From Alicyclobacillus shizuokensis NBRC 103103 (GTDB lineage Bacteria > Bacillota > Bacilli > Alicyclobacillales > Alicyclobacillaceae): 64,000 nt of DNA. Every line of letters begins with the position of its first letter. Position 1 is the first letter of the stretch. Shown one piece after another: positions 1-64,000 of this stretch. The stretch is from assembly GCF_001552255.1 (NCBI RefSeq), contig NZ_BCQV01000004.1, positions 1 to 64,000 on the forward strand, read 5' to 3'. The notes below the pieces were generated by a model that was not told the DNA's origin, did not search any database, and saw only the letters and a program-made list of their open reading frames with translations. Made by a program: the position numbers and the translations under genes.

Positions 1-1514
1 GGAGCGGCGGGCCGAAATCCGGATGTCTCCGGGCGGAAGCCGGGTGCGTGCGCGGTTGGCTGCCGCAGGGCGCGCCAGATCGCGAGCGCGAACAGGGCGA
101 GCAGGATTGCGCCTCCGGCAATCAGTGGAACGCGCACCTGCGGGTAGGGCAGGACCAATGTCACCTGGTAGACAAAGTCGACCAGGGCCGCGGCCGGGAT
201 CACCCAGCGCCAGCGGCTGTTAGCCCGCGCGTCTCGCCACATTTGGGCAAACCCGGCACCCGTCAGGGCGGCGATGCCCGGGGCCATCGTGATCAAGTAG
301 TACTGATGGAAGAAGCCCGCGATGCTGAAGAACACTGCCATCGGCAGCAACCAGGCGGCCCAGAACACAGCGTGTTGTTCACGCCGGCTGAGCGGCCGGC
401 GCCAGCGCACGCGCCGCAGCAGCGCCACCAAGGAGACGAGCGCTATCGGCAACAGCCATCCGATTTGCCCGCCTAGCTCGGACTGGAACAGCCGCAGCGG
501 ACCGGGCCTGCCGGTGTTGAACATGCCGCCTCCGCCCATGCCGCCGCGCAGCCAGCCTGAGCGCTCGGCTGTGGCTTGGCCTCCCGTCCCGCCCGTGCGC
601 CATGGGCTGGTGCCAGCACCCGCCTGTTCCCTGGCGCTTGAGACCGTGCCGGCCGAGCCAGACGAGCTGGAGGCCGCCTGCATCGGCGCGCTGTTTGCGC
701 CTGATGCGCCGTGCATCTGTCCAGTCAGGCGCTCCAATCCGTTGTAACCGAAGATAAGTTCCATCTCGTTGTTCGTCTGCGTGCTGCCGACGTACGGCCG
801 TTCACTGGCCGGGGTGGCGTCGACGGCCACCGCCCAGGAGAAGGACACCGCGGCCAACACGCCCGTCATGGCGGCCAACTGCAGGAGCTTCCTGCGCCAA
901 CGGATGCGCCGGGCCAGCAGGTAGGTCAGGTAGACGGCCGGCAGCATGAGGTAGGCTTCCATCATCTTGATGTTGAAACCAAGGCCGATGAATACGGCCA
1001 CCCCCATCAACCAGCGCAGCCGTCGCGTCTCCAGCGCCCGGAACAGGCACCAGGCGGCCAGCAACATGACGAAGACGAGCAGGCCGTCCACCTGGTTGGT
1101 GCGCTGCACGGCCACAGCAATCGGGGTGAGCGCCATCACCAGGGCAGCGATGAGGCCGGCGGCGACGCCGAACACACGGCGCACCAGGTGGTACAGCAGC
1201 GCTACCGAACCGATGCCGGCCAGGGCCTGAGGCAACATCAGCGCCCACCCGTGGAAACCAAACACCCACGCGAACAGCGCCTGGATCCAAAAGTCCACAG
1301 GCGGCTTGTCGATGGTGATGAAGCCGTTCGGATCGAAGGAATTGAAAAAGAAGTTGTGCCAGTTCATGAGCATGCTCTTGACGGCAGCCGCATAGTACTC
1401 GTTGCCGTAGCCCTCCTGGTTCAAGCCGTACAGGTTGAGAAACGCGGAGAGCGCAAGGATGGCTGCGAGTATGAGGTGATGCAGCCGCCAGCGCGGGTTT
1501 CGTCTGTGCTCCAT
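1..1514 (-). CDS. GT39/ArnT-like membrane glycosyltransferase (C-terminus beyond left edge)
   Basis: Open reading frame of 504 codons that runs off the left edge without a stop, so the C-terminus is missing. It starts at ATG 1514 with a GGAGTG ribosome site 5-10 nt upstream. The N-terminus has the acidic GNEYYAAAVKSM motif and IDKPPVDFW, typical of the YkcB/ArnT/PMT-like family, which transfers a sugar from a polyprenyl-phosphate donor on the outer face of the membrane. Many hydrophobic segments follow. After about residue 235 there is a low-complexity Gly/Ala/Ser stretch including GGMGGGG, then further membrane helices. Acceptor unknown. It diverges from the WxL genes and has its own upstream repeat array (1596-1634). 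Confidence 0.85.
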   Translation of the reverse strand, partial: MEHRRNPRWRLHHLILAAILALSAFLNLYGLNQEGYGNEYYAAAVKSMLMNWHNFFFNSFDPNGFITIDKPPVDFWIQALFAWVFGFHGWALMLPQALAGIGSVALLYHLVRRVFGVAAGLIAALVMALTPIAVAVQRTNQVDGLLVFVMLLAAWCLFRALETRRLRWLMGVAVFIGLGFNIKMMEAYLMLPAVYLTYLLARRIRWRRKLLQLAAMTGVLAAVSFSWAVAVDATPASERPYVGSTQTNNEMELIFGYNGLERLTGQMHGASGANSAPMQAASSSSGSAGTVSSAREQAGAGTSPWRTGGTGGQATAERSGWLRGGMGGGGMFNTGRPGPLRLFQSELGGQIGWLLPIALVSLVALLRRVRWRRPLSRREQHAVFWAAWLLPMAVFFSIAGFFHQYYLITMAPGIAALTGAGFAQMWRDARANSRWRWVIPAAALVDFVYQVTLVLPYPQVRVPLIAGGAILLALFALAIWRALRQPTAHAPGFRPETSGFRPAA

Positions 1515-1595
1515 GTGCTCCACTCCTACGGGCATGGTAAGAAACGGGACCCAACAGGGGTCGGCTGGGCCCAAACTGCATGATGGGACACACAC

Positions 1596-1634
1596 CTGAA
1601 ACTCGGTTGAAGGGAAACTGAAGGTTTGCTGAAG
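1596..1634 (-). promoter_or_regulatory. Four direct repeats at exact 11-bp spacing (Pho-box-like)
   Basis: On the plus strand CTGAAA (1596), TTGAAG (1607), CTGAAG (1618) and CTGAAG (1629) are each separated by 5 bp. Read on the minus strand this is four TTCA-type half-sites at 11-bp pitch, followed after 9 bp by CATCAT (1585-1580), a possible -10 for the GT39 gene. OmpR/PhoB-family regulators bind such arrays; the Bacillus Pho box is TT(A/T/C)ACA repeated every 11 bp. The spacing is exact, but each half-site matches Pho at only 4 of 6 positions, so the regulator is inferred. Confidence 0.45.
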
Positions 1635-1736
1635 GCGAGCGCTCGAAACCCGTTGTCGCGTATCTTGGGATGGGCAGTGAGGGCGAAGTCGTTGAAAGGT
1701 ACAATATTTCAGAGCCACGAAACAATTTGTTCCATC

Positions 1737-1765
1737 TTGTCGCTGGGTCAGACAACCTATATACT
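1737..1765 (+). promoter_or_regulatory. Sigma-A-type promoter of the WxL operon
   Basis: TTGTCG (1737-1742), a 17-bp spacer and TATACT (1760-1765). Transcription would start near 1772, giving a leader of about 130 nt before the WxL protein. Confidence 0.6.
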
Positions 1766-1855
1766 TTATGCCAAAGCAGGGAGTGATGAAGCCGAATCTG
1801 TATCTGGGCACTTGGATTCGGGGGAGCGAGTAGTGCAACCGACCTCTTTCGATTC

Positions 1856-1885
1856 TAGGATTTTCCTAATTGCTAGGATTTCCTA
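1856..1885 (+). repeat. Two tandem short palindromes in the WxL leader
   Basis: TAGGA-TTT-TCCTA (1856-1868) and TAGGA-TT-TCCTA (1874-1885) lie one after the other just before the ribosome site GAGAGGTG. They could be a tandem operator or two small RNA hairpins affecting translation. Confidence 0.4.
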
Positions 1886-1904
1886 CGAGAGAGGTGTCGA
1901 GAAA

Positions 1905-2567
1905 ATGCAAGAGAAGTGGCGGCGCCTTGCGGCCGCGGGTGCTGGGGCGGTTGGCACGCTGGGATTGTGCCTGAGCACCGCCTGGGCTGATGTTGATTCT
2001 GGCAATGGACGCGGGAATCAAAGCGACGGTGGGAGCGCGCAGGTGGCGGGATCCACGACCGCGCCGGTGTGGATTCAGGGCGGCAGCTTGGCGCTCGATT
2101 TTGGTGACGCACAGCTGACGCCGGCCTCGAGCCCCCTCACGGTCGGGGATGACGGCGTGTCGGGCACCTTGGCGACCATCACCGGCGCAGGGGTCATCGA
2201 TGACCGCGGGACCGGCCAGGGGTGGCAATTATCAGTATCATCCGATGATTTGCGTGAAGCGGGCGGCCACGCCCACTTGACCATTCCCGCATCCGATCTC
2301 TCTTTGAAGATTGACTCGGTATCGCCCGCCTATCCGGACCAATCCAACCCTCCGACAAACAACGCAGCCAGTGCCATCCCGCTCGGTAAGGGGCAGGTGA
2401 CACTGTTGTCTGCGGGGAACAATTTTGGCATGGGGAAGTGGAACCTGGGTGCGATCACGCTGGGGCTGCACGTCCCTCCCAGCGTGCCGACGGTCGATCC
2501 GTCCGTGAACAACGGGCCTACCCAGTTTTATGCTACTATCACCTGGAACCTCACGTCCGGGGTGTAA
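1905..2567 (+). CDS. WxL-domain surface protein
   Basis: 220 residues from ATG 1905 (GAGAGGTG ribosome site). Residues 1-27 form a Sec signal peptide ending near TAWA. The mature protein carries the two hallmarks of the WxL domain: a first Trp-x-Leu in GWQLSVS near residue 107 and a second in TWNLTSGV near residue 214, at the C-terminus. WxL proteins bind peptidoglycan non-covalently at the cell surface and are usually encoded beside DUF916/DUF3324 proteins, as here. It is short for the family and is essentially the WxL domain alone. A longer in-frame start at 1626 is rejected because it adds a non-signal extension upstream of the promoter. Confidence 0.85.
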   Translation: MQEKWRRLAAAGAGAVGTLGLCLSTAWADVDSGNGRGNQSDGGSAQVAGSTTAPVWIQGGSLALDFGDAQLTPASSPLTVGDDGVSGTLATITGAGVIDDRGTGQGWQLSVSSDDLREAGGHAHLTIPASDLSLKIDSVSPAYPDQSNPPTNNAASAIPLGKGQVTLLSAGNNFGMGKWNLGAITLGLHVPPSVPTVDPSVNNGPTQFYATITWNLTSGV

Positions 2568-2589
2568 GGAGAAAAAGGGTCTCGCCCGC

Positions 2590-2620
2590 CACCGGGACGT
2601 CCCGTCCCGGTGAATTTTTT
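2590..2620 (+). terminator. Intrinsic terminator between the WxL gene and its partner
   Basis: A perfect 9-bp stem (2590-2598 with 2604-2612), a 5-nt loop and a run of six T after AA. It lies inside the apparent two-gene operon and may set a higher level of the WxL protein than of its partner. Confidence 0.75.
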
Positions 2621-2705
2621 GTGCCTGCCCCAGACAGGCGGGGGAAGCGCCTCCTGCGCAAGTGCCGCGCAGGACGACAAAACCGAACGGACGGAGCCGA
2701 TGTGT

Positions 2706-3842
2706 ATGCATTTACGAATACGCCGAAACCTGGCCGGCCGCAGGCTGAGATGGGACCTCGCAGCAACTGCCTTTCTCGGTGCCAGCGCGCTGGCCGTCAA
2801 CACCGCGCTGGCTGCCGGCCAGCCGGGCGGGGCGCCCGGTGCCTCGCTCCCGTTTGCTGTCACCCCCGTCCTCAACGGGCAGCAGGTTCACGGGGTGACC
2901 GGGTATTTCGATGTTCACGTCCGGCCGGGGCAGACCCTGCGCCTGCAGATGCAGGTGCACAACCTCACGCGCCAGCCGGTGACTGTCAAGGCGGCGTCCG
3001 CCAATGGCCTGACCATGGCCAACGGGGGCGTCGAGTATGTCCCACAAACCCAACTTGCGGGATCGCGGCTGCTTGACCACTCGTTCGCGTTGGCCAGCCG
3101 CATCTCTCTGCCCGCCAGCATTCGCCTGCCGGCGAGTGGGAGCGTTCGCGTGCCGATTGAGGTGAAGGTGCCCAACGTCGATGCCGGGACGTATCTGGGC
3201 GGTGTGGTGTTCAGCGCGTCCGGGGCCAGCACAGAGAGCACGGCGCGGGTTGCCGGAAACCAGACGGCCATCATCATTCAGAACCGCTTCAACATGGCGG
3301 TTGCGATAGCGTTGAACTTGCCGCACACCGTCTCTCCGCGGTTCGCCTTCGGCCGCGCGGATGTGGCGCCGGTCTCCACCGGCGAGCAGCTGCGGATTGG
3401 CATGAGCAACCAGGCGGCGGCGGTGTTGAAGGGGCTCACTGGCAGGTATGCGCTGGTGAACGAAAACGGGGATACGGTTCAAGCGGGATCGTTTGGGCCC
3501 TTCACGATGGCTCCGAAAACGGCCATCACCTATCCGGTGCCGCTCCAGGCGATGCCGCCGGCGGGCAGGTACACGCTCCGGCTGACCGCCCATGCTGCCG
3601 GAAGAACGGTGGCCGCCACCCGGCCGCTGACCATTGGTCAGCCGCAGGAACAAGCGTACCACGAGGCCACCGGGAAGCCGGCGCCGCGAGCCTCGCGCTC
3701 CTGGTGGCAATATGGGGCGGCGGGGCTGGTGCTGGTCCTCGTGGCGGCGGGTGTGTTCCTGTGGCGCACGGCCAAACGCAGGGCGATTGCAGCGTATGAG
3801 CGGCAACAACGCCAGGACCGCCAGCAGGGCGGTCGACCATAG
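2706..3842 (+). CDS. DUF916/DUF3324-like WxL partner, membrane-anchored cell-wall protein
   Basis: 378 residues. The start at ATG 2706 is chosen because GGAG at 2693-2696 is 9 nt upstream; ATG 2700 is in frame but too close. An N-terminal signal peptide ends near ALAAG. Next is an Ig-like domain typical of DUF916 (FDVHVRPGQTLRLQMQVHNLT, then FSASG), then a DUF3324-like domain, and a C-terminal membrane helix from about residue 333 followed by a basic tail (WRTAKRR). In known WxL clusters this protein holds WxL proteins at the cell surface. The gene directly follows the WxL gene. The domain call rests on architecture and pairing. Confidence 0.8.
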   Translation: MHLRIRRNLAGRRLRWDLAATAFLGASALAVNTALAAGQPGGAPGASLPFAVTPVLNGQQVHGVTGYFDVHVRPGQTLRLQMQVHNLTRQPVTVKAASANGLTMANGGVEYVPQTQLAGSRLLDHSFALASRISLPASIRLPASGSVRVPIEVKVPNVDAGTYLGGVVFSASGASTESTARVAGNQTAIIIQNRFNMAVAIALNLPHTVSPRFAFGRADVAPVSTGEQLRIGMSNQAAAVLKGLTGRYALVNENGDTVQAGSFGPFTMAPKTAITYPVPLQAMPPAGRYTLRLTAHAAGRTVAATRPLTIGQPQEQAYHEATGKPAPRASRSWWQYGAAGLVLVLVAAGVFLWRTAKRRAIAAYERQQRQDRQQGGRP

Positions 3843-4062
3843 GGTGGGCCTGGGGAACCTTGCGCGGTCTGAAGCAGGGAGGGTGCTGCCCCCCACCCGG
3901 TATGCCCTTCGGTACCGTCCACGGCGAGGATGTCGTATCATGATGGCGGAGGGGTTGACAGCGGCGAGTCGGCCTCGCGGTGTTCCGCATGAGGCCGGCA
4001 CAGGTCAGGATAGAGAGACCACCTGACCTGCACAGGGGATTTGAGGGCACGGGGGTCGCCAC

Positions 4063-4485
4063 ATGCTCGAAAAATCCAGGGGCGGCGAACGCCCGCAGAC
4101 GACCATTCGCCAATCGCTGCGCTTTGGTTTGGTGGGCGCACTCAACACCGCTGTCGACATGGGGACGTTTTTTGCCCTGGTGCGTTTCGGCCACTGGCAT
4201 GCGCAGGGTGCCCAGGGGATTTCGTACACATGCAGCATCTGCAACAGTTATCTGTGGAACCGCTATATCACGTTTCGCCGCCGCAGCCTGCCCAATCTGG
4301 CCGAGGTAGTGCGGTTTGCCGCCATCACCGGAATCTCCTATGGGGTGTCTGAGTGGCTTCTGTGGCTGCTGCAGCAAGACGCGTGGCCCTTGGCCGGCAT
4401 CAAGGTCACCATTTCCTTGACTGCCTCACTGCTCAACTTCATTGGCAGCAAATGGTGGGTGTTTCGCCGTCGCGCTGCCCATTGA
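4063..4485 (+). CDS. GtrA-like small membrane protein
   Basis: 140 residues with four predicted membrane helices and the GtrA signatures RFGLVGALNTAVD near the N-terminus, SYLWNRYITFR in the middle and FIGSKWWVFRR at the C-terminus. GtrA proteins are thought to help flip or pass polyprenyl-phosphate sugars used in surface glycosylation. It precedes a GT2 glycosyltransferase by 45 bp, a common pairing. The 220 bp upstream hold no clear promoter. Confidence 0.85.
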   Translation: MLEKSRGGERPQTTIRQSLRFGLVGALNTAVDMGTFFALVRFGHWHAQGAQGISYTCSICNSYLWNRYITFRRRSLPNLAEVVRFAAITGISYGVSEWLLWLLQQDAWPLAGIKVTISLTASLLNFIGSKWWVFRRRAAH

Positions 4486-4530
4486 CGGTCAGGGTGGGCG
4501 TGGAGGCGGCGGCACAAAGGGGGATGGGCT

Positions 4531-5760
4531 GTGACCTGGCTGTTGCTGCTGCTCGTGCTGGCTTTGGCGGCCTGGGTGTACCTTCTGTGCGCCCACGGCG
4601 GGTATTGGCGGACCCACATTGGACTGCCTGCGGCCCTGCCGGCGGACGCGAGGGCGGTCCCAGCCACGGACAAACGGGACACCTGTTCTGTCGCGTCAGG
4701 CGGGTACCCGCCGGTGTGCGTCATTGTCCCGGCCCGCAATGAGGCCGAAATCCTGCCGCGCTCGCTGCCTGGACTGCTGCGACAAGATTATCCGGGGAGG
4801 TTGCGGGTGGTGCTTGTCGATGACCAGAGCGAGGACGGGACAGCGGAGGTGGCGCGCGATGTGGCCCAAAGCTGCGGCCGGGCGGAGCGCCTCAGCGTGG
4901 TGCGGGTGGATTCGCTGCCCGCAGGGTGGGCCGGAAAGGTTTGGGCCATGCAGCAGGGTTTTCTATCCACGTCCGCGGAGGATGCCTTTCTTGTCTTCAC
5001 GGACGCCGACATCTGGCATCCGCCGACCTCCATCCGCGCGTTGGTGGACAAGGCGGAGGCGGAGGACTTGCAGCTTGTCTCACGCATGGTGCGCCTGCGC
5101 ACGGACAGTTTCTGGGAAAAGCTGTTGATTCCGGCGTTTGTGCTGTTCTTTGCGAAGCTGTACCCGTTTCGCTGGGTGAACCGCGACAAGTCCCGGGTTG
5201 CCGCAGCGGCCGGCGGGTGCATTCTGGTGCGGCGGGCGTGCCTGCCCGACGGGTTGCTGCCGATACGCTCGGCCCTGATTGACGACTGTGCGCTTGCGCG
5301 CTGGGTGAAAGGACGCGGCGGGCGCATCTGGCTGGGATTGGGCCCCGATGTCCTGAGTCTGCGGTCGTATTCGCGGCTCGGTGACATCTGGCGCATGGTG
5401 GCGCGCTCCGCGTTTGTCCAGCTGCGTTATTCGGGTTGGCTGTTGGCGGGTGTTGTCCTCGGCATGACGTTCCTCTACCTGCTGCCGCCCATGTGCGCCA
5501 TGGTCGAGTTCATTCGGCTCATCGCCGGCGTGGCCGCCACCCCGGACGCCTGGGCCCTGGCGCTTGGCGCCGCGACTTGGCTGCTCATCTCGGTGTCGTT
5601 CTGGCCGATGCTTCGTTGGTACGGCGTGAACGGGGCGTGGGCGCCGCTGCTCCCGTTGGCGGCTCTCCTGTACACGGGGATGACCATGGATTCGGCGCGC
5701 CGCTTCTGGTTGGGCGGCAAAGACATGTGGAAAGGGCGGCCGTTTGTCAGGCAGGCGTAG
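4531..5760 (+). CDS. hpnB: GT2 glycosyltransferase, HpnB-like (hopene-associated)
   Basis: 409 residues from GTG 4531 with AAAGGGGG just upstream. After a first membrane helix come the GT-A motifs IVPARNE, VDDQSEDGT, the DAD-type metal-binding FTDADIWHPP and the catalytic-region Asp of SALIDDCALARWVKGRGG. Several C-terminal helices follow (about residues 300-390). LPAGWAGKVWAMQQG is characteristic of the hopene-associated HpnB family; Alicyclobacillus-type bacteria make hopanoids. Donor and acceptor are unproven. A second GT2 of similar layout lies at 61747. Other hopanoid genes are not in the window, so the symbol is tentative. Confidence 0.75.
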   Translation: MTWLLLLLVLALAAWVYLLCAHGGYWRTHIGLPAALPADARAVPATDKRDTCSVASGGYPPVCVIVPARNEAEILPRSLPGLLRQDYPGRLRVVLVDDQSEDGTAEVARDVAQSCGRAERLSVVRVDSLPAGWAGKVWAMQQGFLSTSAEDAFLVFTDADIWHPPTSIRALVDKAEAEDLQLVSRMVRLRTDSFWEKLLIPAFVLFFAKLYPFRWVNRDKSRVAAAAGGCILVRRACLPDGLLPIRSALIDDCALARWVKGRGGRIWLGLGPDVLSLRSYSRLGDIWRMVARSAFVQLRYSGWLLAGVVLGMTFLYLLPPMCAMVEFIRLIAGVAATPDAWALALGAATWLLISVSFWPMLRWYGVNGAWAPLLPLAALLYTGMTMDSARRFWLGGKDMWKGRPFVRQA

Positions 5761-5783
5761 GGCCGCTCTCCCTGTGCTGTCGG

Positions 5784-5812
5784 CGCCAGGGCGGCCGTCT
5801 GGCCGCCGGCGC
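5784..5812 (+). terminator. Terminator-like hairpin after the GT2 gene
   Basis: GGCGGCC-GTCT-GGCCGCC with a flanking GCGCC/GGCGC pair. There is no T tract, so it may be only a processing or stalling structure. Confidence 0.4.
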
Positions 5813-5976
5813 AGCCCATCTTGCCGCCGGTATGAAAGACTGTCATCAATCGAGGTCTATCATGCCTCTGCTCTGGAGATAGTCCCATAGGACACGCGCA
5901 GCCTTGGATGTATCGAAATGTAGAAAGAGTTCCTAGTTGTCCAGCCCGCGTCCCCATCCCCGTTTGCGCGACCTGC

Positions 5977-6005
5977 TTGTCGATAGACTTGCAAAAACGC
6001 ATAAT
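5977..6005 (+). promoter_or_regulatory. Promoter upstream of purU
   Basis: TTGTCG (5977-5982), 17 bp, CATAAT (6000-6005), in a locally AT-rich stretch 117 bp before the purU start. The rest of the 360-bp gap shows only the hairpin at 5784. Confidence 0.55.
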
Positions 6006-6121
6006 ATAAGAACTGTCCTGTAACGGATTGGCGTATGGCGTGATTGTGCGCAGCCGCAGCTGACAGGGTTTTGATGCCCGTCGTCGGCGCAGGATTACGA
6101 ATTGATGGAGGAATTCAGCCC

Positions 6122-7066
6122 ATGTCGTTGACGATGAAAGCCGACCAGTCGAACTCATTCCAAGGCCAAGGAACGCTTGCGGCCTCCGCCAGCCGCGGCA
6201 GCGGGCAGCACGGCGAACGTGCGCGGTTGCGCGTGGTCTGTCCCGACCAGCCGGGCATCGTTGCGGCGGTTTCGCAGTTTTTGTTTTCACAGGGGGCGAA
6301 CATTGTCCAGTCCGACCAATACAGCACCCACCCGGAGGCGGGGCGCTTCTTCCTGCGCGTGGAGTTTGACATGCCGGGAATCGCTGCGGACATGGCCGGC
6401 TTTCGGACCGCCTTTGCCGAGGTGGCGGACCGGTTTGACATGCGGTGGGAGGTGTCGCTGGCGGCGGTGCCCAAACGGATGGTGGTGTTTGTCTCACGCG
6501 AGCTGCACTGCCTGACGGAGTTGCTCTGGCGCTGGCAGATGGGTGAGTTGTTCACGGACATCCGGGCGATTGTCAGCAACCACCCAGATGCCCGCGAGCT
6601 GGCGGAGCAGCATCGCATCCCTTTCCACCACATCCCGGTCAGCAGCGAGACGAAACCCGAGGCAGAGGCCAAGGCGCAGGCGATTCTGGAGCAAGTCGGC
6701 GCCGAGGTGGTGGTCTTGGCTCGCTACATGCAGATTCTCTCGCCGCAGTTTGTACACGCCTGGCCGGGGCGCATCATCAACATTCACCATTCGTTCTTGC
6801 CGGCGTTCATCGGCCGTAACCCGTATCAGCGCGCGTACGATAGGGGAGTGAAGCTGATAGGGGCGACTGCCCACTACGTGACCGAGGAGTTGGACGAAGG
6901 CCCGATTATCGAGCAGGACGTGGAGCGGGTGGATCACCGCATGAGCGCGGATGACCTCAAGCGCATCGGCCGCCACGTCGAGCGTACGGTACTGGCCCGT
7001 GCCGTGCAGTGGCACTTGGAGGACCGGATTCTCCTGCACGGCAACAAGACCATCGTCTTTCGCTGA
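6122..7066 (+). CDS. purU: Formyltetrahydrofolate deformylase
   Basis: 314 residues from ATG 6122, with GGAGG 10 nt upstream. The enzyme hydrolyses 10-formyl-THF to formate and THF, balancing one-carbon pools and feeding formate to purine synthesis. An N-terminal ACT domain (LRVVCPDQPGIVAAVSQFL) is followed by a formyltransferase-fold domain with the catalytic triad region: INIHHSFLPAF with the Asn and His, GATAH, and the Asp of ELDEGPIIEQDV. About 27 extra residues precede the ACT domain. The gene stands alone behind its own promoter and converges on niaR. Confidence 0.93.
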   Translation: MSLTMKADQSNSFQGQGTLAASASRGSGQHGERARLRVVCPDQPGIVAAVSQFLFSQGANIVQSDQYSTHPEAGRFFLRVEFDMPGIAADMAGFRTAFAEVADRFDMRWEVSLAAVPKRMVVFVSRELHCLTELLWRWQMGELFTDIRAIVSNHPDARELAEQHRIPFHHIPVSSETKPEAEAKAQAILEQVGAEVVVLARYMQILSPQFVHAWPGRIINIHHSFLPAFIGRNPYQRAYDRGVKLIGATAHYVTEELDEGPIIEQDVERVDHRMSADDLKRIGRHVERTVLARAVQWHLEDRILLHGNKTIVFR

Positions 7067-7190
7067 GTGAGGCGGTGCGTGGGGGCGTGCGGGGGATCGC
7101 TGGGACGGCAGGCATGATTGGGCCTGCATTCCCTCCTTCCAAGCCGGGGTATCAGGAAAACCGGGATGTGGGTGTTCCGGCCTCCGGCAC

Positions 7191-7709
7191 CTATTCGTAG
7201 ACGTGAATCCCTTGCCTGCGCAACTGTGCGATGGCCTCGGTCAAGGCCCCGATGTCCTCGTATTCCACCGTGTGCAAATGGTGCCCGTCTGTTAAAGTGG
7301 AGAGCAGCGTCGCCCCGGACGCCCGTACCTGTTGGAGAAACAGTTCCACATCGCGGCGCGACGCCAACCGCAGGGAGCCGCGCAGCTCGCCGTAGAGCGG
7401 ATGCTCCACCAGCACGTCCAGCACGCGGATGCCAAAGTCGACCAGCGTCATCAGTTCCTTGCGCGTCAGCTCAGGCGGGTGATAGACCGCGAGCACGCTG
7501 CGCTGGGCGGGGGCTGGGCGCGATTCGAACAGGTAGCCGCGCGGGGTCGACACGATGTCCATGCCCTGCGCCCGCAGCAGGGCAATTTCGTGCACCACAA
7601 CCTGGCGGGTGACGCCTAGCGCCTCGGCCAGGTCCGATCCGGTCACGGGTCTTTGGCTGTTGTGCAAAATCTGCATCAGCTTCTGCTGCCGCTCGTGTCG
7701 GTCTCCCAT
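7191..7709 (-). CDS. niaR: NiaR-type transcriptional repressor of NAD synthesis
   Basis: 172 residues from ATG 7709 (GAGGTG 9 nt upstream). An N-terminal helix-turn-helix (RPVTGSDLAEALGVTRQVVVHEIALLR) is followed by a 3H domain with the family's metal-binding histidines (VYHPPELTR, VEHPLYGEL, LTDGHHLHTVEYED). NiaR represses nicotinate salvage and NAD biosynthesis genes when niacin is available. No nad genes or niaP are adjacent, although the MFS transporter at 10174 is loosely NiaP-like. Further upstream codons in frame (to 7814) are not used because the ribosome site fits 7709. Confidence 0.88.
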   Translation of the reverse strand: MGDRHERQQKLMQILHNSQRPVTGSDLAEALGVTRQVVVHEIALLRAQGMDIVSTPRGYLFESRPAPAQRSVLAVYHPPELTRKELMTLVDFGIRVLDVLVEHPLYGELRGSLRLASRRDVELFLQQVRASGATLLSTLTDGHHLHTVEYEDIGALTEAIAQLRRQGIHVYE

Positions 7710-7997
7710 GCGAATGTGCACCTCTTTTTTCCACGCTGCAGGCTGCCCCCTAGTCTGCCCGTTCATGGCTACGCCCATTGTAACACAGGTCCCAGGCCCA
7801 CCAGGTCTGGACATCTCCCTTCGGACGCGCGTATCCGCGTCTGCCAGCTCCCCGCGCGCACAGCCCGTCTACCTTGGCGGGTTGCCCCGGCAGCCACGCA
7901 GCTGGCGACGGGCCAAGACACAGGTTGCCTGTCCACGCGCGAGCGTGTCGCCTGCATACCTTGAAGACAAGTTGCCAAGGAAGGAGGAGTGCAGGCG

Positions 7998-8822
7998 ATG
8001 ACGCGGGGGAGAGTTCAAGCCACGGCGCGTGGGCAGGGTGCGCGCCGGCCAGTGGACAAGGTGACCCATGCGGTGACCAGCCCCGAGTATGGGTGGACGT
8101 CGCAAAACTGGTCCGGCTATGCGGTGGCTGGGGATTCCGGCGCCTTCCAGGCGATAACTGGGAACTGGCGGGTGCCGGAGGTGACGCCCACAGTCGGCGG
8201 GGACCAGGCCGCGGCTCACGGGGGCTGGTGGAAGCGCCTGCTGGTGTGGCTAAGCCGCCTGCTGAGCGGCAACGGATCGCAAAGGGATGCGTATTCGGCC
8301 ACATGGATAGGCATAGATGGATTCAGCGACGCGCAGTTGATTCAGATTGGCACCGCGCAAAACGTGATAGCCGGTCAGCCGCAGTACTACGCCTGGTGGG
8401 AAATCTTGCCGAGCCCGGAGACGGTGATCCCGCCGCAGGCCTATCCTGTACGGCCGGGCGACCAGGTGACGGCCGCCATCACGCGGCAGGAGGATAGGCG
8501 TTGGCGGCTTTCGCTCTGGAATCGCACCCAGGGATGGGTCTTTGCGCGACCTAATTTGAATTACGATGGGCCGCTCACCTCGGCGGAATGGATTGAGGAG
8601 GCGCCGGAAGTGGACGAGCGGTTGGCACGCCTGGCTGACTTTGGCGAGGTGGTGTTCACCGGCTGCAGTCTCAATGGGTTGGCTGTGCGGTTGCAGCCGG
8701 CGGATGCCGGCGCGATGGTTCAGGGCCGCCAGACCGTCGCTGTGCCGTCGGCCCCGGCGAAAAGCGGCGACGCATTCACAATCGCCTTTGGCAGCACGGC
8801 GCCGGCGGCCCCGCGAGGTTGA
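7998..8822 (+). CDS. Peptidase family G1 (eqolisin) homolog without signal peptide
   Basis: 274 residues from ATG 7998, with AAGGAGG 10 nt upstream. Eqolisin hallmarks are present: NWSGY (37-41), NWRVP (56-60), WIGIDG (103-108), YYAWWE (130-135) and SAEWIEE (195-201). By analogy with scytalidoglutamic peptidase the Gln/Glu dyad would be Gln116 (in LIQIGT) and Glu197. Such acid peptidases are known from fungi and from Alicyclobacillus. Unlike secreted members it shows no signal peptide or long propeptide; the N-terminus is polar and basic. Residues 61-98 form an insert with a Trp/Leu-rich amphipathic stretch (WWKRLLVWLSRLL) between two core strands. Family confidence is high; location and activity are uncertain. 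Confidence 0.87.
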   Translation: MTRGRVQATARGQGARRPVDKVTHAVTSPEYGWTSQNWSGYAVAGDSGAFQAITGNWRVPEVTPTVGGDQAAAHGGWWKRLLVWLSRLLSGNGSQRDAYSATWIGIDGFSDAQLIQIGTAQNVIAGQPQYYAWWEILPSPETVIPPQAYPVRPGDQVTAAITRQEDRRWRLSLWNRTQGWVFARPNLNYDGPLTSAEWIEEAPEVDERLARLADFGEVVFTGCSLNGLAVRLQPADAGAMVQGRQTVAVPSAPAKSGDAFTIAFGSTAPAAPRG

Positions 8823-8996
8823 TGTGCAGCGCAGACCTGGCGCCCCGCCGGGTCTTTCTTCGTCCCGTGGCAGCGCGCTCCGCGTGCGGCAGAATGCGGC
8901 GAAGTACGGCACGTCCACTAGAGGACATGGCGGCACTTTTGCTAGAATTGGTTGTTGTCGCAACACATCACCAATTCGTTCACGGGGAGTGGGGTC

Positions 8997-9848
8997 ATGG
9001 CAGAACGAGTGGTTGTGACGGGAGGCAGCGGCCGCCTGGGGCCGTGGGTCATCCGCGAATTTCTCGAGCATGGGTACGAGGTGGTCAACATCGACACCCG
9101 GCACCCGCAGGAACCGCTCTGTCCCACCGTGATTGCGGATCTCGCGCAGCTGGGGGACGCGGTCGACGTGCTGGAGGGGGCGGACGCGCTCGTTCACCTG
9201 GCGGCCATCCCTGCCGCTGGCCTGAGGCCCAATGAGTTCACGTTCCGCAACAACGTCCTCTCCACGTACAACGTGCTGGCGGCTGCGTCGTTGCTGGGCA
9301 TGAGCAAGGCCGTTATCACCTCGAGCGAATCGTCCTACGGGCTGGTCTTTGCCCTGCATCCGTTCTCGCCGCAATACGTGCCGGTGGACGAAGACCACCC
9401 ACAGCTGCCCCAGGACAGCTACGGCTTGTCGAAGGTGGTCAACGAGGCGACGGCCGACATGTTCCACCGCCGGTCGGGGATGCAGGTTGTGTCGTTCCGC
9501 CTCGGCAACGTGATTGCCCCGGATATGTACGAGAATTTTCCTTCGTTCATCCACAACCCGCGTGAGCGCGAACGCATCCTCTGGAGTTACATCGACACGC
9601 GCGACGCGGCGGTGGCCTACCGGTTGGCAGTGGAGGCGGATGGGCTCGGCAGCATGCGTTTGAACATCGCCGCGGATGACACCAGCATGGACATCCCCAG
9701 CCGTGAACTGATGGCGGTCAGTTATCCGGACGTGCGGGACTTTCGCGCACCCCTGGAGGGGTATGAGACGCTGTTGGACAATCGCCGCGCCAAACAGGTG
9801 CTCGGCTGGCAGCCTGTGCATCGCTGGCGCGACCACGTGAACGTCTAA
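8997..9848 (+). CDS. NAD-dependent epimerase/dehydratase (extended SDR)
   Basis: 283 residues from ATG 8997 (GGGGAGTGGGG upstream). The Rossmann glycine motif VTGGSGRLG lies at the N-terminus, then DLAQLGD, and the active-site SSESSYG and YGLSK (Tyr-x-x-x-Lys). C-terminal residues bind substrate. The family includes UDP-glucose 4-epimerases and related sugar-nucleotide or uronate dehydrogenases. At 283 residues it is nearer in length to uronate dehydrogenase-like SDRs than to GalE. No sugar genes are adjacent, so the substrate cannot be named. A weak TAGAAT lies at 8943. Confidence 0.85.
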   Translation: MAERVVVTGGSGRLGPWVIREFLEHGYEVVNIDTRHPQEPLCPTVIADLAQLGDAVDVLEGADALVHLAAIPAAGLRPNEFTFRNNVLSTYNVLAAASLLGMSKAVITSSESSYGLVFALHPFSPQYVPVDEDHPQLPQDSYGLSKVVNEATADMFHRRSGMQVVSFRLGNVIAPDMYENFPSFIHNPRERERILWSYIDTRDAAVAYRLAVEADGLGSMRLNIAADDTSMDIPSRELMAVSYPDVRDFRAPLEGYETLLDNRRAKQVLGWQPVHRWRDHVNV

Positions 9849-9889
9849 AGCTTCCCTAGCGTTCCTTGCGACAACAGGTGCTGTCCCAT

Positions 9890-9920
9890 AGGCGGCCGAT
9901 CCGCGCGGCCGCCTGTTCTT
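9890..9920 (+). terminator. Terminator-like hairpin after the SDR gene
   Basis: A perfect 9-bp stem (9890-9898 with 9906-9914), 7-nt loop, followed by GTTCTTTGCC, a weak T tract. Confidence 0.55.
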
Positions 9921-9951
9921 TGCCTTGCTTCTCCTAATGAACTATGACGTT

Positions 9952-10027
9952 CTCCACAAAATCTCCACACCGACTCCACAACTGTCCATACTCCTTCCAA
10001 CACTCCTGCGGGTGGGGTTGCTAGACT
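9952..10027 (+). promoter_or_regulatory. Three CTCCACA repeats at 11-bp pitch before the comA operon
   Basis: CTCCACA occurs at 9952, 9963 and 9974. The same register continues more weakly with CCATAC (9986) and CCAACA (9997). Read as TCCACA, each of the three is one base from the Pho half-site TTCACA. A possible -10, TAGACT, is at 10022-10027. Just downstream, complementary 8-mers at 10033-10040 and 10067-10074 could form a hairpin at the transcript's 5' end that encloses the leader ORF's ribosome site. Confidence 0.45.
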
Positions 10028-10062
10028 TAAAAACACATAACCCATGCGTGGAGGGCGTTCCC

Positions 10063-10137
10063 ATGCTTATGTGTGTTTCTGCCATTGGGAATGGAGAACG
10101 GCGCCTACACGGCGCGCTGGACGGTCTTCTGGGCTAA
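10063..10137 (+). CDS. Possible 24-residue leader peptide
   Basis: A short ORF with a strong ribosome site (GGAGGG at 10050-10055, 7 nt before ATG 10063) and a stop 36 bp before the MFS start. It begins Met-Leu-Met-Cys, so it has sulfur amino acids at positions 1, 3 and 4. It sits in a leader that can fold around its own start. A role as an attenuator or coupling peptide for the comA operon is inference from position and the ribosome site only. Confidence 0.35.
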   Translation: MLMCVSAIGNGERRLHGALDGLLG

Positions 10138-10173
10138 CGCGGCGTGAATCTGCCTCTAGGAGGGTCCCTTTTT

Positions 10174-11622
10174 ATGACATCGTCAGCTAGGCTTGGTCCG
10201 TCGTCGCGGGCCGGTATCCCGGAACGCATGGAGCGGCTGCCGATGACCCGGTTCACCGGGATGGTGGTGCTGCTCTCGGGCCTTGCGTGGTTCATTGAGT
10301 CGCTCAGTATCGGATCGCTTGGGGTCGCGCTCGATCCGCTCAAACAAGTGATGCACCTGTCGGCGGGCCAGGTGGGCGTGCTCACGGCGGCCTCCACCTT
10401 CGGCATCGTGTTGGGCCTGATACCCGCCGGGTTTCTGGCGGACAAGTTCGGCCGGAAACAGATGTTGGTATGGGGGATTTTGGAGTACAGCCTGTTCACC
10501 TTGCTCTGCGCATTTAGCCCCAACTACGGGGTGCTTTTGTTGTTTCGCTTCTTGTCCGGCTTCGGCATGGGTGCGGTCTTCCCGCTGCCGTATGCGATAG
10601 TCAGCGAGTTTGTCCCGAGCACGCGGCGGGCTTGGTTCAACGGTCTGTTGGATGCCTGCCTGTCTGTAGGGTACTTTATCGCGCCCCTGTTGGGACTGGT
10701 CATTTTGCCGCGGTTTGACTTGGCGATGTCCTGGCGGGTTTTCTTTGCGGTGTCCGCCCTGCCGATGCTGTACGCCTACGTCATTCACCGGATGCTCCCG
10801 GAATCCCCGCGGTGGCTGGAGCGCAAAGGACGGCTGCAGGAGGCGGAAGCGCTGATGCGCTCCATTGAGGAGCGCGTGGAGCGTCTGACCGGGCAGCCGC
10901 TGCCCGCTCCCGTAGCTGCCGGGGTGGGCGAAGACGCCGAGGCAGAAGCCATATCGGCTCAAGGCTCGGGTGCGAATCCGGGGCCGGGTGGCCGCTTGAG
11001 CGCCGGAATCCTGGCGCCCTGGCGACCGCCGTATGTGCGCCGCACCGTGGCGCGGGCGGCCTCGGCCATCGGCACCTTCTATATGTTTTACATCGTGATG
11101 ACCTATATGCCCACTTTATTCGTCTCGCAGGGGTTGTCGTTCGCGCATTCGCTCGAGTTTACGGCCATCATCACGGCCGCCGCCATCCCGGGCAAGCTCC
11201 TCAACGGCTGGATGGCCGAGTGGCTGGGCCGCAAGTGGGTCTATGTCCTGTTCATGGGCGTGGCCGGGGTGGCCTCGTTGTTCTTTGGGCTGGCCCGCTC
11301 CGCCGTCGGGATGGTCACATTCGCCTGCGTGATGTCCCTGTTTGGGACGGGCGCGTTCCCGGCGCTGAAGATGTCGTACGCGGAGCAGTATCCGACGCAC
11401 CTGCGGACCACCGGCGCTGCTACGGTCGAGACGCTGGGACGGTTCTTCGGCGGCGTGGTGGGCTCCTACGCGATGCCGGTCATCCTCCAGTCGGCCGGCA
11501 TGGCGGTCGGGTTTTACATTGTGGCCGCGGTGGCGTTGTGCGCCGTAGTGATTGAACTGGTGTTGGCACCGGAGACCAAGGCGCTCACGCTGGAGCAGCT
11601 GGAGGCCCGGTTGGCGCACTAG
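10174..11622 (+). CDS. MFS transporter, metabolite:H+ symporter type
   Basis: 482 residues from ATG 10174 (AGGAGGG, 9-nt gap). Twelve membrane helices, with MFS loop motifs ADKFGRKQM after TM2 and PESPRWLERKGR after TM6, and the repeat-half motif AEWLGRKWV. The long central loop is acidic and glycine-rich (about residues 245-285). It belongs to the sugar/aromatic-acid/NiaP branch of MFS. It is the first full gene of a five-gene run (transporter, acyltransferase-3, ligase, comA, VOC), so it may move the product or precursor of that pathway. Direction and substrate are unknown. Confidence 0.85.
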   Translation: MTSSARLGPSSRAGIPERMERLPMTRFTGMVVLLSGLAWFIESLSIGSLGVALDPLKQVMHLSAGQVGVLTAASTFGIVLGLIPAGFLADKFGRKQMLVWGILEYSLFTLLCAFSPNYGVLLLFRFLSGFGMGAVFPLPYAIVSEFVPSTRRAWFNGLLDACLSVGYFIAPLLGLVILPRFDLAMSWRVFFAVSALPMLYAYVIHRMLPESPRWLERKGRLQEAEALMRSIEERVERLTGQPLPAPVAAGVGEDAEAEAISAQGSGANPGPGGRLSAGILAPWRPPYVRRTVARAASAIGTFYMFYIVMTYMPTLFVSQGLSFAHSLEFTAIITAAAIPGKLLNGWMAEWLGRKWVYVLFMGVAGVASLFFGLARSAVGMVTFACVMSLFGTGAFPALKMSYAEQYPTHLRTTGAATVETLGRFFGGVVGSYAMPVILQSAGMAVGFYIVAAVALCAVVIELVLAPETKALTLEQLEARLAH

Positions 11623-11651
11623 TTGGCTGAGCGTGCAAGGAGGTCGCACAG

Positions 11652-12830
11652 TTGGCCCAGAAAAAAGTTCACCTTTATGAAATCGACCTAATGCGCGCGT
11701 TTATCATGCTCGGCGTCCTGTCGGTACACACGGTCACGGTTTACGCGTCAAGACTGCGGGACGGGACCATCGCCTTTCTGTCGGTAGCCGCGGTTCACTC
11801 GTCGATGCACTTCACGCGTGAATCGTTCATGTTTATCACCGGCCTCGTGCTGTTCGTCACCTATTACCGGCGGCCCTTTCATACCCTCAAGTTCTGGTGG
11901 AAGCGGCTGACTCTGATTGCCGTGCCGTACGTGGTGTGGAACATCGCCTACATCCTGTACGGGCGCGACTACGGGGGGACGTTCGGTTCATTTCTCGCCA
12001 AGCTGGGCCATTCCTTGGAGGTGGGAGATCAGGGCTATGTGTACTATGTCCTGGTGTCCATTCAATTGTACATTGTCTTTCCCATCCTGCTTTATGGACT
12101 ACGCTGGCTGGAGCGCTGGCACGCGCACATCCTTGTCGGCAGCTTCATCTTCCAACTGGCGTTGATGGGGTTTTACCATTACGTGCTGATTCACATCGAC
12201 TATCAGCATCAATGGCCGTATCTGTTGGCGCGCATCGCCGATCGCTACGGGACGTTTGTGCTGACCTACCAGTTTTGGTTTGTGGCCGGCGGCGTCCTGG
12301 CCTGCCACTATGATCGCGTCAAGGCGTACGTAGAATCTCACGTGGCGCTGTTGCGTTGGCTACTCGTCATCGGGGTGCTCGCCATGTGGGCGCAGTATTT
12401 CTTTGAACGGTTTGTGCTCGGGTATTCGGACTCTCACGCCGAGTTGGCCGAGACGCCGCTCATGATTCCGTACGCCCTGGTGGTCACGGCCAACATGTGG
12501 CAGTTGGGCATGGCGTGGGCGAAGCGGCGCACCCGGCCCGGGTGGCAGCCGTTCAGCCGATTTGTCATGCTCGCTTCGTCAACATCGTTCGGGATCTTTT
12601 TGTTCCAACCGTTCCCGCTCGCCCTTCTGTGGCACGTTGTGCCACACCTGAGCACACCGAGCTGGGTGACCTACGGATCGCTCCCGTTTGCGATTCTGTT
12701 TGTCTACTTCTCGGGCATGCTGGTAGCCTACCTGATTGGCAAGGTGCCCTACGTGGCCTATTGCGTCGGTCGCAAGGTGCAGTGGCGGGTCAACAAGCCA
12801 CGGCCCGACGCGGCATCGACCAGCGCCTGA
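11652..12830 (+). CDS. Acyltransferase-3 family membrane protein
   Basis: 392 residues from TTG 11652 with AAGGAGG 8 nt upstream. About ten helices. The N-terminus carries the family's Arg/His motif (LMRAFIMLGVLSVHT, invariant Arg15 and His26 region) and ESFMFITGLVLF, typical of integral-membrane acyltransferases that O-acylate sugars, lipids or cell-wall polymers. It starts 29 bp after the MFS gene and 94 bp before the ligase gene, so it is probably co-transcribed. The acyl donor and acceptor are unknown. Together with the ligase and ComA it suggests esterification of a sulfonated product. Confidence 0.85.
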   Translation: MAQKKVHLYEIDLMRAFIMLGVLSVHTVTVYASRLRDGTIAFLSVAAVHSSMHFTRESFMFITGLVLFVTYYRRPFHTLKFWWKRLTLIAVPYVVWNIAYILYGRDYGGTFGSFLAKLGHSLEVGDQGYVYYVLVSIQLYIVFPILLYGLRWLERWHAHILVGSFIFQLALMGFYHYVLIHIDYQHQWPYLLARIADRYGTFVLTYQFWFVAGGVLACHYDRVKAYVESHVALLRWLLVIGVLAMWAQYFFERFVLGYSDSHAELAETPLMIPYALVVTANMWQLGMAWAKRRTRPGWQPFSRFVMLASSTSFGIFLFQPFPLALLWHVVPHLSTPSWVTYGSLPFAILFVYFSGMLVAYLIGKVPYVAYCVGRKVQWRVNKPRPDAASTSA

Positions 12831-12924
12831 GGCAGCGTAAGGGAGAGCGTCAAGCTTTGGGCGCGACTGTACACCGTCTTGGATGGAGAGGTACTGGATT
12901 GAGACAGGAAAGGAGTTCTTCGTG

Positions 12925-14565
12925 ATGTCCCAGTTGATCGAACGCCTGTTCGCGGCACCGTTTGACGGCGATGCGCCATGTCTGTGTTTCGCCGGGCGCT
13001 GGTACAGGCGGCGCGAGTTGCTGGCCGAGGCCGAGACCCTGGCTGCGCACATGAGCCAAGCCGGCGTCCAGCCGGGCCAGCGGGTGATTTTGGGAGTGCC
13101 CAACTCGGCCGCCTTTGCCATCGCCTGGCTGGCGCTTATCCGGATGGGGGCGGTGGCTGCTCCCTGCAACCCGGACATGCCGGTTGCCGAACTGCTCGTG
13201 TTTCTCAACCGCTGCCAGGCGGCGGCCGCGGTGTTGCGACCGGAGCAGTGGCAGGCGCTGCAAGCGAGTGCGTCTATCCCAAAGAGCCTGACGCGCGTGT
13301 GGTTGGTCGAGGACGTGGCTCAGCCCCAGCCTGCACGATATCTCCTGCGGGGGCGGGATGGGGGCTGGTCCGAGGCAGCAGACGCCCTCGCACAGAGGGA
13401 GGCAGCCAGTGCGTCCAGCCAGGGCGAGGCCATGCCGGGGGCAGCCGGAATACTGCCGGATCTGGCCGACATCTCCGATGAGGCGCAGGGCGTTCTCCTT
13501 TACACTTCCGGCACGACCGGCGTGCCGAAGGCGGTCGGCCTGCGCCACCGGCATCTGTTGGCGACCGCCGACAACGTCATCGTCTCGCACCAGTTGACGG
13601 AGCGGGATGTGACCTACTGTTTCCTGCCGCTGTTTCACATCAATGCGCAGGTGATCGCGTTTTTGGCGACGCTGCTCTCGGGCGGGCGCATCGTATTGGC
13701 GCCCAAATTCAGTGCGTCCTCGTTCTGGCCGCAGGTGGAGGAGTACGGGGTGACGTGGGTGTCAGCGGTGCCGACCATCATCGCTATCCTGCTGAAGAAG
13801 CCGCGTCCAGAGCGCATCCCACCCCACCTGCGCTTTGTAAGGTCCGCTTCCGCTCCGCTGCCTGTGCTCGACGCGATGCGGTTTGAGCGCCGCTTTGGCA
13901 TCCCCATCATCCAGTCGTACGGCATGACGGAGGCGGCCAGCCAAATCTGCGTCAATCCGCTGCCCCCGGGGGAGCGTCGGTTGGGATCGGTGGGGCTGCC
14001 GGTGGGGCTGGAGCTGATGGTGGTGGACGACGACAACCGGCCGCTGCCGCGCGGGCAGGCGGGTGAAATTGTCATCCGCGGCGCCAGCGTGATTGAGGCG
14101 TATGAAGGCTTGGACAGTCCAAAGGATTTTGCCGGTGGTTGGTTCCATACTGGCGACCTGGGGTACCAGGACGAGGACGGCTATGTGTTTCTCACAGGCC
14201 GCAAGAAAGAGATGATCAACCGCGCTGGCGAGAAGATCAGCCCGTACGAGGTGGAGAATGTCATCCGCGAACACCCGCGGGTGCGCCAGGTGGGCGTCAT
14301 TGGCCTCCCGGATCCCCTGTATGGGGAGCGGGTGACCGCCTGCGTCGTGAGCGATGCGCCGCCGGCGGAACGGGACGGGGTTGCAAGCGAGATTCTAAAG
14401 CTGTGTCAATCGTCGCTGTCGCGTTACAAGTGGCCGGCCGAGGTGCTGTTTGTCGACGCTATTCCGGTCGGGCCGACCGGCAAGGTACAGCGGACGCGGC
14501 TGAAGCAAGAGTTGCTCGAAGGGGAGCGGGTTCCGGCGGATTCGGAGAGGAGGTCGATGCCGTGA
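12925..14565 (+). CDS. AMP-dependent acyl-CoA synthetase/ligase
   Basis: 546 residues from ATG 12925 (AAAGGAG upstream). ANL-superfamily motifs in order: LLYTSGTTGVPKAV (ATP loop), QSYGMTEA, WFHTGDLGYQDEDGYVFLTGRKKEMI (hinge), INRAGEKISPYEVE and the C-terminal catalytic Lys in PVGPTGKVQR. The enzyme adenylates a carboxylic acid and passes it to CoA or another acceptor. Its last four bases overlap the GTG start of comA, so the two are translationally coupled. That makes a carboxylate linked to the sulfolactate pathway a plausible substrate; this is inference. Confidence 0.9.
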   Translation: MSQLIERLFAAPFDGDAPCLCFAGRWYRRRELLAEAETLAAHMSQAGVQPGQRVILGVPNSAAFAIAWLALIRMGAVAAPCNPDMPVAELLVFLNRCQAAAAVLRPEQWQALQASASIPKSLTRVWLVEDVAQPQPARYLLRGRDGGWSEAADALAQREAASASSQGEAMPGAAGILPDLADISDEAQGVLLYTSGTTGVPKAVGLRHRHLLATADNVIVSHQLTERDVTYCFLPLFHINAQVIAFLATLLSGGRIVLAPKFSASSFWPQVEEYGVTWVSAVPTIIAILLKKPRPERIPPHLRFVRSASAPLPVLDAMRFERRFGIPIIQSYGMTEAASQICVNPLPPGERRLGSVGLPVGLELMVVDDDNRPLPRGQAGEIVIRGASVIEAYEGLDSPKDFAGGWFHTGDLGYQDEDGYVFLTGRKKEMINRAGEKISPYEVENVIREHPRVRQVGVIGLPDPLYGERVTACVVSDAPPAERDGVASEILKLCQSSLSRYKWPAEVLFVDAIPVGPTGKVQRTRLKQELLEGERVPADSERRSMP

Positions 14566-15326
14566 ACGCGGCTGAATTGACGCTGCCGGAGCGGGCCAGC
14601 AAGCCTCGCTCCCGTGGTCTCACCCTGTTGATTGACAATGGCGTTCCCCTGCACCACTTTCAGGACGTCGTCGAGAGTTTTGACGGGTTCATCGACTTCG
14701 TCAAGTTCGGTTGGGGCACCTCCGTCATCACCAAGCACCTGACGGACAAGATCCGATGTTTGGAGGAACACGATATCGGCTGGTTTTTTGGCGGCACGTT
14801 GTTTGAGAAGTACGTCTACCAGGGCAAATTGGCCGAATACCGTCGATACCTCCGTCAGCACGGCGGGCGCTACGTCGAGATTTCCAACGGGACCATCGAC
14901 CTGTCGAATGCGGAGAAGGCCCAGTACATCCGCGAGTTTTCCAGCGAGTTCACGGTATTCAGCGAGGTGGGCTTCAAGGATGGCGAGAAGTCTATCCACC
15001 TTTCCCCGGCGCGCTGGATTGAGTACATTCAGGAGGACCTGGCGGCGGGCGCCTTTAAGGTCATCACCGAGGCCAGGGAAAGTGGCACCAGCGGAATCTG
15101 CCGCAGCAACGGCGAGGTCCGGTACGGCCTGATTGAGGAGATTGCCGATTCGGGCATCGATCTCGACAAGGTGGTCTTCGAAGCCCCCAACAAGACCTTG
15201 CAGACCTACTTCATCCGCCTCTTTGGCACCAACGTCAACCTGGGCAACGTCGCCTTTGACGATGCGGTGGCGCTGGAGACCCTGCGCCTGGGCCTGCGTT
15301 CCGACACGCTGCTGCAGTTTTCCTGA
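14562..15326 (+). CDS. comA: Phosphosulfolactate synthase (ComA/YitD family)
   Basis: 254 residues from GTG 14562 (GGAGAGGAGG upstream). The TIM-barrel family adds sulfite to phosphoenolpyruvate to give (2R)-phospho-3-sulfolactate. It is the first step of coenzyme M synthesis in methanogens and of 3-sulfolactate accumulation in Bacillus spores. Seen here: GLTLLIDNGVP at the N-terminus, DFVKFGWGTS, GGTLFEKY, VEISNGTIDLS, FTVFSEVGFKD and KVITEARESGTSGI, all conserved family stretches. No ComB phosphatase or ComC dehydrogenase gene lies nearby. The neighbours are a coupled ligase upstream and a VOC protein downstream, which is not the archaeal context. Confidence 0.9.
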   Translation: MNAAELTLPERASKPRSRGLTLLIDNGVPLHHFQDVVESFDGFIDFVKFGWGTSVITKHLTDKIRCLEEHDIGWFFGGTLFEKYVYQGKLAEYRRYLRQHGGRYVEISNGTIDLSNAEKAQYIREFSSEFTVFSEVGFKDGEKSIHLSPARWIEYIQEDLAAGAFKVITEARESGTSGICRSNGEVRYGLIEEIADSGIDLDKVVFEAPNKTLQTYFIRLFGTNVNLGNVAFDDAVALETLRLGLRSDTLLQFS

Positions 15327-15432
15327 ACGGAGCCGCGCGGAGGCCGGGGCGTTGTCGTTGACAGGCGGTGCGCCCGCAAACAGGGTTTTGCCCGGGAAAT
15401 TCAGACAATCCTCGACAAAGGAGGCGTTGCCC

Positions 15433-15831
15433 ATGCGCAACCCGAACAACGTGTTTCACCTCGCCATACCCTGCCGCGACTTGGACGAAGCGTACGAGTT
15501 TTACGTGAAGGGGCTCGGGTGCAAGCTGGCCCGCCGCTACCACGACCGCATCACCTTGGACTTTTTCGGCGATCAGGTGGTCTGCCACCTGTCCGACGCC
15601 TGGGAGCGCGATCCGAAGATGTATCCGCGCCATTTTGGCGTTACGTTTTCGGACAAGCGGGAGTTCGATAACCTGCTGCGACTGGCCAAGATGCGTGACT
15701 TGCCTTTCTTCCAGCCGCCCTCGAAGCGCTTTGAGGGCCTCGTCGAGGAGCATGAGACGTTCTTTCTGAAGGATCCCTCCAACAACCTCCTGGAATTCAA
15801 ATATTACCTGGATGAGCGGATGATGTATTGA
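15433..15831 (+). CDS. VOC (glyoxalase/dioxygenase-fold) protein
   Basis: 132 residues from ATG 15433 (AAAGGAGGC upstream). The VOC fold is indicated by FHLAIPCRDLDEAYEFYVKGLGCKL at the N-terminus and FLKDPSNNLLEFKYY at the C-terminus. His9 and the final Glu of LLEFKYY match usual metal-ligand positions. Family members include glyoxalases, epimerases, dioxygenases and resistance proteins. Position 106 bp after comA and before a terminator suggests it acts on the operon's product; the reaction is unknown. Confidence 0.8.
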   Translation: MRNPNNVFHLAIPCRDLDEAYEFYVKGLGCKLARRYHDRITLDFFGDQVVCHLSDAWERDPKMYPRHFGVTFSDKREFDNLLRLAKMRDLPFFQPPSKRFEGLVEEHETFFLKDPSNNLLEFKYYLDERMMY

Positions 15832-15847
15832 CGGCATCCCGCAGTCT

Positions 15848-15885
15848 GACCCGGCCCGGCACAGCAACGCCGGACCGGGTCTTCA
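15848..15885 (+). terminator. Strong hairpin ending the comA operon
   Basis: A 13-bp stem with one G-U pair (15848-15860 with 15869-15881) and an 8-nt loop. The T tract is poor (TTCAT). Confidence 0.6.
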
Positions 15886-15914
15886 TGCCTCGCCTCTGCG
15901 CCTCGCGTTCACAC

Positions 15915-15943
15915 TCTGCCAATCCCCCGAGTTCCCGTATAAT
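15915..15943 (+). promoter_or_regulatory. Promoter of the two-component system
   Basis: Consensus -10 TATAAT (15938-15943) with a weak -35, TCTGCC (15915-15920), at 17 bp. It lies about 80 bp before the response regulator. Confidence 0.5.
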
Positions 15944-16025
15944 GAGATAGGATCATGAGGCCTAGGAGTCGGCCAAGCCATTTCCATCAGGCCATGGATG
16001 AAGCGGCTTTCCGGGAGGGATGCGC

Positions 16026-16844
16026 GTGACCAGGCAAGAGGACGGTCTCCCGCAGGGCCATCATGTCGAGTCCGCACCCGCACGGGGGGAGAGGGCACAG
16101 CCCCTGCCGGGGGAAGAGCGGGCTTCCCCGTCGGCTGGGGCTCGCATCTTCCTCGTCGAGGACGACGACAAGTTGGCAGCGCTTATCATGCGTCGGCTCG
16201 CTGGGTACGGATACTGTGTACGGCAGGCGGCCGATTTCAACCGGGTCGCCGATGAGGCCGCCGCGTTTCAGCCCCACCTGGTCATACTCGACGTAAACCT
16301 GCCGCGTTACGACGGCTTTCACTGGTGCCGAGAACTGCGCCGCTTCTCGCGTGTGCCGATTCTGTTCTTGTCGGCGCGCACGGGCGACATGGACAAGGTG
16401 CTGGCGTTGGAGCAGGGGGCGGACGACTACCTGACCAAGCCGTTTCACCCAGATGTGTTGACGGCGAAGGTCAAGGCGTTGCTGCGCCGCGCCTATGGCG
16501 ACTACGCACAGGCGGCCGAGACCCAAGCGGCGCTGGTATGGGGCGGCTTCGTCCTCGACGTGCGCAGGTCCGTCTTGGCCCTCGGCGGCGAGCGGGTGAC
16601 CTTGTCCAACACAGAACGGGAGATTTTACGCTTACTGTTGCAACGCCAGGGCGATATTGTCACGCGGGAGGAACTGTTGGAGGCGGTGTGGGATGAGGCG
16701 GATTTTGTCGAGGACAACACGCTGACCGTCAACATCGCGCGCATTCGGGTCAAGCTGGCCGCCGCTGGGGCGCCGCGGGTGTTGGAGACGGTACGCGGCG
16801 TGGGCTACCGCCTGCGGCCGCTGGCCGAGGGGGTGGCGGAGTGA
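16026..16844 (+). CDS. BceR-like response regulator (OmpR family)
   Basis: 272 residues from GTG 16026, with GGGAGG 7 nt upstream (ATG 16020 is too close to that site). About 38 poorly conserved residues precede the receiver domain (IFLVEDDDKLAALI, phosphoacceptor Asp in VILDVNLPRYDG, then FLSART and DDYLTKPF). A winged-helix DNA-binding domain follows (LSNTEREILRLLLQRQG, NTLTVNIARIRVKL, VRGVGYRL). It overlaps the kinase gene by 4 bp and is followed by a Bce-type ABC transporter. This is the usual sensing and resistance module against cell-wall-active peptides. Its target is probably the operator at 17993. Confidence 0.9.
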   Translation: MTRQEDGLPQGHHVESAPARGERAQPLPGEERASPSAGARIFLVEDDDKLAALIMRRLAGYGYCVRQAADFNRVADEAAAFQPHLVILDVNLPRYDGFHWCRELRRFSRVPILFLSARTGDMDKVLALEQGADDYLTKPFHPDVLTAKVKALLRRAYGDYAQAAETQAALVWGGFVLDVRRSVLALGGERVTLSNTEREILRLLLQRQGDIVTREELLEAVWDEADFVEDNTLTVNIARIRVKLAAAGAPRVLETVRGVGYRLRPLAEGVAE

Positions 16845-18007
16845 GGCTGCGCGACTATGTTCTCGACCTCGGCCGCCTTCTCTCCCTGGCCTGCCTGGGG
16901 CTGGGTCTGTTTGTGTTGGTCGTCGTGCTCTCGCTGCAAAGCCGAGGGCTGGCGGTGCCGTGGGCGGACTTATTGTACGGCTGCCTGCTGGCGGCGCTGG
17001 CCACCGCCGCCGGCGTCCTCTGGGAGGTGTGGGTCCGCATACCTCAGGGGCGTGCGCTCGCGGCGCGGCGAGCGGCCCTCGAACAAGGCGGCGCCCAGCC
17101 GCGGATGCGGCTGGTGGGCACGCGTGAGCAGCGGGCATGGGCCGCCCTCGTCAACGCGGAGTACGCCCACAACCTGCGCGAGCGGTACGAATCCGAGCGG
17201 CAGACCAAGTTCTACGAGGCGTTCGTCACCCGTTTTGCCCACCAGATGAAGACTCCGCTGGCGGTGATGACCCTGTTGTTGGCAGAATTGCGGGAATCGG
17301 TCGCCGCGGGTAACGCAGGCCCCGCAACGGACGCGGGGCAGGGCGGAAAGGCGGGCGGCAACCGGAACGTGAAGGCGGCAGGCGTGGCGCCGCTGCTCGA
17401 CAGCCTGCTTGAGGAGAAGGAACGGTTGGAGGCCAGCCTGGAACAACTCCTTCAGACCGCCCGCGTCACCTCATTCCGTTTCGACGCCCGGCCCGAGCGG
17501 GTGGACGTGGTGCCACTCCTGCGCGAGGTGGTGAACGAGCACAAATCCGCCTGGATACGCCGCCACCTGTATCCACGCATCGATGCCGAAGCGCCCACTG
17601 TGTACGCGTGGACGGATGGCAAATGGCTGCGCTTCATCGCCGAGCAGTTGGTGCGAAACGCGCTCCAATACGGCGTTCCTCCCGGGACGGATGCGGGCTG
17701 TCCCTTCGTTATCCGCGTTCGCCGTCGCGGCGGGGATGTGGTGCTGGCGTTTTGCGATCAGGGCATCGGCATCCCGCAGGCGGACCTGCCGCGCCTCTTC
17801 CAGCCGTTTTTCACCGGTGCCAATGGGCGCCTGCATTCTCGTGCCACCGGGATCGGCCTGTACCTGGTCAAGGAGGTGTGTGAGCGCCTCGGTCACGACA
17901 TCCAGGTGTGTTCCACTGCGGGGCAAGGCACCACCTTCACCCTCACCCTGCACGACTCGACCCACCTGTCCCCTGCCGCGTTATCGGACGACCTTACAAA
18001 ACTGTAA
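16841..18007 (+). CDS. BceS-like sensor histidine kinase
   Basis: 388 residues from GTG 16841, coupled to the regulator gene. Two N-terminal membrane helices (about 13-34 and 44-62) are separated by a very short loop. This is the intramembrane-sensing layout, in which the signal comes from the ABC transporter rather than from an extracellular domain. The H-box is FAHQMKTPLAVM; the ATPase domain has an N-box region (IAEQLVRNALQYG), FCDQGIGIP and ATGIGLYLVKEV. The stop codon lies inside the operator at 17993-18008. Confidence 0.9.
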   Translation: MRLRDYVLDLGRLLSLACLGLGLFVLVVVLSLQSRGLAVPWADLLYGCLLAALATAAGVLWEVWVRIPQGRALAARRAALEQGGAQPRMRLVGTREQRAWAALVNAEYAHNLRERYESERQTKFYEAFVTRFAHQMKTPLAVMTLLLAELRESVAAGNAGPATDAGQGGKAGGNRNVKAAGVAPLLDSLLEEKERLEASLEQLLQTARVTSFRFDARPERVDVVPLLREVVNEHKSAWIRRHLYPRIDAEAPTVYAWTDGKWLRFIAEQLVRNALQYGVPPGTDAGCPFVIRVRRRGGDVVLAFCDQGIGIPQADLPRLFQPFFTGANGRLHSRATGIGLYLVKEVCERLGHDIQVCSTAGQGTTFTLTLHDSTHLSPAALSDDLTKL

Positions 18008-18008
18008 G
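17993..18008 (+). promoter_or_regulatory. BceR-type operator for the ABC genes
   Basis: TTACA-N4-TGTAA with flanking C/G, a perfect inverted repeat. As I recall it, the published motif for Bce-type regulators is TnACA-N4-TGTAA, which fits exactly. A degenerate second copy (CTGTAAG...CTGTTAAGG) follows within 35 bp. The site is 89 bp before the ATPase gene. Confidence 0.65.
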
Positions 18009-18096
18009 TTTGGCGGGAGCGACTGTAAGCTTCCTGTTAAGGTTTGCCCGGGTCCGTTCTGGCACACTGGCGGTAGGATGAAAGGAGGCCGGGGCG

Positions 18097-18855
18097 ATGC
18101 AAGTCCTTGAAATTGTCCATTTGACCAAGGTGTACCAAGGCCGGCGCGGGCAGGTGGCGGTCCGGGCGCTCGACGGCATGGACCTGTCGGTGGCCAGGGG
18201 TGAGTTCGTGAGCATCATGGGGCCCTCAGGCAGCGGCAAGACCACCCTGCTCAACATTCTCGCCGGGCTGGACCGACAAACCGGCGGCGAGTGCTGGATT
18301 GACGGCCGCGAGCTGTCGACCATGAGCAATGAAGAACTGGCGGTGTTCCGACGGCAGAAGCTGGGGTTTGTCTTTCAGGATTTCAACCTGATCGACACCC
18401 TCACTCTGGCGGAAAACGTCGCCCTGCCGCTCGCCCTCGACGGCGCGCGTGGGGCGCGTCTCTACGAACGCGTCGTGTCGGTGATGGCGGACCTCGGCTT
18501 GGACGCCGTCGGCGACAAGTACCCGTACGAGGTGTCCGGCGGCCAGCAGCAGCGGGCTGCGGTCGCTCGCGCCGTCGTGCACGAGCCGGCGCTGCTGTTG
18601 GCGGACGAACCGACCGGCAACCTCGACTCCGCCTCCGCCCAGGCTCTGCTGGAGCTGTTCCGGGCGTTGAACCGGCGGCGGCAGGCCACATTGCTGATGG
18701 TCACGCATGATCCCTTCTCGGCCAGCTACGCGGACCGGGTTGTGTTCATCAAGGACGGGCGAGTACACAGTGAACTGGTGCGCAACGGCGGCCGGGAGGC
18801 GTTCTTTCAGGACATCCTGAGCGGGCTGGCGGTGCTGGAGGGGGCGCGGGCATGA
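18097..18855 (+). CDS. BceA-like ABC transporter ATPase
   Basis: 252 residues from ATG 18097 (AAAGGAGGC upstream). Walker [11 protein letters not shown]-loop [10 protein letters not shown], signature [14 protein letters not shown], Walker [13 protein letters not shown] and H-loop MVTHDP are all intact. It belongs to the MacB/LolD/BceA class. It overlaps the permease gene by 4 bp. With that permease it would free lipid II-cycle intermediates from antimicrobial peptides and signal to the kinase. Confidence 0.92.
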
Positions 18856-20873
18856 GCTGGTTTCGTCTGTTGGTGAAAAACAGCCTGCGCACCATCCCGC
18901 GCTACCTCGGTTTCTTCCTGGCCGGTGCGATGGCTGTAGCGGTTTACATGCTGTTTGCCTGCTTCATCGGCAACCCGAGCGTCATCCACGGCACCATGCC
19001 GGGAGACGCGCGCGGCGTCCTGCGTCTGTGCCAAGGCATTGTCGTCGTCTTCTCTGTGTTCTTTGTCGTCTTCTTCCACGCTGCGCTGCTGCGGTTGCAA
19101 AGCCGTGAGTTTGGCCTGCTGTTGGTGCTTGGCGTGCGCCCGCGCCAACTGGCGCTGCTGGTGTTTGTGGAGAGTCTGTTGCTGGGCGCCGCCGCGCTGG
19201 CGCTAGGCGGCGTACTGGGTCTGTTGTTCCTGCGGCTGTTCCTGATGGCCATCACAGCGGCCCTCGCACTGCCGCCGGTGCCGTTTGCGGTCCCCAGCTC
19301 GGCCTTGCTGAGCACCTTTTTGGGTTTTGGGTTGCTGTTTGCCGCGGACGGGCTTTGGCAGGCGTTGCGCACGGCGCGGCGGATGCCGCGAGCGCTCATC
19401 CTGGGCGGGCGGGTGCACCAGCGGGAGCCGCAGGCGGCGCCGTTCAAGGTGGTGTTGGCCCTTTTGTGTCTGGCCGCCGGCTACACAATGGCCATCCGCT
19501 TCCCCCACGCTGTCATGGTGACGATGGTCCCGGTTCTGGTGTTGGTCATCTTCGGCACGTTGCTGTTGTTCAGCCAGGTGTCCGTATACGTCCTGCGCCG
19601 TCTGCGCCGCCCGGCGATGGGCGGAATCACCTGGCTGACGTCCGCCCGTCTCATCCATCGGATTCGCGATCACGCCCGCATCCTGACGGTGATCACGACC
19701 TTATCGGCCGTGGTCATGACGGCGATGGGTGCCGTGGTGAGTTTTGCCCAGTTGAATGCATCGAATTCAGAACGCCTGGCTCCGTTTGCGGTCCAGGTGA
19801 CCGCGCCGGTGGGCGCGAAGACGTTGTGGCAGAGTGTGGGTGCCTCCGACCTGCGGCAGTCCGGGTTGTCGGTCTCGCAAACCGTGCAGGTGACGGTGCT
19901 CACAGTCGAGGTGAGCGATCCCTCCGGGAGCGGTCAGTCGGTTACAAAGACGGGCGGATCGACTCCAATGACGGGCGCCAGCGGGGACGCCTCAGCGCTG
20001 AAGGCGATGGTCATCTCCGACACGGGCTATCACCGCCTGCGAGAAGCATTGCTCGCCAGCCATCCCAGCCTGGCGCCAACCATCCCCGATTTTTCGCTGG
20101 CCGGCAATCAGGCGGAGTGGGTGGTGCCGTATCCGTACATAGTGCCGCGCATGTTTCAAAGCGGACGTGCTGTGGTGCGGTTGGGCGGGCAGGAGTACGC
20201 GGTGCGCATCCAGGGACAGAGCGACACCCGGGCCTGGAACGAGCAGCAGGAAATCGACCGGGCGCTCATCGTTTCGGACGCGCGCTTCCAGGCGTGGGCG
20301 GCCGCCGCAAACCCGGCGGGGCAGTGGCGGATAGCGGCCGCCACGGCCACGAATTGGCGGAAGAGCACGGATATCCTGCGCCACCTGCGGGCGGGGCTGC
20401 CCGCGGCGGACCGGTGGTGGGTGACGGGAACGGTGGAGATGTACACATCGGGGATGCAGCTGTTCTCGACCAGCTTGTTCGCCGGGTTCTTTGTCAGCGC
20501 CCTGTTCTTCCTGGCCTGCGTCAGCACGCTGTACTTCCGCCTCTCGGCCGGGCGCGAGGAGGATGTGCGCCAACTGCGCGCCCTTTTGCGCATCGGCGTG
20601 CGCAGGCGGGAAGTCGGGCGCCTCATCAGCGTGGAAATGGCCTGCCTGTTCTTTGCCCCCCTGGTGTTGGCGTTGTCGCACACCCTGGTGGCGATGGTGG
20701 AGTTCTCCCGGTTGGTAAGCATGGGATGGTTCAGTTGGCGGGATGTCGCTCTGGTGGCGCTGATATACGTTGCCTTCTGCGCCTTGTTCTTCCTTGTCAC
20801 CCGCTGGGTTTACCTGAACGACGTCTTGCGGCAAGCGGGCTGGCAGGACGAAGCGGCGCCGCCGGCGGCGTGA
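18852..20873 (+). CDS. BceB-like ABC transporter permease (FtsX family)
   Basis: 673 residues from ATG 18852. Ten membrane helices are expected, with the family's large extracellular domain of roughly 220 residues between TM7 and TM8 (about 310-530, polar, Ser/Gly-rich). FtsX-type segments include [20 protein letters not shown] near the N-terminus and [32 protein letters not shown] near the C-terminus. The long extracellular domain is what marks BceB permeases and reads the peptide signal. Length fits the family. Confidence 0.9.
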
Positions 20874-20956
20874 GGCGAAGGTGAGTGGTGGTGCAGCGGC
20901 GCCGCCCTCGGCGCGTTGCGCATCGTGCGTGGCGCGCGGTGAGCGGTCGGGGATAT

Positions 20957-21340
20957 CTATTCGTCCTGTATCGCCTGCTCGTAGCCATCGGCCGACAGCA
21001 GGGAGTCCAACTCTCCCGTATCCGCCAGCTTCACGACGACCATCCAGCCGTCCCCGTAGGGGTCGTGGTTGACCGTTTCCGGGTCGTCGTCCAGGGCGGA
21101 GTTCACCTCGACGATTTCGCCGCTGACCGGGGCAATCAGGTCGGACACGGTCTTCGCCGACTCCACCGTGCCAAAGCTTTGGCCCTGGGTCAGGCGACCG
21201 CCTGGGGATGGAAGGTCGACAAACACGATGTCTCCCAGTTGGTCCTGAGCGAAATCGGTGATGCCGATGCGGGCCAGGTCGCCTTCGACCTTGGCCCAGG
21301 TGTGTTCCGGGTGGTACTTCCTATCGGATGGATTGGCCAT
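20957..21340 (-). CDS. gcvH: Glycine cleavage system H protein
   Basis: 127 residues. The lipoyl-attachment Lys sits in ESAKTVSDLIAPVSG; the rest (HTWAKVEGDLARIGITDFAQDQLGDIVF at the N-terminus, NHDPYGDGWM) is a complete GcvH. It shuttles the aminomethyl group on its lipoyl arm between GcvP, GcvT and the lipoamide dehydrogenase, and can serve as a lipoyl relay in Bacillota. The other gcv genes are not nearby. It follows the thioredoxin-like gene by 48 bp, so both are likely on one transcript, an unusual redox context for gcvH. Confidence 0.95.
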   Translation of the reverse strand: MANPSDRKYHPEHTWAKVEGDLARIGITDFAQDQLGDIVFVDLPSPGGRLTQGQSFGTVESAKTVSDLIAPVSGEIVEVNSALDDDPETVNHDPYGDGWMVVVKLADTGELDSLLSADGYEQAIQDE

Positions 21341-21388
21341 ATTCTCCCTCCTCGTTCTGTCTCCGGGCGGCGCCTCGGTTTCCCGTCC

Positions 21389-21847
21389 TCAGCCTTCGAC
21401 CGGCAGGCCGAGCGCCTCGCGGATTTTTGGTTCGACTTTCTGGAAGCCTTTGTCCCCGGCGGCGCGGAACTTAAGCGTGCCGTCCTCGCCAAACACGAAA
21501 AACGCCGGCACATACTGGTTCTCAAACCGTTCCGCAACCTCCATGCGGTGGTCCAGCCCTACCGGTTGCTGAATATGGTATTCGGCAATGTCTCTGAGGA
21601 CCTTGTCCTTGTCTACGTCTTCCTGCTGCCGCGGCATGTGGATGGCGATGGTCTGCAGGCCTTGGTCTTTGTAGCGGTTGCGGATGGCCACCACGTCGTT
21701 CATTGTCTCGTGGCAGATGTGGCAGGACACAGCGAAAAAGTGGATGAGCGTGACTTTGCCCGGCTCCACGCGAGGCTGGCCATCGCTGTTCAGCCACTCG
21801 GTGGCGCCCTCCAGACTCGGCATCGGCGTTCCTAAACGCATTGGCAT
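21389..21847 (-). CDS. TlpA/ResA-like thioredoxin-fold protein
   Basis: 152 residues from ATG 21847 (GGAGG with a 10-nt gap). The thioredoxin fold has an active-site CHIC (IHFFAVSCHICHETM), the cis-Pro region VPAFFVFGEDG and a typical AhpC/TSA-like helix after the active site. No signal peptide is seen with this start; a longer reading frame upstream (to 21937) does not add a convincing one. It may be a cytoplasmic reductase or an unusual peroxiredoxin-related protein. It lies between a PerR-controlled peroxiredoxin and gcvH, so a role in thiol redox balance is likely. Confidence 0.8.
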   Translation of the reverse strand: MPMRLGTPMPSLEGATEWLNSDGQPRVEPGKVTLIHFFAVSCHICHETMNDVVAIRNRYKDQGLQTIAIHMPRQQEDVDKDKVLRDIAEYHIQQPVGLDHRMEVAERFENQYVPAFFVFGEDGTLKFRAAGDKGFQKVEPKIREALGLPVEG

Positions 21848-21951
21848 GCGGATAAAACCTCCTTGGACAGGGATGCAGTGTTCACGTTGCCCATACACGC
21901 ATCCGCGTATGTATAGGGCGCGGGAAACACTCTTCATGATTTATGGTGAAC

Positions 21952-21976
21952 GGCGCCCGGGCAGAACCCGGACGCC
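21952..21976 (-). terminator. Hairpin after the peroxiredoxin gene
   Basis: A 10-bp stem with one G-U pair (21952-21961 with 21967-21976) and 5-nt loop. No T tract. Confidence 0.35.
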
Positions 21977-22075
21977 GGAATGGGCAAACCAGCCGCCAGC
22001 GGCGTTGCCGTTTCTGCGGCCGCCAGCGTCCGGTCCCCATCGCGCCGCAGGCGCAACCGCCGGGTGAGGCAAGCC

Positions 22076-22615
22076 TCAAACCTCCAGCAGCTTGTCGCCA
22101 GGCTTCCAGTTGGCCGGGCAGAGTCCGCCTGCCTGGAGAGCTTCCAGCACACGCAGGGTCTCGTCCACGCTGCGCCCGATGTTCATGTCGTGCACCACCT
22201 GGTAGCGCAGGATGCCTTCTGGATCTATGATGAACAGTCCGCGCAACGCCTGGCCTTCCGATTCCACCAGTACATCATACTTGCGCGCGACTTCTTTCGT
22301 GAAGTCAGCCGCCAGTGGGTAGTCGAGACTGCCCAGCCCGTTTTTGTCCCGCGGCGTCTCAATCCAGGCCTTGTGGCTGTGCACACTGTCGCAGCTAACC
22401 CCGAGCACCTCCGCGTCCAGGTCCTTGAACTCCTGCAGGCGGTCGTTCATTGCGATGATCTCGGTGGGGCAGACAAAGGTAAAGTCGGCCGGATAGAAGA
22501 ACAGGATCAACCACTTCCCCCGGTAGTCGGACAACTTTACGCGTTCATCCAGGGTCTTCAAGTTCTTTGTCGACAGCATGTCGAAATCGGGAGCCGGATT
22601 TCCTACGAGCGGCAT
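22076..22615 (-). CDS. Typical 2-Cys peroxiredoxin (AhpC/Prx1 type)
   Basis: 179 residues from ATG 22615 (AGGAG, 10-nt gap; the GTG three codons upstream is too close to that site). The peroxidatic Cys is in FYPADFTFVCPTE, the resolving Cys in GGLCPANWKPGD, and the catalytic Arg in ALRGLFIIDPEG. It reduces hydrogen peroxide, organic peroxides or peroxynitrite using thioredoxin or AhpF-like donors. A perfect Per box at 22649-22669 directly upstream, and perR as the next gene, indicate induction by peroxide. Confidence 0.93.
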   Translation of the reverse strand: MPLVGNPAPDFDMLSTKNLKTLDERVKLSDYRGKWLILFFYPADFTFVCPTEIIAMNDRLQEFKDLDAEVLGVSCDSVHSHKAWIETPRDKNGLGSLDYPLAADFTKEVARKYDVLVESEGQALRGLFIIDPEGILRYQVVHDMNIGRSVDETLRVLEALQAGGLCPANWKPGDKLLEV

Positions 22616-22648
22616 TCCAATCACACTCCTAATCCAGTTTTGGTTCTT

Positions 22649-22669
22649 GATTTAGACTAAGTCTAAATC
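22649..22669 (-). promoter_or_regulatory. Per box (PerR operator), perfect 21-bp palindrome
   Basis: GATTTAGACT-A-AGTCTAAATC. The core has the shape of the Bacillus Per/Fur-family box (TTAGAATTATTCTAA type, here TTAGACTAAGTCTAA). A minus-strand TATACT (22684-22679) and TTGTCG (22676-22671) lie beside it, so the operator covers the peroxiredoxin promoter. Confidence 0.8.
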
Positions 22670-22705
22670 GACAACGCGAGTATATCACAGGGTCGAGGTG
22701 GCTGT

Positions 22706-23131
22706 CTAGTCTCGACTCTGTCCGTCCTGTTCTGCGCTCCGGCAGGCGGGGCACAATCCGGTCAAGTGCACGTTCAGGGAATGCACCTTGTAACCCGTCT
22801 CAGCTTCAATCTGCCGCACCAGCTCGACCGGGATGTCGACATCGGCCTCGGCGATGGCGCCGCAGCGCGCGCACACCACGTGCTGATGTTCCTCCATTCT
22901 TCCGTCGTAACGGGTGATTCCGTTGCCAATGTTGAGCTCACGTATCAAACCATGATCCGCCAGGTACCGCAGGGAGTTGTAGATGGTCGCATAGGCATAC
23001 CGCTCGCCGCGCTTGGCCAGGGTATCCATGATGTCGTTCGCGGTGGGGTGTTCCCTGGACTGCCGGATCACCTCCAAAACAGCTCTGCGCGGAGCAGTCA
23101 TGTTGAGCGATTGCACCGAGAATTCCTCCAA
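22706..23131 (-). CDS. perR: PerR, peroxide-sensing Fur-family repressor
   Basis: 141 residues. A winged helix (NMTAPRRAVLEVIRQS, YATIYNSLRYLADHGLIREL) is followed by the metal-binding domain with Asp/His ligands in GNGITRYDGRMEEHQHVVC and the structural zinc cysteines CARC and CPAC. PerR uses Fe/Mn and is inactivated by peroxide-driven histidine oxidation. It lies 90 bp upstream of the peroxiredoxin gene, in the same direction, and has its own promoter (23152-23180). Assignment to PerR rather than Fur or Zur rests on the adjacent Per box and peroxiredoxin. Confidence 0.88.
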   Translation of the reverse strand: MEEFSVQSLNMTAPRRAVLEVIRQSREHPTANDIMDTLAKRGERYAYATIYNSLRYLADHGLIRELNIGNGITRYDGRMEEHQHVVCARCGAIAEADVDIPVELVRQIEAETGYKVHSLNVHLTGLCPACRSAEQDGQSRD

Positions 23132-23151
23132 TAACAGATAGTCATGCTCCC

Positions 23152-23180
23152 ATCGTACACGAGCTTTCCCTCTCGCTCAA
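23152..23180 (-). promoter_or_regulatory. Promoter of perR
   Basis: Minus strand: TTGAGC (23180-23175), 17 bp, TACGAT (23157-23152), 21 bp before the perR start. Confidence 0.55.
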
Positions 23181-23225
23181 GGGAGATACGCTGGCAATGC
23201 GCACCTCCCTGTCGCCGCGGGAGGT

Positions 23226-24392
23226 TCAGGGCCGCGGCTGGCCGGGCGCACAGGCGATGGCCAGGGCCAGATCGGCGGCCGCGTCCTCCCAGCTGACGAG
23301 GCCGCGCCAGCCGGGCTCCTCCATCATTCGGCAGAAGTCGAGCCAGCGCGCCTGCGCCATCGCCTCATACCACCCCTGGCGATCCGCCAGTTCTATGGTC
23401 CTCTCGTAGGCGATGCGTTCGTCCGCATCCGCGCTGGAGACGGGCGCCGCATCCACGGACGTCAACCGCTCCAACGCTCGGTGCGTCGGTTGCGTCGGCA
23501 CCGCATCCAGCACGCGGTCGCATAGTTCGGCCTGAGCTCGGGTGAACTTGGCTTGCACACGCAGGTCGGTCGGGATCCACCCGTTTATCTGCAACCTGCC
23601 TTGCGCCAGGTGCAGCGTCCAGCCGGTCGATTCGGGGATATCCCTGTCCAGGGTGAAGCCGTGATAATATTGCACCACGACTTCCTGTTGGCTTCCGCGG
23701 TCGGCGTGTACCACCTGCGCGAATACGCGTGATTCGCGCCCCTGTTCATCCGGGACCACGTCGCCGGCGGCCGTTGCGGCTTCACCGAACCAGCGGCGCG
23801 CCACTTCGAAGAAGTGGACACCGTGCTCCACGAAGATACCGCCGCTCATCTCGTGCGACCAGAACCAGTGCGAGTCGTCGGGCACGCGGTGGGCCGAGTT
23901 GTACAGAATGGCCTGCCAAGGGCGCCCGAACACGCCCAGTTCCAATAATCGCCGCACGGCCTCCACCAGCGGGTTGAACGGTTGCACCAGATTGACGGCC
24001 AGCGCGAGGCCCCGGCCGTCCGCCAGGCGTCCGTTTTCTGCCAGCGTTTCGACCGAAAGCGCTCCCGGCTTTTCCGCCAGGACGTGTTTGCCCTCTTTGA
24101 GGGCAAGGGCGGTGAGGGAAGCGTGCAGGTGTGGCGGCGTGGTCAGGATGACCGCGTCCAGCCCAGGGGCGGCGACGAGTTGCGTGGCGTCCTCATATTC
24201 CTGCGGCCGCTTGGCGTCCGCGCCGCTGCGCCGGTGCAGGTAGGCCTCGATGACGGTCTGCCGCTTTCGCGGTGTCCGGCCAGCCACAGCCGTGAGTTCG
24301 AAATTGGGCAGAGGCGCCAGCGCCTGCGCCAAAAACGCCGCAAACGCGCCGGCACCGGCGATGCCCACGCGATATCTGGGGGAGCAACCCAT
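23226..24392 (-). CDS. Gfo/Idh/MocA-family oxidoreductase
   Basis: 388 residues from ATG 24392 (GGAGG, 7-nt gap). A Rossmann domain with VGIAGAGAFAAFL is followed by EGKHVLAEKPGALS, whose EKP Lys is the conserved catalytic residue of the family, and an alpha/beta C-terminal domain with GGIFVEHGVHFFEVARRWFGE. Such enzymes oxidise or reduce sugars, inositols and related compounds with NAD(P). It is unlinked to a pathway: perR lies downstream and a divergent aminopeptidase upstream. It is distinct from the two members at 47520 and 48527. Confidence 0.85.
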   Translation of the reverse strand: MGCSPRYRVGIAGAGAFAAFLAQALAPLPNFELTAVAGRTPRKRQTVIEAYLHRRSGADAKRPQEYEDATQLVAAPGLDAVILTTPPHLHASLTALALKEGKHVLAEKPGALSVETLAENGRLADGRGLALAVNLVQPFNPLVEAVRRLLELGVFGRPWQAILYNSAHRVPDDSHWFWSHEMSGGIFVEHGVHFFEVARRWFGEAATAAGDVVPDEQGRESRVFAQVVHADRGSQQEVVVQYYHGFTLDRDIPESTGWTLHLAQGRLQINGWIPTDLRVQAKFTRAQAELCDRVLDAVPTQPTHRALERLTSVDAAPVSSADADERIAYERTIELADRQGWYEAMAQARWLDFCRMMEEPGWRGLVSWEDAAADLALAIACAPGQPRP

Positions 24393-24623
24393 AGGGCCAC
24401 CTCCTCAACCGCGGTGTCTGTCCGCGGCGTCTAGCGTGTCTATCTGCATTGTAATACAGCCATTCTGTCTCGGCGAATCGGCCGCTCACCTCCTGCCCAG
24501 TTCAGTGGTGAGTCCACGCCCGGCGGGCGGCCGATTGCTGCTTTGCACAGTTCGCGGCGCCAGTGGTAACCTGAATGAGGCGGGAGAAAATACATACATT
24601 CCTAAAGAGGAGATGACCGTGCA

Positions 24624-25868
24624 GTGGATGCGAAACAATTGCGCAAGTACGCCGACTTGGCGGTGCGGGTGGGCGTCAACCTGCAGCCCGGCCAGCACCT
24701 GGTCATCGGCTACGGGATTCGCCAGGTGCTGCCGGAGCACATTGAGTTTGTCCGGATGTTGACGGCCGCCGGCTACGACGCCGGGGCCAAGTTTGTGCAG
24801 GTGGAATGGGGGGACGAGTGGTGGCAGCGCGAGACGATTCGCCGCGGCTCGTTGGAGACCTTGGAGGCGCGCGCCCGCTGGCAGCTGTCGTGGATTGAGC
24901 AGCTGGCCGAGGAAGGGGCCGCCTTCATCGGCATCCCCGCGTCCGATCCGAACCTCTTCCAAGGCGTGGACGCAAACCGCGTCACCCAAGCCAACCGTGC
25001 CGTTGCCTCGGTGTTTCGCGCGTTCAACGACAAGCGGACCAACGACGAGTACAGCTGGACGCTGGTGTCGGCTCCGACCCAGGCGTGGGCGGACCAGGTG
25101 TATCCCGAGCTGCCGCCGGAGCAGCGGGTGGAGGCGCTGTGGAAGGACATTCTGTTTTGCGCGCGTGCTGACGGGGACGATCCGATTGCGGATTGGCGCG
25201 AGCACATCGACAACCTCAAGCGCCGCAGCCAGCGTCTCAACCAGCTTGGTATCCGCAAGCTGCACTATAGGGGGCCTGGCACGGATTTGACCATCCGTCT
25301 GCACGAGCGGGCATATTTTACCGCCGCCCTGCAGCACACACCAGAGGGAGTGCGCTTTGTCGCCAACATGCCGACGGAGGAAGTGTACACGGCACCCCTC
25401 AAGGACGGTGTGGACGGAGTCGTCTCGAGCACGATGCCGCTCAATCACAACGGCCACCTGATTGACGGCATTCGCCTGCGCTTCGAGCAGGGGCGCATTG
25501 TCGAGTACCACGCGACAAAGGGAGAGGACGCGCTGCGTGACATCATCGAAGCGGACGAGGGCAGCCATTACCTGGGCGAAGTCGCGCTGGTGCCCGTCGA
25601 TTCGCCGATCGCCAAGCTTGGGCGCCTGTTCTACAATACCCTGTTTGACGAGAACGCGTCCTGCCACCTGGCCATCGGCAAGGCGTATCCATTGGTCGAG
25701 GGCGGTCACGACCTGGAGCGTGAGCAATGGGCCGAGTATGGACTAAACGAAAGCCTGATGCACGTCGACTTCATGATGGGTTCCCCGGAGCTCGACATCG
25801 ACGCGGAAACAGCGGACGGCAACACCGTTTCGCTGTTTCGCGGCGGCCGCTGGACTGAGTCCGTATAA
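24624..25868 (+). CDS. M29 family aminopeptidase (AmpS / aminopeptidase T)
   Basis: 414 residues from GTG 24624, behind AAGAGGAG. The metal-site motifs of M29 are present: FVANMPTEEVYTAP (Glu ligand), the Glu-Gly-Ser-like EADEGSHYLGEVALV, FYNTLFDENASCHLAIGKAY (His ligand) and LMHVDFMMGSPELDID (His and Asp). These metal-dependent enzymes form dimers and release N-terminal residues with broad specificity in the cytoplasm. It is a stand-alone gene ending at a GC-rich hairpin. Confidence 0.93.
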   Translation: MDAKQLRKYADLAVRVGVNLQPGQHLVIGYGIRQVLPEHIEFVRMLTAAGYDAGAKFVQVEWGDEWWQRETIRRGSLETLEARARWQLSWIEQLAEEGAAFIGIPASDPNLFQGVDANRVTQANRAVASVFRAFNDKRTNDEYSWTLVSAPTQAWADQVYPELPPEQRVEALWKDILFCARADGDDPIADWREHIDNLKRRSQRLNQLGIRKLHYRGPGTDLTIRLHERAYFTAALQHTPEGVRFVANMPTEEVYTAPLKDGVDGVVSSTMPLNHNGHLIDGIRLRFEQGRIVEYHATKGEDALRDIIEADEGSHYLGEVALVPVDSPIAKLGRLFYNTLFDENASCHLAIGKAYPLVEGGHDLEREQWAEYGLNESLMHVDFMMGSPELDIDAETADGNTVSLFRGGRWTESV

Positions 25869-25894
25869 GACAACCGCCATCGCCGCGCCGGGCA

Positions 25895-25929
25895 GCCGGG
25901 CGGGCGTCTGCCTAAGGCGCCTGCCCGGC
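25895..25929 (+). terminator. Hairpin ending the aminopeptidase gene
   Basis: A 12-bp GC-rich stem with one mismatch (25895-25906 with 25918-25929) and 11-nt loop; no T tract. Confidence 0.45.
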
Positions 25930-25964
25930 CTGTCCAAAACGCTCACCTATTGTCGACATAAAAC

Positions 25965-25994
25965 TTGCGTCCAACCCGTCAGGTTATGTATACT
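25965..25994 (+). promoter_or_regulatory. Promoter overlapping a heat-shock-type operator
   Basis: TTGCGT (25965-25970), 18 bp, TATACT (25989-25994). The CIRCE-like site begins 3 bp after the -10. Confidence 0.6.
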
Positions 25995-25996
25995 TA

Positions 25997-26023
25997 TTAG
26001 CAGACATCTTGATTGAGTGCTAA
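25997..26023 (+). promoter_or_regulatory. CIRCE-like element (HrcA operator)
   Basis: TTAGCAGAC-N9-GAGTGCTAA. The consensus is TTAGCACTC-N9-GAGTGCTAA: the right arm and the 9-bp spacer are exact, and the left arm differs at two positions. Its place at the transcription start of TATACT is where CIRCE sits before dnaK and groESL operons. No chaperone gene follows. Confidence 0.6.
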
Positions 26024-26153
26024 GTGGCCGTGTCGCAGCCGCCTGATTGAGGTGTCGAGGATACGCGCACCGTCGCGCTTGGCTGAGGGTGGTGCAGGGT
26101 CGAGTCGGCGGCATCCATTTTTTCCTCCGGTCGCGGGACGCGGCTGATTTTTT
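26001..26153 (+). ncRNA. Possible short transcript from the CIRCE-controlled promoter
   Basis: The promoter at 25965 would start transcription near 26001, and a hairpin plus T run ends at 26153. This gives an RNA of about 150 nt with no convincing ORF. It could be a heat-induced small RNA, a terminated leader for the genes at 26249 onward, or the remnant of a lost heat-shock gene. Confidence 0.3.
26130..26153 (+). terminator. Intrinsic terminator before the GT4 genes
   Basis: A 6-bp stem GTCGCG/CGCGGC with GGA loop, then TGA and six T. Two more T runs lie on either side (26118-26123 and 26174-26179). Confidence 0.5.
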
Positions 26154-26248
26154 CTCCCATTCATCGCTTCTCATTTTTTCATTCGTCTATTTCGGAATTC
26201 GTATCTGTGGAAACACTGATCTCGAAACCAAATGGAGGGATGGGAAAA

Positions 26249-26488
26249 ATGAAGGCGCTGCTGTTTGCCAGCGGGCATGGTACCCGCCTGCACACACACA
26301 GAGGCAGTCTGGCCAAACCGGTGGCTCCGGGGGTCCACCGGACCGGGCCGCATTCACACTTCCGTCAACGAATGAACCAGGGCATCGGACGATGCACCCG
26401 GGCGGCCTATCAGGGGCTTAGGGTGCCAGCCGCAGAACCGCTCGCGCACGCCGCCGTCGGCAGAGGCGGAGAGGCGGTGCGGGTATGA
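26249..26488 (+). pseudogene. Nucleotidyltransferase N-terminal remnant
   Basis: 79 codons from ATG 26249 (GGAGGG upstream). The first 26 residues resemble the start of sugar-1-phosphate nucleotidyltransferases: MKALLFASGHGTRLHTHRGS then LAKPVAP corresponds to the usual LAGGxGTRLRPLT...PKPxxP. The conserved part then stops and the rest is not recognisable in any frame. Its TGA overlaps the ATG of the next gene (ATGA at 26485-26488), so translation coupling is preserved. It is probably a truncated gene kept as a leader ORF, or simply decay. Confidence 0.45.
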
Positions 26489-27702
26489 AGAACCTTGCCT
26501 ACGTCAGCACCTATCCGCCCCGCCGCTGCGGCATCGCCACATTCACCGAACACCTGCGGCACAGCATCATGACCGCCAGCCGACGCCGCGACGGTGATGT
26601 GGTTGTCGTGATGGTTAACGATGACGGCGCCGCGTACCGGAGCCAGCCCAACTTTTGGCCGCTCCCCGCGGCTGACCGGGCGGCCTATGCCAAGATGGCC
26701 GAGAAGCTGAACAAGAGCGATGTGTCGGCCGTGATCTTGCAGCACGAATTCGGCATCTTCGGAGGCGAGGCAGGGGAGTATGTGCTGGATTTTGTCCGCG
26801 CGCTGCGCAAGCCGCTCGTCACCACGTTTCACACCATTTTTCCAAACCCCCAGCCGCCTTATCGGCCCATCCAGCAGGAGCTGGCCGACCGTTCCGACGC
26901 CATCGTCGTCATGAACCGGCGGGCCATCCCGTATTTGACGAACGCGTACCGGATTGCGGAGGAGAAGATTGTCTATATTCCGCACGGATCTCCCAAGCCC
27001 AAGCGCGAAGAGCGGGCGAAAATCCGGCGCCGGCTCGGGGTTGCAGGACGCAAGGTGATGTTCACGTTTGGTCTGCTCAGCCGCGGCAAAGGCATTGAGT
27101 CGGTGCTGCGGGCGCTCCCGGGCGTGGTCAGGGCCGTGCCAAACGCGCTGTACGTGATTGCGGGCCAGACGCACCCGGAAGTGCGCCGACGCGAAGGGGA
27201 GGCGTACCGCGAAGAGCTGCTGGGCATGGTGCACGAGCTGGGTTTGGACGGGCACGTGCGCATGGTCAACCGATACATCAGCGAAGAGGATCTGGTCGCC
27301 TACCTGATGGCTTCCGATTTGTACCTCACTCCTTATCCGGGGCTGCAGCAGATCACCAGTGGCACCCTGGCCTACGCGGTGGGGCTTGGGCGGCCAGTGC
27401 TCTCGACACCGTATGAGCACGCCCGCGACCTTCTCGCCGGCTGCGACGAGCTGCTGCTCCCGTACGGCGATGTGTCCGCATGGGAGGCGGCGCTCCGGCG
27501 CCTGCTCGGCGATGACACCGCGCTGCGCCGCTTGGAAGAGAAGATCCGCCAAATCGGCCAGGCAACCCACTGGCCGCGGGTGGCGGCGCAGTACCTCAAG
27601 CTGTTGGCCACAGTGTGCGGCGAGAAAGTTGGTGACGCGACGCTGGCACCGCAGGTGAAAGGGAAGGTGAAACCAATTGTCTCCGTCAGCGATTCGATTT
27701 GA
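26485..27702 (+). CDS. GT4 family glycosyltransferase
   Basis: 405 residues from ATG 26485. GT-B fold: STYPPRRCGIATFTEHL at the N-terminus (donor/acceptor loop), ILQHEFGIFGGEAG, then the second domain FTFGLLSRGKGIESVLRALP, YVIAGQTHPE, and the sugar-nucleotide motif region DLYLTPYPGLQQITSGTLAYAVGLGRPVLSTPYEHA with a Glu-containing EHARDLL. The 3' end overlaps the next gene by 26 bp. This GT4 subfamily with a PPRRCGIATF start often neighbours mannosylation or polysaccharide genes, and often the six-hairpin protein found next. The product is unknown. Confidence 0.88.
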   Translation: MKNLAYVSTYPPRRCGIATFTEHLRHSIMTASRRRDGDVVVVMVNDDGAAYRSQPNFWPLPAADRAAYAKMAEKLNKSDVSAVILQHEFGIFGGEAGEYVLDFVRALRKPLVTTFHTIFPNPQPPYRPIQQELADRSDAIVVMNRRAIPYLTNAYRIAEEKIVYIPHGSPKPKREERAKIRRRLGVAGRKVMFTFGLLSRGKGIESVLRALPGVVRAVPNALYVIAGQTHPEVRRREGEAYREELLGMVHELGLDGHVRMVNRYISEEDLVAYLMASDLYLTPYPGLQQITSGTLAYAVGLGRPVLSTPYEHARDLLAGCDELLLPYGDVSAWEAALRRLLGDDTALRRLEEKIRQIGQATHWPRVAAQYLKLLATVCGEKVGDATLAPQVKGKVKPIVSVSDSI

Positions 27703-28873
27703 CCACCTGGAGCGCTTGACCGACGACACGGGGTTGCTGGAGCACTGCCTGGGCCGTATCCCGCGCAGGCGTGAGGGATACTCAACGGACGACAACGCGC
27801 GCGCCATCTGGCTGTGCGTGGAGTGGCTGGCCCAGCTGCCTGAGGACTGCCGGGCTGAGCGAAGCCTGCTGTACCGCCTGCTGGACCGGTATCTGGCCTT
27901 CCTGCTCTGGGCGCAGAAGGAAGACGGTTGGTTCCAGAACAACATTCGCTTTGACCGCACGCCGGAACCCGAAGAACGGTCCGAGGATTGTCTGGGCCGC
28001 TCACTCTGGGCAGCGGCGGTGGTCTCTGTGCATTTGTCCGACGAAGCCCGCAGACAGGTGGCTGCGGAAGTTCTGCGCCGGGCGCTGCCAGCCGCATCGG
28101 AACTCCGTCGCATGCGCGGGCTGGCGTGGGCGCTGGCCGCGGGCTGTCTGCTCCTGGCCCACACCGGCCTGACGCCGACGCGGCGAGCCCATGGCGTCCG
28201 TTTTGATCTCTTGGGGGATGCCAACGGAGACAATCAGCCGCAGCGGCTGGAGGCGTGGGGGTTGACGAGGGAACAGTTGACGTCCCAGGTCCAGGAGTGG
28301 GAGCGGCGGCTGACCAACGCGTACCAGGCCGAAGCGGATGACGGTTGGCGCTGGTTTGAGTCCGAGCTTAACTATTCCAACGGACTCTTGCCGTGGGCCA
28401 TGTGGTTGGCCTGGCGGGTCGGCGGGCGGCAAACGACGCAGCGCATTGCAGAAGCGAGCCTCGATTTTCTCGTCCAGCAGATGAGCGGCGAAGACGGACG
28501 CATCCGGCCCATCGGCAACCGCGGCTGGTGCACCCGCGAGTGGCGGGCGCACTGGGACCAGCAACCGGTCGACGTGATGAAACTGGCGCTGGCGGCGCGG
28601 GAGGCCTACCTGGCGACCGGCGACGAGCGTTGGCGGGAGATCGTGCGACGGTCGTTGGACTGGTTTCACGGTGACAACGACCTCAATCTGCCCATGGCCG
28701 ATCCGTCCGATGGCAGCTGCTGCGACGGGCTTGCACCGTCCGGAGCCAACCCGAATCGCGGCGCCGAGTCGACCTTATCCTACCTGTTCACCGAGGCGTA
28801 CGCTGCATCGCTCAACCTGGCGGGTGGGCGCCACGACCTGGCGTACACCTCCGATACGGCGGCCAGCGTCTGA
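27677..28873 (+). CDS. (alpha/alpha)6-barrel glycosidase-like protein
   Basis: 398 residues from TTG 27677 (AAGGTGA 6 nt upstream), overlapping the GT4 gene. Repeating helical pairs with Trp and acidic residues fit a six-hairpin glycosidase fold: GYSTDDNARAIWL, LLWAQKEDGWFQN, DCLGRSLWA, WRWFESELNYSNGLLPWA, GRIRPIGNRGW and GAESTLSYLFTEAYA. A GT4 enzyme paired with such a protein recurs in bacterial genomes and may make or trim a manno-oligosaccharide or similar surface glycan. I cannot name a catalytic residue with certainty. Confidence 0.7.
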   Translation: MSPSAIRFDHLERLTDDTGLLEHCLGRIPRRREGYSTDDNARAIWLCVEWLAQLPEDCRAERSLLYRLLDRYLAFLLWAQKEDGWFQNNIRFDRTPEPEERSEDCLGRSLWAAAVVSVHLSDEARRQVAAEVLRRALPAASELRRMRGLAWALAAGCLLLAHTGLTPTRRAHGVRFDLLGDANGDNQPQRLEAWGLTREQLTSQVQEWERRLTNAYQAEADDGWRWFESELNYSNGLLPWAMWLAWRVGGRQTTQRIAEASLDFLVQQMSGEDGRIRPIGNRGWCTREWRAHWDQQPVDVMKLALAAREAYLATGDERWREIVRRSLDWFHGDNDLNLPMADPSDGSCCDGLAPSGANPNRGAESTLSYLFTEAYAASLNLAGGRHDLAYTSDTAASV

Positions 28874-28923
28874 GCGAGCCATGGATTCATCCTCGAACGT
28901 CGATTCCGCTGACGCGCTCACGG

Positions 28924-28949
28924 CCCACCGGCGATGCCGGTGGGTTTTT
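28924..28949 (+). terminator. Intrinsic terminator after the glycan gene pair
   Basis: CCCACCGGC-GAT-GCCGGTGGG followed by TTTTT: perfect 9-bp stem and U tract. Confidence 0.85.
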
Positions 28950-29027
28950 GTGTGTTCCAAGCCATATCGCAATCCCCCAGTTCCGTGATAAGATGGGGAC
29001 GCACTTTACAGCGGGGTGGGGAATTGC

Positions 29028-30419
29028 GTGACCGTCGTACAGCTGTGGAAACACATTCTCAAGCTCGCGCTGCCGTCCATCGCCACGTTTTCTTCGATGA
29101 CATTGACCGGGATGATCACGCTCATCCTGGTGGGCCGGTTGGGACCGAGCGCAATCGCCATTGTCGGCGTGAGCAATGTGTGGATGTATAACACCTGGGC
29201 GCTGTTCGCGGGGTTGAACGAGTCCGTCAACTATCTGGTGTCGCAGAATTACGGAGAAAAGACGATGCGGGAGGGCAACGAGCGAACGCAGATAGCCCTC
29301 TGCATCTCGGCGTGCTTGTCCGTGTGCGTAGTGCTCGCCAGTTTTTTCGCTCCTTACGCCGTTCTGGTGGCGATGGGGCTCAATCATCCTTTGGCGGCGC
29401 TTGGGGCACCCTACCTGCAGGCACGTCTCATCGCCTTTTCCTTCACGCTGTTGACCAACGTGTTCTACGCCTACATGCGCGGTGTCGGCGATACCAAGAC
29501 ACCGATGTACATCTCGCTGGCCACCAATGTGCTTTTGGTGGTGCTGACATATGGCCTTACCTACGGCCACTTTGGTCTTCCGGATCTCGGCCTGGTCGGC
29601 GCCGGGTGGAGCATGGTGACCACAGAGTTTCTTGGCTTTACGGCCAGCATCGCGGTGTACTACGGCCGCTATCACGCCCAGTTTCACACCCGAACGTGGC
29701 TGGCCATGGCCCGCAGTCAAGTGCGCCTGATTTTGGTGGAAAGTGTCAAGCTCAGCGTGATGGAGCTGTCCATGAGCCTGGGGATGTTGGTGTTCACCGC
29801 TTGCATCACGCGCCTGGGCACCGACGCGATTGCCGCAAATGAAATCGCGCTCAATATTCTGTCGCTCGGGTTCATGCCCGCCAACGGCTTTGGCATGGCG
29901 GCCACCGTGGCCGTCGGTCAGGAGATTGGCCGCGGCCAGCCGCAGGCGGCGAAGACGGTGGGCCTGCACACGCTGTTGCTGGGGCTCATGTTCATGGCGC
30001 TGTTTTCTATCTGCCTGTGGCTGTTCGCCCTGCCGGCAGCTCACATCTACACCTCCGACGCTCGAGTGGCGCTGTTGGCCGTCTCGCTCATCCATATCGC
30101 TTCCTTCATCCAGCTGTTTGATGGCGGCGGCATTGTCTTGTCCGGTGGCCTGCGCGGGGTGGGGGATACGACATTCCTCTTCCGGATGTCGCTCATCCTG
30201 AATTGGTTGTTGTTCATTCCGATGACGATTGTCGTGACCCGTGTGCTGGATTGGGGACAAGCGGGCGCCTGGCTGGCTCTGTGCACGCTGTTGGTGGGCA
30301 TCGCGGTGGCCAATCTGTGGCGGTACTTGTCCATTCGTTGGGAACTTATGGTCACGAAATCACAGGGCGCCCGCGAACGCGGCACCCATCAGCCCACGGC
30401 GCCCAGCGCTTCCGTGTGA
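29028..30419 (+). CDS. MATE-family multidrug/metabolite efflux pump
   Basis: 463 residues from GTG 29028 (GGGTGGGG upstream; an in-frame GTG at 29016 is possible). Twelve helices in two repeats. MATE signatures include LPSIATFSSMTLTGMITLILVGRLGPSAIAIVGVS, YAYMRGVGDTKTPM and, in the second repeat, LSGGLRGVGDTTF. It exports cationic compounds or metabolites using Na+ or H+. Single gene behind a terminator. Confidence 0.92.
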   Translation: MTVVQLWKHILKLALPSIATFSSMTLTGMITLILVGRLGPSAIAIVGVSNVWMYNTWALFAGLNESVNYLVSQNYGEKTMREGNERTQIALCISACLSVCVVLASFFAPYAVLVAMGLNHPLAALGAPYLQARLIAFSFTLLTNVFYAYMRGVGDTKTPMYISLATNVLLVVLTYGLTYGHFGLPDLGLVGAGWSMVTTEFLGFTASIAVYYGRYHAQFHTRTWLAMARSQVRLILVESVKLSVMELSMSLGMLVFTACITRLGTDAIAANEIALNILSLGFMPANGFGMAATVAVGQEIGRGQPQAAKTVGLHTLLLGLMFMALFSICLWLFALPAAHIYTSDARVALLAVSLIHIASFIQLFDGGGIVLSGGLRGVGDTTFLFRMSLILNWLLFIPMTIVVTRVLDWGQAGAWLALCTLLVGIAVANLWRYLSIRWELMVTKSQGARERGTHQPTAPSASV

Positions 30420-30429
30420 GAGGATCCGG

Positions 30430-30459
30430 TTGACTTACGTATAGTTAGTAATATACAAT
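30430..30459 (+). promoter_or_regulatory. Promoter of the nitroreductase gene
   Basis: TTGACT (30430-30435), 18 bp, TACAAT (30454-30459). The spacer contains TTAC-N9-GTAA (30435-30451), a weak inverted repeat that could bind a MarR-type electrophile regulator. Confidence 0.65.
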
Positions 30460-30511
30460 AGGTGTGTTGAAAGCTAAAAGTGAGCTAAACAGACAAGAGG
30501 AGTGGAGAGAG

Positions 30512-31126
30512 ATGACAACCATGACGGTGACCAAGGACCTGTTCGCTGCGCTTCGCGACCGCCGCTCTATCTACGGAATCAGTGCGGAATCGCCGATTTC
30601 GGACGAGGAGATTCAGAATATCATTGAAGAAACGGTAAAACATACCCCGTCCGCCTTTAACTCGCAGAGCACGCGCGTCGTGCTGTTGTTGGGAAAGCAG
30701 CATGAGCGGCTGTGGGACATCACGACCGATGTGCTGAAGGCGGTTGTGCCTGCGGACCAGTTCGCTTCGACGCAGCAGAAGATGGACAGCTTTCGTCAGG
30801 GTCATGGTACTGTGCTGTTCTTTGAGGACCTGGCGGTCATTGAAGGCCTGCAGAAGCAGTTCCCGCTGTATCAGGAGAACTTCCCGATTTGGTCGCAACA
30901 TACCAACGCCATGCATCAGCTGGTGATTTGGATGGCGCTTGAGGCCGCCGGTCTCGGGGCAAGCCTGCAGCACTACAACCCGCTGATTGACGAACAGGTG
31001 AAAGCGGAGTGGAACCTGCCGTCGGCCTGGAAGTTGATTGCCCAGATGCCGTTTGGCAAGCCGACCGCTCCGGCCGGTGAAAAACAGTTTCAGCCGCTGA
31101 CAGATAGGGTCAAGGTGTTTCGCTGA
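30512..31126 (+). CDS. Nitroreductase-family flavoprotein
   Basis: 204 residues from ATG 30512 (AGGAG, 9-nt gap). FMN-binding elements of the fold: LRDRRSIYGIS near the N-terminus, HTPSAFNSQSTRVVLL, and the helix LVIWMALEAAGLGASLQHYNPL, with the C-terminal MPFGKPTAPAGEK. It belongs to the short HBN1/YdgI-like group of nitroreductases that reduce nitro- or quinone-type compounds with NAD(P)H. Monocistronic, ending at a strong bidirectional terminator. Confidence 0.9.
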   Translation: MTTMTVTKDLFAALRDRRSIYGISAESPISDEEIQNIIEETVKHTPSAFNSQSTRVVLLLGKQHERLWDITTDVLKAVVPADQFASTQQKMDSFRQGHGTVLFFEDLAVIEGLQKQFPLYQENFPIWSQHTNAMHQLVIWMALEAAGLGASLQHYNPLIDEQVKAEWNLPSAWKLIAQMPFGKPTAPAGEKQFQPLTDRVKVFR

Positions 31127-31193
31127 GGATCGATAACCAGCCAGTGCCCAGGCGCAGGCAGGCCCGCCCTCTCGCCTCACCTCGGGACAACAC

Positions 31194-31230
31194 ACAGCCA
31201 CCGACAGGCTCTGTCGGTGGCTGTTTCTCT
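31194..31230. terminator. Bidirectional terminator between convergent genes
   Basis: A perfect 14-bp stem (31194-31207 with 31211-31224), 3-nt loop, then TTCTCT. It separates the nitroreductase gene from the convergent APH-fold gene, whose stop lies within it. Confidence 0.8.
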
Positions 31231-32194
31231 ACAGGCGTCGCAATTCGCGGGCGATGGAGAGCAGACCGGCGTAAGTCTCCCTCTCTTGCCGGTTCAGCTC
31301 TTCCTCGGGGTGGCGGGCGGTCTCTCTGTCCGCGTGGATGCGCGTGGCAATCCACAGCAGGTGGATGGCCGCAAACCGGAGATACCCGCGCAGCCAAGTC
31401 GCCGTTCGCTCTCGCAGGTCAGAGCGTGCCCGCGCATACGCCAGCAGCACCCGCCTGCGGCCGAGTGGACGCCAAAGCGGGGTCGTCGGACTAGTGGCGT
31501 CCAGGAGTTGAAAGAGATCGAAGTAATCGTAGTCCGGGTGTAAGAACTCCCAGTCGATGACGGCCGGTTGCCGATACGCCCGCGACCACATCAGGTTGCC
31601 CAGGTGCAAGTCGCCATGGCAGAGCACGCGCGGCCGGAGCATCAATTCCTCACCCCAGGATTCCATCCGTCGGTGGAGCTGACATACCTGCCGCCGCGCC
31701 GCCGACGCCCAACCGCCCGCGGCCATGGTAGCCGCGAACACGGCCGGATCGACCGCGAGGGTTTGGCGCAGCACCTCCGCCAAATCGGGGGTGTGCGAGC
31801 TCAGGGCCACCCGGGCTTCGCCCGCCGGGAGGTCCGCTTGATGTAACCGGGCAGCCGCCGCCACCGCCAGCAGGATCCCGTGGCGGCGCGTGGTGATGGG
31901 CACCAGTTGGTCGTCCCGGTAGGCAATCCACGCCCACTGGCAGCTTTGTCCGCTTCCGGCCACCTGCGGTGCGCACACGGGCAGGTGGCGGACGCACGTC
32001 TCGTACAGCGCGGCTTCGCGGCGAATCGCCGCATGGTTGTGCGAGGCTTTCACAATCAGCGGCAGTCCGTGCCTCGGCACCAGACGGACCACCGTCGCCT
32101 GGGCCGTGCACGCTATGGGCTGCACCCGCTGCACTTCGATCGACAGCGGGCTGGCGATGTCCAACCAATCGGGCTCCCAATGGTCGTTTGGCAC
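31229..32194 (-). CDS. APH-fold small-molecule kinase
   Basis: 321 residues from GTG 32194 (GGGAGG, 7-nt gap). The N-lobe has VVRLVPRHGLPLIVKAS with the ATP-binding Lys. The C-lobe has the Brenner motif VLCHGDLHLGNLMW (catalytic Asp) and VIDWEFLHPDYDYFDL (metal-binding Asp). This is the aminoglycoside/choline/homoserine-kinase-like superfamily, which in spore formers also includes CotS-type coat proteins. The substrate cannot be told from sequence. It starts 81 bp after yidC on the same strand. Confidence 0.85.
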   Translation of the reverse strand: MPNDHWEPDWLDIASPLSIEVQRVQPIACTAQATVVRLVPRHGLPLIVKASHNHAAIRREAALYETCVRHLPVCAPQVAGSGQSCQWAWIAYRDDQLVPITTRRHGILLAVAAAARLHQADLPAGEARVALSSHTPDLAEVLRQTLAVDPAVFAATMAAGGWASAARRQVCQLHRRMESWGEELMLRPRVLCHGDLHLGNLMWSRAYRQPAVIDWEFLHPDYDYFDLFQLLDATSPTTPLWRPLGRRRVLLAYARARSDLRERTATWLRGYLRFAAIHLLWIATRIHADRETARHPEEELNRQERETYAGLLSIARELRRL

Positions 32195-32275
32195 CAGCCT
32201 TCCTCCCGTCCCTTCCACGCGCTTTCATGCGCCGGCTCAGATGTCGACTGCGCGCCGGGGCGCGCATCACTCTCG

Positions 32276-32905
32276 TCACGCCGCAGCTGCCTTCGGCGCC
32301 AAGTGGCCATACACCCATCGCTCACCGGCGCCCCACAGCCCGGAGATAGCGTAGTAGATGGCAGCCGCCACGGGCGCCTGCCACAAAACGGCTAGGCTCA
32401 CCAGGCCGCTGATGACGGCGCCCGGGATCTTGGCGCCAAGACGCGCCGGGCGGTGGCTGACCAAGCCGGCGAGGAACAGCAGCACCGCCGCGACAAGGGG
32501 CGCAATGTGCCAGGGATCTACCGCGGTCAGCGGCACCCAGGGCACCAGCATGCTCGTCACCGGATGGTTCAAGGTGCGAAACAACTGGTAAACCACGTAC
32601 AGCACCGGCGCCTGCAGCAGCGGCAGCAGCACGGACGAACTGCGCCGCACTCCGTGCCGCTTGAGCAGATCCTGCTGCGCGGTCAGCAGTCCTTCCTTCG
32701 ATCCGTTCCATTTGGCGGCCAGTTCCCGCAGATGCGGGGCCACCGCCATCTGTTTATCCATGTTTCTCAGCATCCGCATCGACAGCGGCATCAGCAACAG
32801 CCGGACGGCCACCGTCAGCAGGATGATGGCCAGGCCCCAATCGTGCGTGTAGGTCGCCATGGCGAACAGCAGATGATGCAAAAGCGATTCAATCGATCCG
32901 TACAT
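32276..32905 (-). CDS. yidC: YidC/Oxa1 membrane insertase, short form
   Basis: 209 residues from ATG 32905 (GGAGG, 9-nt gap). Core YidC helices: ATYTHDWGLAIILLTVAVRLLLMPLSMRMLRNMDKQM with the conserved Arg facing the hydrophilic groove, a coiled C1 loop, LPLLQAPVLYVVYQLFR, and the final two helices ending WVYGHLAPKA. It inserts membrane proteins, alone or with SecYEG. Gram-positive YidC proteins usually begin with a lipoprotein signal; none is seen, and the long basic tail is short. It is probably an accessory paralog rather than the housekeeping copy next to rpmH/rnpA, which is not here. Confidence 0.85.
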   Translation of the reverse strand: MYGSIESLLHHLLFAMATYTHDWGLAIILLTVAVRLLLMPLSMRMLRNMDKQMAVAPHLRELAAKWNGSKEGLLTAQQDLLKRHGVRRSSSVLLPLLQAPVLYVVYQLFRTLNHPVTSMLVPWVPLTAVDPWHIAPLVAAVLLFLAGLVSHRPARLGAKIPGAVISGLVSLAVLWQAPVAAAIYYAISGLWGAGERWVYGHLAPKAAAA

Positions 32906-33334
32906 TCCCTGCGGCCTCCTCCATGCATGCGTGAACATGTGCGTCTCCAGATGTGCGTTTTTTGTGACGCGCTGACGGCGCATGCATGGAGAGGCCCCTC
33001 GTCGTCGTCACCAGGCCCCGCCAATTTTCGGCGAGTCGTGCGCAGGATGCGAAGGATGGGCGAGACTTGCGTTGTCATGCCGGGACGGGCGACGCGCACC
33101 ACTCCGACCGGACGGGAGTACGTCATCCGCGGGGCGGGCGAGCGGACACAACTCCACACCAGGCTCGCCAGTCCCACGAGAATCGGCAGCAGCGGGAGCA
33201 ACGAGAAAACCGACGTGTCCAACTCGCTCACCCCTTCGCATCGTGGTTTGCCATAAGCCTACTAGGACGCTCGACCCACGTCCAGCAGAGGAATTCTGCA
33301 GGCCGCGGCGGATGCGCTGGGAGTAGCGCCGCCT
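32906..33334. other. 429-bp gap without a convincing gene
   Basis: Between yidC and the MFS gene. On the minus strand a GTG-started frame (33231) begins with one hydrophobic segment (FSLLPLLPILVGLASLVW) but turns into low-quality sequence and runs 90 bp into yidC. It could be the remains of a small membrane protein. No terminator or promoter is clear. GC content falls sharply towards 33300, the start of the AT-richer island. Confidence 0.4.
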
Positions 33335-34543
33335 CTAGACCATGGATTGCACAGAAGAGACGGGCAGCTTCTTGTACACCTGAAAATAAACCCAGACTGC
33401 ATCCATCAGCAACAGTGCGCTTGTGATGAGAAACACGTACGGGATCCCCATATAGGCTGCGATTTGCCCGCCCAAGACGGAGCCTCCAAATACGCCCAAG
33501 TACCCGGCCGACATGCTGAAGCCAAACACCCTGCCTGTGACCGATCCCGGTGTGATTTTCTTCAGGAGGGTGTTGACAGAGGGACTCAGCCCTGCCGCTG
33601 CCAATCCAAACACAAAGCGAAGCACCATTAACTGCCAGGCGTCTTGCACGAAGGCGTGCGGAATAAATACGATCCCGGCCACGGCCAGCGCCACCCATAT
33701 GACTCTGTGGGCTCCGAATCGGTCAGAGATTTTTCCCAATATGGGAGCGGCGATGATATTGGCCAGTCCCGTCACGGAGAATGTGATCCCGGCCAACAGC
33801 GCCACATGACTGGCATTGTGGGACAACTCGCCGACATAAACGGTGATGATGGGCTGAACCGAATATAACGACAGGTTGATCACAAAAAAGGTCGCCAGCA
33901 TGATCAGTGTCAGGCTTTTTTCTGGGAGAATGCCCCATATCTCCTTGGTGCTGAGCGTCTTTTTGCCTGGACGGGTAAACGACTCCTTGACGAACAAGAC
34001 GGTCGTGATAAAGGCAATCAGCAGCAGTGCGCCGGTGATGAAAAACACATCCGGCATGCCGAGGTTGTCTTCAATAAAGCCGCCGATGGTGGGTCCAAGC
34101 AGAGACCCGGCGATATTGGCTGTGGAAAGCGTGCCCAGGGCCCATCCGGCGTGTTCATTGTCCGTTTGAGTCGCAATCAACGTGGTGCAGGCTGTGCCGT
34201 AGCCGGTGATGACGCCCTGCAGCAATCGAAGCCCTATGAGTTCATAGACATTCTGGGCAAAACCCATGCTGAAAATCACCACGGCCATACCCAGGCTGGC
34301 CCGCAGTAGCATCGGTTTTCGCCCATATTTATCGGCGGCCTTGCCCCAGATTGGTGAAAACACAGCTGAAACGATGTAAGTGATACCGAAGGCAATCCCG
34401 GAAAATTGGTCGATGAGAGCCTTATCGTGAACGCCGAGGTGCCGTATGTACAGTGGCAGCACCGGAGCAATCTGGCTCATCCCGATACTGGTGACGAACA
34501 TCCCAAACCAGCAAACGAATAAATTCCTTTTCCATATCGGCAT
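33335..34543 (-). CDS. MFS multidrug exporter, MdtG-like
   Basis: 402 residues. Twelve helices; WKRNLFVCWFGMFVTSIGMSQIAPVLPLYI at the start, GKAADKYGRKPMLL after TM2 and GWALGTLSTANIAGSLLGP in TM5 closely follow the MdtG/YceE-type drug exporters, with GKISDRFGAHRVI in the second half. It lies 113 bp downstream of the isochorismatase-like gene, and both are driven from the TetR-controlled promoter at 35300. It probably exports the inducing compound. Confidence 0.88.
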   Translation of the reverse strand: MPIWKRNLFVCWFGMFVTSIGMSQIAPVLPLYIRHLGVHDKALIDQFSGIAFGITYIVSAVFSPIWGKAADKYGRKPMLLRASLGMAVVIFSMGFAQNVYELIGLRLLQGVITGYGTACTTLIATQTDNEHAGWALGTLSTANIAGSLLGPTIGGFIEDNLGMPDVFFITGALLLIAFITTVLFVKESFTRPGKKTLSTKEIWGILPEKSLTLIMLATFFVINLSLYSVQPIITVYVGELSHNASHVALLAGITFSVTGLANIIAAPILGKISDRFGAHRVIWVALAVAGIVFIPHAFVQDAWQLMVLRFVFGLAAAGLSPSVNTLLKKITPGSVTGRVFGFSMSAGYLGVFGGSVLGGQIAAYMGIPYVFLITSALLLMDAVWVYFQVYKKLPVSSVQSMV

Positions 34544-34656
34544 GGATGAAGACCTGCCTTCTGCTCACCCTAGGGTTGGGTACAGCGACAAGCCTGACGG
34601 ACCATGCTGGTTCATGGCCCGTCGTTGTCGCCGCGCCGGTTGTAAGGGCTCGATAT

Positions 34657-35223
34657 TCAATCCAAGGTTTTGATCCAGTCGTCCACGGTCAGCACATCCG
34701 CTTGCCGAGGGAACACCTTCTCCATGAGAACACGGTGCACCTCAGTATCGGCGTCAAGACAAGCATCCGCCAGCACCGTTAGCGCGAAGTCTTTGTCCGC
34801 TGCTTCCCGCAAGGTTGACAGAACGACGCCGCTGGTGGCGATACCGCTGAGAATCAATGTGTCGATCTGGCGGGCCCGGAGCAAAACCTCAAGGTCGTTG
34901 CCAGCGAACGCACTGACACGAATCTTTGTCACCACCGGTTCGTCCGGCCGCGGTTGTACGGATTCGTGAATCTGGGTTGCCGCATCCGAGTAAGTCATTC
35001 CCGGGCGTTCGGAAATTGCGGAGAACGACTTGTTGCGGGGACTGACCTCGGGATAGCCCTCGCGAAACGCGACGCGCACGAAGATCACCGGAATGCCGTG
35101 TTGCCGCGCGGCCTCCACGGCTCGTTGGAATGGCAGCAGGACTTCCTTGTTCTCGGCAAAACGCGATACAATCCCGTTTTGCACATCCATGACCAGCAGG
35201 GCAGCGTTACGATTCGGCATCAT
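34657..35223 (-). CDS. Isochorismatase-like hydrolase lacking the catalytic Cys
   Basis: 188 residues from ATG 35223 (GAGGAG, 8-nt gap). The alpha/beta fold of cysteine hydrolases (nicotinamidase, N-carbamoylsarcosine amidase) is clear: ALLVMDVQNGIV with the catalytic Asp, VVTKIRVSAF with the catalytic Lys, and LILSGIATSGVVLSTLREAAD. In the last motif the nucleophile position (Thr-x-x-Cys-Val) is Thr-Ser-Gly-Val-Val, so the Cys is replaced by Val. The protein therefore either uses other chemistry, as isochorismatases that lack the Cys do, or binds without hydrolysis. It is controlled by the divergent TetR gene. Confidence 0.87.
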   Translation of the reverse strand: MMPNRNAALLVMDVQNGIVSRFAENKEVLLPFQRAVEAARQHGIPVIFVRVAFREGYPEVSPRNKSFSAISERPGMTYSDAATQIHESVQPRPDEPVVTKIRVSAFAGNDLEVLLRARQIDTLILSGIATSGVVLSTLREAADKDFALTVLADACLDADTEVHRVLMEKVFPRQADVLTVDDWIKTLD

Positions 35224-35258
35224 GTGGCACACTCCTCGTTTCTGTGTTACCATTAAGT

Positions 35259-35305
35259 GGAGAATTCTCCCCTTGATATTAACCGGAGACTTCTCCGCTA
35301 GTCAA
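35259..35305 (-). promoter_or_regulatory. Two TetR-type operators over a minus-strand promoter
   Basis: Minus-strand promoter TTGACT (35305-35300), 18 bp, TAATAT (35281-35276). Operator 1, CGGAGA-CT-TCTCCG (35284-35297), fills its spacer. Operator 2, GGAGAATTCTCC (35259-35270), covers the start region; the centres are 26 bp apart. They share GGAGA-N2-TCTCC. This is a textbook divergent layout for a TetR repressor controlling itself and the isochorismatase-like / MFS pair. Confidence 0.75.
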
Positions 35306-35344
35306 GGGCGCTTGGCAATCGGATTTTCAGGAAGTGATGATACT

Positions 35345-35962
35345 GTGCATGACGCGGAGACAATCCGCACCCGTTCTGAACGTCGTGATGCAGCCGAGAA
35401 TCGCCAGCGCATACTGAACGCGGCGCTCAGGCTGTTTGACCAATACGGGGTTGAACAAGTCAGCATGAATCAAATTGCCACAGAGGCCCAAATTGGCCCC
35501 GGAACGCTCTACCGCCGCTATCGAAACAAAAGCGAATTGTGCCTGGACCTCATCAAGGACAACATTTTTTTGCTGTTCGAGGACATTGAGGCGTTCTTGA
35601 ACGAGCATGGGACCGATTCGGCCGGCCAACGATTGAAGGGGATTCTCAGCTTGTTCATCCGTTTCCGCGAGACAAAAGCGCAGTTGTTGAAAGGGGTCGA
35701 GGACTCCGGGTCCAGCCATCGACCCAGGAACCGAGCGCGGAGCGCCTTCTATAACGATTTGCATCCTATCCTCGTCCGGCTGTTCGACGAGATGAGTGCC
35801 ACCGAGCAGACCCCAGCCGACAGTACCTTCCGCGCGGATATGCTGATGACAGCTTTGACCAGTGATTCTTATCTGTTCCAAAGAGAGGTGCGGGGCCTTT
35901 CGCCCGAGGAGATTTTGGAGCAGCTCTGTTTGACCTTTATTCCACCCCAATCTCAGGTCTGA
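35345..35962 (+). CDS. TetR-family transcriptional regulator
   Basis: 205 residues from GTG 35345 (AGGAAG upstream). The DNA-binding domain ENRQRILNAALRLFDQYGVEQVSMNQIATEAQIGPGTLYRRYRNKSELCLDLI is canonical. The C-terminal ligand domain is not recognisable beyond the family fold. It diverges from the isochorismatase-like and MFS genes, with the paired operators at 35259-35297 between them, so it probably represses both until a ligand binds. Confidence 0.9.
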   Translation: MHDAETIRTRSERRDAAENRQRILNAALRLFDQYGVEQVSMNQIATEAQIGPGTLYRRYRNKSELCLDLIKDNIFLLFEDIEAFLNEHGTDSAGQRLKGILSLFIRFRETKAQLLKGVEDSGSSHRPRNRARSAFYNDLHPILVRLFDEMSATEQTPADSTFRADMLMTALTSDSYLFQREVRGLSPEEILEQLCLTFIPPQSQV

Positions 35963-36042
35963 CGGCCAAACCTGCATTCAGGTGACCCATGGAGTAACCA
36001 AAAGAGAAACTCAATGGGCCTTACTTGTATGAAAATACAGAA

Positions 36043-36065
36043 AAAATGAAACCTACTTTCATTTT
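36043..36065 (+). promoter_or_regulatory. 9-5-9 inverted repeat upstream of the sugar operon
   Basis: AAAATGAAA-CCTAC-TTTCATTTT, a perfect inverted repeat 82 bp before the -35 of the operon promoter. It is a candidate operator for the operon's ROK regulator (46282), whose relatives bind AT-rich palindromes. Confidence 0.45.
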
Positions 36066-36146
36066 CCTGGGTCACATAGACTGCGTCTCTATTTCACGAG
36101 GCTATTATCTTATCAAAACCAAATATCAAAACCAAAAGATTATTTG

Positions 36147-36175
36147 TTGTAAAAGTAGAATAGCCGTGCTATATT
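36147..36175 (+). promoter_or_regulatory. Promoter of the sugar-utilisation operon
   Basis: TTGTAA (36147-36152), 17 bp, TATATT (36170-36175) with an upstream TGC (extended -10). Very AT-rich surroundings compared with the rest of the window. Confidence 0.6.
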
Positions 36176-36243
36176 TAAAGTCAAGTTATTTCATGTTGAG
36201 AAAAAACAAAAGCCATTCCTACTTGAGAGGAGTGCTGGCTTGT

Positions 36244-37557
36244 ATGAGACCCGTGAAGATCGTCATCATTGGCGCTTGCAGCGCCTCGTTCGGACTGGGG
36301 GCCTTGCAGGACGCAGTGCAGACTACAGACCTTCAGGGCAGTACGCTGGTTCTGGTGGACACGGATGAACCTCGTCTGCAAGTCATGTTGAAACTGGCAC
36401 ACCGGATGAACGAGGAAGCCGGCACGGGTCTCATCATCCAATCTACGACAAATCGCCGGGAGGCCTTGCCGGAGGCGGATTTTGTCATCACATCCGTGGC
36501 CGTACGACGAGATGAGCTGTGGCGGAAAGATTGGGAAATTCCAAAAGCCAACGGACTTCGCCAGGTGCTTGGGGAAAACGGCGGGCCTGGCGGACTCTCG
36601 CACGCCTTGCGAAATATTCCTATTATCCTGGATATTTGTCGTGACATGGAAGAACTTTGCCCCGATGCTTATTTGATTAACTTCACCAATCCCGAAAGCC
36701 GAATCATCATGGCGGTTCATCGATATACCAACATCAAGGCCGTAGGACTGTGCCACGGTGTATTCATGGGCCGAGAACGTGTCGCCAACATTCTTGGCCG
36801 CCATCCGACGGAGATTGACGTTAAGGCTGCTGGCGTGAATCACCTGCTTTGGCTGATGGATATACGCGATGCAAAGTCCGGTGAGGACCTGTATCCCGAA
36901 CTTCGGCGTCGGGAACGGGAATTGCCAGAGAACGACGTGGGACCTTGGGGGGTGGATCTTCTCAGTCGGAAATTGTTCCGTCACTTTGGCTACTGGCCAT
37001 CGCCCACCGACGATCATGTGGGAGAGTACCTGCCTTATGCATGGGAGTTGGTGGGGATGGAGGGATACAACTTTGACCAAGCCGAAGCCTATCGTAAACA
37101 GCGGCAATTGGAGATTGAGGCCTGGGCCGACGGCAGAAAGCCGCTCGGAGAATTGCTGACAAAACCGTCGGGTGAAATTGCTTTTGATATCATTCGGGCG
37201 ATTGCAGGGAATCGAAATGAGTACGTGTTGGCCGTCAATATCGCGAACAACGGATGCATAACCAACCTTCCTGCCGACGCAATTGTCGAGGTTCCTGCAT
37301 TGGTCAGTGGTTTCGGCATTCAAGGTTTGACGATGGGAGCGCTGCCTGACGGCATCGCCGCCCTGTGCAACACGCAGGTCAATGTGCAGCGTTTGGTGGT
37401 TAAGGCGGCGGTTGAGGGGGACCGACGTGCCGCCCTGCAGGCACTGCTGGTAGATCCCGTTGTTGACAGTTTAAGGGCTGCAGAAGTTACGCTCGACCAG
37501 TTGCTGGCGGTCCATCGCGAGTATCTTCCTCAATTTCAGCAGTCGATGGCTCCGTGA
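36244..37557 (+). CDS. GH4 glycosidase, CHGV-motif type (alpha-glycosidase class)
   Basis: 437 residues from ATG 36244 (GAGAGGAG upstream). GH4 enzymes cleave by NAD+- and Mn2+-dependent oxidation, elimination and reduction. Seen: the NAD-binding start [24 protein letters not shown], the metal-site Cys-His of LCHGVFMG, and VNHLLWLMD. From recall, the four residues at the metal Cys sort GH4 members: CHSV/CHGx types act on unphosphorylated alpha-glycosides, CNxP on 6-phospho-beta-glucosides. This protein has CHGV, unlike its operon mate at 42930 (CNLP). First gene of a twelve-gene operon. Confidence 0.85.
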
Positions 37558-37612
37558 TGCAGGCACTTCAGGTTTGAACGCATTTTTCATTGTCGACCGG
37601 AGGTGGATACAG

Positions 37613-38326
37613 ATGAACATCAAGGTGGTCGGCCAGCAAGAGTTTGCAACCACCGCAGCGGACGTCATAGCGGATCACATATTGACGGGTCGAACCTCTC
37701 AGATTTGCTTTGCGACCGGGAAAACCCCTGTGGAGACATACAAGGAGCTTGTCCGACGGAGCCAGACTGGTGAACTCAATGCGGACAAGCTCAAGGCCTT
37801 TACTTTGGATGAATACGTGGGATTGCCGCTGCGTCATCCAAGGACGTGCTTCTATACCCTAAGCACTCAGTTATACGACGGATTGGGTTTGAGTCCGTCC
37901 CAAAGGTTCACATTTGATATGAAAACCTCACCCGAAGACGCAGCCAACCAATACGAACAAACAATCAGAGACGAAGGTGGTCTTGACCTGTGTGTCCTGG
38001 GCATTGGCACCAACGGTCATGTTGGCTTTAACGAGCCGGGAACGCCTCGTGATTCGCGCGCGCATGTCGCTCAGCTTGCCGAGGCGACGATGGAGCGCGC
38101 TCGGCTCTCGGGGTGGCTGGATGTTCCAAGTCGAGGATTGACCTTGGGCATTGCTTCCCTGTTCGATGCCAAATCTGTGCTCCTGATGGCGAACGGGCGG
38201 CACAAGGCCGACATCGTGCATCGCATAGTTCACGGGGACATCAGCGAGAACATTCCGGCCAGTTGGTTTCGCCAACACCCAAACTGTCTCCTCCTGCTGG
38301 ATGAAGAGGCTGCAAGCCGCCTGTAG
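37613..38326 (+). CDS. nagB: Glucosamine-6-phosphate deaminase
   Basis: 237 residues from ATG 37613 (GGAGGTGG upstream). It converts GlcN-6-P to fructose-6-P and ammonia. Conserved stretches: ICFATGKTPVETYKEL, LKAFTLDEYVGL (catalytic Asp), DLCVLGIGTNGHVGFNEPG (active-site Asp and His region) and LTLGIASLFDAK, in place of the usual LTxGxxTxxxA. No NagA deacetylase is present in the operon, which suggests that the incoming sugar is not N-acetylated or that NagA is elsewhere. Confidence 0.93.
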   Translation: MNIKVVGQQEFATTAADVIADHILTGRTSQICFATGKTPVETYKELVRRSQTGELNADKLKAFTLDEYVGLPLRHPRTCFYTLSTQLYDGLGLSPSQRFTFDMKTSPEDAANQYEQTIRDEGGLDLCVLGIGTNGHVGFNEPGTPRDSRAHVAQLAEATMERARLSGWLDVPSRGLTLGIASLFDAKSVLLMANGRHKADIVHRIVHGDISENIPASWFRQHPNCLLLLDEEAASRL

Positions 38327-38392
38327 TCGGCGGTGTGAGGAGACAGGGGTGCGCATATAAAAACTTGTCCATATTAAGGGGGTAGAAGAACT

Positions 38393-39754
38393 ATGAAGAG
38401 ACATTCAGTGGTGGCAGCCGGTATTGTTGGCCTTTTTCTCGTCAGTGGTTGCGGAGGTGCTCCGCCGACTACCAGCGGCGGGGGCAACTCGGACTCGAAC
38501 GGTCAAAACGCCGAAGGTTCATCCAATGGCCTGAGCTGGTCAGGTACCAGCGATCCGTCCCTGAAGGGTCAAACCATCACCGTGCTGTGGACCGATACCA
38601 ATGGCATTCGGGGCAAGCTACTGAAGCAGTTCACGAAGGATACTGGTATTAAGGTAAAGGAAATCGGTGTCGACTACAATTCGGTCTACAACAAAGTGAC
38701 CACAGCAGCCATGGCTCGTTCTTCTGATATCGACGTGGTCGAAATGGACACGATTTGGGCCGGGCAATATTACAAGGGCAATATTGCCGTGGATTTGACC
38801 CATGTGATTCCAAAGGATGTCCAGGACAAATTTACTCCCTCCTCGCTCAGTGCTGCCTCTTATGACGGACATTTGATGGGTATTCCCTGGTTCTCAAGTT
38901 CCAAGCACTTGTTTTGGAACAAGGAGCTGTTTAAGGAAGCGGGACTCGACCCCAATCGTCCGCCAAAAACATATGATGAATTCCTGAAGGATTCTAAAAT
39001 AATTCAGAGTAAGCTCGGCGGGAAAGGCATCTATGCTTCCGGCTGGTCCTGGAAGCAGGCTGAAAGCTTGACATGCGACTACGTGGGCTTCCTCGGAGCC
39101 TACGGTGGAGCATTCTTCGACAAAAACAACAAGCCGATTTTCGACACAGGCGGCGGCCTGCAAGGATTAAAAGAAATGGTCACCCTGATGAAAAGCGGGA
39201 CGGTGGACCCGGCCAGTCTGCAATGGGATGAACAAGACGTCGCCAACGCATTCATGGCCGGGAAAATAGCGATGATGAGCAACTGGGAGGAAGGGGATAA
39301 TCTGAACGATCCGAAGCAGTCAAAAATCGCCGGGAAGTGGGCTGTAGGATTGCTTCCTGGGGAGGGACAGGTGACCTCCGCGGCATGCACGGGCTCCGAG
39401 GGTCTGGCGATCATGAAAACGAGCAAGCACAAAGAAGCTGCGCTCGCCTTCTTGAAATGGATTGCAGGCGACGAATATCAAACGATGGAATACAAACAGG
39501 AGGGCCAGTATCCGTCTGTTCAAGCCTTGTATACGAAGCTCAGTTCGTCAGACAAATCGGGTCTTCTGTTGAAGTTTGACGAACAGTTCAAATATGGGGT
39601 GAACCGGCCGAACGCTCCGGGCTACGTGCAATGGTCGGATATTATTAGCGCCCGCTTGCATGACGCGCTGCTCGGACAGGGTACTCCGGAATACAACCTG
39701 AAGGTGGCAGCAAACGAGGTCCAAAGCCAAGAGGCGCTTTCCAGTTCGCAATGA
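38393..39754 (+). CDS. ABC sugar-binding lipoprotein
   Basis: 453 residues. Lipobox LVSGC at residues 16-20 follows a short hydrophobic signal, then a Gly/Ser/Asn linker and a family 1 extracellular solute-binding fold (ITVLWTDTNGIRGKLLKQFTKDTGIKV, YNKVTTAAMARSSDIDVVEMDTIW, FMAGKIAMMSNWE). It captures a sugar or oligosaccharide outside the membrane for the two permeases that follow. Confidence 0.92.
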   Translation: MKRHSVVAAGIVGLFLVSGCGGAPPTTSGGGNSDSNGQNAEGSSNGLSWSGTSDPSLKGQTITVLWTDTNGIRGKLLKQFTKDTGIKVKEIGVDYNSVYNKVTTAAMARSSDIDVVEMDTIWAGQYYKGNIAVDLTHVIPKDVQDKFTPSSLSAASYDGHLMGIPWFSSSKHLFWNKELFKEAGLDPNRPPKTYDEFLKDSKIIQSKLGGKGIYASGWSWKQAESLTCDYVGFLGAYGGAFFDKNNKPIFDTGGGLQGLKEMVTLMKSGTVDPASLQWDEQDVANAFMAGKIAMMSNWEEGDNLNDPKQSKIAGKWAVGLLPGEGQVTSAACTGSEGLAIMKTSKHKEAALAFLKWIAGDEYQTMEYKQEGQYPSVQALYTKLSSSDKSGLLLKFDEQFKYGVNRPNAPGYVQWSDIISARLHDALLGQGTPEYNLKVAANEVQSQEALSSSQ

Positions 39755-39827
39755 CTAGGAAGAGCGCTCCTGTCGGGCGGTACATTTGTGCCGCCCACAT
39801 TCCCGAAACCTGGGGGCTGTAAATACC

Positions 39828-40724
39828 ATGAAAAAATTCTATATAACACAGCGCCACAAGGATGTCGGATTTGCCCTCCTCCTCATTCTGCCGACCGTGT
39901 TGGTGCTCTTGCGTATCTTTGTATATCCTATCTACCAATCTGCAGTTTGGAGCTTTTTTCATTATAATCTGATGGACGGTTCACCCGTTCAGTTTATTGG
40001 ATGGCAAAACTATAAAGATGTGTTGACGAGTGTAGCCTTTTGGCTTGCTACACAAAGAACTGTCTATTTTACGGTCTTGACCGTACTGTTTGAATTAGTG
40101 CTTGGGTTTTTCAGTGCCTTGTTGCTCAATCAGCATTTTCGCGGGCGAACGTTCTTTCGTGCCATCATTATTATTCCATGGGCTCTGCTTACCCTGGTGA
40201 ATGGTCTGCTGTGGGACTGGATCTATCAGCCTGGTTTTGGGCTCTTCACCGTTCTGCTGCATGGCCTTCATATTTTGTCTCCCCAACAGAATCCTGTATG
40301 GTTGGCAAATTCGTCCAGCATCATGAACTTCGTCTCGGTGGCTGATATATGGAAGATGACACCGTTTATGACTTTGATCTTGCTGGCTGGAATGCAGGCA
40401 ATTCCGGAAGAACTGTATGAAGCGGTAGCTATCGATGGGGCTGGTTTTTGGAACAAACTGATTCATGTTACCATTCCGCAGCTTATGCCGTCGATCCTCG
40501 TGGCCATTGTTTTGCGCATCATGGGGGCCTTCCGCGTTTACGATATTTTGACTGTATTTACAGGAGATCCGCAGACCTCCATCACCTATCTTACATTTAA
40601 CTACGCTTTTCGATATTTCTATCTTGGCAAGGCATCAGCCATGGCCTGGATTAGCACCATTTTCATCTTAATCTTGATTGTGATTTATATCCGGGTTCTG
40701 AAGAAAAACCTTGACCAAGCGTAA
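39828..40724 (+). CDS. ABC sugar permease, MalF/UgpA type
   Basis: 298 residues from ATG 39828; the ribosome site is poor (GGGGGCTGT), so coupling or low expression is possible. Six helices; the EAA loop is EELYEAVAIDGAGFWNKLIHVTIPQL, which contacts the ATPase. It pairs with the permease at 40742. No ATPase gene is in the operon, so a shared MsmX-like ATPase is likely to energise it. Confidence 0.92.
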   Translation: MKKFYITQRHKDVGFALLLILPTVLVLLRIFVYPIYQSAVWSFFHYNLMDGSPVQFIGWQNYKDVLTSVAFWLATQRTVYFTVLTVLFELVLGFFSALLLNQHFRGRTFFRAIIIIPWALLTLVNGLLWDWIYQPGFGLFTVLLHGLHILSPQQNPVWLANSSSIMNFVSVADIWKMTPFMTLILLAGMQAIPEELYEAVAIDGAGFWNKLIHVTIPQLMPSILVAIVLRIMGAFRVYDILTVFTGDPQTSITYLTFNYAFRYFYLGKASAMAWISTIFILILIVIYIRVLKKNLDQA

Positions 40725-40741
40725 GTTCAGGGGGGGTCCAA

Positions 40742-41659
40742 ATGGCCGTGTCGGCGGTTCGCAAGAGATTGTTTGAACCCAGACCCAGTGAATTGGTTCC
40801 GAAGTTCTGGTTGTGGTTGGGTCTGATGCTGCTTCTGATTTTTACCCTCGCCCCGTTTGTCTATCTGTTCACGTCATCCATATCGATCACGCCCGACTTG
40901 TTGAGCGGAAAACTGCTCCCTCACCATCCAACGTTGAGTAACTATGTCAATCTGCTGACGGGACAGGGATCTGCCAATTACATTGCTGCCATGCGGAACA
41001 GTGTGGAAGTCGCCGCGTGCACGACCGTTCTCTCAATGATCTTTGGCATCCTGGCGGCATACGCGTTTGCGCGAGTCCGTTTTCCGTTTCGCATGTCGAT
41101 GTTGTTTGGCATTCTCGCCATGCAGATCTTACCTTCCATCAGTATTCTGGTTCCGCTGTACATCATGATGAGGAACGGGGTGTCCATCACTATTCCGTTT
41201 ACCCATATCACATGGCAGACTGGTTCATTACTGGATTCTGTCTGGTCCTTGGTCATTGCCTATACGACATTTTCGCTGCCATTTGTCATCTGGCTCTTGG
41301 CGGGCTACTTCCAAACAATCTCAAAAGACTTGGAGGAGGCTGCGTTTGTAGACGGATGTGGCCGATGGAGGGCGATGTTTCGCGTCATCTTGCCGTTATC
41401 TGTACCAGGGATTGCGGCAACGGCTATCTTTACACTGCTCAACGCCTGGGATGAATATGTGATTGCCAATGCGTTTACCCAGACATACGCTTCGAAGACT
41501 CTGCCAATAGCGATTGCTGAATTCGTAGGCAAGCATGGAATGGACTGGGGGCTGATGACTGCGGGTGGCTTCGTTGGGTCCTTACCGCCCGTCATCATTG
41601 CCATGTTTCTTTACCGATATATCGTCAATGGCCTCACCGCTGGCGGGATAAAAGGGTAA
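40742..41659 (+). CDS. ABC sugar permease, MalG/UgpE type
   Basis: 305 residues from ATG 40742 (GGGGGG upstream). Six helices; EAA loop KDLEEAAFVDGCGRWRAMFRVILPLSVPG and the characteristic C-terminal LTAGGIKG of MalG-like permeases. It is the second membrane half of the importer. Confidence 0.93.
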   Translation: MAVSAVRKRLFEPRPSELVPKFWLWLGLMLLLIFTLAPFVYLFTSSISITPDLLSGKLLPHHPTLSNYVNLLTGQGSANYIAAMRNSVEVAACTTVLSMIFGILAAYAFARVRFPFRMSMLFGILAMQILPSISILVPLYIMMRNGVSITIPFTHITWQTGSLLDSVWSLVIAYTTFSLPFVIWLLAGYFQTISKDLEEAAFVDGCGRWRAMFRVILPLSVPGIAATAIFTLLNAWDEYVIANAFTQTYASKTLPIAIAEFVGKHGMDWGLMTAGGFVGSLPPVIIAMFLYRYIVNGLTAGGIKG

Positions 41660-41682
41660 TTCGGAAAGGAGGAAAACCGGAT

Positions 41683-42840
41683 TTGCCGTCGGTACGGATT
41701 TCTCCCATTCACAATCGCCTTCAATTGGAAGCGTGTTATGATCTATGGGCCCAAGTATTTCCTGAGGAACGTGCATTTTTTCAGCGTCGGCTGGACTACG
41801 ATTCAACCTACGATTATGAGACGACATGGGCTGCCTATGTGGATGGGGCTCTGGCGGCTGCGGTGCAGATTTTTCCGTATGAGACAGCGATTGACTCGGT
41901 TCGATTGAAAGTGGGGGGTATTGGAAATGTGGCAACATTACCCCAGTATCGAGGCATGGGCTTGGCTGGAACCATCCTGACGGCCCAATCGGATTGGATG
42001 CGTGCGCATGGTTTTCATGTGTCTCTGTTGTTTACGGGCATCCACGCTTTCTATGAAAGGCTCGGCTGGGGCTCGGCGACGACCCTGCATTGGCGGGTTG
42101 CACGTGAACACCTGCAAAGGTTTGGCGGAGAACAGTCGCTCGCTTGCCGGCGCTTCCAAATGGGCGACCTGCCCGCGCTGATGGATATTTATAACAAATG
42201 GATCGAAGGACGGACTCAAGCGCGAATTCGCACGCTGACGTATTGGCAGGACGCACTCCATTGGCTGCCGGATGACACGTGGGTTGTCGATAATGGTACG
42301 GGTGTCGTAGCCTACTTGCGGGTGCGTGTGAGTTCAACCCATACCATGGAGGTCACAGAAGTCTGTTATCTACCAGGGTATGAAGAAGTGTCGAAGGGCC
42401 TTTTGGCAACCGCACTTCATAGTCATTCGTCCGTGTCTGAGGTGAAGCTCACGTTGCCTCTTGATCACGCATGGGCCGTGCAACTTACGGCGTCTGGCAT
42501 CGCACCGCAAACCGCATCCCCGATGTGGAAGACACTGGATAGCTTTCGGCTGATACGGCGTTTGCGACCGGTGCTGTCATGCCGCGTTCAACAGAAGATG
42601 ACCGGAACTGAGCACCTGCTGTTGCAGTGCCCTGACGCATACGTTCTGCTCATTGCTGGACCAACCGGTGTGGACGTCGTGGCTCCGGGAACCGGCATCG
42701 AGTACACCGAGTTCATCCGGCTGGGCGCGGCTGGCTTGGTGGACATGATCATGAATGGGGCTCCTGCCGATGCGCCACCGACTGTGCGGCTGTTGTTCCC
42801 CAAGCAGTCGGGTATTTTATGGCCCACCGATTATTTCTAA
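41683..42840 (+). CDS. Eis-like GNAT acetyltransferase with C-terminal SCP2-type domain
   Basis: 385 residues from TTG 41683 (AAAGGAGG, 10-nt gap). The N-terminal GNAT domain has the acetyl-CoA pyrophosphate loop VATLPQYRGMGLAGTIL and FTGIHAFYERLGWG. A second GNAT-like segment and a C-terminal sterol-carrier-type domain (about 290-385) follow. This is the three-part layout of Eis/YjcK-type N-acetyltransferases that modify amines such as aminoglycosides. In this operon a role in acetylating an amino sugar or its product is plausible but unproven. Confidence 0.8.
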   Translation: MPSVRISPIHNRLQLEACYDLWAQVFPEERAFFQRRLDYDSTYDYETTWAAYVDGALAAAVQIFPYETAIDSVRLKVGGIGNVATLPQYRGMGLAGTILTAQSDWMRAHGFHVSLLFTGIHAFYERLGWGSATTLHWRVAREHLQRFGGEQSLACRRFQMGDLPALMDIYNKWIEGRTQARIRTLTYWQDALHWLPDDTWVVDNGTGVVAYLRVRVSSTHTMEVTEVCYLPGYEEVSKGLLATALHSHSSVSEVKLTLPLDHAWAVQLTASGIAPQTASPMWKTLDSFRLIRRLRPVLSCRVQQKMTGTEHLLLQCPDAYVLLIAGPTGVDVVAPGTGIEYTEFIRLGAAGLVDMIMNGAPADAPPTVRLLFPKQSGILWPTDYF

Positions 42841-42929
42841 CAGCTGTTTACAAGCAGCCTCTTGATACCCTGAGGGAAGCACGATGGATTGGCTGAAAGG
42901 TGACATTTGAAACCAGGGGGGATGCATGT

Positions 42930-44243
42930 ATGGCTTCCAGAGGGATAAAGATTGCGGTGATAGGTGGAGGCTCTTCATACACACCGGAATTGATGGAAGG
43001 TCTTATCCGCAATGTGGACATTCTCCCCGTACGTGAAGTCTGGTTGGTCGACATTGAGGCTGGTCGGGAGAAGCTGGACATTGTCGGCTCCTTGGCCAAA
43101 CGGATGGTGGAAAAAGCGGCTGTACCCATCAAGGTTCATCTCACCCTCAATCGACGGGAGGCCATTGCCGGAGCCGACTATGTGGTGACACAACTGCGTG
43201 TGGGGCTGTTGGATGCCCGGGCCAGAGACGAACGCATCCCGCTGAAGTACGGCTGCATCGGTCAGGAAACCACCGGCGCCGGAGGGTTTGCCAAAGCCCT
43301 GCGAACGATTCCGGTCATCCTTGATATCTGCAAGGATATTGAGGAACTTTCCCCAAACGCAGTGTTGTTTAACTTCACCAACCCTGCAGGTTTGGTAACG
43401 GAAGCCGTGCTGAAATACAGCAACGTGAAGTGTGTGGGACTCTGCAATTTGCCCATCGGTATGCGAATGAGCATTGCCAAAGCGCTCAGCGTGGATGAAT
43501 CCCGCATACAGACCGAAATGGTTGGAATCAACCATTTGAATTGGACAACACGTATCTTTCTCGACGGTGACGATATCACCGACAGTTTCTTGGACAAGTA
43601 CGTGGGTGCGGCAGATATGACTCCGAAAAATATTCCGGATCTTCGATGGGATCGAGACTTGCTGAATGCTCTGCATGCAGTGCCTTGCGGATACCTGAGG
43701 TACTACTATATGACGGATCAAATGTTGGAAGAGCAACTCGAGTCGGCCAGGACGGTGGGAACAAGAGCGGAGGTTGTAAAACGGGTCGAGGCCGAACTGT
43801 TTGAGCTGTATCGGGACGTCAATTTGGCCGTCAAACCGAAGCAGCTGGAGCAGAGAGGAGGAGCTTACTATTCAGAGGCAGCCGTTCGTCTGATGACATC
43901 GATGTACAACAACACCCGGGACATTCAGACGGTCAATGTCCGCAATGGACACACGATCCCCTTTTTGCCCCCTGACGTCAGCATAGAGGTGAATTGTGTC
44001 ATCGGCAGGGACGGTGCCTATCCGTTACAGCCAACCGCGGAATTGAGCGGGAGCGCCCGCGGGCTCTTGCAGGTTGTCAAGGCTTATGAAAGCCTCACTG
44101 TGGAGGCGGCAGTTCATGGGGACAGACTGGCCGCCTTAGAAGCACTGACAGTGCACCCGTTGATCCCGTCGGTTTCCGTGGCGAAGAAGCTGCTTCATGA
44201 AATCTTGGCAGCGAACGAGGCCTACCTGCCACAGTTTAAGTGA
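42930..44243 (+). CDS. GH4 glycosidase, CNLP-motif type (6-phospho-beta-glucosidase class)
   Basis: 437 residues from ATG 42930 (AGGGGGG, 8-nt gap). NAD-binding start IKIAVIGGGSSYTPELMEGL, WLVDIEAGREKLDIV, ADYVVTQLRVGLLDARARDERIPLKYGCIGQETTGAGGF, the metal-site LCNLPIGM and GINHLNW. The CN-x-P signature and the early GGGSSYTPEL place it with CelF/ChbF-like 6-phospho-beta-glucosidases. The ABC importer delivers unphosphorylated sugar, so a kinase step (44262 or 45274) would be needed before this enzyme if it truly needs 6-phosphate. Confidence 0.9.
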   Translation: MASRGIKIAVIGGGSSYTPELMEGLIRNVDILPVREVWLVDIEAGREKLDIVGSLAKRMVEKAAVPIKVHLTLNRREAIAGADYVVTQLRVGLLDARARDERIPLKYGCIGQETTGAGGFAKALRTIPVILDICKDIEELSPNAVLFNFTNPAGLVTEAVLKYSNVKCVGLCNLPIGMRMSIAKALSVDESRIQTEMVGINHLNWTTRIFLDGDDITDSFLDKYVGAADMTPKNIPDLRWDRDLLNALHAVPCGYLRYYYMTDQMLEEQLESARTVGTRAEVVKRVEAELFELYRDVNLAVKPKQLEQRGGAYYSEAAVRLMTSMYNNTRDIQTVNVRNGHTIPFLPPDVSIEVNCVIGRDGAYPLQPTAELSGSARGLLQVVKAYESLTVEAAVHGDRLAALEALTVHPLIPSVSVAKKLLHEILAANEAYLPQFK

Positions 44244-44261
44244 CGACAAGGAGGACCAGTC

Positions 44262-45269
44262 TTGCGTTATTTCCTAGGGGTGGATGGCGGTGGCAGCAAG
44301 ACCGAATCCATCATCGTGGATGAGCAGGGAAATCTAGTCGGATGGGGATGTACAGGCGGAAGTAATCACCAAACCATCGGGATTCAGGCCGCGCTGGCGA
44401 ATATCCGCGAGTCCATCAGTATGGCGATGGAGTCGGCCGGCGTGAAGCCAAGGGACATCTGCCATGCCGTTTATGGCTTGGCAGGGGCGGATCGCCCAAC
44501 GGACCATGCCATTTTGCAGCCGGCTTTGAGCACACTGCCGATTCCCTCCTGGCGCGTGGTCTGCGACACCATGATTGGACTGCGTTGCGGCAGTCCCAGC
44601 AATACAGGTGTCGTCGTGGTTTGTGGCTCGGGAACCAATGCGGCTGGGCGAAACGAGTACGGGGTTGAGGTTCAGACCGGTGGATTTGGTTATCTGTTTG
44701 GAGATTGGGCTGGCGGCGGCGATCTTGCCAGGCAGGCGTTTCGGATGGCTATCCGTTCGTGGGAGGGCCGTGAGGAGCCTTCGTTGCTGGCGCAGCGTGT
44801 GCCAGACTATCTCGGCTTTTCTGATGTTCCCGCCATGTTGGATTACTATCTCGATCATCCGGGAACCCCAATCCCGCGGGATCTGGCCGTTCTCGTCCAT
44901 CAAACGGCAGACGACGGAGACAAACTGGCCGAACATTTACTGTGGAAGACCGGGAAGGAGCTGGGGTTGGCCGCCCATTCAGTGGCAACCCGACTGGGTA
45001 ATCTTGTGCAACCATTTCGCTTGGTTCTGATTGGAAGTGTCTTGCAAAGAGGGAGACACCCCATTCTCTTGTCCGCCCTTGACGAAACGCTGCAAGGCAA
45101 GGGTTGGAGGTATACGCGGGTGCTGCCAAAGGTCGCTCCTGTATGTGGTGCCGTGTGGTTGGCACTGGATGATAAAGGCGTGCATCTACCTGAGAGCGTC
45201 GCTTTGAACTGGGTGCCCTTTCGAGGCAACTCGATCTCCAGCGGGGAACGTCGAGAGACAGAGGTGTAG
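44262..45269 (+). CDS. BadF/BadG-type sugar kinase (GlcNAc kinase-like), copy 1
   Basis: 335 residues from TTG 44262 (AAGGAGGACC upstream). The ASKHA fold has phosphate-1 loop FLGVDGGGSKTESIIVDE, phosphate-2 region GVVVVCGSGTNAAGRN and GGFGYLFGDWAGGGDLARQAF. Relatives phosphorylate N-acetylglucosamine, glucosamine or muramic-type sugars with ATP. It is followed 4 bp later by a second, divergent member. Confidence 0.88.
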   Translation: MRYFLGVDGGGSKTESIIVDEQGNLVGWGCTGGSNHQTIGIQAALANIRESISMAMESAGVKPRDICHAVYGLAGADRPTDHAILQPALSTLPIPSWRVVCDTMIGLRCGSPSNTGVVVVCGSGTNAAGRNEYGVEVQTGGFGYLFGDWAGGGDLARQAFRMAIRSWEGREEPSLLAQRVPDYLGFSDVPAMLDYYLDHPGTPIPRDLAVLVHQTADDGDKLAEHLLWKTGKELGLAAHSVATRLGNLVQPFRLVLIGSVLQRGRHPILLSALDETLQGKGWRYTRVLPKVAPVCGAVWLALDDKGVHLPESVALNWVPFRGNSISSGERRETEV

Positions 45270-45273
45270 GGAC

Positions 45274-46275
45274 GTGCAACTGTTCGTGGGAGTGGATGGG
45301 GGCGGAACTACGACACGAGTGATAGTCTATGCGGCAGGCAGCAGACAAGCCATCATGGTTGACGGGGAGCCGACTCGTATCAGTCTCGTTGGATTGGCGC
45401 GGGCCCGCGACTGCATTGTAGACCTGTTGCGGCAGGGAATTGCGACTGTCGGCGGTGACATGGCTGAGGTCGTGGCTATGTCGGCGTGCCTGTCCGGCGT
45501 GGACACAAACAGGCAGGCCGATGCCATGCGGCATGAGTTAAGGAGATACTTTCCCAATGTAGCCCTTGAGGTGACCAACGATGCTTTCGCGGCCTTGTCG
45601 GCCGGAATTCTGGGACGCGTCGGCGTGGCGGTCATCGGTGGCACGGGTTCCATCGCAGTCGGCGAACGAGCCGACGGGGCTGTAGCGCGAGCTGGGGGTT
45701 ATGGGAGTCTCGTAGGCGACGAAGGCAGTGCCTTCGACATTGGCCGACAGGGTATTGCAGCCGCCATTCGTGCATTTGAGGGCAGGGGTCCAGAGACGAT
45801 GCTCTGGCGGCAGGTGGCCGCTCATTTTGGCGTTGACCATCCCATTGAATTGGTCAACTCGCTGTATGAAGATGGGAAATCGGTGTCCACTGTGGCTGGG
45901 TTTGCAGGAAAAGTCCTGGAAATCGCCGAGGAAGATGGTGTTGCGGGCGCAATTGTATCCGGTGCTGTAGAGGCTTATGCTCAACTTGTATACGCGGTTC
46001 GGCGCTTATTGGCTGACAAGCTCGGAGGTCGGGTGGTTCTCGCCGGAGGGATATTTGAAGCATACCGTTTTATGCAAGATAAGTTACAAATATATCTCCC
46101 CTGTGATACATTGGTTACCCTCAATCGTCCACCCGCCTTTGGCGCCCTCATGCGGGCGATTGAATTGGCCAAGGCGCGTCATTCACGACTTGGCGAGGTT
46201 TCGGCTCTGTCACGCAGCCATCTCGAGAGCTTGGTCATTCGCTCCATCACTTCTTCTGGGATAGCAGGGGGATGA
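45274..46275 (+). CDS. BadF/BadG-type sugar kinase, copy 2
   Basis: 333 residues from GTG 45274. FVGVDGGGTTTRVIVY, VAVIGGTGSIAVGER and GGYGSLVGDEGSAFDIGRQGI are the kinase loops; the second phosphate loop and GDEGS are intact. It is much diverged from copy 1, so the pair probably act on two sugars, such as the two halves of a disaccharide. It lies between copy 1 and the ROK regulator with almost no gaps. Confidence 0.88.
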   Translation: MQLFVGVDGGGTTTRVIVYAAGSRQAIMVDGEPTRISLVGLARARDCIVDLLRQGIATVGGDMAEVVAMSACLSGVDTNRQADAMRHELRRYFPNVALEVTNDAFAALSAGILGRVGVAVIGGTGSIAVGERADGAVARAGGYGSLVGDEGSAFDIGRQGIAAAIRAFEGRGPETMLWRQVAAHFGVDHPIELVNSLYEDGKSVSTVAGFAGKVLEIAEEDGVAGAIVSGAVEAYAQLVYAVRRLLADKLGGRVVLAGGIFEAYRFMQDKLQIYLPCDTLVTLNRPPAFGALMRAIELAKARHSRLGEVSALSRSHLESLVIRSITSSGIAGG

Positions 46276-46281
46276 CGCCGG

Positions 46282-47457
46282 TTGGAAGTCAGAAATCATA
46301 CGCAGCTCCGCGACGCGAACATGGGTCTGATATTCAGGACCCTCCACGAAGAGGGGCCGCTTTCGAGAACAAGTTTGGTTGAACGTACGGGATTGGCCCC
46401 AAGCACCGTGTCCGTGATTACAGCGGAATTACAGGCCCGCAAGTTCATTCGTGAACGCGGACGGGATGCGGAGACTCGAATTGGCAGGCCCCAAGTCCTC
46501 TTAGAGGTGAATCCTACTGGCGGCTATTTTCTGAGTGCGGATCTCGGCTCTGACGGTCTTGCCGTGGCGGTGATCGACCTCTCGCTCGAACCTGTATTAT
46601 CCAAGGTGTATCGGACAGACAGCACCCTTCAGGGCGAGGAACTCTACCGGCAATTGATTCGGGCCCTGAACGATTTGCAGGATACCTGCACATTTCAAAA
46701 GTGGCCCGTTCTCGGGATTGGTGTGGCGTCTCCAGGATTGATAACGCCGACAGGTCGTGTGCTCCAGGCTGATAATCTGGGATGGATAGATTTTGACTTA
46801 AAAGCTCGATTGGAAAGCGATATCTCGGAAATGGTTGTCGTGGAAAACGACTCCAATGCAGCGGCTTCGGGAGAGTTCCGACACGGATCGTATCGCGACG
46901 TGAGTGTCCAAAACATGATGTACGTTTCCGTAGACACTGGGATTGGCTGCGGGCTTATCTTGGACGGCGAGCTGTTTTCAGGGACCCACGGGCTGGCCGG
47001 GGAATTTGGACACATTGTGGTCATGCCGGACGGTCCAAGGTGTGCATGCGGCGGGAGAGGCTGCCTAGAGGCGGTGGCTGCGGGACCAGCCCTGTTGAGG
47101 GATTACTGGAACATATCCGGGAGTGGCAGCGTTCGAGAGGTGGCAGACCTGACAAGGCAGGCCAACCGGGGAGATGAGAACGCGATTGGAGTGCTGGTTG
47201 AAGGCGCCCGTCGCATAGGAACGGCCATAGGCAACCAAATCAATGTGCTGAACGTAGATACCGTTGTCTTGGGTGGAAGTGTTGTGCTGGGGTGTGATGC
47301 GTTTTTCTTCGACGAGGTGGAACGCGCCGCTCGGCGAGTCACCCTGCCCAGGTTCGGTGAAACGGTCACGTTCCGCAGGTCTTCGCTGGGCACCAATGCA
47401 GGTCTGGTTGGTAGCGCCTCTCTCTGTCTGTTGCAGCTGTTTCGGGTATCGGCGTGA
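46282..47457 (+). CDS. ROK-family transcriptional regulator (NagC/XylR type)
   Basis: 391 residues from TTG 46282 (AGGGGG upstream). N-terminal winged helix (LFRTLHEEGPLSRTSLVERTGLAPSTVSVI as seen with a short variation) is followed by a sugar-kinase-like ROK domain with GIGVASPGLI, VENDSNAAASGEF, DTGIGCGLILDGELF, GLAGEFGHIVV and the zinc motif CACGGRGCLEA. It probably represses the operon until it binds the sugar or its phosphate. A candidate operator is the inverted repeat at 36043. Confidence 0.88.
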   Translation: MEVRNHTQLRDANMGLIFRTLHEEGPLSRTSLVERTGLAPSTVSVITAELQARKFIRERGRDAETRIGRPQVLLEVNPTGGYFLSADLGSDGLAVAVIDLSLEPVLSKVYRTDSTLQGEELYRQLIRALNDLQDTCTFQKWPVLGIGVASPGLITPTGRVLQADNLGWIDFDLKARLESDISEMVVVENDSNAAASGEFRHGSYRDVSVQNMMYVSVDTGIGCGLILDGELFSGTHGLAGEFGHIVVMPDGPRCACGGRGCLEAVAAGPALLRDYWNISGSGSVREVADLTRQANRGDENAIGVLVEGARRIGTAIGNQINVLNVDTVVLGGSVVLGCDAFFFDEVERAARRVTLPRFGETVTFRRSSLGTNAGLVGSASLCLLQLFRVSA

Positions 47458-47519
47458 TGCCCAGGGTTGCAGACGTGAGCGAAGGCGTGGATGAACCTGG
47501 AGATGGAGGGATAAGGAAC

Positions 47520-48506
47520 ATGAAGGTTATCGTGATTGGCGCCGGCACCATGGGGGCTACGCACGCACGGGCGTATGCGCAAATGGTGGATGTCGAACTG
47601 ACCGGCGTTGTCGACATCCGGCCAGATGCGGCCAAGTTGCTCGCCGATGAAGTGGGGGTCCGCGCCTACGCAGATCTGCATGAAGCGTTGGCAAACGTCG
47701 AGGCGGACATCGTGGATATTTGTGTTCCCACCCCTTATCACAAGGAGCTCATTGTTCGGGCCGCAGAGCTGGGCAAGCATATCATTAGTGAAAAGCCATT
47801 GTGTACGAATCTGACTGATGCCCACGAGTGTGTGGATGTCTGTCGAGAGGCAGGGGTTCGACTGTTTGTCGGACAGGTTGTGAGATTCTTTCCAGAATAC
47901 CAAACCATTCATCGCCTGATTCAAGACGGCGCCGTCGGTGCTGTCGGAACGGCCCGTGCCTACCGAGGCGGTTCTTATCCCCGGGGATGGAATGATTGGT
48001 ACGCCAATCCAGATGCCAGCGGGTCTGTGCTTGTGGACCTTATGATCCACGATTTCGACTTTTTCCGCTGGTGTTTTGGGGAAGTGAAACGGGTATACGC
48101 CAAGACCATCAGGCATACCGAAGGCGTGCTGATGGAACACGCTTTTGCCAGCTTGCGCTTTGAGACCGGCGTGATTGCGCATGTGGAGGGTACATGGGCT
48201 GTGCCTTCCGGATTCTCTACCGAGATTGAAGTGGCAGGAGCATCTGGGCTGCTCACGCATCGCAGCGAACAAAGCGCAGCCATCCGTATCAGCCTGCGGG
48301 AGACCACCCATGATTCACCCGCCGTGGCAGTACCGGAAAGTCCACTCGCCCGCACGCCGTATCACACGGAACTGGCCCATTTTATCGAGTGCATTCGTGA
48401 AAACAAGGAACCGATTGTCAGACCGGAAGACGCCATCAAGGCGCTGGAGATCAGTCTGGCAGCGGTCGAATCTGCCCAAACAGGCCAGGTTGTGACTCTA
48501 AACTAG
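47520..48506 (+). CDS. Gfo/Idh/MocA-family dehydrogenase, copy 1 of operon
   Basis: 328 residues from ATG 47520 (GGAGGGATAAGGA upstream). Rossmann start VIVIGAGTMGATHARAY, catalytic-Lys motif LGKHIISEKPLCTNL, and GSVLVDLMIHDFDFFRWCFGE with the conserved Asp-x-x-x-His pair. It oxidises a sugar or sugar-acid hydroxyl with NAD(P). It directly precedes a second member, so the operon may feed a keto-sugar route alongside NagB. Confidence 0.88.
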   Translation: MKVIVIGAGTMGATHARAYAQMVDVELTGVVDIRPDAAKLLADEVGVRAYADLHEALANVEADIVDICVPTPYHKELIVRAAELGKHIISEKPLCTNLTDAHECVDVCREAGVRLFVGQVVRFFPEYQTIHRLIQDGAVGAVGTARAYRGGSYPRGWNDWYANPDASGSVLVDLMIHDFDFFRWCFGEVKRVYAKTIRHTEGVLMEHAFASLRFETGVIAHVEGTWAVPSGFSTEIEVAGASGLLTHRSEQSAAIRISLRETTHDSPAVAVPESPLARTPYHTELAHFIECIRENKEPIVRPEDAIKALEISLAAVESAQTGQVVTLN

Positions 48507-48526
48507 CGCGTTAGGGGGAATTACCG

Positions 48527-49513
48527 ATGAAGGTGGCAATATTCAGCTTTGCGCATATGCATGCATACAGCTACGCTGCGATTCTCAGCAGGAGAAAGGA
48601 CATAGAATTGGCGTTTGTGGCGGATGAAAACGAGGAACGCGGAAGCTCGGCAGCCGAGAAATACGGAGCGCGCTTCGTGCCTGACTATCAAGCTGTCTTG
48701 AATCAGCCCGACGTGGAGGCCGTCGTCATCTGCAGCGAAAACGCCCGTCACGCGGAAATGGTTGTGGCTGCCGCTGAGGCGGGGAAGCATGTGTTGTGTG
48801 AAAAGCCGATTGCGACCTCGATGGAAGACGGAAGGCGCATGGTTGCCGCGTGCAACGAAGCTTCCGTGAAGTTTCAAATTGCCTTTCCTATTCGCTTCAG
48901 CACGCCCGTGCAGCGAGTGAAGCATCAAGTCGACCAGGGCAAGCTTGGCCAGCTGATGGCTATCAATGGCACGAATCGGGGACAAAATCCGGGAGGCTGG
49001 TTTGTAGATCCAGCTCTGTCCGGTGGTGGAGCGGTTCTCGATCACACCGTCCACGTGATAGATATTATGCGCTGGTACACCGGCAGCGAGGTGCGTGAAG
49101 TATACGCCGAGGTCGGGACAAGATTTTCTGCTCGCAGCGTGGACGATTGCGGACTGCTGACGATGTCGTTCGAAAACGGTGTGATTGCTGCACATGATCC
49201 CAGTTGGTCGCGGCCCAAAACGTTTCCAACCTGGGGTGACGTGACCCTTCGCCTGATTGGAACCGCAGGCGCCCTCACGGTCGATGCCCTTGCCCAGAAT
49301 CTTGTCCGTTACGATGATGAGGCAGGGACTGTGAAGCACATCATGTGGGGGGATGACCCTGACGAGCAGATGCTGAACAGTTTTATTGAGAGCATCTACA
49401 ACGACGCCGCTCCGCTTGTGACAGGAGAAGACGGGCTCAAAGCGACAGAGGTGGCCTTGGCAGCCTATGAGTCGGCGCGAACCGGACGCCCGGTTAAGCT
49501 GCCCTTGTCTTGA
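48527..49513 (+). CDS. Gfo/Idh/MocA-family dehydrogenase, copy 2 of operon
   Basis: 328 residues. It has an atypical N-terminus: VAIFSFAHMHAYSYAAIL in place of the usual glycine-rich GxGxxG/A loop, so dinucleotide binding may differ. EAGKHVLCEKPIATS holds the catalytic Lys, and GGGAVLDHTVHVIDIMRWYTG holds the Asp/His pair. Last gene of the operon; a GC-rich hairpin follows. Confidence 0.83.
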   Translation: MKVAIFSFAHMHAYSYAAILSRRKDIELAFVADENEERGSSAAEKYGARFVPDYQAVLNQPDVEAVVICSENARHAEMVVAAAEAGKHVLCEKPIATSMEDGRRMVAACNEASVKFQIAFPIRFSTPVQRVKHQVDQGKLGQLMAINGTNRGQNPGGWFVDPALSGGGAVLDHTVHVIDIMRWYTGSEVREVYAEVGTRFSARSVDDCGLLTMSFENGVIAAHDPSWSRPKTFPTWGDVTLRLIGTAGALTVDALAQNLVRYDDEAGTVKHIMWGDDPDEQMLNSFIESIYNDAAPLVTGEDGLKATEVALAAYESARTGRPVKLPLS

Positions 49514-49527
49514 CGGAGAACATCCGG

Positions 49528-49555
49528 CTGCCCGTCGCGTCGCCACGGCGGGCAG
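49528..49555 (+). terminator. Hairpin after the sugar operon
   Basis: CTGCCCG/CGGGCAG stem (49528-49534 with 49549-49555) with partial inner pairing; no T tract. Confidence 0.35.
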
Positions 49556-49597
49556 TCGCTGTCGGCCGTCATGCACAGTTTCTCATTTGCGCCCATT

Positions 49598-49626
49598 TTT
49601 TATTTAGTGTCGCTATATAATATAAT
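49598..49626 (+). promoter_or_regulatory. Promoter of the MarR-ABC operon
   Basis: Two overlapping TATAAT hexamers (49616-49621 and 49621-49626) in an AT-rich patch. The -35 is weak (TTTTAT, 49598-49603, at 17 bp from the second), as often with MarR autoregulated promoters. Confidence 0.45.
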
Positions 49627-49688
49627 AAGAGCAGAGGATGACAATCCGCCTGCGGGACACAGCTCCCGTACGGGAAAGGAGGCGCTCC

Positions 49689-50219
49689 ATGGGAACATCG
49701 GACGATGCGCGTTTGGAGCGGCTGTTTGAAGCGCTCCAGGTCGTCAACCGAAGTCTGCGGAAGGGCTCGCTCGCCCAGGGCGGGTTCAACATCACCCGCG
49801 TTCAGTGGATGATTCTCCGGCACGTGTATCGGCATCCAGGGTGCACGGTGGGAGAACTGGCGGAGCGGTTGGACGTGCGCCCCAGCACCATGTCGCAGAT
49901 GCTGGATCGGCTCGAAAAGGTTGGCTATGTGCAGCGGGAGCTTGCGCCCGAGGATTCGCGGGTGAAGCGGGTTCACCTGACGGAGCTGGGTCAACAGGTT
50001 GTTCGCCAGGTCGAATCGATATGGCTCACCCGCCTTTCCCGGCCGTTTGCCCGTCTGACGGCCTCCGAGCAGGAGCAGTTGGTGGAATTGATGGAAAAGT
50101 TGGCACAGTCGGTTCGTGATTCGGGGGAGGTTCCGCAGATGCGGGAGGAGAGAGCAGGAGACAACCTGGAGGCAAGGGAGGGAATGCCGGATGACGCAGA
50201 CCTCAGATCTGGCCATTGA
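49689..50219 (+). CDS. MarR-family transcriptional regulator
   Basis: 176 residues from ATG 49689 (AAAGGAGG upstream). Winged helix: ITRVQWMILRHVYRHPGCTVGELAERLDVRPSTMSQMLDRLEKVGYVQRELAPEDSRVKRVHLTELG is a full MarR DNA-binding unit with the usual D-x-R wing. The C-terminus overlaps the ABC ATPase gene by 29 bp. It probably represses the exporter operon in the absence of a toxic ligand. Confidence 0.9.
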   Translation: MGTSDDARLERLFEALQVVNRSLRKGSLAQGGFNITRVQWMILRHVYRHPGCTVGELAERLDVRPSTMSQMLDRLEKVGYVQRELAPEDSRVKRVHLTELGQQVVRQVESIWLTRLSRPFARLTASEQEQLVELMEKLAQSVRDSGEVPQMREERAGDNLEAREGMPDDADLRSGH

Positions 50220-51003
50220 GGTGGAGCACCTGTGCAAGCAGTTCGGCGAAGTGCGGGCTGTGAACGATGTCAGCTTCACTGTCGCCGCGGGGGAGTGCTT
50301 TGGCCTGCTCGGGCCCAACGGCGCGGGCAAATCCACCACCATCAAGATGCTGACCACGCTGCTCAAGCCGGACGCCGGGCGCGTGCGGATCGCCGGTTGG
50401 GACCTGGCCGTACAGCCGACGCGGGTGCGCGCCTCCATCGGATATGTGCCGCAGGCGTTATCGGTCGATGGGTCGCTCACAGGGTACGAAAACCTTCTTA
50501 TTTTTTCCAAACTGTTCGGCCTGACGCGGCGTGAGCGGCGCCAGCGCATCCCGCAAACCCTGGCCATGCTAGGCCTGGAGGACGCGGCCCAGCGGCGCGT
50601 GCGCACGTACTCGGGGGGCATGATTCGCAGGCTGGAAATCGGACAGGCGATTCTCCACCGTCCGCGTGTCCTGTTCCTAGATGAACCCACGGTCGGGCTC
50701 GATCCGGTCGCACGCAAGGGCGTCTGGGACCACATTGAGCAACTGCGCCGGGAACACGGTATGACCATCCTCCTCACCACGCACTACATGGAGGAAGCGG
50801 AGCAGCTGTGCGGGCGCATCGCCATCATGAGCCGCGGCCAGGTGGCCGCTCTGGGATCCGTGGCGGAACTGCGCGCCCAGATGGGCCAGTCCGACGCCAC
50901 CCTGGATGACATCTTTGTCCACTTTGCGGGCGCGTTTGAGCCCCAGGGAGGAGGCATGCGCGATGTCTCAAGAAGCCGTCGCACCGCGCGCCGACTGGGC
51001 TGA
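50191..51003 (+). CDS. ABC drug exporter ATPase, DrrA type
   Basis: 270 residues from ATG 50191 (AGGGAGGG, 8-nt gap). Walker A GLLGPNGAGKSTT, Q-loop IGYVPQ, signature TYSGGMIRRLEIG, Walker B VLFLDEPTVGLD, H-loop LLTTHYMEEAEQL. The signature SGGMIRRLE and the DrrA-like C-terminus (LDDIFVHFAG) indicate a drug or lipid exporter of the DrrAB class. Overlaps its permease gene by 41 bp. Confidence 0.92.
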   Translation: MTQTSDLAIEVEHLCKQFGEVRAVNDVSFTVAAGECFGLLGPNGAGKSTTIKMLTTLLKPDAGRVRIAGWDLAVQPTRVRASIGYVPQALSVDGSLTGYENLLIFSKLFGLTRRERRQRIPQTLAMLGLEDAAQRRVRTYSGGMIRRLEIGQAILHRPRVLFLDEPTVGLDPVARKGVWDHIEQLRREHGMTILLTTHYMEEAEQLCGRIAIMSRGQVAALGSVAELRAQMGQSDATLDDIFVHFAGAFEPQGGGMRDVSRSRRTARRLG

Positions 51004-51781
51004 TTCGCGCTTGCGGGCGGTGTGGCTGTACGTTGTGCACGCGATGACCGTGGTGGAGCTGGAGGTGCGCAAACTCCGCCAGGATCCGTCCGAGCTGTTG
51101 ATGCGGGCGGTGCAGCCGGCCCTGTGGCTGCTTGTGTTTGGCCAAGCTTTCGGGCGCCTGCGCGCGATTCCGACGGGGGGCGTCAGCTACATGGCGTTCC
51201 TGACCCCGGGCATTCTGTCGCAGTCCATCACGTTCATCTCCATTTTTTACGGAATCGCCATCATCTGGGAGCGGGACATGGGACTCCTGCAAAAGTTTCT
51301 CTCGTCGCCCATGCGCCGGTCCGCCCTGGTTCTCGGCAAGATGCTCGGCGCCTCGGTGCGCGCGGTCGGGCAGGGCATCATCGTGGTGCTGTTGGCCCTC
51401 ATCGTCGGTGTGCACCTGCGCATGGGCTGGGATCTCATCGGGGTGCTCGTCACGCTCGTTTTAGGTTCCGCCTTTTTCGCCGGGATGTCGATGGTGTTGG
51501 CGGCGCTGCTGCGCACGCGCGAGCGGATGATGGGCATCGGCCAGGTCATCACGATGCCCTTGTTCTTTTCTTCGAATGCCCTCTACCCGATTCACATCAT
51601 GCCGGCCTGGCTGCGCGTGGTGGCCACCGTCAATCCGATGAGCTACCTGGTCGACGGCCTGCGCGGGCTGCTGCTCGGCACCAGCTTCCACCTGTGGTTG
51701 GACTGGGCCGTGCTCGTCGGTGCGGGGGCGCTGATGCTCACGCTCGCCTCTATTTTGTTTCCGCGTCGGTTGGCCGGGTGA
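50963..51781 (+). CDS. ABC-2 type permease, DrrB type
   Basis: 272 residues from ATG 50963 (GGGAGGAGG upstream). Six helices of the ABC-2 fold; PALWLLVFGQAFGRL, YMAFLTPGILSQSITFISIFYGIAIIWERDMGLLQKFLSSPMRRSALVLGKML and FFSSNALYPIHIMPAWLRVVATVNPMSYLVDGLR are standard DrrB/NodJ-like stretches. It forms the exporter with the ATPase at 50191. Confidence 0.92.
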   Translation: MSQEAVAPRADWADSRLRAVWLYVVHAMTVVELEVRKLRQDPSELLMRAVQPALWLLVFGQAFGRLRAIPTGGVSYMAFLTPGILSQSITFISIFYGIAIIWERDMGLLQKFLSSPMRRSALVLGKMLGASVRAVGQGIIVVLLALIVGVHLRMGWDLIGVLVTLVLGSAFFAGMSMVLAALLRTRERMMGIGQVITMPLFFSSNALYPIHIMPAWLRVVATVNPMSYLVDGLRGLLLGTSFHLWLDWAVLVGAGALMLTLASILFPRRLAG

Positions 51782-51798
51782 AGGATGTGTCCCCTTGA

Positions 51799-51833
51799 GC
51801 GGATGCGCGCTCCCAGCGCATCCGCTGGGAGCG
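51799..51833 (+). repeat. Interlocked inverted repeats after the exporter operon
   Basis: Arms in the order a-b-a'-b': GCGGATGCGC (51799), GCTCCCA (51809), GCGCATCCGC (51816), TGGGAGC (51826). Two perfect hairpins (10 bp, and 11 bp with flanks) are possible but share bases, so RNA could switch between them or form a pseudoknot. No T tract follows; it may still act as a terminator. Confidence 0.5.
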
Positions 51834-51854
51834 GCAACGGCTCATGCGTCCTTC

Positions 51855-52750
51855 TCATTCGGGACGGAGACTGGCGCGCGCCGTCCGCGCCACCTGCTGC
51901 GGTGCATAGAAGCAACAGAACCGGGGGGCGTACCCGACGATGTACAGCACCAGCAGGGTAACCGCCGCGTTCAGGATCATGAGTGAGGCGTTCAGACTCA
52001 AAAAGGTGGTAAGAATGCCGACACACACGCTCGGCACAACAAACCCCGCGTAAGCCGCGAAGTAAAACATGGAGATGACTCGGGGGCGCTCCCGCGGTCC
52101 GGCCAGCCCACCCGCCAACTGCAGGCCTGCCTGGAACGTCCGCCTGCTTCCGAAGGTTTGGAACAACATCCCCATCCAGAGCAACCCCATATTCGACACC
52201 TCGCCGGATGTCACCGTTGTCCACGCCCCCACCGACAGCAGACTGACCCCGGTGCAAAGTTTCGCCACAGGATGGGCCGGGCGGGGAATCAGCTGTACGA
52301 AGGCCGCACCGCCGAGCAGCAGCAAGATTAGCAAGCCGGAAATCGACAGGTTGGAGGTATGGATGACATTCTTCACATAGGAGGGGACCAGGGACAAGAC
52401 GATCCCGTTCAGCGTAAAGTTGGCGAACGCCGACAGCGCGACAAACGAGAGGAACGGGGCCCTGATGTCACTAGCGGAATACAGCATCCATGCCTCGCTG
52501 CTGAACAAAAACAAAAGCGTGGACGGCAGCGAAAGGCCGACGCTAACTCTTAGCACCCGCTTTAACCCCCAGGCGCTGCCTTTGCTTCCCACAATCAGCA
52601 GCGTTGGCAGTAAAAACACAGCGTAGACGACGAACAACGCCGTCACCCCAAGGCCGTTCAGTCCATAACGCTCCTCGTACAGCGGAAACAAAGGCGACAC
52701 GAAGGTCGCGCCAATCACATCGACAACAGGACGGCTAGCATTCTCTGCAT
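51855..52750 (-). pseudogene. Broken MFS transporter gene
   Basis: The open frame 52718-51855 encodes 287 residues of an MFS protein (VIGATFVSPLFPLYEERYGL at its start). A good start lies further up at ATG 52750 with AGGAG 9 nt before it, reading MQRMLAVLLSM and then a stop; a 1-nt shift would join it to the open frame. The middle also jumps from TM3 (FLFSSEAWMLYSA) to what looks like TM7 (FLSFVALSAFANFTLNG), so about 100 residues are missing against the usual 390-400. Frameshift plus deletion mark a decayed gene. Confidence 0.65.
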
Positions 52751-52849
52751 CGTCAACAGCTCCTGGGCGACCGTTTGCCGGCGCCGTGAATTTTGGAACG
52801 ATCGTTCAAATATGGGACAGGCAGCGGGAGAACGGGCGCCTCGTCCGCA

Positions 52850-52903
52850 TTTACGGCATCTTCAAACAGCGTTCATAAACCACCAACATTCCACCGGTAC
52901 ACT
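52850..52903 (+). promoter_or_regulatory. Pho-box array and -10 for the phosphoesterase gene
   Basis: TTTACG (52850), TTCAAA (52861), TTCATA (52872) and CCAACA (52883) follow at exactly 11-bp pitch; after 9 bp comes TACACT (52898-52903). The Bacillus PhoP box is TT(A/T/C)ACA with 5-bp gaps, placed just upstream of the -10 with no -35. Three half-sites match at 5 of 6, the last at 4 of 6. The downstream gene is a secreted phosphatase or phospholipase, which fits phosphate-starvation control. Confidence 0.6.
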
Positions 52904-52951
52904 GCGAATTGCACAAAAGCGATACCTGGGAGAATCCGATGGAGGCGATGC

Positions 52952-54634
52952 ATGATGCAGCCACGCTTGCAGCGGCCGTGGGCGGTACTGGCCGGTCTCG
53001 CGGCCCTTGGTGGGGCACTGGGCGCCGGTGGCTGGGCGTACGCTCAGGCCGTCATGCCTGGGACAGGCGGATCTGGCAAGGCGGTGCACGGTCACTCAGC
53101 GGCCCCTGCTACGACGACGCCAATCAAGCACGTCGTGGTGATCTTTCAGGAGAACGTGTCGTTCGATCACTACTTCGGCACCTATCCCAACGCGAAGAAC
53201 CCGCCCGGCGAGCCCAAGTTCACGCCGGCCAAGGACACGCCCAGCGTCAACGGGCTGAACACGCCGCTTTTGACCCACAATCCCAATGGCGTCAACCCCC
53301 AGCGGCTCGACCGCTCGCAGGCTGTCACCGCCGACATGGACCACGGTTACACCAGCGAGCAAAAGGCGTTCGACGGTGGCCTCATGGACAACTTCGTGCA
53401 AGGCACGGGACACGGCAACGACATCGTCATGGACTACTACGACGGCAACACCGTCACCGCCCTGTGGAACCTGGCGCAGCATTACGCGATGAGCGACAAC
53501 TCGTTCGGCACCACCTTCGGCCCGTCCACCCCGGGGGCGCTCAACCTCGTCTCCGGACAGACACACGGAGCCACCGCGTATACCGCCAGTGTCAGCAGCG
53601 GCGGCAAGCCGGTTCCGGGCAACGTGGTGGCCGGCAAGCTGAACAACGGCACTCTCTACAGCGATATCGATCCGTATTACGACAAGACCTCGAGCGGGCA
53701 GACGGTGGCCATGAGCGGCAAGAACATCGGCGATCTGCTGAACGAGAAGCACATTACCTGGGGCTGGTTTGAGGGCGGCTTCCGCAACAGCAAGGAGCAG
53801 CACGACAACGTGGCGGGCAGCGCGTCAACCGACTACATCCCGCACCACGAGCCGTTCCAGTACTACAAGTCCACTGCCAATCCCAACCACCTGCCGCCTT
53901 CGTCCATCGCCAAGATTGGCTACACCGACCAAGCTAATCACCAGTACGACCTGACCGATTTTTGGTCTGCGGCGGACAGCGGCCACCTGCCGGCCGTCAG
54001 TTTTCTCAAGGCGCCGGCGTATCAGGACGGCCACGCCGGCTATTCCGATCCGTTGGACGAACAAACCTTCCTTGCCAACATCATCAACCACCTGGAGCAG
54101 CTACCAACCTGGAAGGATACGGCCATCATCATCAGTTACGACGACTCGGACGGCTGGTATGACCATGTGATGGGTCCGCTGGTCAATCCTTCTGACGATC
54201 CGGACGCCGATGCTCTCGACGGTCCGGGCAAGGCGGGCACCCCAAAGCCCAGCGCCTACCTGGACCGGGCGGGTTACGGCCCGCGTCTGCCGCTTCTGGT
54301 CATCTCGCCCTACGCCAAGGTGAACTTTGTCGACCACAGCGTCACCGACCAGGCGTCCGTTCTTCGCTTCATCGAGGACAACTGGCGCTTGGGCCGCATC
54401 GGCGACCAGTCGATGGACGCGCTGGCGGGGTCCATTGACAACATGTTCAACTTCCAGAAACCGCAGGCCAAACCGCTGTACCTCAACCCAGCCACCGGCG
54501 AGCCGGAGAGCGCGGGAGAGGCAAGGAAGCAGATTGCGGCCTATCTCAAGTCACTCTACCACGATGCGGGGGTCCGGCAGCCGGCCGGTCCGTTCTCCAA
54601 CGCTGCGTCCGCCACGTCGGGCGGCACGCGCTGA
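52952..54634 (+). CDS. Secreted phosphoesterase (phospholipase C / acid phosphatase family)
   Basis: 560 residues from ATG 52952 (GGAGG upstream; ATG 52955 also possible). Signal peptide about 1-32. The phosphoesterase-family motif KHVVVIFQENVSFDHYFGTYPN (residues 59-80) holds the metal-binding Glu-Asn and Asp-His. Further motifs are MDHGYTSEQKAFDGG, DNSFGTTFGPSTPG and IISYDDSDGWYDH (about 395-405). Members include bacterial phospholipase C and AcpA-type acid phosphatases that release phosphate outside the cell. The Pho-box-like promoter supports phosphate scavenging. Two multicopper oxidase genes follow 23 bp later on the same strand. Confidence 0.9.
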   Translation: MMQPRLQRPWAVLAGLAALGGALGAGGWAYAQAVMPGTGGSGKAVHGHSAAPATTTPIKHVVVIFQENVSFDHYFGTYPNAKNPPGEPKFTPAKDTPSVNGLNTPLLTHNPNGVNPQRLDRSQAVTADMDHGYTSEQKAFDGGLMDNFVQGTGHGNDIVMDYYDGNTVTALWNLAQHYAMSDNSFGTTFGPSTPGALNLVSGQTHGATAYTASVSSGGKPVPGNVVAGKLNNGTLYSDIDPYYDKTSSGQTVAMSGKNIGDLLNEKHITWGWFEGGFRNSKEQHDNVAGSASTDYIPHHEPFQYYKSTANPNHLPPSSIAKIGYTDQANHQYDLTDFWSAADSGHLPAVSFLKAPAYQDGHAGYSDPLDEQTFLANIINHLEQLPTWKDTAIIISYDDSDGWYDHVMGPLVNPSDDPDADALDGPGKAGTPKPSAYLDRAGYGPRLPLLVISPYAKVNFVDHSVTDQASVLRFIEDNWRLGRIGDQSMDALAGSIDNMFNFQKPQAKPLYLNPATGEPESAGEARKQIAAYLKSLYHDAGVRQPAGPFSNAASATSGGTR

Positions 54635-54657
54635 AGCCCGCGCCGGGGGGTTGACCA

Positions 54658-55809
54658 ATGAACGGCAAGAGGCTGAAAACACGCGGCGCCTCGGACACAC
54701 CGCTTGTCATGCGGGGGGATGAGCAACCGCCCCAGCGCTTTTGGTCAGGGTGGCGGCTCGGGCTCGCGGCGGCGGCCGTAGGTGCGGCCGCCACCGTGCT
54801 GGGGGGGTGGTTGTTGCCGGCGCATGCTGCCACGCAGACACCAGCCACGACCGCGGCGTGGCCTGCGGCCAAGCCGACGGACGCTGCCACAGACGTGGCG
54901 GCCGACGCCACGCCGGACGGGGCACCGGCGGTCGGGCAGGGACAGGCGGGTGCCCTGGCGGATGGGACCCTGCACGAACAGGCGCTCAAGCCCCAGGTCC
55001 TGCCGGACGGCACGAAGCGCTTTGTCCTCACCGCAGCGCCCGTGCGGTGGCCTGCCACGCCCGGCCGGACGGTGCAGGCTTGGGCGTTGAACGGCCAGGT
55101 GCCGGGGCCGCTCATCCGCGTCCAGGTGGGCGACCGGGTGCAGATTGTGGTGCGGAACCACCTGCCCGAGGACACCACGCTGCACTGGCACGGCCTGGCT
55201 GTACCGAACGCCATGGATGGCGTCCCGGGGATGCCGACGCCGGCGATTCGGCCAGGCGCGTCCTTCACGTACACGTTCACCATCACGTCGCAGATGGTGG
55301 GCACGCACTGGTATCACAGCCACGTCGATGACGACTTGCAGGTGGACATGGGCATGTACGGGCCGATAGTGGTGGACGGCCGCGGCGCGGCCGACACCCA
55401 ACCGAAAGCCGACGTGGACGCGCTGGTGATGTTTGGTGCGTTCAAGGTGGACGGCATGGATGACGAAAACCTGTTCACGGTCAACGGCCAGGCGTATCCG
55501 CTGGCGCCCACGCTCCACCTGCGCAAGGGGCAGCGGGTGCGCCTGCGGCTGGTCAACGCCAGCGCCGAATCGTACCACGCCATCACCCTGGACGGCTACG
55601 ACTTGACGCTGGTTTCCGAGGACGGGCAACCTCAGCCAGATCCGCAGTCGATGGCCGTGGTCTCGCTCGCTCCCAGCGAGACCGCGGATGTGGAGTTCAC
55701 GGCGAACCGCCAAGGCACCTGGCTGCTGCGCGACACCCTGGCGGCCAACCTGGAGAACCCCGATACCCAGGGGTTGGGCGGGGCGGAGATGAAGGTGCGC
55801 GTGGAATGA
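54658..55809 (+). CDS. Two-domain multicopper oxidase subunit with only the N-terminal copper motifs
   Basis: 383 residues from ATG 54658 (GGGGGG, 7-nt gap). A hydrophobic segment (about 33-57, ending AHAA) exports or anchors it; an Ala/Thr-rich linker follows. Cupredoxin domain 1 keeps H176-W-H178-G and H217-W-Y-H220-S-H222. Domain 2 has lost its copper ligands: where the family has HxxHxHG it reads H307-A-I-T-L-D-G, and where it has HCHxxxH it reads R358-D-T-L-A-A-N. On its own it cannot build a type 1 or a trinuclear site. The next gene is its paralog with the opposite losses. The two overlap by 4 bp (ATGA), favouring equal synthesis. Confidence 0.88.
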   Translation: MNGKRLKTRGASDTPLVMRGDEQPPQRFWSGWRLGLAAAAVGAAATVLGGWLLPAHAATQTPATTAAWPAAKPTDAATDVAADATPDGAPAVGQGQAGALADGTLHEQALKPQVLPDGTKRFVLTAAPVRWPATPGRTVQAWALNGQVPGPLIRVQVGDRVQIVVRNHLPEDTTLHWHGLAVPNAMDGVPGMPTPAIRPGASFTYTFTITSQMVGTHWYHSHVDDDLQVDMGMYGPIVVDGRGAADTQPKADVDALVMFGAFKVDGMDDENLFTVNGQAYPLAPTLHLRKGQRVRLRLVNASAESYHAITLDGYDLTLVSEDGQPQPDPQSMAVVSLAPSETADVEFTANRQGTWLLRDTLAANLENPDTQGLGGAEMKVRVE

Positions 55810-56939
55810 GGACAATTCAGGCGTGGGTCAGAACCGTCCGCTCGGCGGCGGCCATGTGGGGTGTGGCCGCGGCCCTGACGGTGGGGGTGATGGGGTGTGC
55901 ACCCAACCCGTTTGCCTCCGGCGGCACAGCGTCCACGCCTGCCGCCGCGAGCCAGCCAGCTGCTGGGGCAACTCAGGCCGCGGCATCCCCAGGCGGGCAG
56001 GGCCAGCCTGAATTTACCCTGCCCGGTGTAGCGGACGCGGGACAAGACGCCTTGTCGCAGGCGGCCATTCGCAAGCAGCAGGCGGTTGCCCGCGACCTGA
56101 TGGAAGAGCGTCCCATGCGCGGACAGCGGCTGGCGGACGGGGCCGTGCGTTTCACGCTGACGGCAGAGCCGGTCACCTGGCACCTGTACCTCAAGAAGAA
56201 CGTGAAGGCTTGGGGGTACAACGGACAGGTGCCCGGTCCCTTGATACGGGTCCAGGTAGGCGAGAAGGTGAAGATTGTGCTGCGTAACCACCTGCCGGTG
56301 CCGACCACGCTGCGTTTCCCCGGGCTGTCCGTGCCCGCCGGTGTGGAGCGCATGGGTGGGACCAGCCAGTGGGCTGTGACACCGGGATCGTCCTTCACAT
56401 ACCAGTTCACGGTGACGAAAGACATGGTCGGGACGCACCTGTACTGCAGCGGCACCGACATGGAGACGCAGATTGACCGCGGTCTGCATGGGGTGCTGCA
56501 GGTGGATCAGGCGGGCGGGCAGCCACAGGACAGGGTGGATGCCCTGTTTGAGATTGGCTCGTTCACGGTCGACCAGGCGACGATGGACAACGTCTTCCTG
56601 CTTGATGGCAAACCGTACCCGCTGGCGCCGGAGCTCACCGTGCGCCGCGGCGAGCGGGTGCGGCTGCGGTTTGTCAACAACAGTCCGGATTGCTACCACG
56701 CGATGCACCTACACGGGTACACGTTCTGGCTGGTGGCCGAGGACGGGCGCCCGCTGCCCAAACCGAGGCCGATGAACGTGGTCAACCTGGCACCGGAGGA
56801 GACGGCCGACATCGAGTTCGTCGCCAATCATCCGGGGACCTGGATGCTGCATTGCCACATTCTTGATCACATGATGAATCCGGGCGACGCGGTGGAAGGC
56901 ATGGGGGGCCTGACCACCTTCGTGCGCGTGCTCCGATGA
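55806..56939 (+). CDS. Two-domain multicopper oxidase lipoprotein subunit with only the C-terminal copper motifs
   Basis: 377 residues from ATG 55806. Signal with lipobox GVMGC (Cys26), so a lipoprotein. Domain 1 aligns well with the paralog at 54658 but lacks ligands: R170-F-P-G replaces HWHG, and H211-L-Y-C-S-G replaces HWYHSH. Domain 2 keeps H298-A-M-H301-L-H303-G and H349-C350-H351-I-L-D-H355, giving the type 1 Cys and His plus type 2/3 His; M366 in EGMGG may be the axial ligand. Two-domain oxidases build the trinuclear cluster between domain 1 of one subunit and domain 2 of the next, so this protein and its partner could share one active site. Confidence 0.88.
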   Translation: MRTIQAWVRTVRSAAAMWGVAAALTVGVMGCAPNPFASGGTASTPAAASQPAAGATQAAASPGGQGQPEFTLPGVADAGQDALSQAAIRKQQAVARDLMEERPMRGQRLADGAVRFTLTAEPVTWHLYLKKNVKAWGYNGQVPGPLIRVQVGEKVKIVLRNHLPVPTTLRFPGLSVPAGVERMGGTSQWAVTPGSSFTYQFTVTKDMVGTHLYCSGTDMETQIDRGLHGVLQVDQAGGQPQDRVDALFEIGSFTVDQATMDNVFLLDGKPYPLAPELTVRRGERVRLRFVNNSPDCYHAMHLHGYTFWLVAEDGRPLPKPRPMNVVNLAPEETADIEFVANHPGTWMLHCHILDHMMNPGDAVEGMGGLTTFVRVLR

Positions 56940-56970
56940 GGCCGGCGTTCGACCGTCCTCGGCAGGCGGA

Positions 56971-57744
56971 TTAAACGCGCCCTCGCCAAGCCGAAACCAA
57001 AAGCCCCACCACCAGTGCAAACAGGGTTATCAGCGTCACTATGGGCACCACCGCCGCAACGCCGCCCGCGGTAAACTGCACCCATACCTCGACCGGCAGG
57101 GTGTACGGGTGATAGGCGACAATCATGGTCGCGCCAAATTCGCCGATGGAGCGGGCAAACGTCAGCAGCATCCCGGACAGGATGGCCGGGCGCGCCAGAG
57201 GCAGGCTGATGTGCCAGAACACGCTCCACAGGTTGCCGCCCAAGGTGCGGGTGACCTCGGCCAGTTCCCGAGGTACGTCTTCGAACCCGGCTTTGGCCGT
57301 CAGAATCAGGTACGGACTGGTGATGTACGACTGGGCCAGGAAGACTCCGAGAATCGAGTTGGTGAGCGGCGCGTGGTGTGCACCAAACCAGGCGCCAATC
57401 GGCGTCATCGGACCGTATAGGAAAAGCTGCCCGATGCCGCCGACCACCGGCGGCAGGAGCAGCGGCAGCAGGAGCAGCGCCTCGAGCAGGCGGCGGCCGA
57501 AAAACGGCCGCAGCGACAATAGGTACGCCGCCGGCAGGCCGAACACCACCGCCGCCGCGGTCGTCATCAGGGCGCCCGCCGCAGAAGCGGCCGCGGCGCT
57601 GGCCAGCTCGGGACTGGCCAGCTGCGCCACGGCCGCACGCGGCGAGAGAATGCTGAACATATGCACCAGCGGAGCCGCGATGTAGAGGAACGGCAGCAGC
57701 GCAGCCGCCGTCAGAAGGCTGGGGAGCAGACGTCCAGACTTCAT
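56971..57744 (-). CDS. Molybdate/tungstate ABC transporter permease
   Basis: 257 residues from ATG 57744. Six helices; EAA-type loop PRELAEVTRTLGGNLWSVFWHISLPLARPAILSG and LTFARSIGEFGATMIVAY are typical of ModB/WtpB permeases. Overlaps the 3' end of the binding-protein gene by 4 bp. No ATPase gene follows before the convergent oxidase gene, so the ATPase is encoded elsewhere or shared. Confidence 0.9.
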   Translation of the reverse strand: MKSGRLLPSLLTAAALLPFLYIAAPLVHMFSILSPRAAVAQLASPELASAAAASAAGALMTTAAAVVFGLPAAYLLSLRPFFGRRLLEALLLLPLLLPPVVGGIGQLFLYGPMTPIGAWFGAHHAPLTNSILGVFLAQSYITSPYLILTAKAGFEDVPRELAEVTRTLGGNLWSVFWHISLPLARPAILSGMLLTFARSIGEFGATMIVAYHPYTLPVEVWVQFTAGGVAAVVPIVTLITLFALVVGLLVSAWRGRV

Positions 57745-58817
57745 CCGCCCTGCTTCGCTCCTCCGACAATTCCTTTCAGGGCCGCAGGCACTGCCTGGCG
57801 GCTGCCGACAAACTTGAGCTGCATCGGCACAAATCCGTCCTTCTGGAGCAAGGTTTTCCCGTGGCCCACGGTCAGGTAACGGATAAACTGGGCCCCCGCG
57901 GCAGGGTTCTTGGCCACGGTCGGGACGGTGGCGGTGAACACAATCGGGCTGCCGTACTGCGCCGGGCCGCCAGAGGGCTTGTACACCGCCTTAGCGTAGG
58001 TCTTCGCCTCGGCCGGATCGCCCAGGTTGATGGCGTCCGGGAGGGAGATGTAGGGGACCTTCCATTCGACCGCTTCGTGCCGGTAGGCGACGATGGCGTC
58101 AATCTGGCCGCTGGTCAACTGAGCCAGGAGCGACTCCTCGGGAAACACTTGCTTGGGGTTCTCGTCCCCGCCCAGAACCTTCTTGGACAATTCCGGCTGG
58201 TGGTAGTAGCGTGCGGCCAACTGGAACAGCATCAGCGTGTAGACCCCTTTCGGGTCCAGTTTCGGATCCGTCCGGCCGAAGCGGAACCCGGGTTGCTCCA
58301 GCACCTGCCACCACGGGGTCTTGCCGGCCGCCGCCTGCTTCAGTTGGTCCGCGAAGCGGCTTTTCGGCGAGTACGCGATGACCAGCTGATCGCGCGCAAA
58401 CTCCAGGTACCAGCGAACCAGGTTGTGGTTCTTGCTGCCCATGAGCAGGTTGTCGTTGACCGAGGGCGAGGCGCTGATGAACACATCCGGCGTGGAGATG
58501 CCGGACTTTATCATCTGCGCCAAGGCCGCGGAGCCCTTGCCTTCGCCCTGCAGGTCCAGGCGCAATCGCTGCTTGACGTCCGGTCCGATGGTGTGCTCCA
58601 TCAGGTCGGTCATCGATCCGGCGTATAGCACGGACAGCTTCTGGGCGGCCGAGGTCGGCTTGGCCGCGTTGCTGGCGGTTTGATTCCCCGACGATGCGGC
58701 CCCCGATTGGGCGCTCGCAGCGCCGTTCTGGCTGTTCGAGGTGGTTGTGCCGCAGCCGGCGAGGCTCAGCACGAGCGCCAAGCCAATGCCGGCGCACCAA
58801 AAGCGAATCGGATTCAT
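57741..58817 (-). CDS. Molybdate/tungstate-binding lipoprotein (WtpA/ModA type)
   Basis: 358 residues from ATG 58817 (GGAGGAG upstream). Lipobox LAGC, then a Ser/Ala/Asn-rich linker. The mature fold begins LSVLYAGSMTDLMEHTIGP, the oxyanion-binding start of the WtpA/ModA group, with DVFISASPSVND, FARDQLVIAYSPKSRF and DAIVAYRHEAVEW. It binds molybdate or tungstate outside the membrane. Tungstate or molybdate cannot be told apart from sequence. Overlaps the regulator gene by 4 bp. Confidence 0.88.
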   Translation of the reverse strand: MNPIRFWCAGIGLALVLSLAGCGTTTSNSQNGAASAQSGAASSGNQTASNAAKPTSAAQKLSVLYAGSMTDLMEHTIGPDVKQRLRLDLQGEGKGSAALAQMIKSGISTPDVFISASPSVNDNLLMGSKNHNLVRWYLEFARDQLVIAYSPKSRFADQLKQAAAGKTPWWQVLEQPGFRFGRTDPKLDPKGVYTLMLFQLAARYYHQPELSKKVLGGDENPKQVFPEESLLAQLTSGQIDAIVAYRHEAVEWKVPYISLPDAINLGDPAEAKTYAKAVYKPSGGPAQYGSPIVFTATVPTVAKNPAAGAQFIRYLTVGHGKTLLQKDGFVPMQLKFVGSRQAVPAALKGIVGGAKQGG

Positions 58818-59968
58818 CTCTGCTTCTCCTCCGTTGTGAGACCTGTGCCCAGCCCCGTGACGTCGTATGGGCCAAAGGCGGAGAGTTCGCTGCGGAACTT
58901 GTCCGACTGCAGCGCCTCCAGCAGCGCCTGCACCGCGTCCGTTTGGATGTGCCGAGGGTGGATGAGCAGGAAGCACACCTCTTCTTGAATCGGGGTGAAG
59001 GCGAGGCCAAAGAAGCGAGCGGCAGCCGCGTGCGCCACGCCCACGTCCGCCAGGTTGTCCCTCACCGCCGCCGCCACCGCCAGGTGGCTGTGCACCACCG
59101 TGTGGTACCCGTTCACCTGCTGCGGCGCCACCTCGGCCCTGGCCAGCTCCGCGTCCAAGACAGCCCGCGCGCCTGACCCAGGCTCGCGATTGACCAGGCG
59201 CCAGCGCTGCTGCCTGAGGCTTGCCGCACCGGCAAATCCCGGGCGGACATCGGATCGCATCACCCAACCCAACTCCGCCCCCGCCAGGCGAATCGGCCGC
59301 AGCTCCGATAGCCACTCCACCGACTGACCTGCGGCGGAAGGTATGGCCAGCGCCTCTCGGACACTCTGCCAGAGGGCCGGTTCGTCTGGAACGTGCGCGG
59401 CGGCCACGTGCGTGGTGCCGGCTGCCAGTTCCACCACTGCCTGCCGGTTGCTGACGTTGAACCAGACCCCGCGGTGCCCCCTGGCGACGACACGCGTGTA
59501 CTCGCCGAGCAGGCCGAGGGCTGGATCGCACCCGGAGATGAATACAGTCTTGCGCGCTTCAGCCAAGGGGGCCAGCAGTGAGAGGCGCGCCTGGCGGCGC
59601 TCAGTGTCAATCGTCTGGACGACGCCGTGCACCGGAGCGGCGGGAGGGACGGTGTCGGCCAGGGCCGGTCGGGCCACCCAGCGCCCGTCGATGGCAGCCA
59701 GGTAGGCTCGCTGCGGCGTCGCTGCCGGGGAAGGCGAGGCGGCGGACGACCAGTAGGCGTCTACCGACGTCTCGGGATCTGCGAACAGAGTCTCCACCGT
59801 CTCGCCCAGCGCGCTCGCCAAGCGCAGAGCGGTAACCGTGTTCGGGCTGACCTTCCCTGCCTCAATCAGACCGACGCTCTGGCGCGTGATACCCGCGGCT
59901 TTGGCCAGGTGTTCACGGGATAGGCCCCGTTGCATTCGGACCTCGCGCACGCGGTTGGGGAACTTCAC
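58814..59968 (-). CDS. HTH-Xre regulator fused to a periplasmic-binding-protein-like sensor domain
   Basis: 384 residues from GTG 59968 (GGGAGG, 8-nt gap). The N-terminus has an Xre-type HTH (VREVRMQRGLSREHLAKAAGITRQSVGLIEAGKVSPNTVTALRLASALG). The rest (about 95-384) is a soluble substrate-binding fold of the PBP-like type (PF12727), with VFISGCDPALGLLGEY, WLSELRPIRLAG, NGYHTVVHSHLAVAAAVRDNLADVGV and FTPIQEEVCFLLIHP. It leads the operon with the molybdate/tungstate binding protein and permease, so it likely senses that oxyanion and represses its own promoter at 59998. Confidence 0.88.
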   Translation of the reverse strand: MKFPNRVREVRMQRGLSREHLAKAAGITRQSVGLIEAGKVSPNTVTALRLASALGETVETLFADPETSVDAYWSSAASPSPAATPQRAYLAAIDGRWVARPALADTVPPAAPVHGVVQTIDTERRQARLSLLAPLAEARKTVFISGCDPALGLLGEYTRVVARGHRGVWFNVSNRQAVVELAAGTTHVAAAHVPDEPALWQSVREALAIPSAAGQSVEWLSELRPIRLAGAELGWVMRSDVRPGFAGAASLRQQRWRLVNREPGSGARAVLDAELARAEVAPQQVNGYHTVVHSHLAVAAAVRDNLADVGVAHAAAARFFGLAFTPIQEEVCFLLIHPRHIQTDAVQALLEALQSDKFRSELSAFGPYDVTGLGTGLTTEEKQR

Positions 59969-59997
59969 ACGGGCGGCCTCCCTTGCATGGAAAAAAT

Positions 59998-60037
59998 AAT
60001 ATACATTCAGAAAGTATATTTGACAATCACAATATAC
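59998..60037 (-). promoter_or_regulatory. Promoter and triple half-site operator of the Mo/W operon
   Basis: Minus strand: TTGTCA (60026-60021), 17 bp, TATATT (60003-59998). AATATAC (59998-60004), GTATATT (60014-60020) and AATATAC (60031-60037) are three half-sites; the first two form a perfect inverted repeat with 9 bp between them that spans the spacer and -10. The TATA-type halves recall ModE operators (TATAT...ATATA), though the regulator here is not ModE. Confidence 0.65.
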
Positions 60038-60134
60038 CGAGACGGCCCCAACGTCAACCACTTTCCGCGCGGGTCCGTCACGGCCGCACGGACGCTGGGC
60101 CGGTGCCGCGATTCTTGGAACCACAATCTTCCTG

Positions 60135-60593
60135 TCACTTGCCGTTTTTGCCGTGCCGGCCGTCTTTTCCGCCGGGAAAGACCATTCGGACGTGATCCAG
60201 GCCGTGCTTGTCAAACTCCTGCTGGTACTGCTCTTTGCGCCGCCATAAGCGCATCTCCAGGGCCGGTGTGAGCTCCGCGTCGGCGTCCGCGCCCAGCATC
60301 ACGTCGCGGTACGCCAGGTGGTGGGAGAGCACATCCCAAAACGTCTCTTCGTCGTATTCGTCGACGATGGGCAGCAACGCATCTTCCATCGCCTGATTGG
60401 CGTGATAGGCGCCACAATCCTCGCAATACTTTATCCAGTCGCCGCAGCCAAACTGCTCCGCAAGGGCGTACACGTGGTCCGCCGTCTCCTGCAGACCCTG
60501 GGGACGCCGTTCGGGCGGCAGGCCATTCACCATCCACTCACCGAGAAACATCAGTGTGACCAAGTGACGGTACTGTTCCGGGGTCAACTCCAT
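60135..60593 (-). CDS. Conserved protein of unknown function
   Basis: 152 residues from ATG 60593; TTG 60599, with AGAGGTG 6 nt upstream, is an equally good start. Soluble and acidic, beginning MELTPEQYRHLVTLMFLGEWMVNG; it has a pair of cysteines in YCEDCG, a central VDEYDEETFWDVLSHHLAYRD and a C-terminal KHGLDHVRM. Similar short proteins occur in Bacilli without known role. It diverges from the aldo/keto reductase gene. Confidence 0.7.
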   Translation of the reverse strand: MELTPEQYRHLVTLMFLGEWMVNGLPPERRPQGLQETADHVYALAEQFGCGDWIKYCEDCGAYHANQAMEDALLPIVDEYDEETFWDVLSHHLAYRDVMLGADADAELTPALEMRLWRRKEQYQQEFDKHGLDHVRMVFPGGKDGRHGKNGK

Positions 60594-60731
60594 CTGCAAC
60601 TGTAACACCTCTGCCGACCATTCTGCGTTAAGCGTACCACAATTACACACTGCAGGGTGGTCCGAACTGTCAAAGGCAGCGGGCGGTTGTGTTACCATTT
60701 AAGATATCTTGAACAGAAAGAGGGTGGGCAC

Positions 60732-61712
60732 ATGGAATACGTGAAGCTTGGCCGCACCGGCCTCGAGGTGTCACGGATTTGCCTCGGCTGCATGAGCTAT
60801 GGCGTCCCCGAGCGGGGGAATCACCCGTGGGTGCTGGACGAGCGGGAGGCGCGCCCCTTCATCAAGCGGGCGCTGGAGTTGGGCATCAACTTTTTCGACA
60901 CGGCGAACGTCTATTCGGACGGCACCAGCGAGGAGATTGTCGGCCGCGCCTTGAAGGACTTCGCCCGGCGGGACGAAGTGGTTTTGGCGACGAAAGTGCA
61001 CGGGCGGATGCACAGTGGCCCCAACGGCGCTGGATTGTCACGCAAGGCGATTATGGAGGAGATTGACAACAGCTTGCGTCGGCTCGGCACCGATTATGTG
61101 GATTTGTATCAGATCCACCGTTGGGATTACACCACTCCGATTGAGGAGACGATGGAAGCTCTGCACGATGTGGTCAAGGCGGGCAAGGCCCGCTACATCG
61201 GCGCCTCTTCGATGTATGCGTGGCAGTTCATGAAAGCTCTCGCGGTCGCCGACCAACATGGCTGGACGCGCTTTGTGTCGATGCAGAACTACCTCAACCT
61301 GCTTTACCGCGAAGAAGAGCGCGAAATGCTGCCGCTGTGCGAGGCGGAAGGCATCGGTGTCATTCCCTGGAGCCCCTTGGCCCGCGGACGCCTGACGCGG
61401 GACTGGGAGGAGACTACGCGCCGCTCGCAGACGGATAGGTTTGGACAGACCTTGTATACCGCCATGGAGGAGGTGGACAGGCAGATTGTCGCCCGGGTCA
61501 AGGAGGTGGCCGAGGCGCGTGGCGTGTCGCGGGCGCAGGTGGCGTTGGCCTGGGTGTTGCAGAAAAAGCAGGTGACCGCCCCGATTGTCGGGGCAACCAA
61601 GATGCACCACCTGGAGGATGCGGTGGCGGCACTGGACCTGCACCTGACCGAGGAGGAAATCGCCCGCCTCGAGGAACCCTATGTTCCACACCCGGTACTT
61701 GGCTTTCAATGA
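60732..61712 (+). CDS. Aldo/keto reductase
   Basis: 326 residues from ATG 60732. The TIM-barrel AKR tetrad is present: Asp in FFDTANVYSDG, Tyr in that same NVYS stretch, Lys in VVLATKVHG, His in LYQIHRWD. Later come GVIPWSPLARGRLTRD and the NADPH-binding GATKMHHLEDAV. This is the AKR13/YakC-like group that reduces aldehydes or ketosugars with NADPH. Its end overlaps upstream sequence of the next GT2 gene, which starts 35 bp later. Confidence 0.92.
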   Translation: MEYVKLGRTGLEVSRICLGCMSYGVPERGNHPWVLDEREARPFIKRALELGINFFDTANVYSDGTSEEIVGRALKDFARRDEVVLATKVHGRMHSGPNGAGLSRKAIMEEIDNSLRRLGTDYVDLYQIHRWDYTTPIEETMEALHDVVKAGKARYIGASSMYAWQFMKALAVADQHGWTRFVSMQNYLNLLYREEEREMLPLCEAEGIGVIPWSPLARGRLTRDWEETTRRSQTDRFGQTLYTAMEEVDRQIVARVKEVAEARGVSRAQVALAWVLQKKQVTAPIVGATKMHHLEDAVAALDLHLTEEEIARLEEPYVPHPVLGFQ

Positions 61713-61746
61713 AACAGCAACTTTGGAGACGGCGGAGGGGAATCGC

Positions 61747-62970
61747 GTGAATTGGTGGTGGCCGGGGCTGTCGCTTGTTGTCTGTGCAGCATGGGTGGGC
61801 ATCGCCCTGTTCAACGTGTTCGACTTACTGCGCGTGCCGTGGCTGCCGAAGGCGGGGACAGGGCGGGCAGACGCAGGCGCAGCGGGCGTCGGCTCCCAAA
61901 CGGACCCGGCGGGCGCGCGCCCATCGGTCGGCGCGGGTGCAAGCGAGCGTGTGCAGGTCAGTGTCATCATCCCGGCGCGCAACGAGCAGGAACGCCTGCC
62001 GATGACGCTTGCCGCGTGGGCGGAGCAGACGTACTCGGAATTTGAGGTGATTGTGGTGGACGACCGTTCGGAGGACGCCACCGGGGCCCTCGCTGACGCG
62101 TTCGCGCAATCTCATCCGGGATTTCGTGTGCTGCACATCGCCCAGCTGCCGGTCGGCTGGCTGGGCAAAAACTACGCCCTGCAAAAGGGAGCCGAGGCAG
62201 CGGCCGGGTCATGGTTGCTGTTTGCGGACGCGGATGTGTGCTTTGCGCCGGATGCGCTGGCACGGACCATGGAATACGTCGGCCGCCAGGCACTCGACCA
62301 CCTGACCGTGGCTCCGCGTGTTGTCGCCCGCGGTTATTGGCTGCGCGCGCTGACCGCGCTGTTCGCCTACAATTTGGTCTTGTTCAAGCGTCCGCACATG
62401 GCCCATCGCGCCAAGTCGCGGGCGTACGCCGGCATTGGAGCGTTCAATTTGGTGCGCAAGTCGGTCTACCAGCGCATGGGCGGCCATCGGGCGCTCGCCT
62501 TGCGACCCGATGACGATATCCAGTTGGGACGCCTGGTAAAGCGGGTGCACGGCCGCCAGCAGTTTGCGCTCGCTGACCAATTCATGCAGATTGAGTGGTA
62601 TCCGAGTCTGAGGGATATGGTCAAGGGCCTGGAGAAGAGTCCGTTGGCAGCTTTCCATTACTCGGTGGGAAAGCTGGTGGCCAGTCTGATCCCGCTCCTG
62701 CTTCTGTACGACGGCCCTTTTGCGTGCGCGCTGCTCGCGCCCGGCTGGTGGCGCCTCGCCGGGGTGGGGGCGCTCGTTATCATGTTTCTCTTATACTTCA
62801 TGGTCAACCGGTTTTTGCGTTTCCCGCTGCACCAGTTCCTCGTGCTGCCGGTCACGTTGTGCCTGTTCATCTACACGTTTGTCCGATCCGCCTGGCAGGC
62901 GCTGCGTCGCGGAGGCCTCTTGTGGCGCGGCACCTTGTACCCCCTGGCGGAACTGCGTCGCGGCCTCTGA
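61747..62970 (+). CDS. GT2 glycosyltransferase, CrtQ/HpnB-like membrane type
   Basis: 407 residues from GTG 61747 (GGAGGGG upstream). One N-terminal helix; GT-A motifs VSVIIPARNEQERLP, VIVVDDRSEDATG, LPVGWLGKNYALQKG, LFADADVCFAPDAL (metal site) and GHRALALRPDDDIQLGRLVKRV. At the C-terminus are four helices. The layout matches the GT2 at 4531, but the sequences differ widely. Relatives glycosylate carotenoid acids or hopanoid or other lipids. The acceptor is unknown. Confidence 0.85.
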   Translation: MNWWWPGLSLVVCAAWVGIALFNVFDLLRVPWLPKAGTGRADAGAAGVGSQTDPAGARPSVGAGASERVQVSVIIPARNEQERLPMTLAAWAEQTYSEFEVIVVDDRSEDATGALADAFAQSHPGFRVLHIAQLPVGWLGKNYALQKGAEAAAGSWLLFADADVCFAPDALARTMEYVGRQALDHLTVAPRVVARGYWLRALTALFAYNLVLFKRPHMAHRAKSRAYAGIGAFNLVRKSVYQRMGGHRALALRPDDDIQLGRLVKRVHGRQQFALADQFMQIEWYPSLRDMVKGLEKSPLAAFHYSVGKLVASLIPLLLLYDGPFACALLAPGWWRLAGVGALVIMFLLYFMVNRFLRFPLHQFLVLPVTLCLFIYTFVRSAWQALRRGGLLWRGTLYPLAELRRGL

Positions 62971-63061
62971 TGCATCTCCTGCACCGCCTCAGGTGCGCCT
63001 GAGTCCGCGCCGCGCCGGAGCGGCGGGCCGAACGCCGGCCCGCTCCTCGGCCCAATCCCAT

Positions 63062-63091
63062 TTGACAAATTGATTCACCTAATCAGATAAT
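63062..63091 (+). promoter_or_regulatory. Strong promoter of the symporter operon with an inner palindrome
   Basis: TTGACA (63062-63067), 18 bp, GATAAT (63086-63091). The spacer holds TGATT-CACCT-AATCA (63071-63085), a perfect inverted repeat, suggesting repression by an unknown regulator. Confidence 0.7.
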
Positions 63092-63165
63092 TGTACCGAT
63101 TGAGCCGGGCGTCCTGTCGTTAAGGGGCCCGTTGTGCCACCTGTCTGTGGAAGGGGGTGTCAGGC

Positions 63166-63372
63166 ATGAATTCACCGTCCGGTCGCCGTCGCCAAGTATG
63201 GTATTGGCTGCTCTTGCTTCCCTTCATCGGCACGCTGTTTCCGTCCTGGTATGCGTCCGATGAACCGGAGTTATGGGGATTCCCGTTCTTCTATTGGTAC
63301 CAGATTCTCTGGGTCTTCCTGAGCTCGTTCATCACGTTCTTCGTCTACAGGATGACACGTGAGCGGGAATGA
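63166..63372 (+). CDS. DUF3311 small membrane protein
   Basis: 68 residues from ATG 63166 (AAGGGGGTG upstream). Two helices with LLLPFIGTLFPSWYASDEPELWGFPFFYWYQILWVFLSSFITFFVYRMTRE, the DUF3311 pattern. Such proteins are regularly encoded just before a sodium:solute symporter, as here, and are thought to be its small accessory subunit. Confidence 0.85.
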   Translation: MNSPSGRRRQVWYWLLLLPFIGTLFPSWYASDEPELWGFPFFYWYQILWVFLSSFITFFVYRMTRERE

Positions 63373-63403
63373 GGAAACCGTCGGAGGGGGCATCGAAACC
63401 ATC

Positions 63404-64000
63404 ATGGTGAACTGGCCGGCACTGGTCATTTTTATCCTCTTTTTTGTCTTTGTGACCGTCTTGGGCTTTGTGGCGGCGCGCTGGCGGCGCGGCGACCTGG
63501 GCCAGCTGCACGAGTGGGGGCTGGGCGGGCGCCGGTTTGGCACGGTTATCACCTGGTTCCTTCTCGGCGGAGACCTGTACACCGCTTACACGTTCATCGC
63601 GGTGCCTGCCCTGCTCTACGGAGCGGGTGCCACCGGATTTTTCGCCGTGCCATACACCATCATCGTGTACCCGTTTGTGTTTGTCGTGATGCCGAGACTG
63701 TGGTCGGTGGCCAAAAAGCACGGGTACATCACCGGCTCCGACTTTGTCAAGGGTCGCTATGGCAGCCGTTCCCTGGCGCTGGCTGTGGCGGTGACCGGCA
63801 TTCTGGCCACGATGCCGTACATCGCCCTGCAGTTGGTTGGCATGCAGGCGGTGATTGCGGCCATGGGCATCACCGGCTCTGGATTGCTCGGCGACTTGCC
63901 GCTCATCATCGCCTTTCTGATCCTGGCTCTGTACACATACACCAGCGGCCTGCGGGCGCCGGCGATGATTGCCGTGGTCAAGGACCTGATGATCTACATC
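63404..64000 (+). CDS. Sodium:solute symporter (SSS family), cut by right edge
   Basis: 199 codons visible. ATG 63404 is taken although GGAGGGGG lies 13 nt upstream; GTG 63359 is in frame and would overlap the DUF3311 gene. Five or six helices so far: VNWPALVIFILFFVFVTVLGFVAARWRRGD, a GLGGRRFGTVITWFLLGGDLYTAYTFIAVP stretch typical of SSS TM2-3, then KKHGYITGSDFVKGRYGSRSLALAVAVTG. With a DUF3311 partner it resembles monocarboxylate or urea-type symporters (MctP-like). Substrate unknown. Confidence 0.88.
   Translation, partial: MVNWPALVIFILFFVFVTVLGFVAARWRRGDLGQLHEWGLGGRRFGTVITWFLLGGDLYTAYTFIAVPALLYGAGATGFFAVPYTIIVYPFVFVVMPRLWSVAKKHGYITGSDFVKGRYGSRSLALAVAVTGILATMPYIALQLVGMQAVIAAMGITGSGLLGDLPLIIAFLILALYTYTSGLRAPAMIAVVKDLMIYI

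What the first reader, a model, noticed from the sequence alone, without database searches (positions are those of the whole stretch)
9952..15885. Operon joining transporter, acyltransferase-3, acyl ligase, phosphosulfolactate synthase and VOC protein
comA is translationally coupled (4-bp overlap) to an AMP-forming ligase and lies in one run with a membrane acyltransferase, an MFS transporter and a VOC protein. ComB and ComC are absent. Known ComA pathways give coenzyme M or spore sulfolactate; neither needs a ligase, acyltransferase and transporter. Inference: the cluster makes and exports (or membrane-inserts) an acylated or amide-linked sulfolactate compound, perhaps a new sulfonolipid or sulfonated surface molecule.
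Basis: partly seen in the sequence, partly recalled or inferred. Interest (0 to 1): 0.75.

Follow-up and report, generated by a model that had tools for sequence, protein, structure and literature searches.

The report
Sulfonate and surface-acylation genes, joined operon
In a heat- and acid-loving bacterium, genes for making a sulfur-containing acid and genes for decorating the cell surface sit in one operon, and in related species the same two gene sets lie apart but carry the same DNA switch, which suggests that they act in one stress response even though they probably make separate products.

Summary
The five genes are real. MFS, acyltransferase-3 (AT3), AMP ligase, comA and VOC run in one direction, with a 4-bp ligase/comA overlap kept in 3 of 3 genomes of the genus. 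They are two separately conserved units. (1) comA-VOC descends from a comB-comA-VOC sulfolactate operon still present in order-level relatives and Bacillaceae; this genome has no ComB. (2) MFS-AT3-ligase, usually with an SGNH hydrolase, occurs in 31 of 41 family genomes, 10 of them without this type of comA. One of these, G036, has no ComA at all, yet its ligase has the same active-site signature. In the neighbouring genus a box, TTCAA-N6-TTCAA-N11-TAnnnT (about 7 sites per genome), precedes 13 of 13 comA-VOC units and 14 of 15 AT3-ligase units, mostly unlinked, but 0 of 15 other comA genes. Other box genes include sqdB (this genome), htrA and a sulfotransferase. The window's operon carries a different 11-bp repeat array. 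Best reading: one envelope-stress regulon with two outputs. Products and regulator are unproven.

The parts
9888..9916 (+). terminator-like hairpin that closes the upstream SDR gene
   Evidence: 11-pair stem followed by TCTTT; 9 such sites found in the region against 6.2 expected, so weak alone
9952..10002 (+). 11-bp phased direct-repeat array (three exact CTCCACA units at 9952, 9963 and 9974, then TCCATA and TCCAAC), a putative response-regulator site
   Evidence: exact pair pattern found twice here; at up to 2 mismatches 3 matches in the window against 0.54 expected; genome-wide exact matches only here and at C37:13232-13260, reversed control 0; array also upstream of MFS in G021 and G022
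10174..11622 (+). MFS transporter, nearest to aromatic-acid:H+ symporters (below cut-off)
   Evidence: PF07690 167.5 bits; TIGR00895 197 bits, cut-off 419
11652..12830 (+). membrane acyltransferase-3, with R-X10-H but R-x-x-L in place of RXXR
   Evidence: PF01757 93.4 bits; R15/H26 in 29 of 29 and L88 in 29 of 29 homologous rows
12883..14565 (+). AMP-forming acyl ligase, oxalyl-CoA-synthetase-like; likely start 12922-12925
   Evidence: PF00501 + PF13193; best solved relatives 6qjz and 5ie0
14562..15326 (+). comA, phosphosulfolactate synthase of the YitD clade
   Evidence: PF02679 283 bits; 1u83 E=1.5e-94; tree and invariant residues
15433..15831 (+). VOC (glyoxalase-fold) protein, constant neighbour of type-A comA
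   Evidence: PF00903; 3rri 77% identical; same strand, gap -8 to 125 bp, in 27 of 27 loci that hold both

Best explanation
The operon joins two independently conserved units of one envelope-stress regulon of Alicyclobacillaceae. Unit 1 (MFS, AT3, ligase, and in most relatives a secreted SGNH hydrolase): the ligase activates a small carboxylic acid, perhaps taken up by the MFS, to its CoA ester; the AT3 protein passes the acyl group through the membrane; it is fixed on, or edited from, a cell-surface glycan. Unit 2 (comA, VOC): ComA adds sulfite to phosphoenolpyruvate to give phosphosulfolactate, and VOC, a protein with a candidate metal site and many invariant cationic residues, acts on this or its dephosphorylated product. 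comB, once in the same operon, has been lost. The outputs are probably separate and are switched on together. Shown: gene content, conservation, separability, shared promoter box in relatives, ComA clade and residues. Inferred: all reactions and substrates, that the box is bound by an OmpR-type regulator, that the stress is of the envelope, and that the outputs are separate.
For: Two units: ligase in 31 of 41 family genomes, AT3 beside it in 29 of 31 (one of the other two lies at a contig start), SGNH in 22 of 31, MFS in 19 of 31. 10 of the 31 lack type-A comA. G036 has MFS-AT3-ligase-SGNH and no ComA. comA-VOC adjacent in 27 of 27 loci holding both; comB-comA-VOC in L005, L123, L124, L125. 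Co-regulation: box before 13 of 13 type-A comA, 14 of 15 AT3+ligase (the exception starts at a contig end), 8 of 19 other AT3, 0 of 15 type-B comA, 108 boxes in 15 genomes (control 0-1 per genome). It recurs in another genus (G030, both units) and at 1 mismatch before the com operon of two order-level relatives. Envelope character: other box genes include htrA, an HlyD-like adaptor, secreted proteins, sqdB and a sulfotransferase. Same ligase pocket motifs with or without type-A comA. ComA residues and clade.
Against: The window's own operon does not carry the TTCAA box (no site at up to 2 mismatches within 450 bp); it has a different array, so co-regulation in this genus rests on the operon itself. 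The ligase-comA overlap and three separate linkages would be natural if one fed the other. Ligase and type-A comA co-occur more than expected (21 of 22 type-A genomes, Fisher p=0.002; not corrected for kinship). The box was not found before several units (comA of G028, G031, G033, G037; AT3 or MFS of G018, G019, G029, G033, G036, G037, G040). No expression or biochemical data.
Confidence: 0.55

Rival explanations
1. One reading: the ligase activates sulfolactate (or a VOC product of it) and AT3 puts it on a lipid or surface glycan; the MFS exports or imports an intermediate.
For: Ligase/comA overlap in 3 of 3 genomes; three separate physical linkages; shared box; nearly every type-A comA genome has the ligase; AT3 proteins are known to move acidic acyl groups such as succinyl (PMC9558356, passages).
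Against: Ligase-AT3 without type-A comA in 10 of 31 genomes and without any ComA in G036; ligase pocket motifs unchanged; best solved relatives use oxalate; comB-comA-VOC stands alone elsewhere.
Confidence: 0.15
2. Sulfonolipid or anionic-surface programme: the regulon replaces phosphate-bearing envelope parts by sulfonated ones (SqdB sulfoquinovose, ComA sulfolactate, sulfotransferase), with AT3 modifying the same surface.
For: Box before sqdB in G000 and G022 and before a sulfotransferase gene in G004, G008, G014; a PBP_like_2 (PstS-type) gene between VOC and AT3 in G037.
Against: sqdB box seen only in two very close species; no pst gene recognised among the examined box genes; most box genes are general envelope proteins.
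Confidence: 0.1
3. Spore sulfolactate as in B. subtilis yitCD, with the acyl genes as neighbours only.
For: ComA falls in the YitD clade; G616 has the yit-like layout sat/permease/cysH/comB/comA/VOC.
Against: ComB absent; my pattern scan found no mother-cell sigma E/K-like site upstream (27 loci; weak test); the shared box with AT3-ligase and htrA-type genes points to stress control.
Confidence: 0.1
4. Chance adjacency in one genus.
For: The units are unlinked in 14 of the 21 genomes that have both.
Against: Three arrangements and a shared rare box.
Confidence: 0.04

Closest known systems
Bacillus subtilis yitCD / yitBA-yisZ sulfolactate operons
   Same: ComA of the same clade (YitD, 1u83); relatives keep comB beside comA and a divergent sulfate-activation set (L123). 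yitCD is under sigma K/E and sulfolactate is about 5% of spore dry weight (PMC517825, passages).
   Different: A VOC gene follows comA, ComB is missing from the genome, no sigma E/K-like site was found, and comA shares an operon with acylation genes.
AT3/SGNH surface O-acylation systems (OafB, OatA, ExoH)
   Same: AT3 family, R-X10-H motif, SGNH partner gene in 22 of 31 relatives (motifs from PMC9833829, passages).
   Different: Second Arg of RXXR is Leu in 29 of 29; SGNH is a separate gene; a dedicated acyl ligase sits in the operon (the word 'ligase' does not occur in the AT3 review PMC9558356).
Oxalyl-CoA synthetase (AAE3, Pcs60)
   Same: Best solved matches of the ligase; NPLP and GEKISP motifs shared.
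   Different: HVHG is HINA, SCSAS is SASAP; no curated NCBIfam cut-off reached.
Fosfomycin-resistance VOC proteins (FosA, FosX, FosB)
   Same: Among the nearest folds after 3rri (Z 13-14, tied with bleomycin-binding proteins); a candidate metal site and cationic residues that would suit a polyanion (inference).
   Different: 13-20% identity; constant neighbour of comA, no resistance context.

Membership tests
Phosphosulfolactate synthase (ComA) | PF02679 above cut-off | tested here: met
   283 bits, cut-off 25.2
Phosphosulfolactate synthase (ComA) | residues shared by M. jannaschii ComA and YitD kept | tested here: met
   many columns shared by both references are invariant in 27 type-A rows, e.g. 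K48, E82, E135, K139, E170, R172, K211, R242
Phosphosulfolactate synthase (ComA) | archaeal equivalog model TIGR03849 cut-off | tested here: not met
   228 bits, cut-off 280; by its name that model is built for archaea
Phosphosulfolactate synthase (ComA) | forms phosphosulfolactate from PEP and sulfite | not testable with these tools
   needs an enzyme assay
yit-type sulfolactate operon | comB next to comA | tested here: not met
   no PF04029 match in the whole genome; met in L005, L123, L124, L125
yit-type sulfolactate operon | mother-cell sigma E/K promoter | tested here: inconclusive
   regular-expression scan of 27 type-A comA upstream regions gave no sigma E/K site, one loose sigma G-like site in G037; consensus recalled, not fetched
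Acyltransferase-3 surface acylation | PF01757 and R-X10-H | tested here: met
   93.4 bits; R15 and H26 in 29 of 29
Acyltransferase-3 surface acylation | RXXR motif | tested here: not met
   R85-x-x-L88 in 29 of 29, placed by sequence position, not by structure; hence called a variant AT3
Acyltransferase-3 surface acylation | SGNH domain or partner | tested here: not met
   none in the window's operon; separate SGNH gene in 22 of 31 relatives' units and beside an AT3 paralog at C43 of this genome; stand-alone AT3 proteins also exist
Oxalyl-CoA synthetase | oxalate as substrate | not testable with these tools
   only sequence kinship
Pho regulon | box before pst/pho genes | tested here: inconclusive
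   no pst gene recognised among 50 box loci, some sites twice; pst promoters were not fetched

The most novel reading that the evidence does not exclude
Alicyclobacillales run an OmpR-type envelope regulon that couples sulfonate synthesis (ComA-VOC, SqdB, sulfotransferase) to transmembrane acylation, and in this genus the coupling has become a single pathway in which a ComA-VOC product is the acyl group, or its acceptor, of a new sulfonated surface molecule.
Probability: 0.15. Interest if true: 0.8.

Novelty: new variant of a known kind. Interest (0 to 1): 0.52.

Why it matters
It moves ComA of spore formers from the spore to what looks like an envelope-stress regulon, gives a VOC protein of known structure but unknown function (3rri) a partner and a likely substrate class, and shows an AT3 system that brings its own acyl ligase. 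The shared box makes the link testable by RNA-seq in a cultivable species in which the units are unlinked, such as strains like A. acidocaldarius.

Tried and rejected
Spore-sigma promoters: pattern scan found none of the sigma E/K type before comA. Pho control: suggested by a PstS-type gene in G037 and by 11-bp repeats; not supported by the box genes examined. CssR control: the papers found gave no matching motif (passages only). DnaA: the C15 match to the CTCCACA pattern lies upstream of a dnaA-like gene and looks like DnaA boxes (box sequence recalled), so that hit was set aside; whether the window array could bind DnaA is not excluded. Fos-type antibiotic resistance for VOC: the fold is close but ties with other VOC families. 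Phylum scan for VOC: only 2 of 398 genomes at E<=1e-12; class scan 21 of 398 at E<=1e-20, so the pair is narrow in range. ComC was not searched. Literature: searches listed no paper on a comA-VOC pair or on a ligase-AT3-comA cluster; the library lacks most subscription journals. The 1976 paper on a Bacillus acidocaldarius sulfonolipid was seen only as a reference entry; its content was not read.

Rows dropped: one search lists 68 ComA places; one search used 60 fetched regions plus 3 loci. L003 duplicates L053 (same contig). The box census covers the 15 genomes of genus g2 only; the listing was cut off after part of G029. 50 box loci were examined for downstream genes, some of them the same site twice. 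Ligase rows are 33 (best tblastn segment each, some partial).
Full report
WHAT IS THERE. The window belongs to a genome very close to Alicyclobacillus kakegawensis: the whole cluster is 97-100% identical in L003. Between a terminator-like hairpin at 9888-9916 and the non-coding stretch after 15831, five genes run on the + strand: MFS, acyltransferase-3 (AT3), AMP ligase, comA, VOC. The ligase stop and comA start overlap by 4 bp, seen directly in the sequence; the same junction is kept in G021 and G022, so in 3 of 3 genomes of the genus. ComB is absent from the whole genome (the control rings in B. subtilis and M. jannaschii). ComC was not tested.

THREE KINDS OF ComA. PF02679 occurs in 39 of 41 genomes of the family. 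Reading 63 neighbourhoods and a tree of 69 rows shows three kinds. Type A, to which the window's gene belongs, groups with B. subtilis YitD (1u83) and keeps most residues shared by YitD and the methanogen enzyme. Type B is a lone gene, mostly in a divIVA-pyr housekeeping region. Type C sits beside a Mur-ligase-like gene; the copy in this genome (C26) belongs to a branch in which many of these residues are changed. Only type A has VOC: in 27 of 27 loci holding both, VOC follows on the same strand with a gap of -8 to 125 bp (L003 and L053 are the same contig). Two further VOC loci lack comA: G014, where a deletion leaves little of comA beside an intact VOC, and G198. In order-level relatives (G639, G722), in Alkalihalobacillus deserti and in G616 the order is comB-comA-VOC, in G616 with sulfate-activation genes on the other strand, a layout like that of B. 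subtilis yitCD/yitBA-yisZ (PMC517825, passages). So comA-VOC descends from a sulfolactate operon. No intact ComB was found in any type-A genome of the family: 10 of 41 genomes have any PF04029 match, and only G032, with a partial match, is a type-A genome.

THE ACYL UNIT STANDS ALONE. The ligase ortholog occurs in 31 of 41 family genomes, with AT3 beside it in 29, an SGNH hydrolase in 22 and an MFS in 19 of the 31 stretches read. Ten of the 31 genomes lack type-A comA. In G036, which has no ComA match at all, MFS-AT3-ligase stand in the same order as in the window, at 70, 54 and 53% identity, and SGNH follows where comA-VOC stand in the window. Order-level relatives G639 and G722 also have the ligase (58-61% over about 350 residues) with SGNH, and G639 with AT3. 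Motifs around the ligase pocket are essentially the same in 23 sequences from genomes with type-A comA and 10 from genomes without. The nearest solved enzymes are oxalyl-CoA synthetases.

BUT THE LINK IS REAL. Of 21 genomes with both units, 7 have them side by side, in three arrangements: MFS-AT3-ligase-comA-VOC (the window's genus); ligase-MFS-AT3 divergent from SGNH-comA-VOC (G004, G007, G008); comA-VOC-PstS-type-AT3-ligase-SGNH (G037). G030 has a different AT3 directly before comA-VOC. More telling, upstream alignments showed a shared element, TTCAA-N6-TTCAA-N11-TAnnnT, the spacing expected of an OmpR-type activator just before a -10 box (inference). A search of 41 genomes found few exact sites per genome, with 0 or 1 in each direction of the reversed control. 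In the 15 genomes of genus g2, 108 sites fall before 13 of 13 type-A comA genes, 14 of 15 AT3 genes with ligase (the exception begins 63 bases from a contig end), 8 of 19 other AT3 genes and 0 of 15 type-B comA genes. In one 2.8-Mb genome (G005) three of the four sites are these. Both units of G030, in another genus, have it exactly, and the com operons of G639 and G722 with one mismatch. Genomes of one genus are not independent, so no combined probability is given; the per-genome chance for both operons is about 1e-6 (genes per genome estimated from size).

WHAT ELSE IS IN THE REGULON. Among 50 box loci read, some sites twice, Pfam and NCBIfam show in the window's own genome sqdB (UDP-sulfoquinovose synthase: 475 bits to NF041015, cut-off 575; best solved match plant SQD1, 607 bits), htrA and a beta-lactamase-fold protein; elsewhere a sulfotransferase (G004 by Pfam; G008 and G014 by the similar sequence), an HlyD-like adaptor, an A4 peptidase and small secreted proteins. 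This looks like an envelope response with a recurring sulfonate theme. The window's operon itself lacks this box and has instead an 11-bp phased CTCCACA array at 9952-10002, kept in G021 and G022. Its only other exact occurrence in the genome lies at C37, before a MacA-like efflux operon and next to a PhoB-like response regulator and kinase, the natural candidate regulator (inference).

HOW IT PROBABLY WORKS. [quoted passage not shown] The AT3 keeps R-X10-H but has Leu for the second Arg of RXXR in 29 of 29 rows, so it is a variant. Unit 2: phosphosulfolactate from PEP and sulfite; VOC then acts on it. VOC has invariant H9, Q48, H52, H67 and E121, a plausible metal site, and invariant R34, R35, R39, R66, R99, H107 and K123 (29 rows), fitting a doubly charged ligand (inference); after 3rri (77% identity) the Fos proteins are among its nearest folds, tied with bleomycin-binding proteins. 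Whether the two outputs meet in one molecule is open; the separability of unit 1 makes that the less likely reading.

VERDICT. Observation confirmed; interpretation partly supported. A new variant of known kinds: a YitD-clade, ComB-less, VOC-paired sulfonate unit, fused in one genus to a ligase-equipped AT3 surface-acylation unit with which it appears co-regulated elsewhere.

Noticed in passing
L092:5561-7934 (own genome C26): A Mur-ligase-like gene followed by a divergent ComA paralog whose branch has many changed conserved residues; the pair recurs in 17 of the 63 loci read, and a Mn-efflux (MntP) gene was identified between the two in L086. Function unknown.
   Followed up: partly
L213:2273-3421 (own genome C2): SqdB (UDP-sulfoquinovose synthase) in a Bacillota genome, preceded by the TTCAA-N6-TTCAA box.
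   Followed up: partly
L209, L164, L218: Sulfotransferase gene preceded by the same box in G004, G014 and G008 (Pfam run on the G004 copy only).
   Followed up: partly
L203 (site at 3327), L205, L161, L220: Conserved box after an Nramp-like gene, pointing into the 3' end of a uracil-permease-like gene; perhaps an antisense or small RNA promoter (gene names by eye).
   Followed up: no
window 16020-20873: Response regulator, kinase, ABC ATPase and FtsX permease directly after VOC (a Bce-like set); found in A. kakegawensis but not in the stretch read from G021.
   Followed up: partly
L122 (G014): comA largely deleted while VOC and the promoter box stay intact.
   Followed up: yes
window 10029-10078: 12-bp inverted repeat (92% complementary) between the repeat array and the MFS start.
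   Followed up: no
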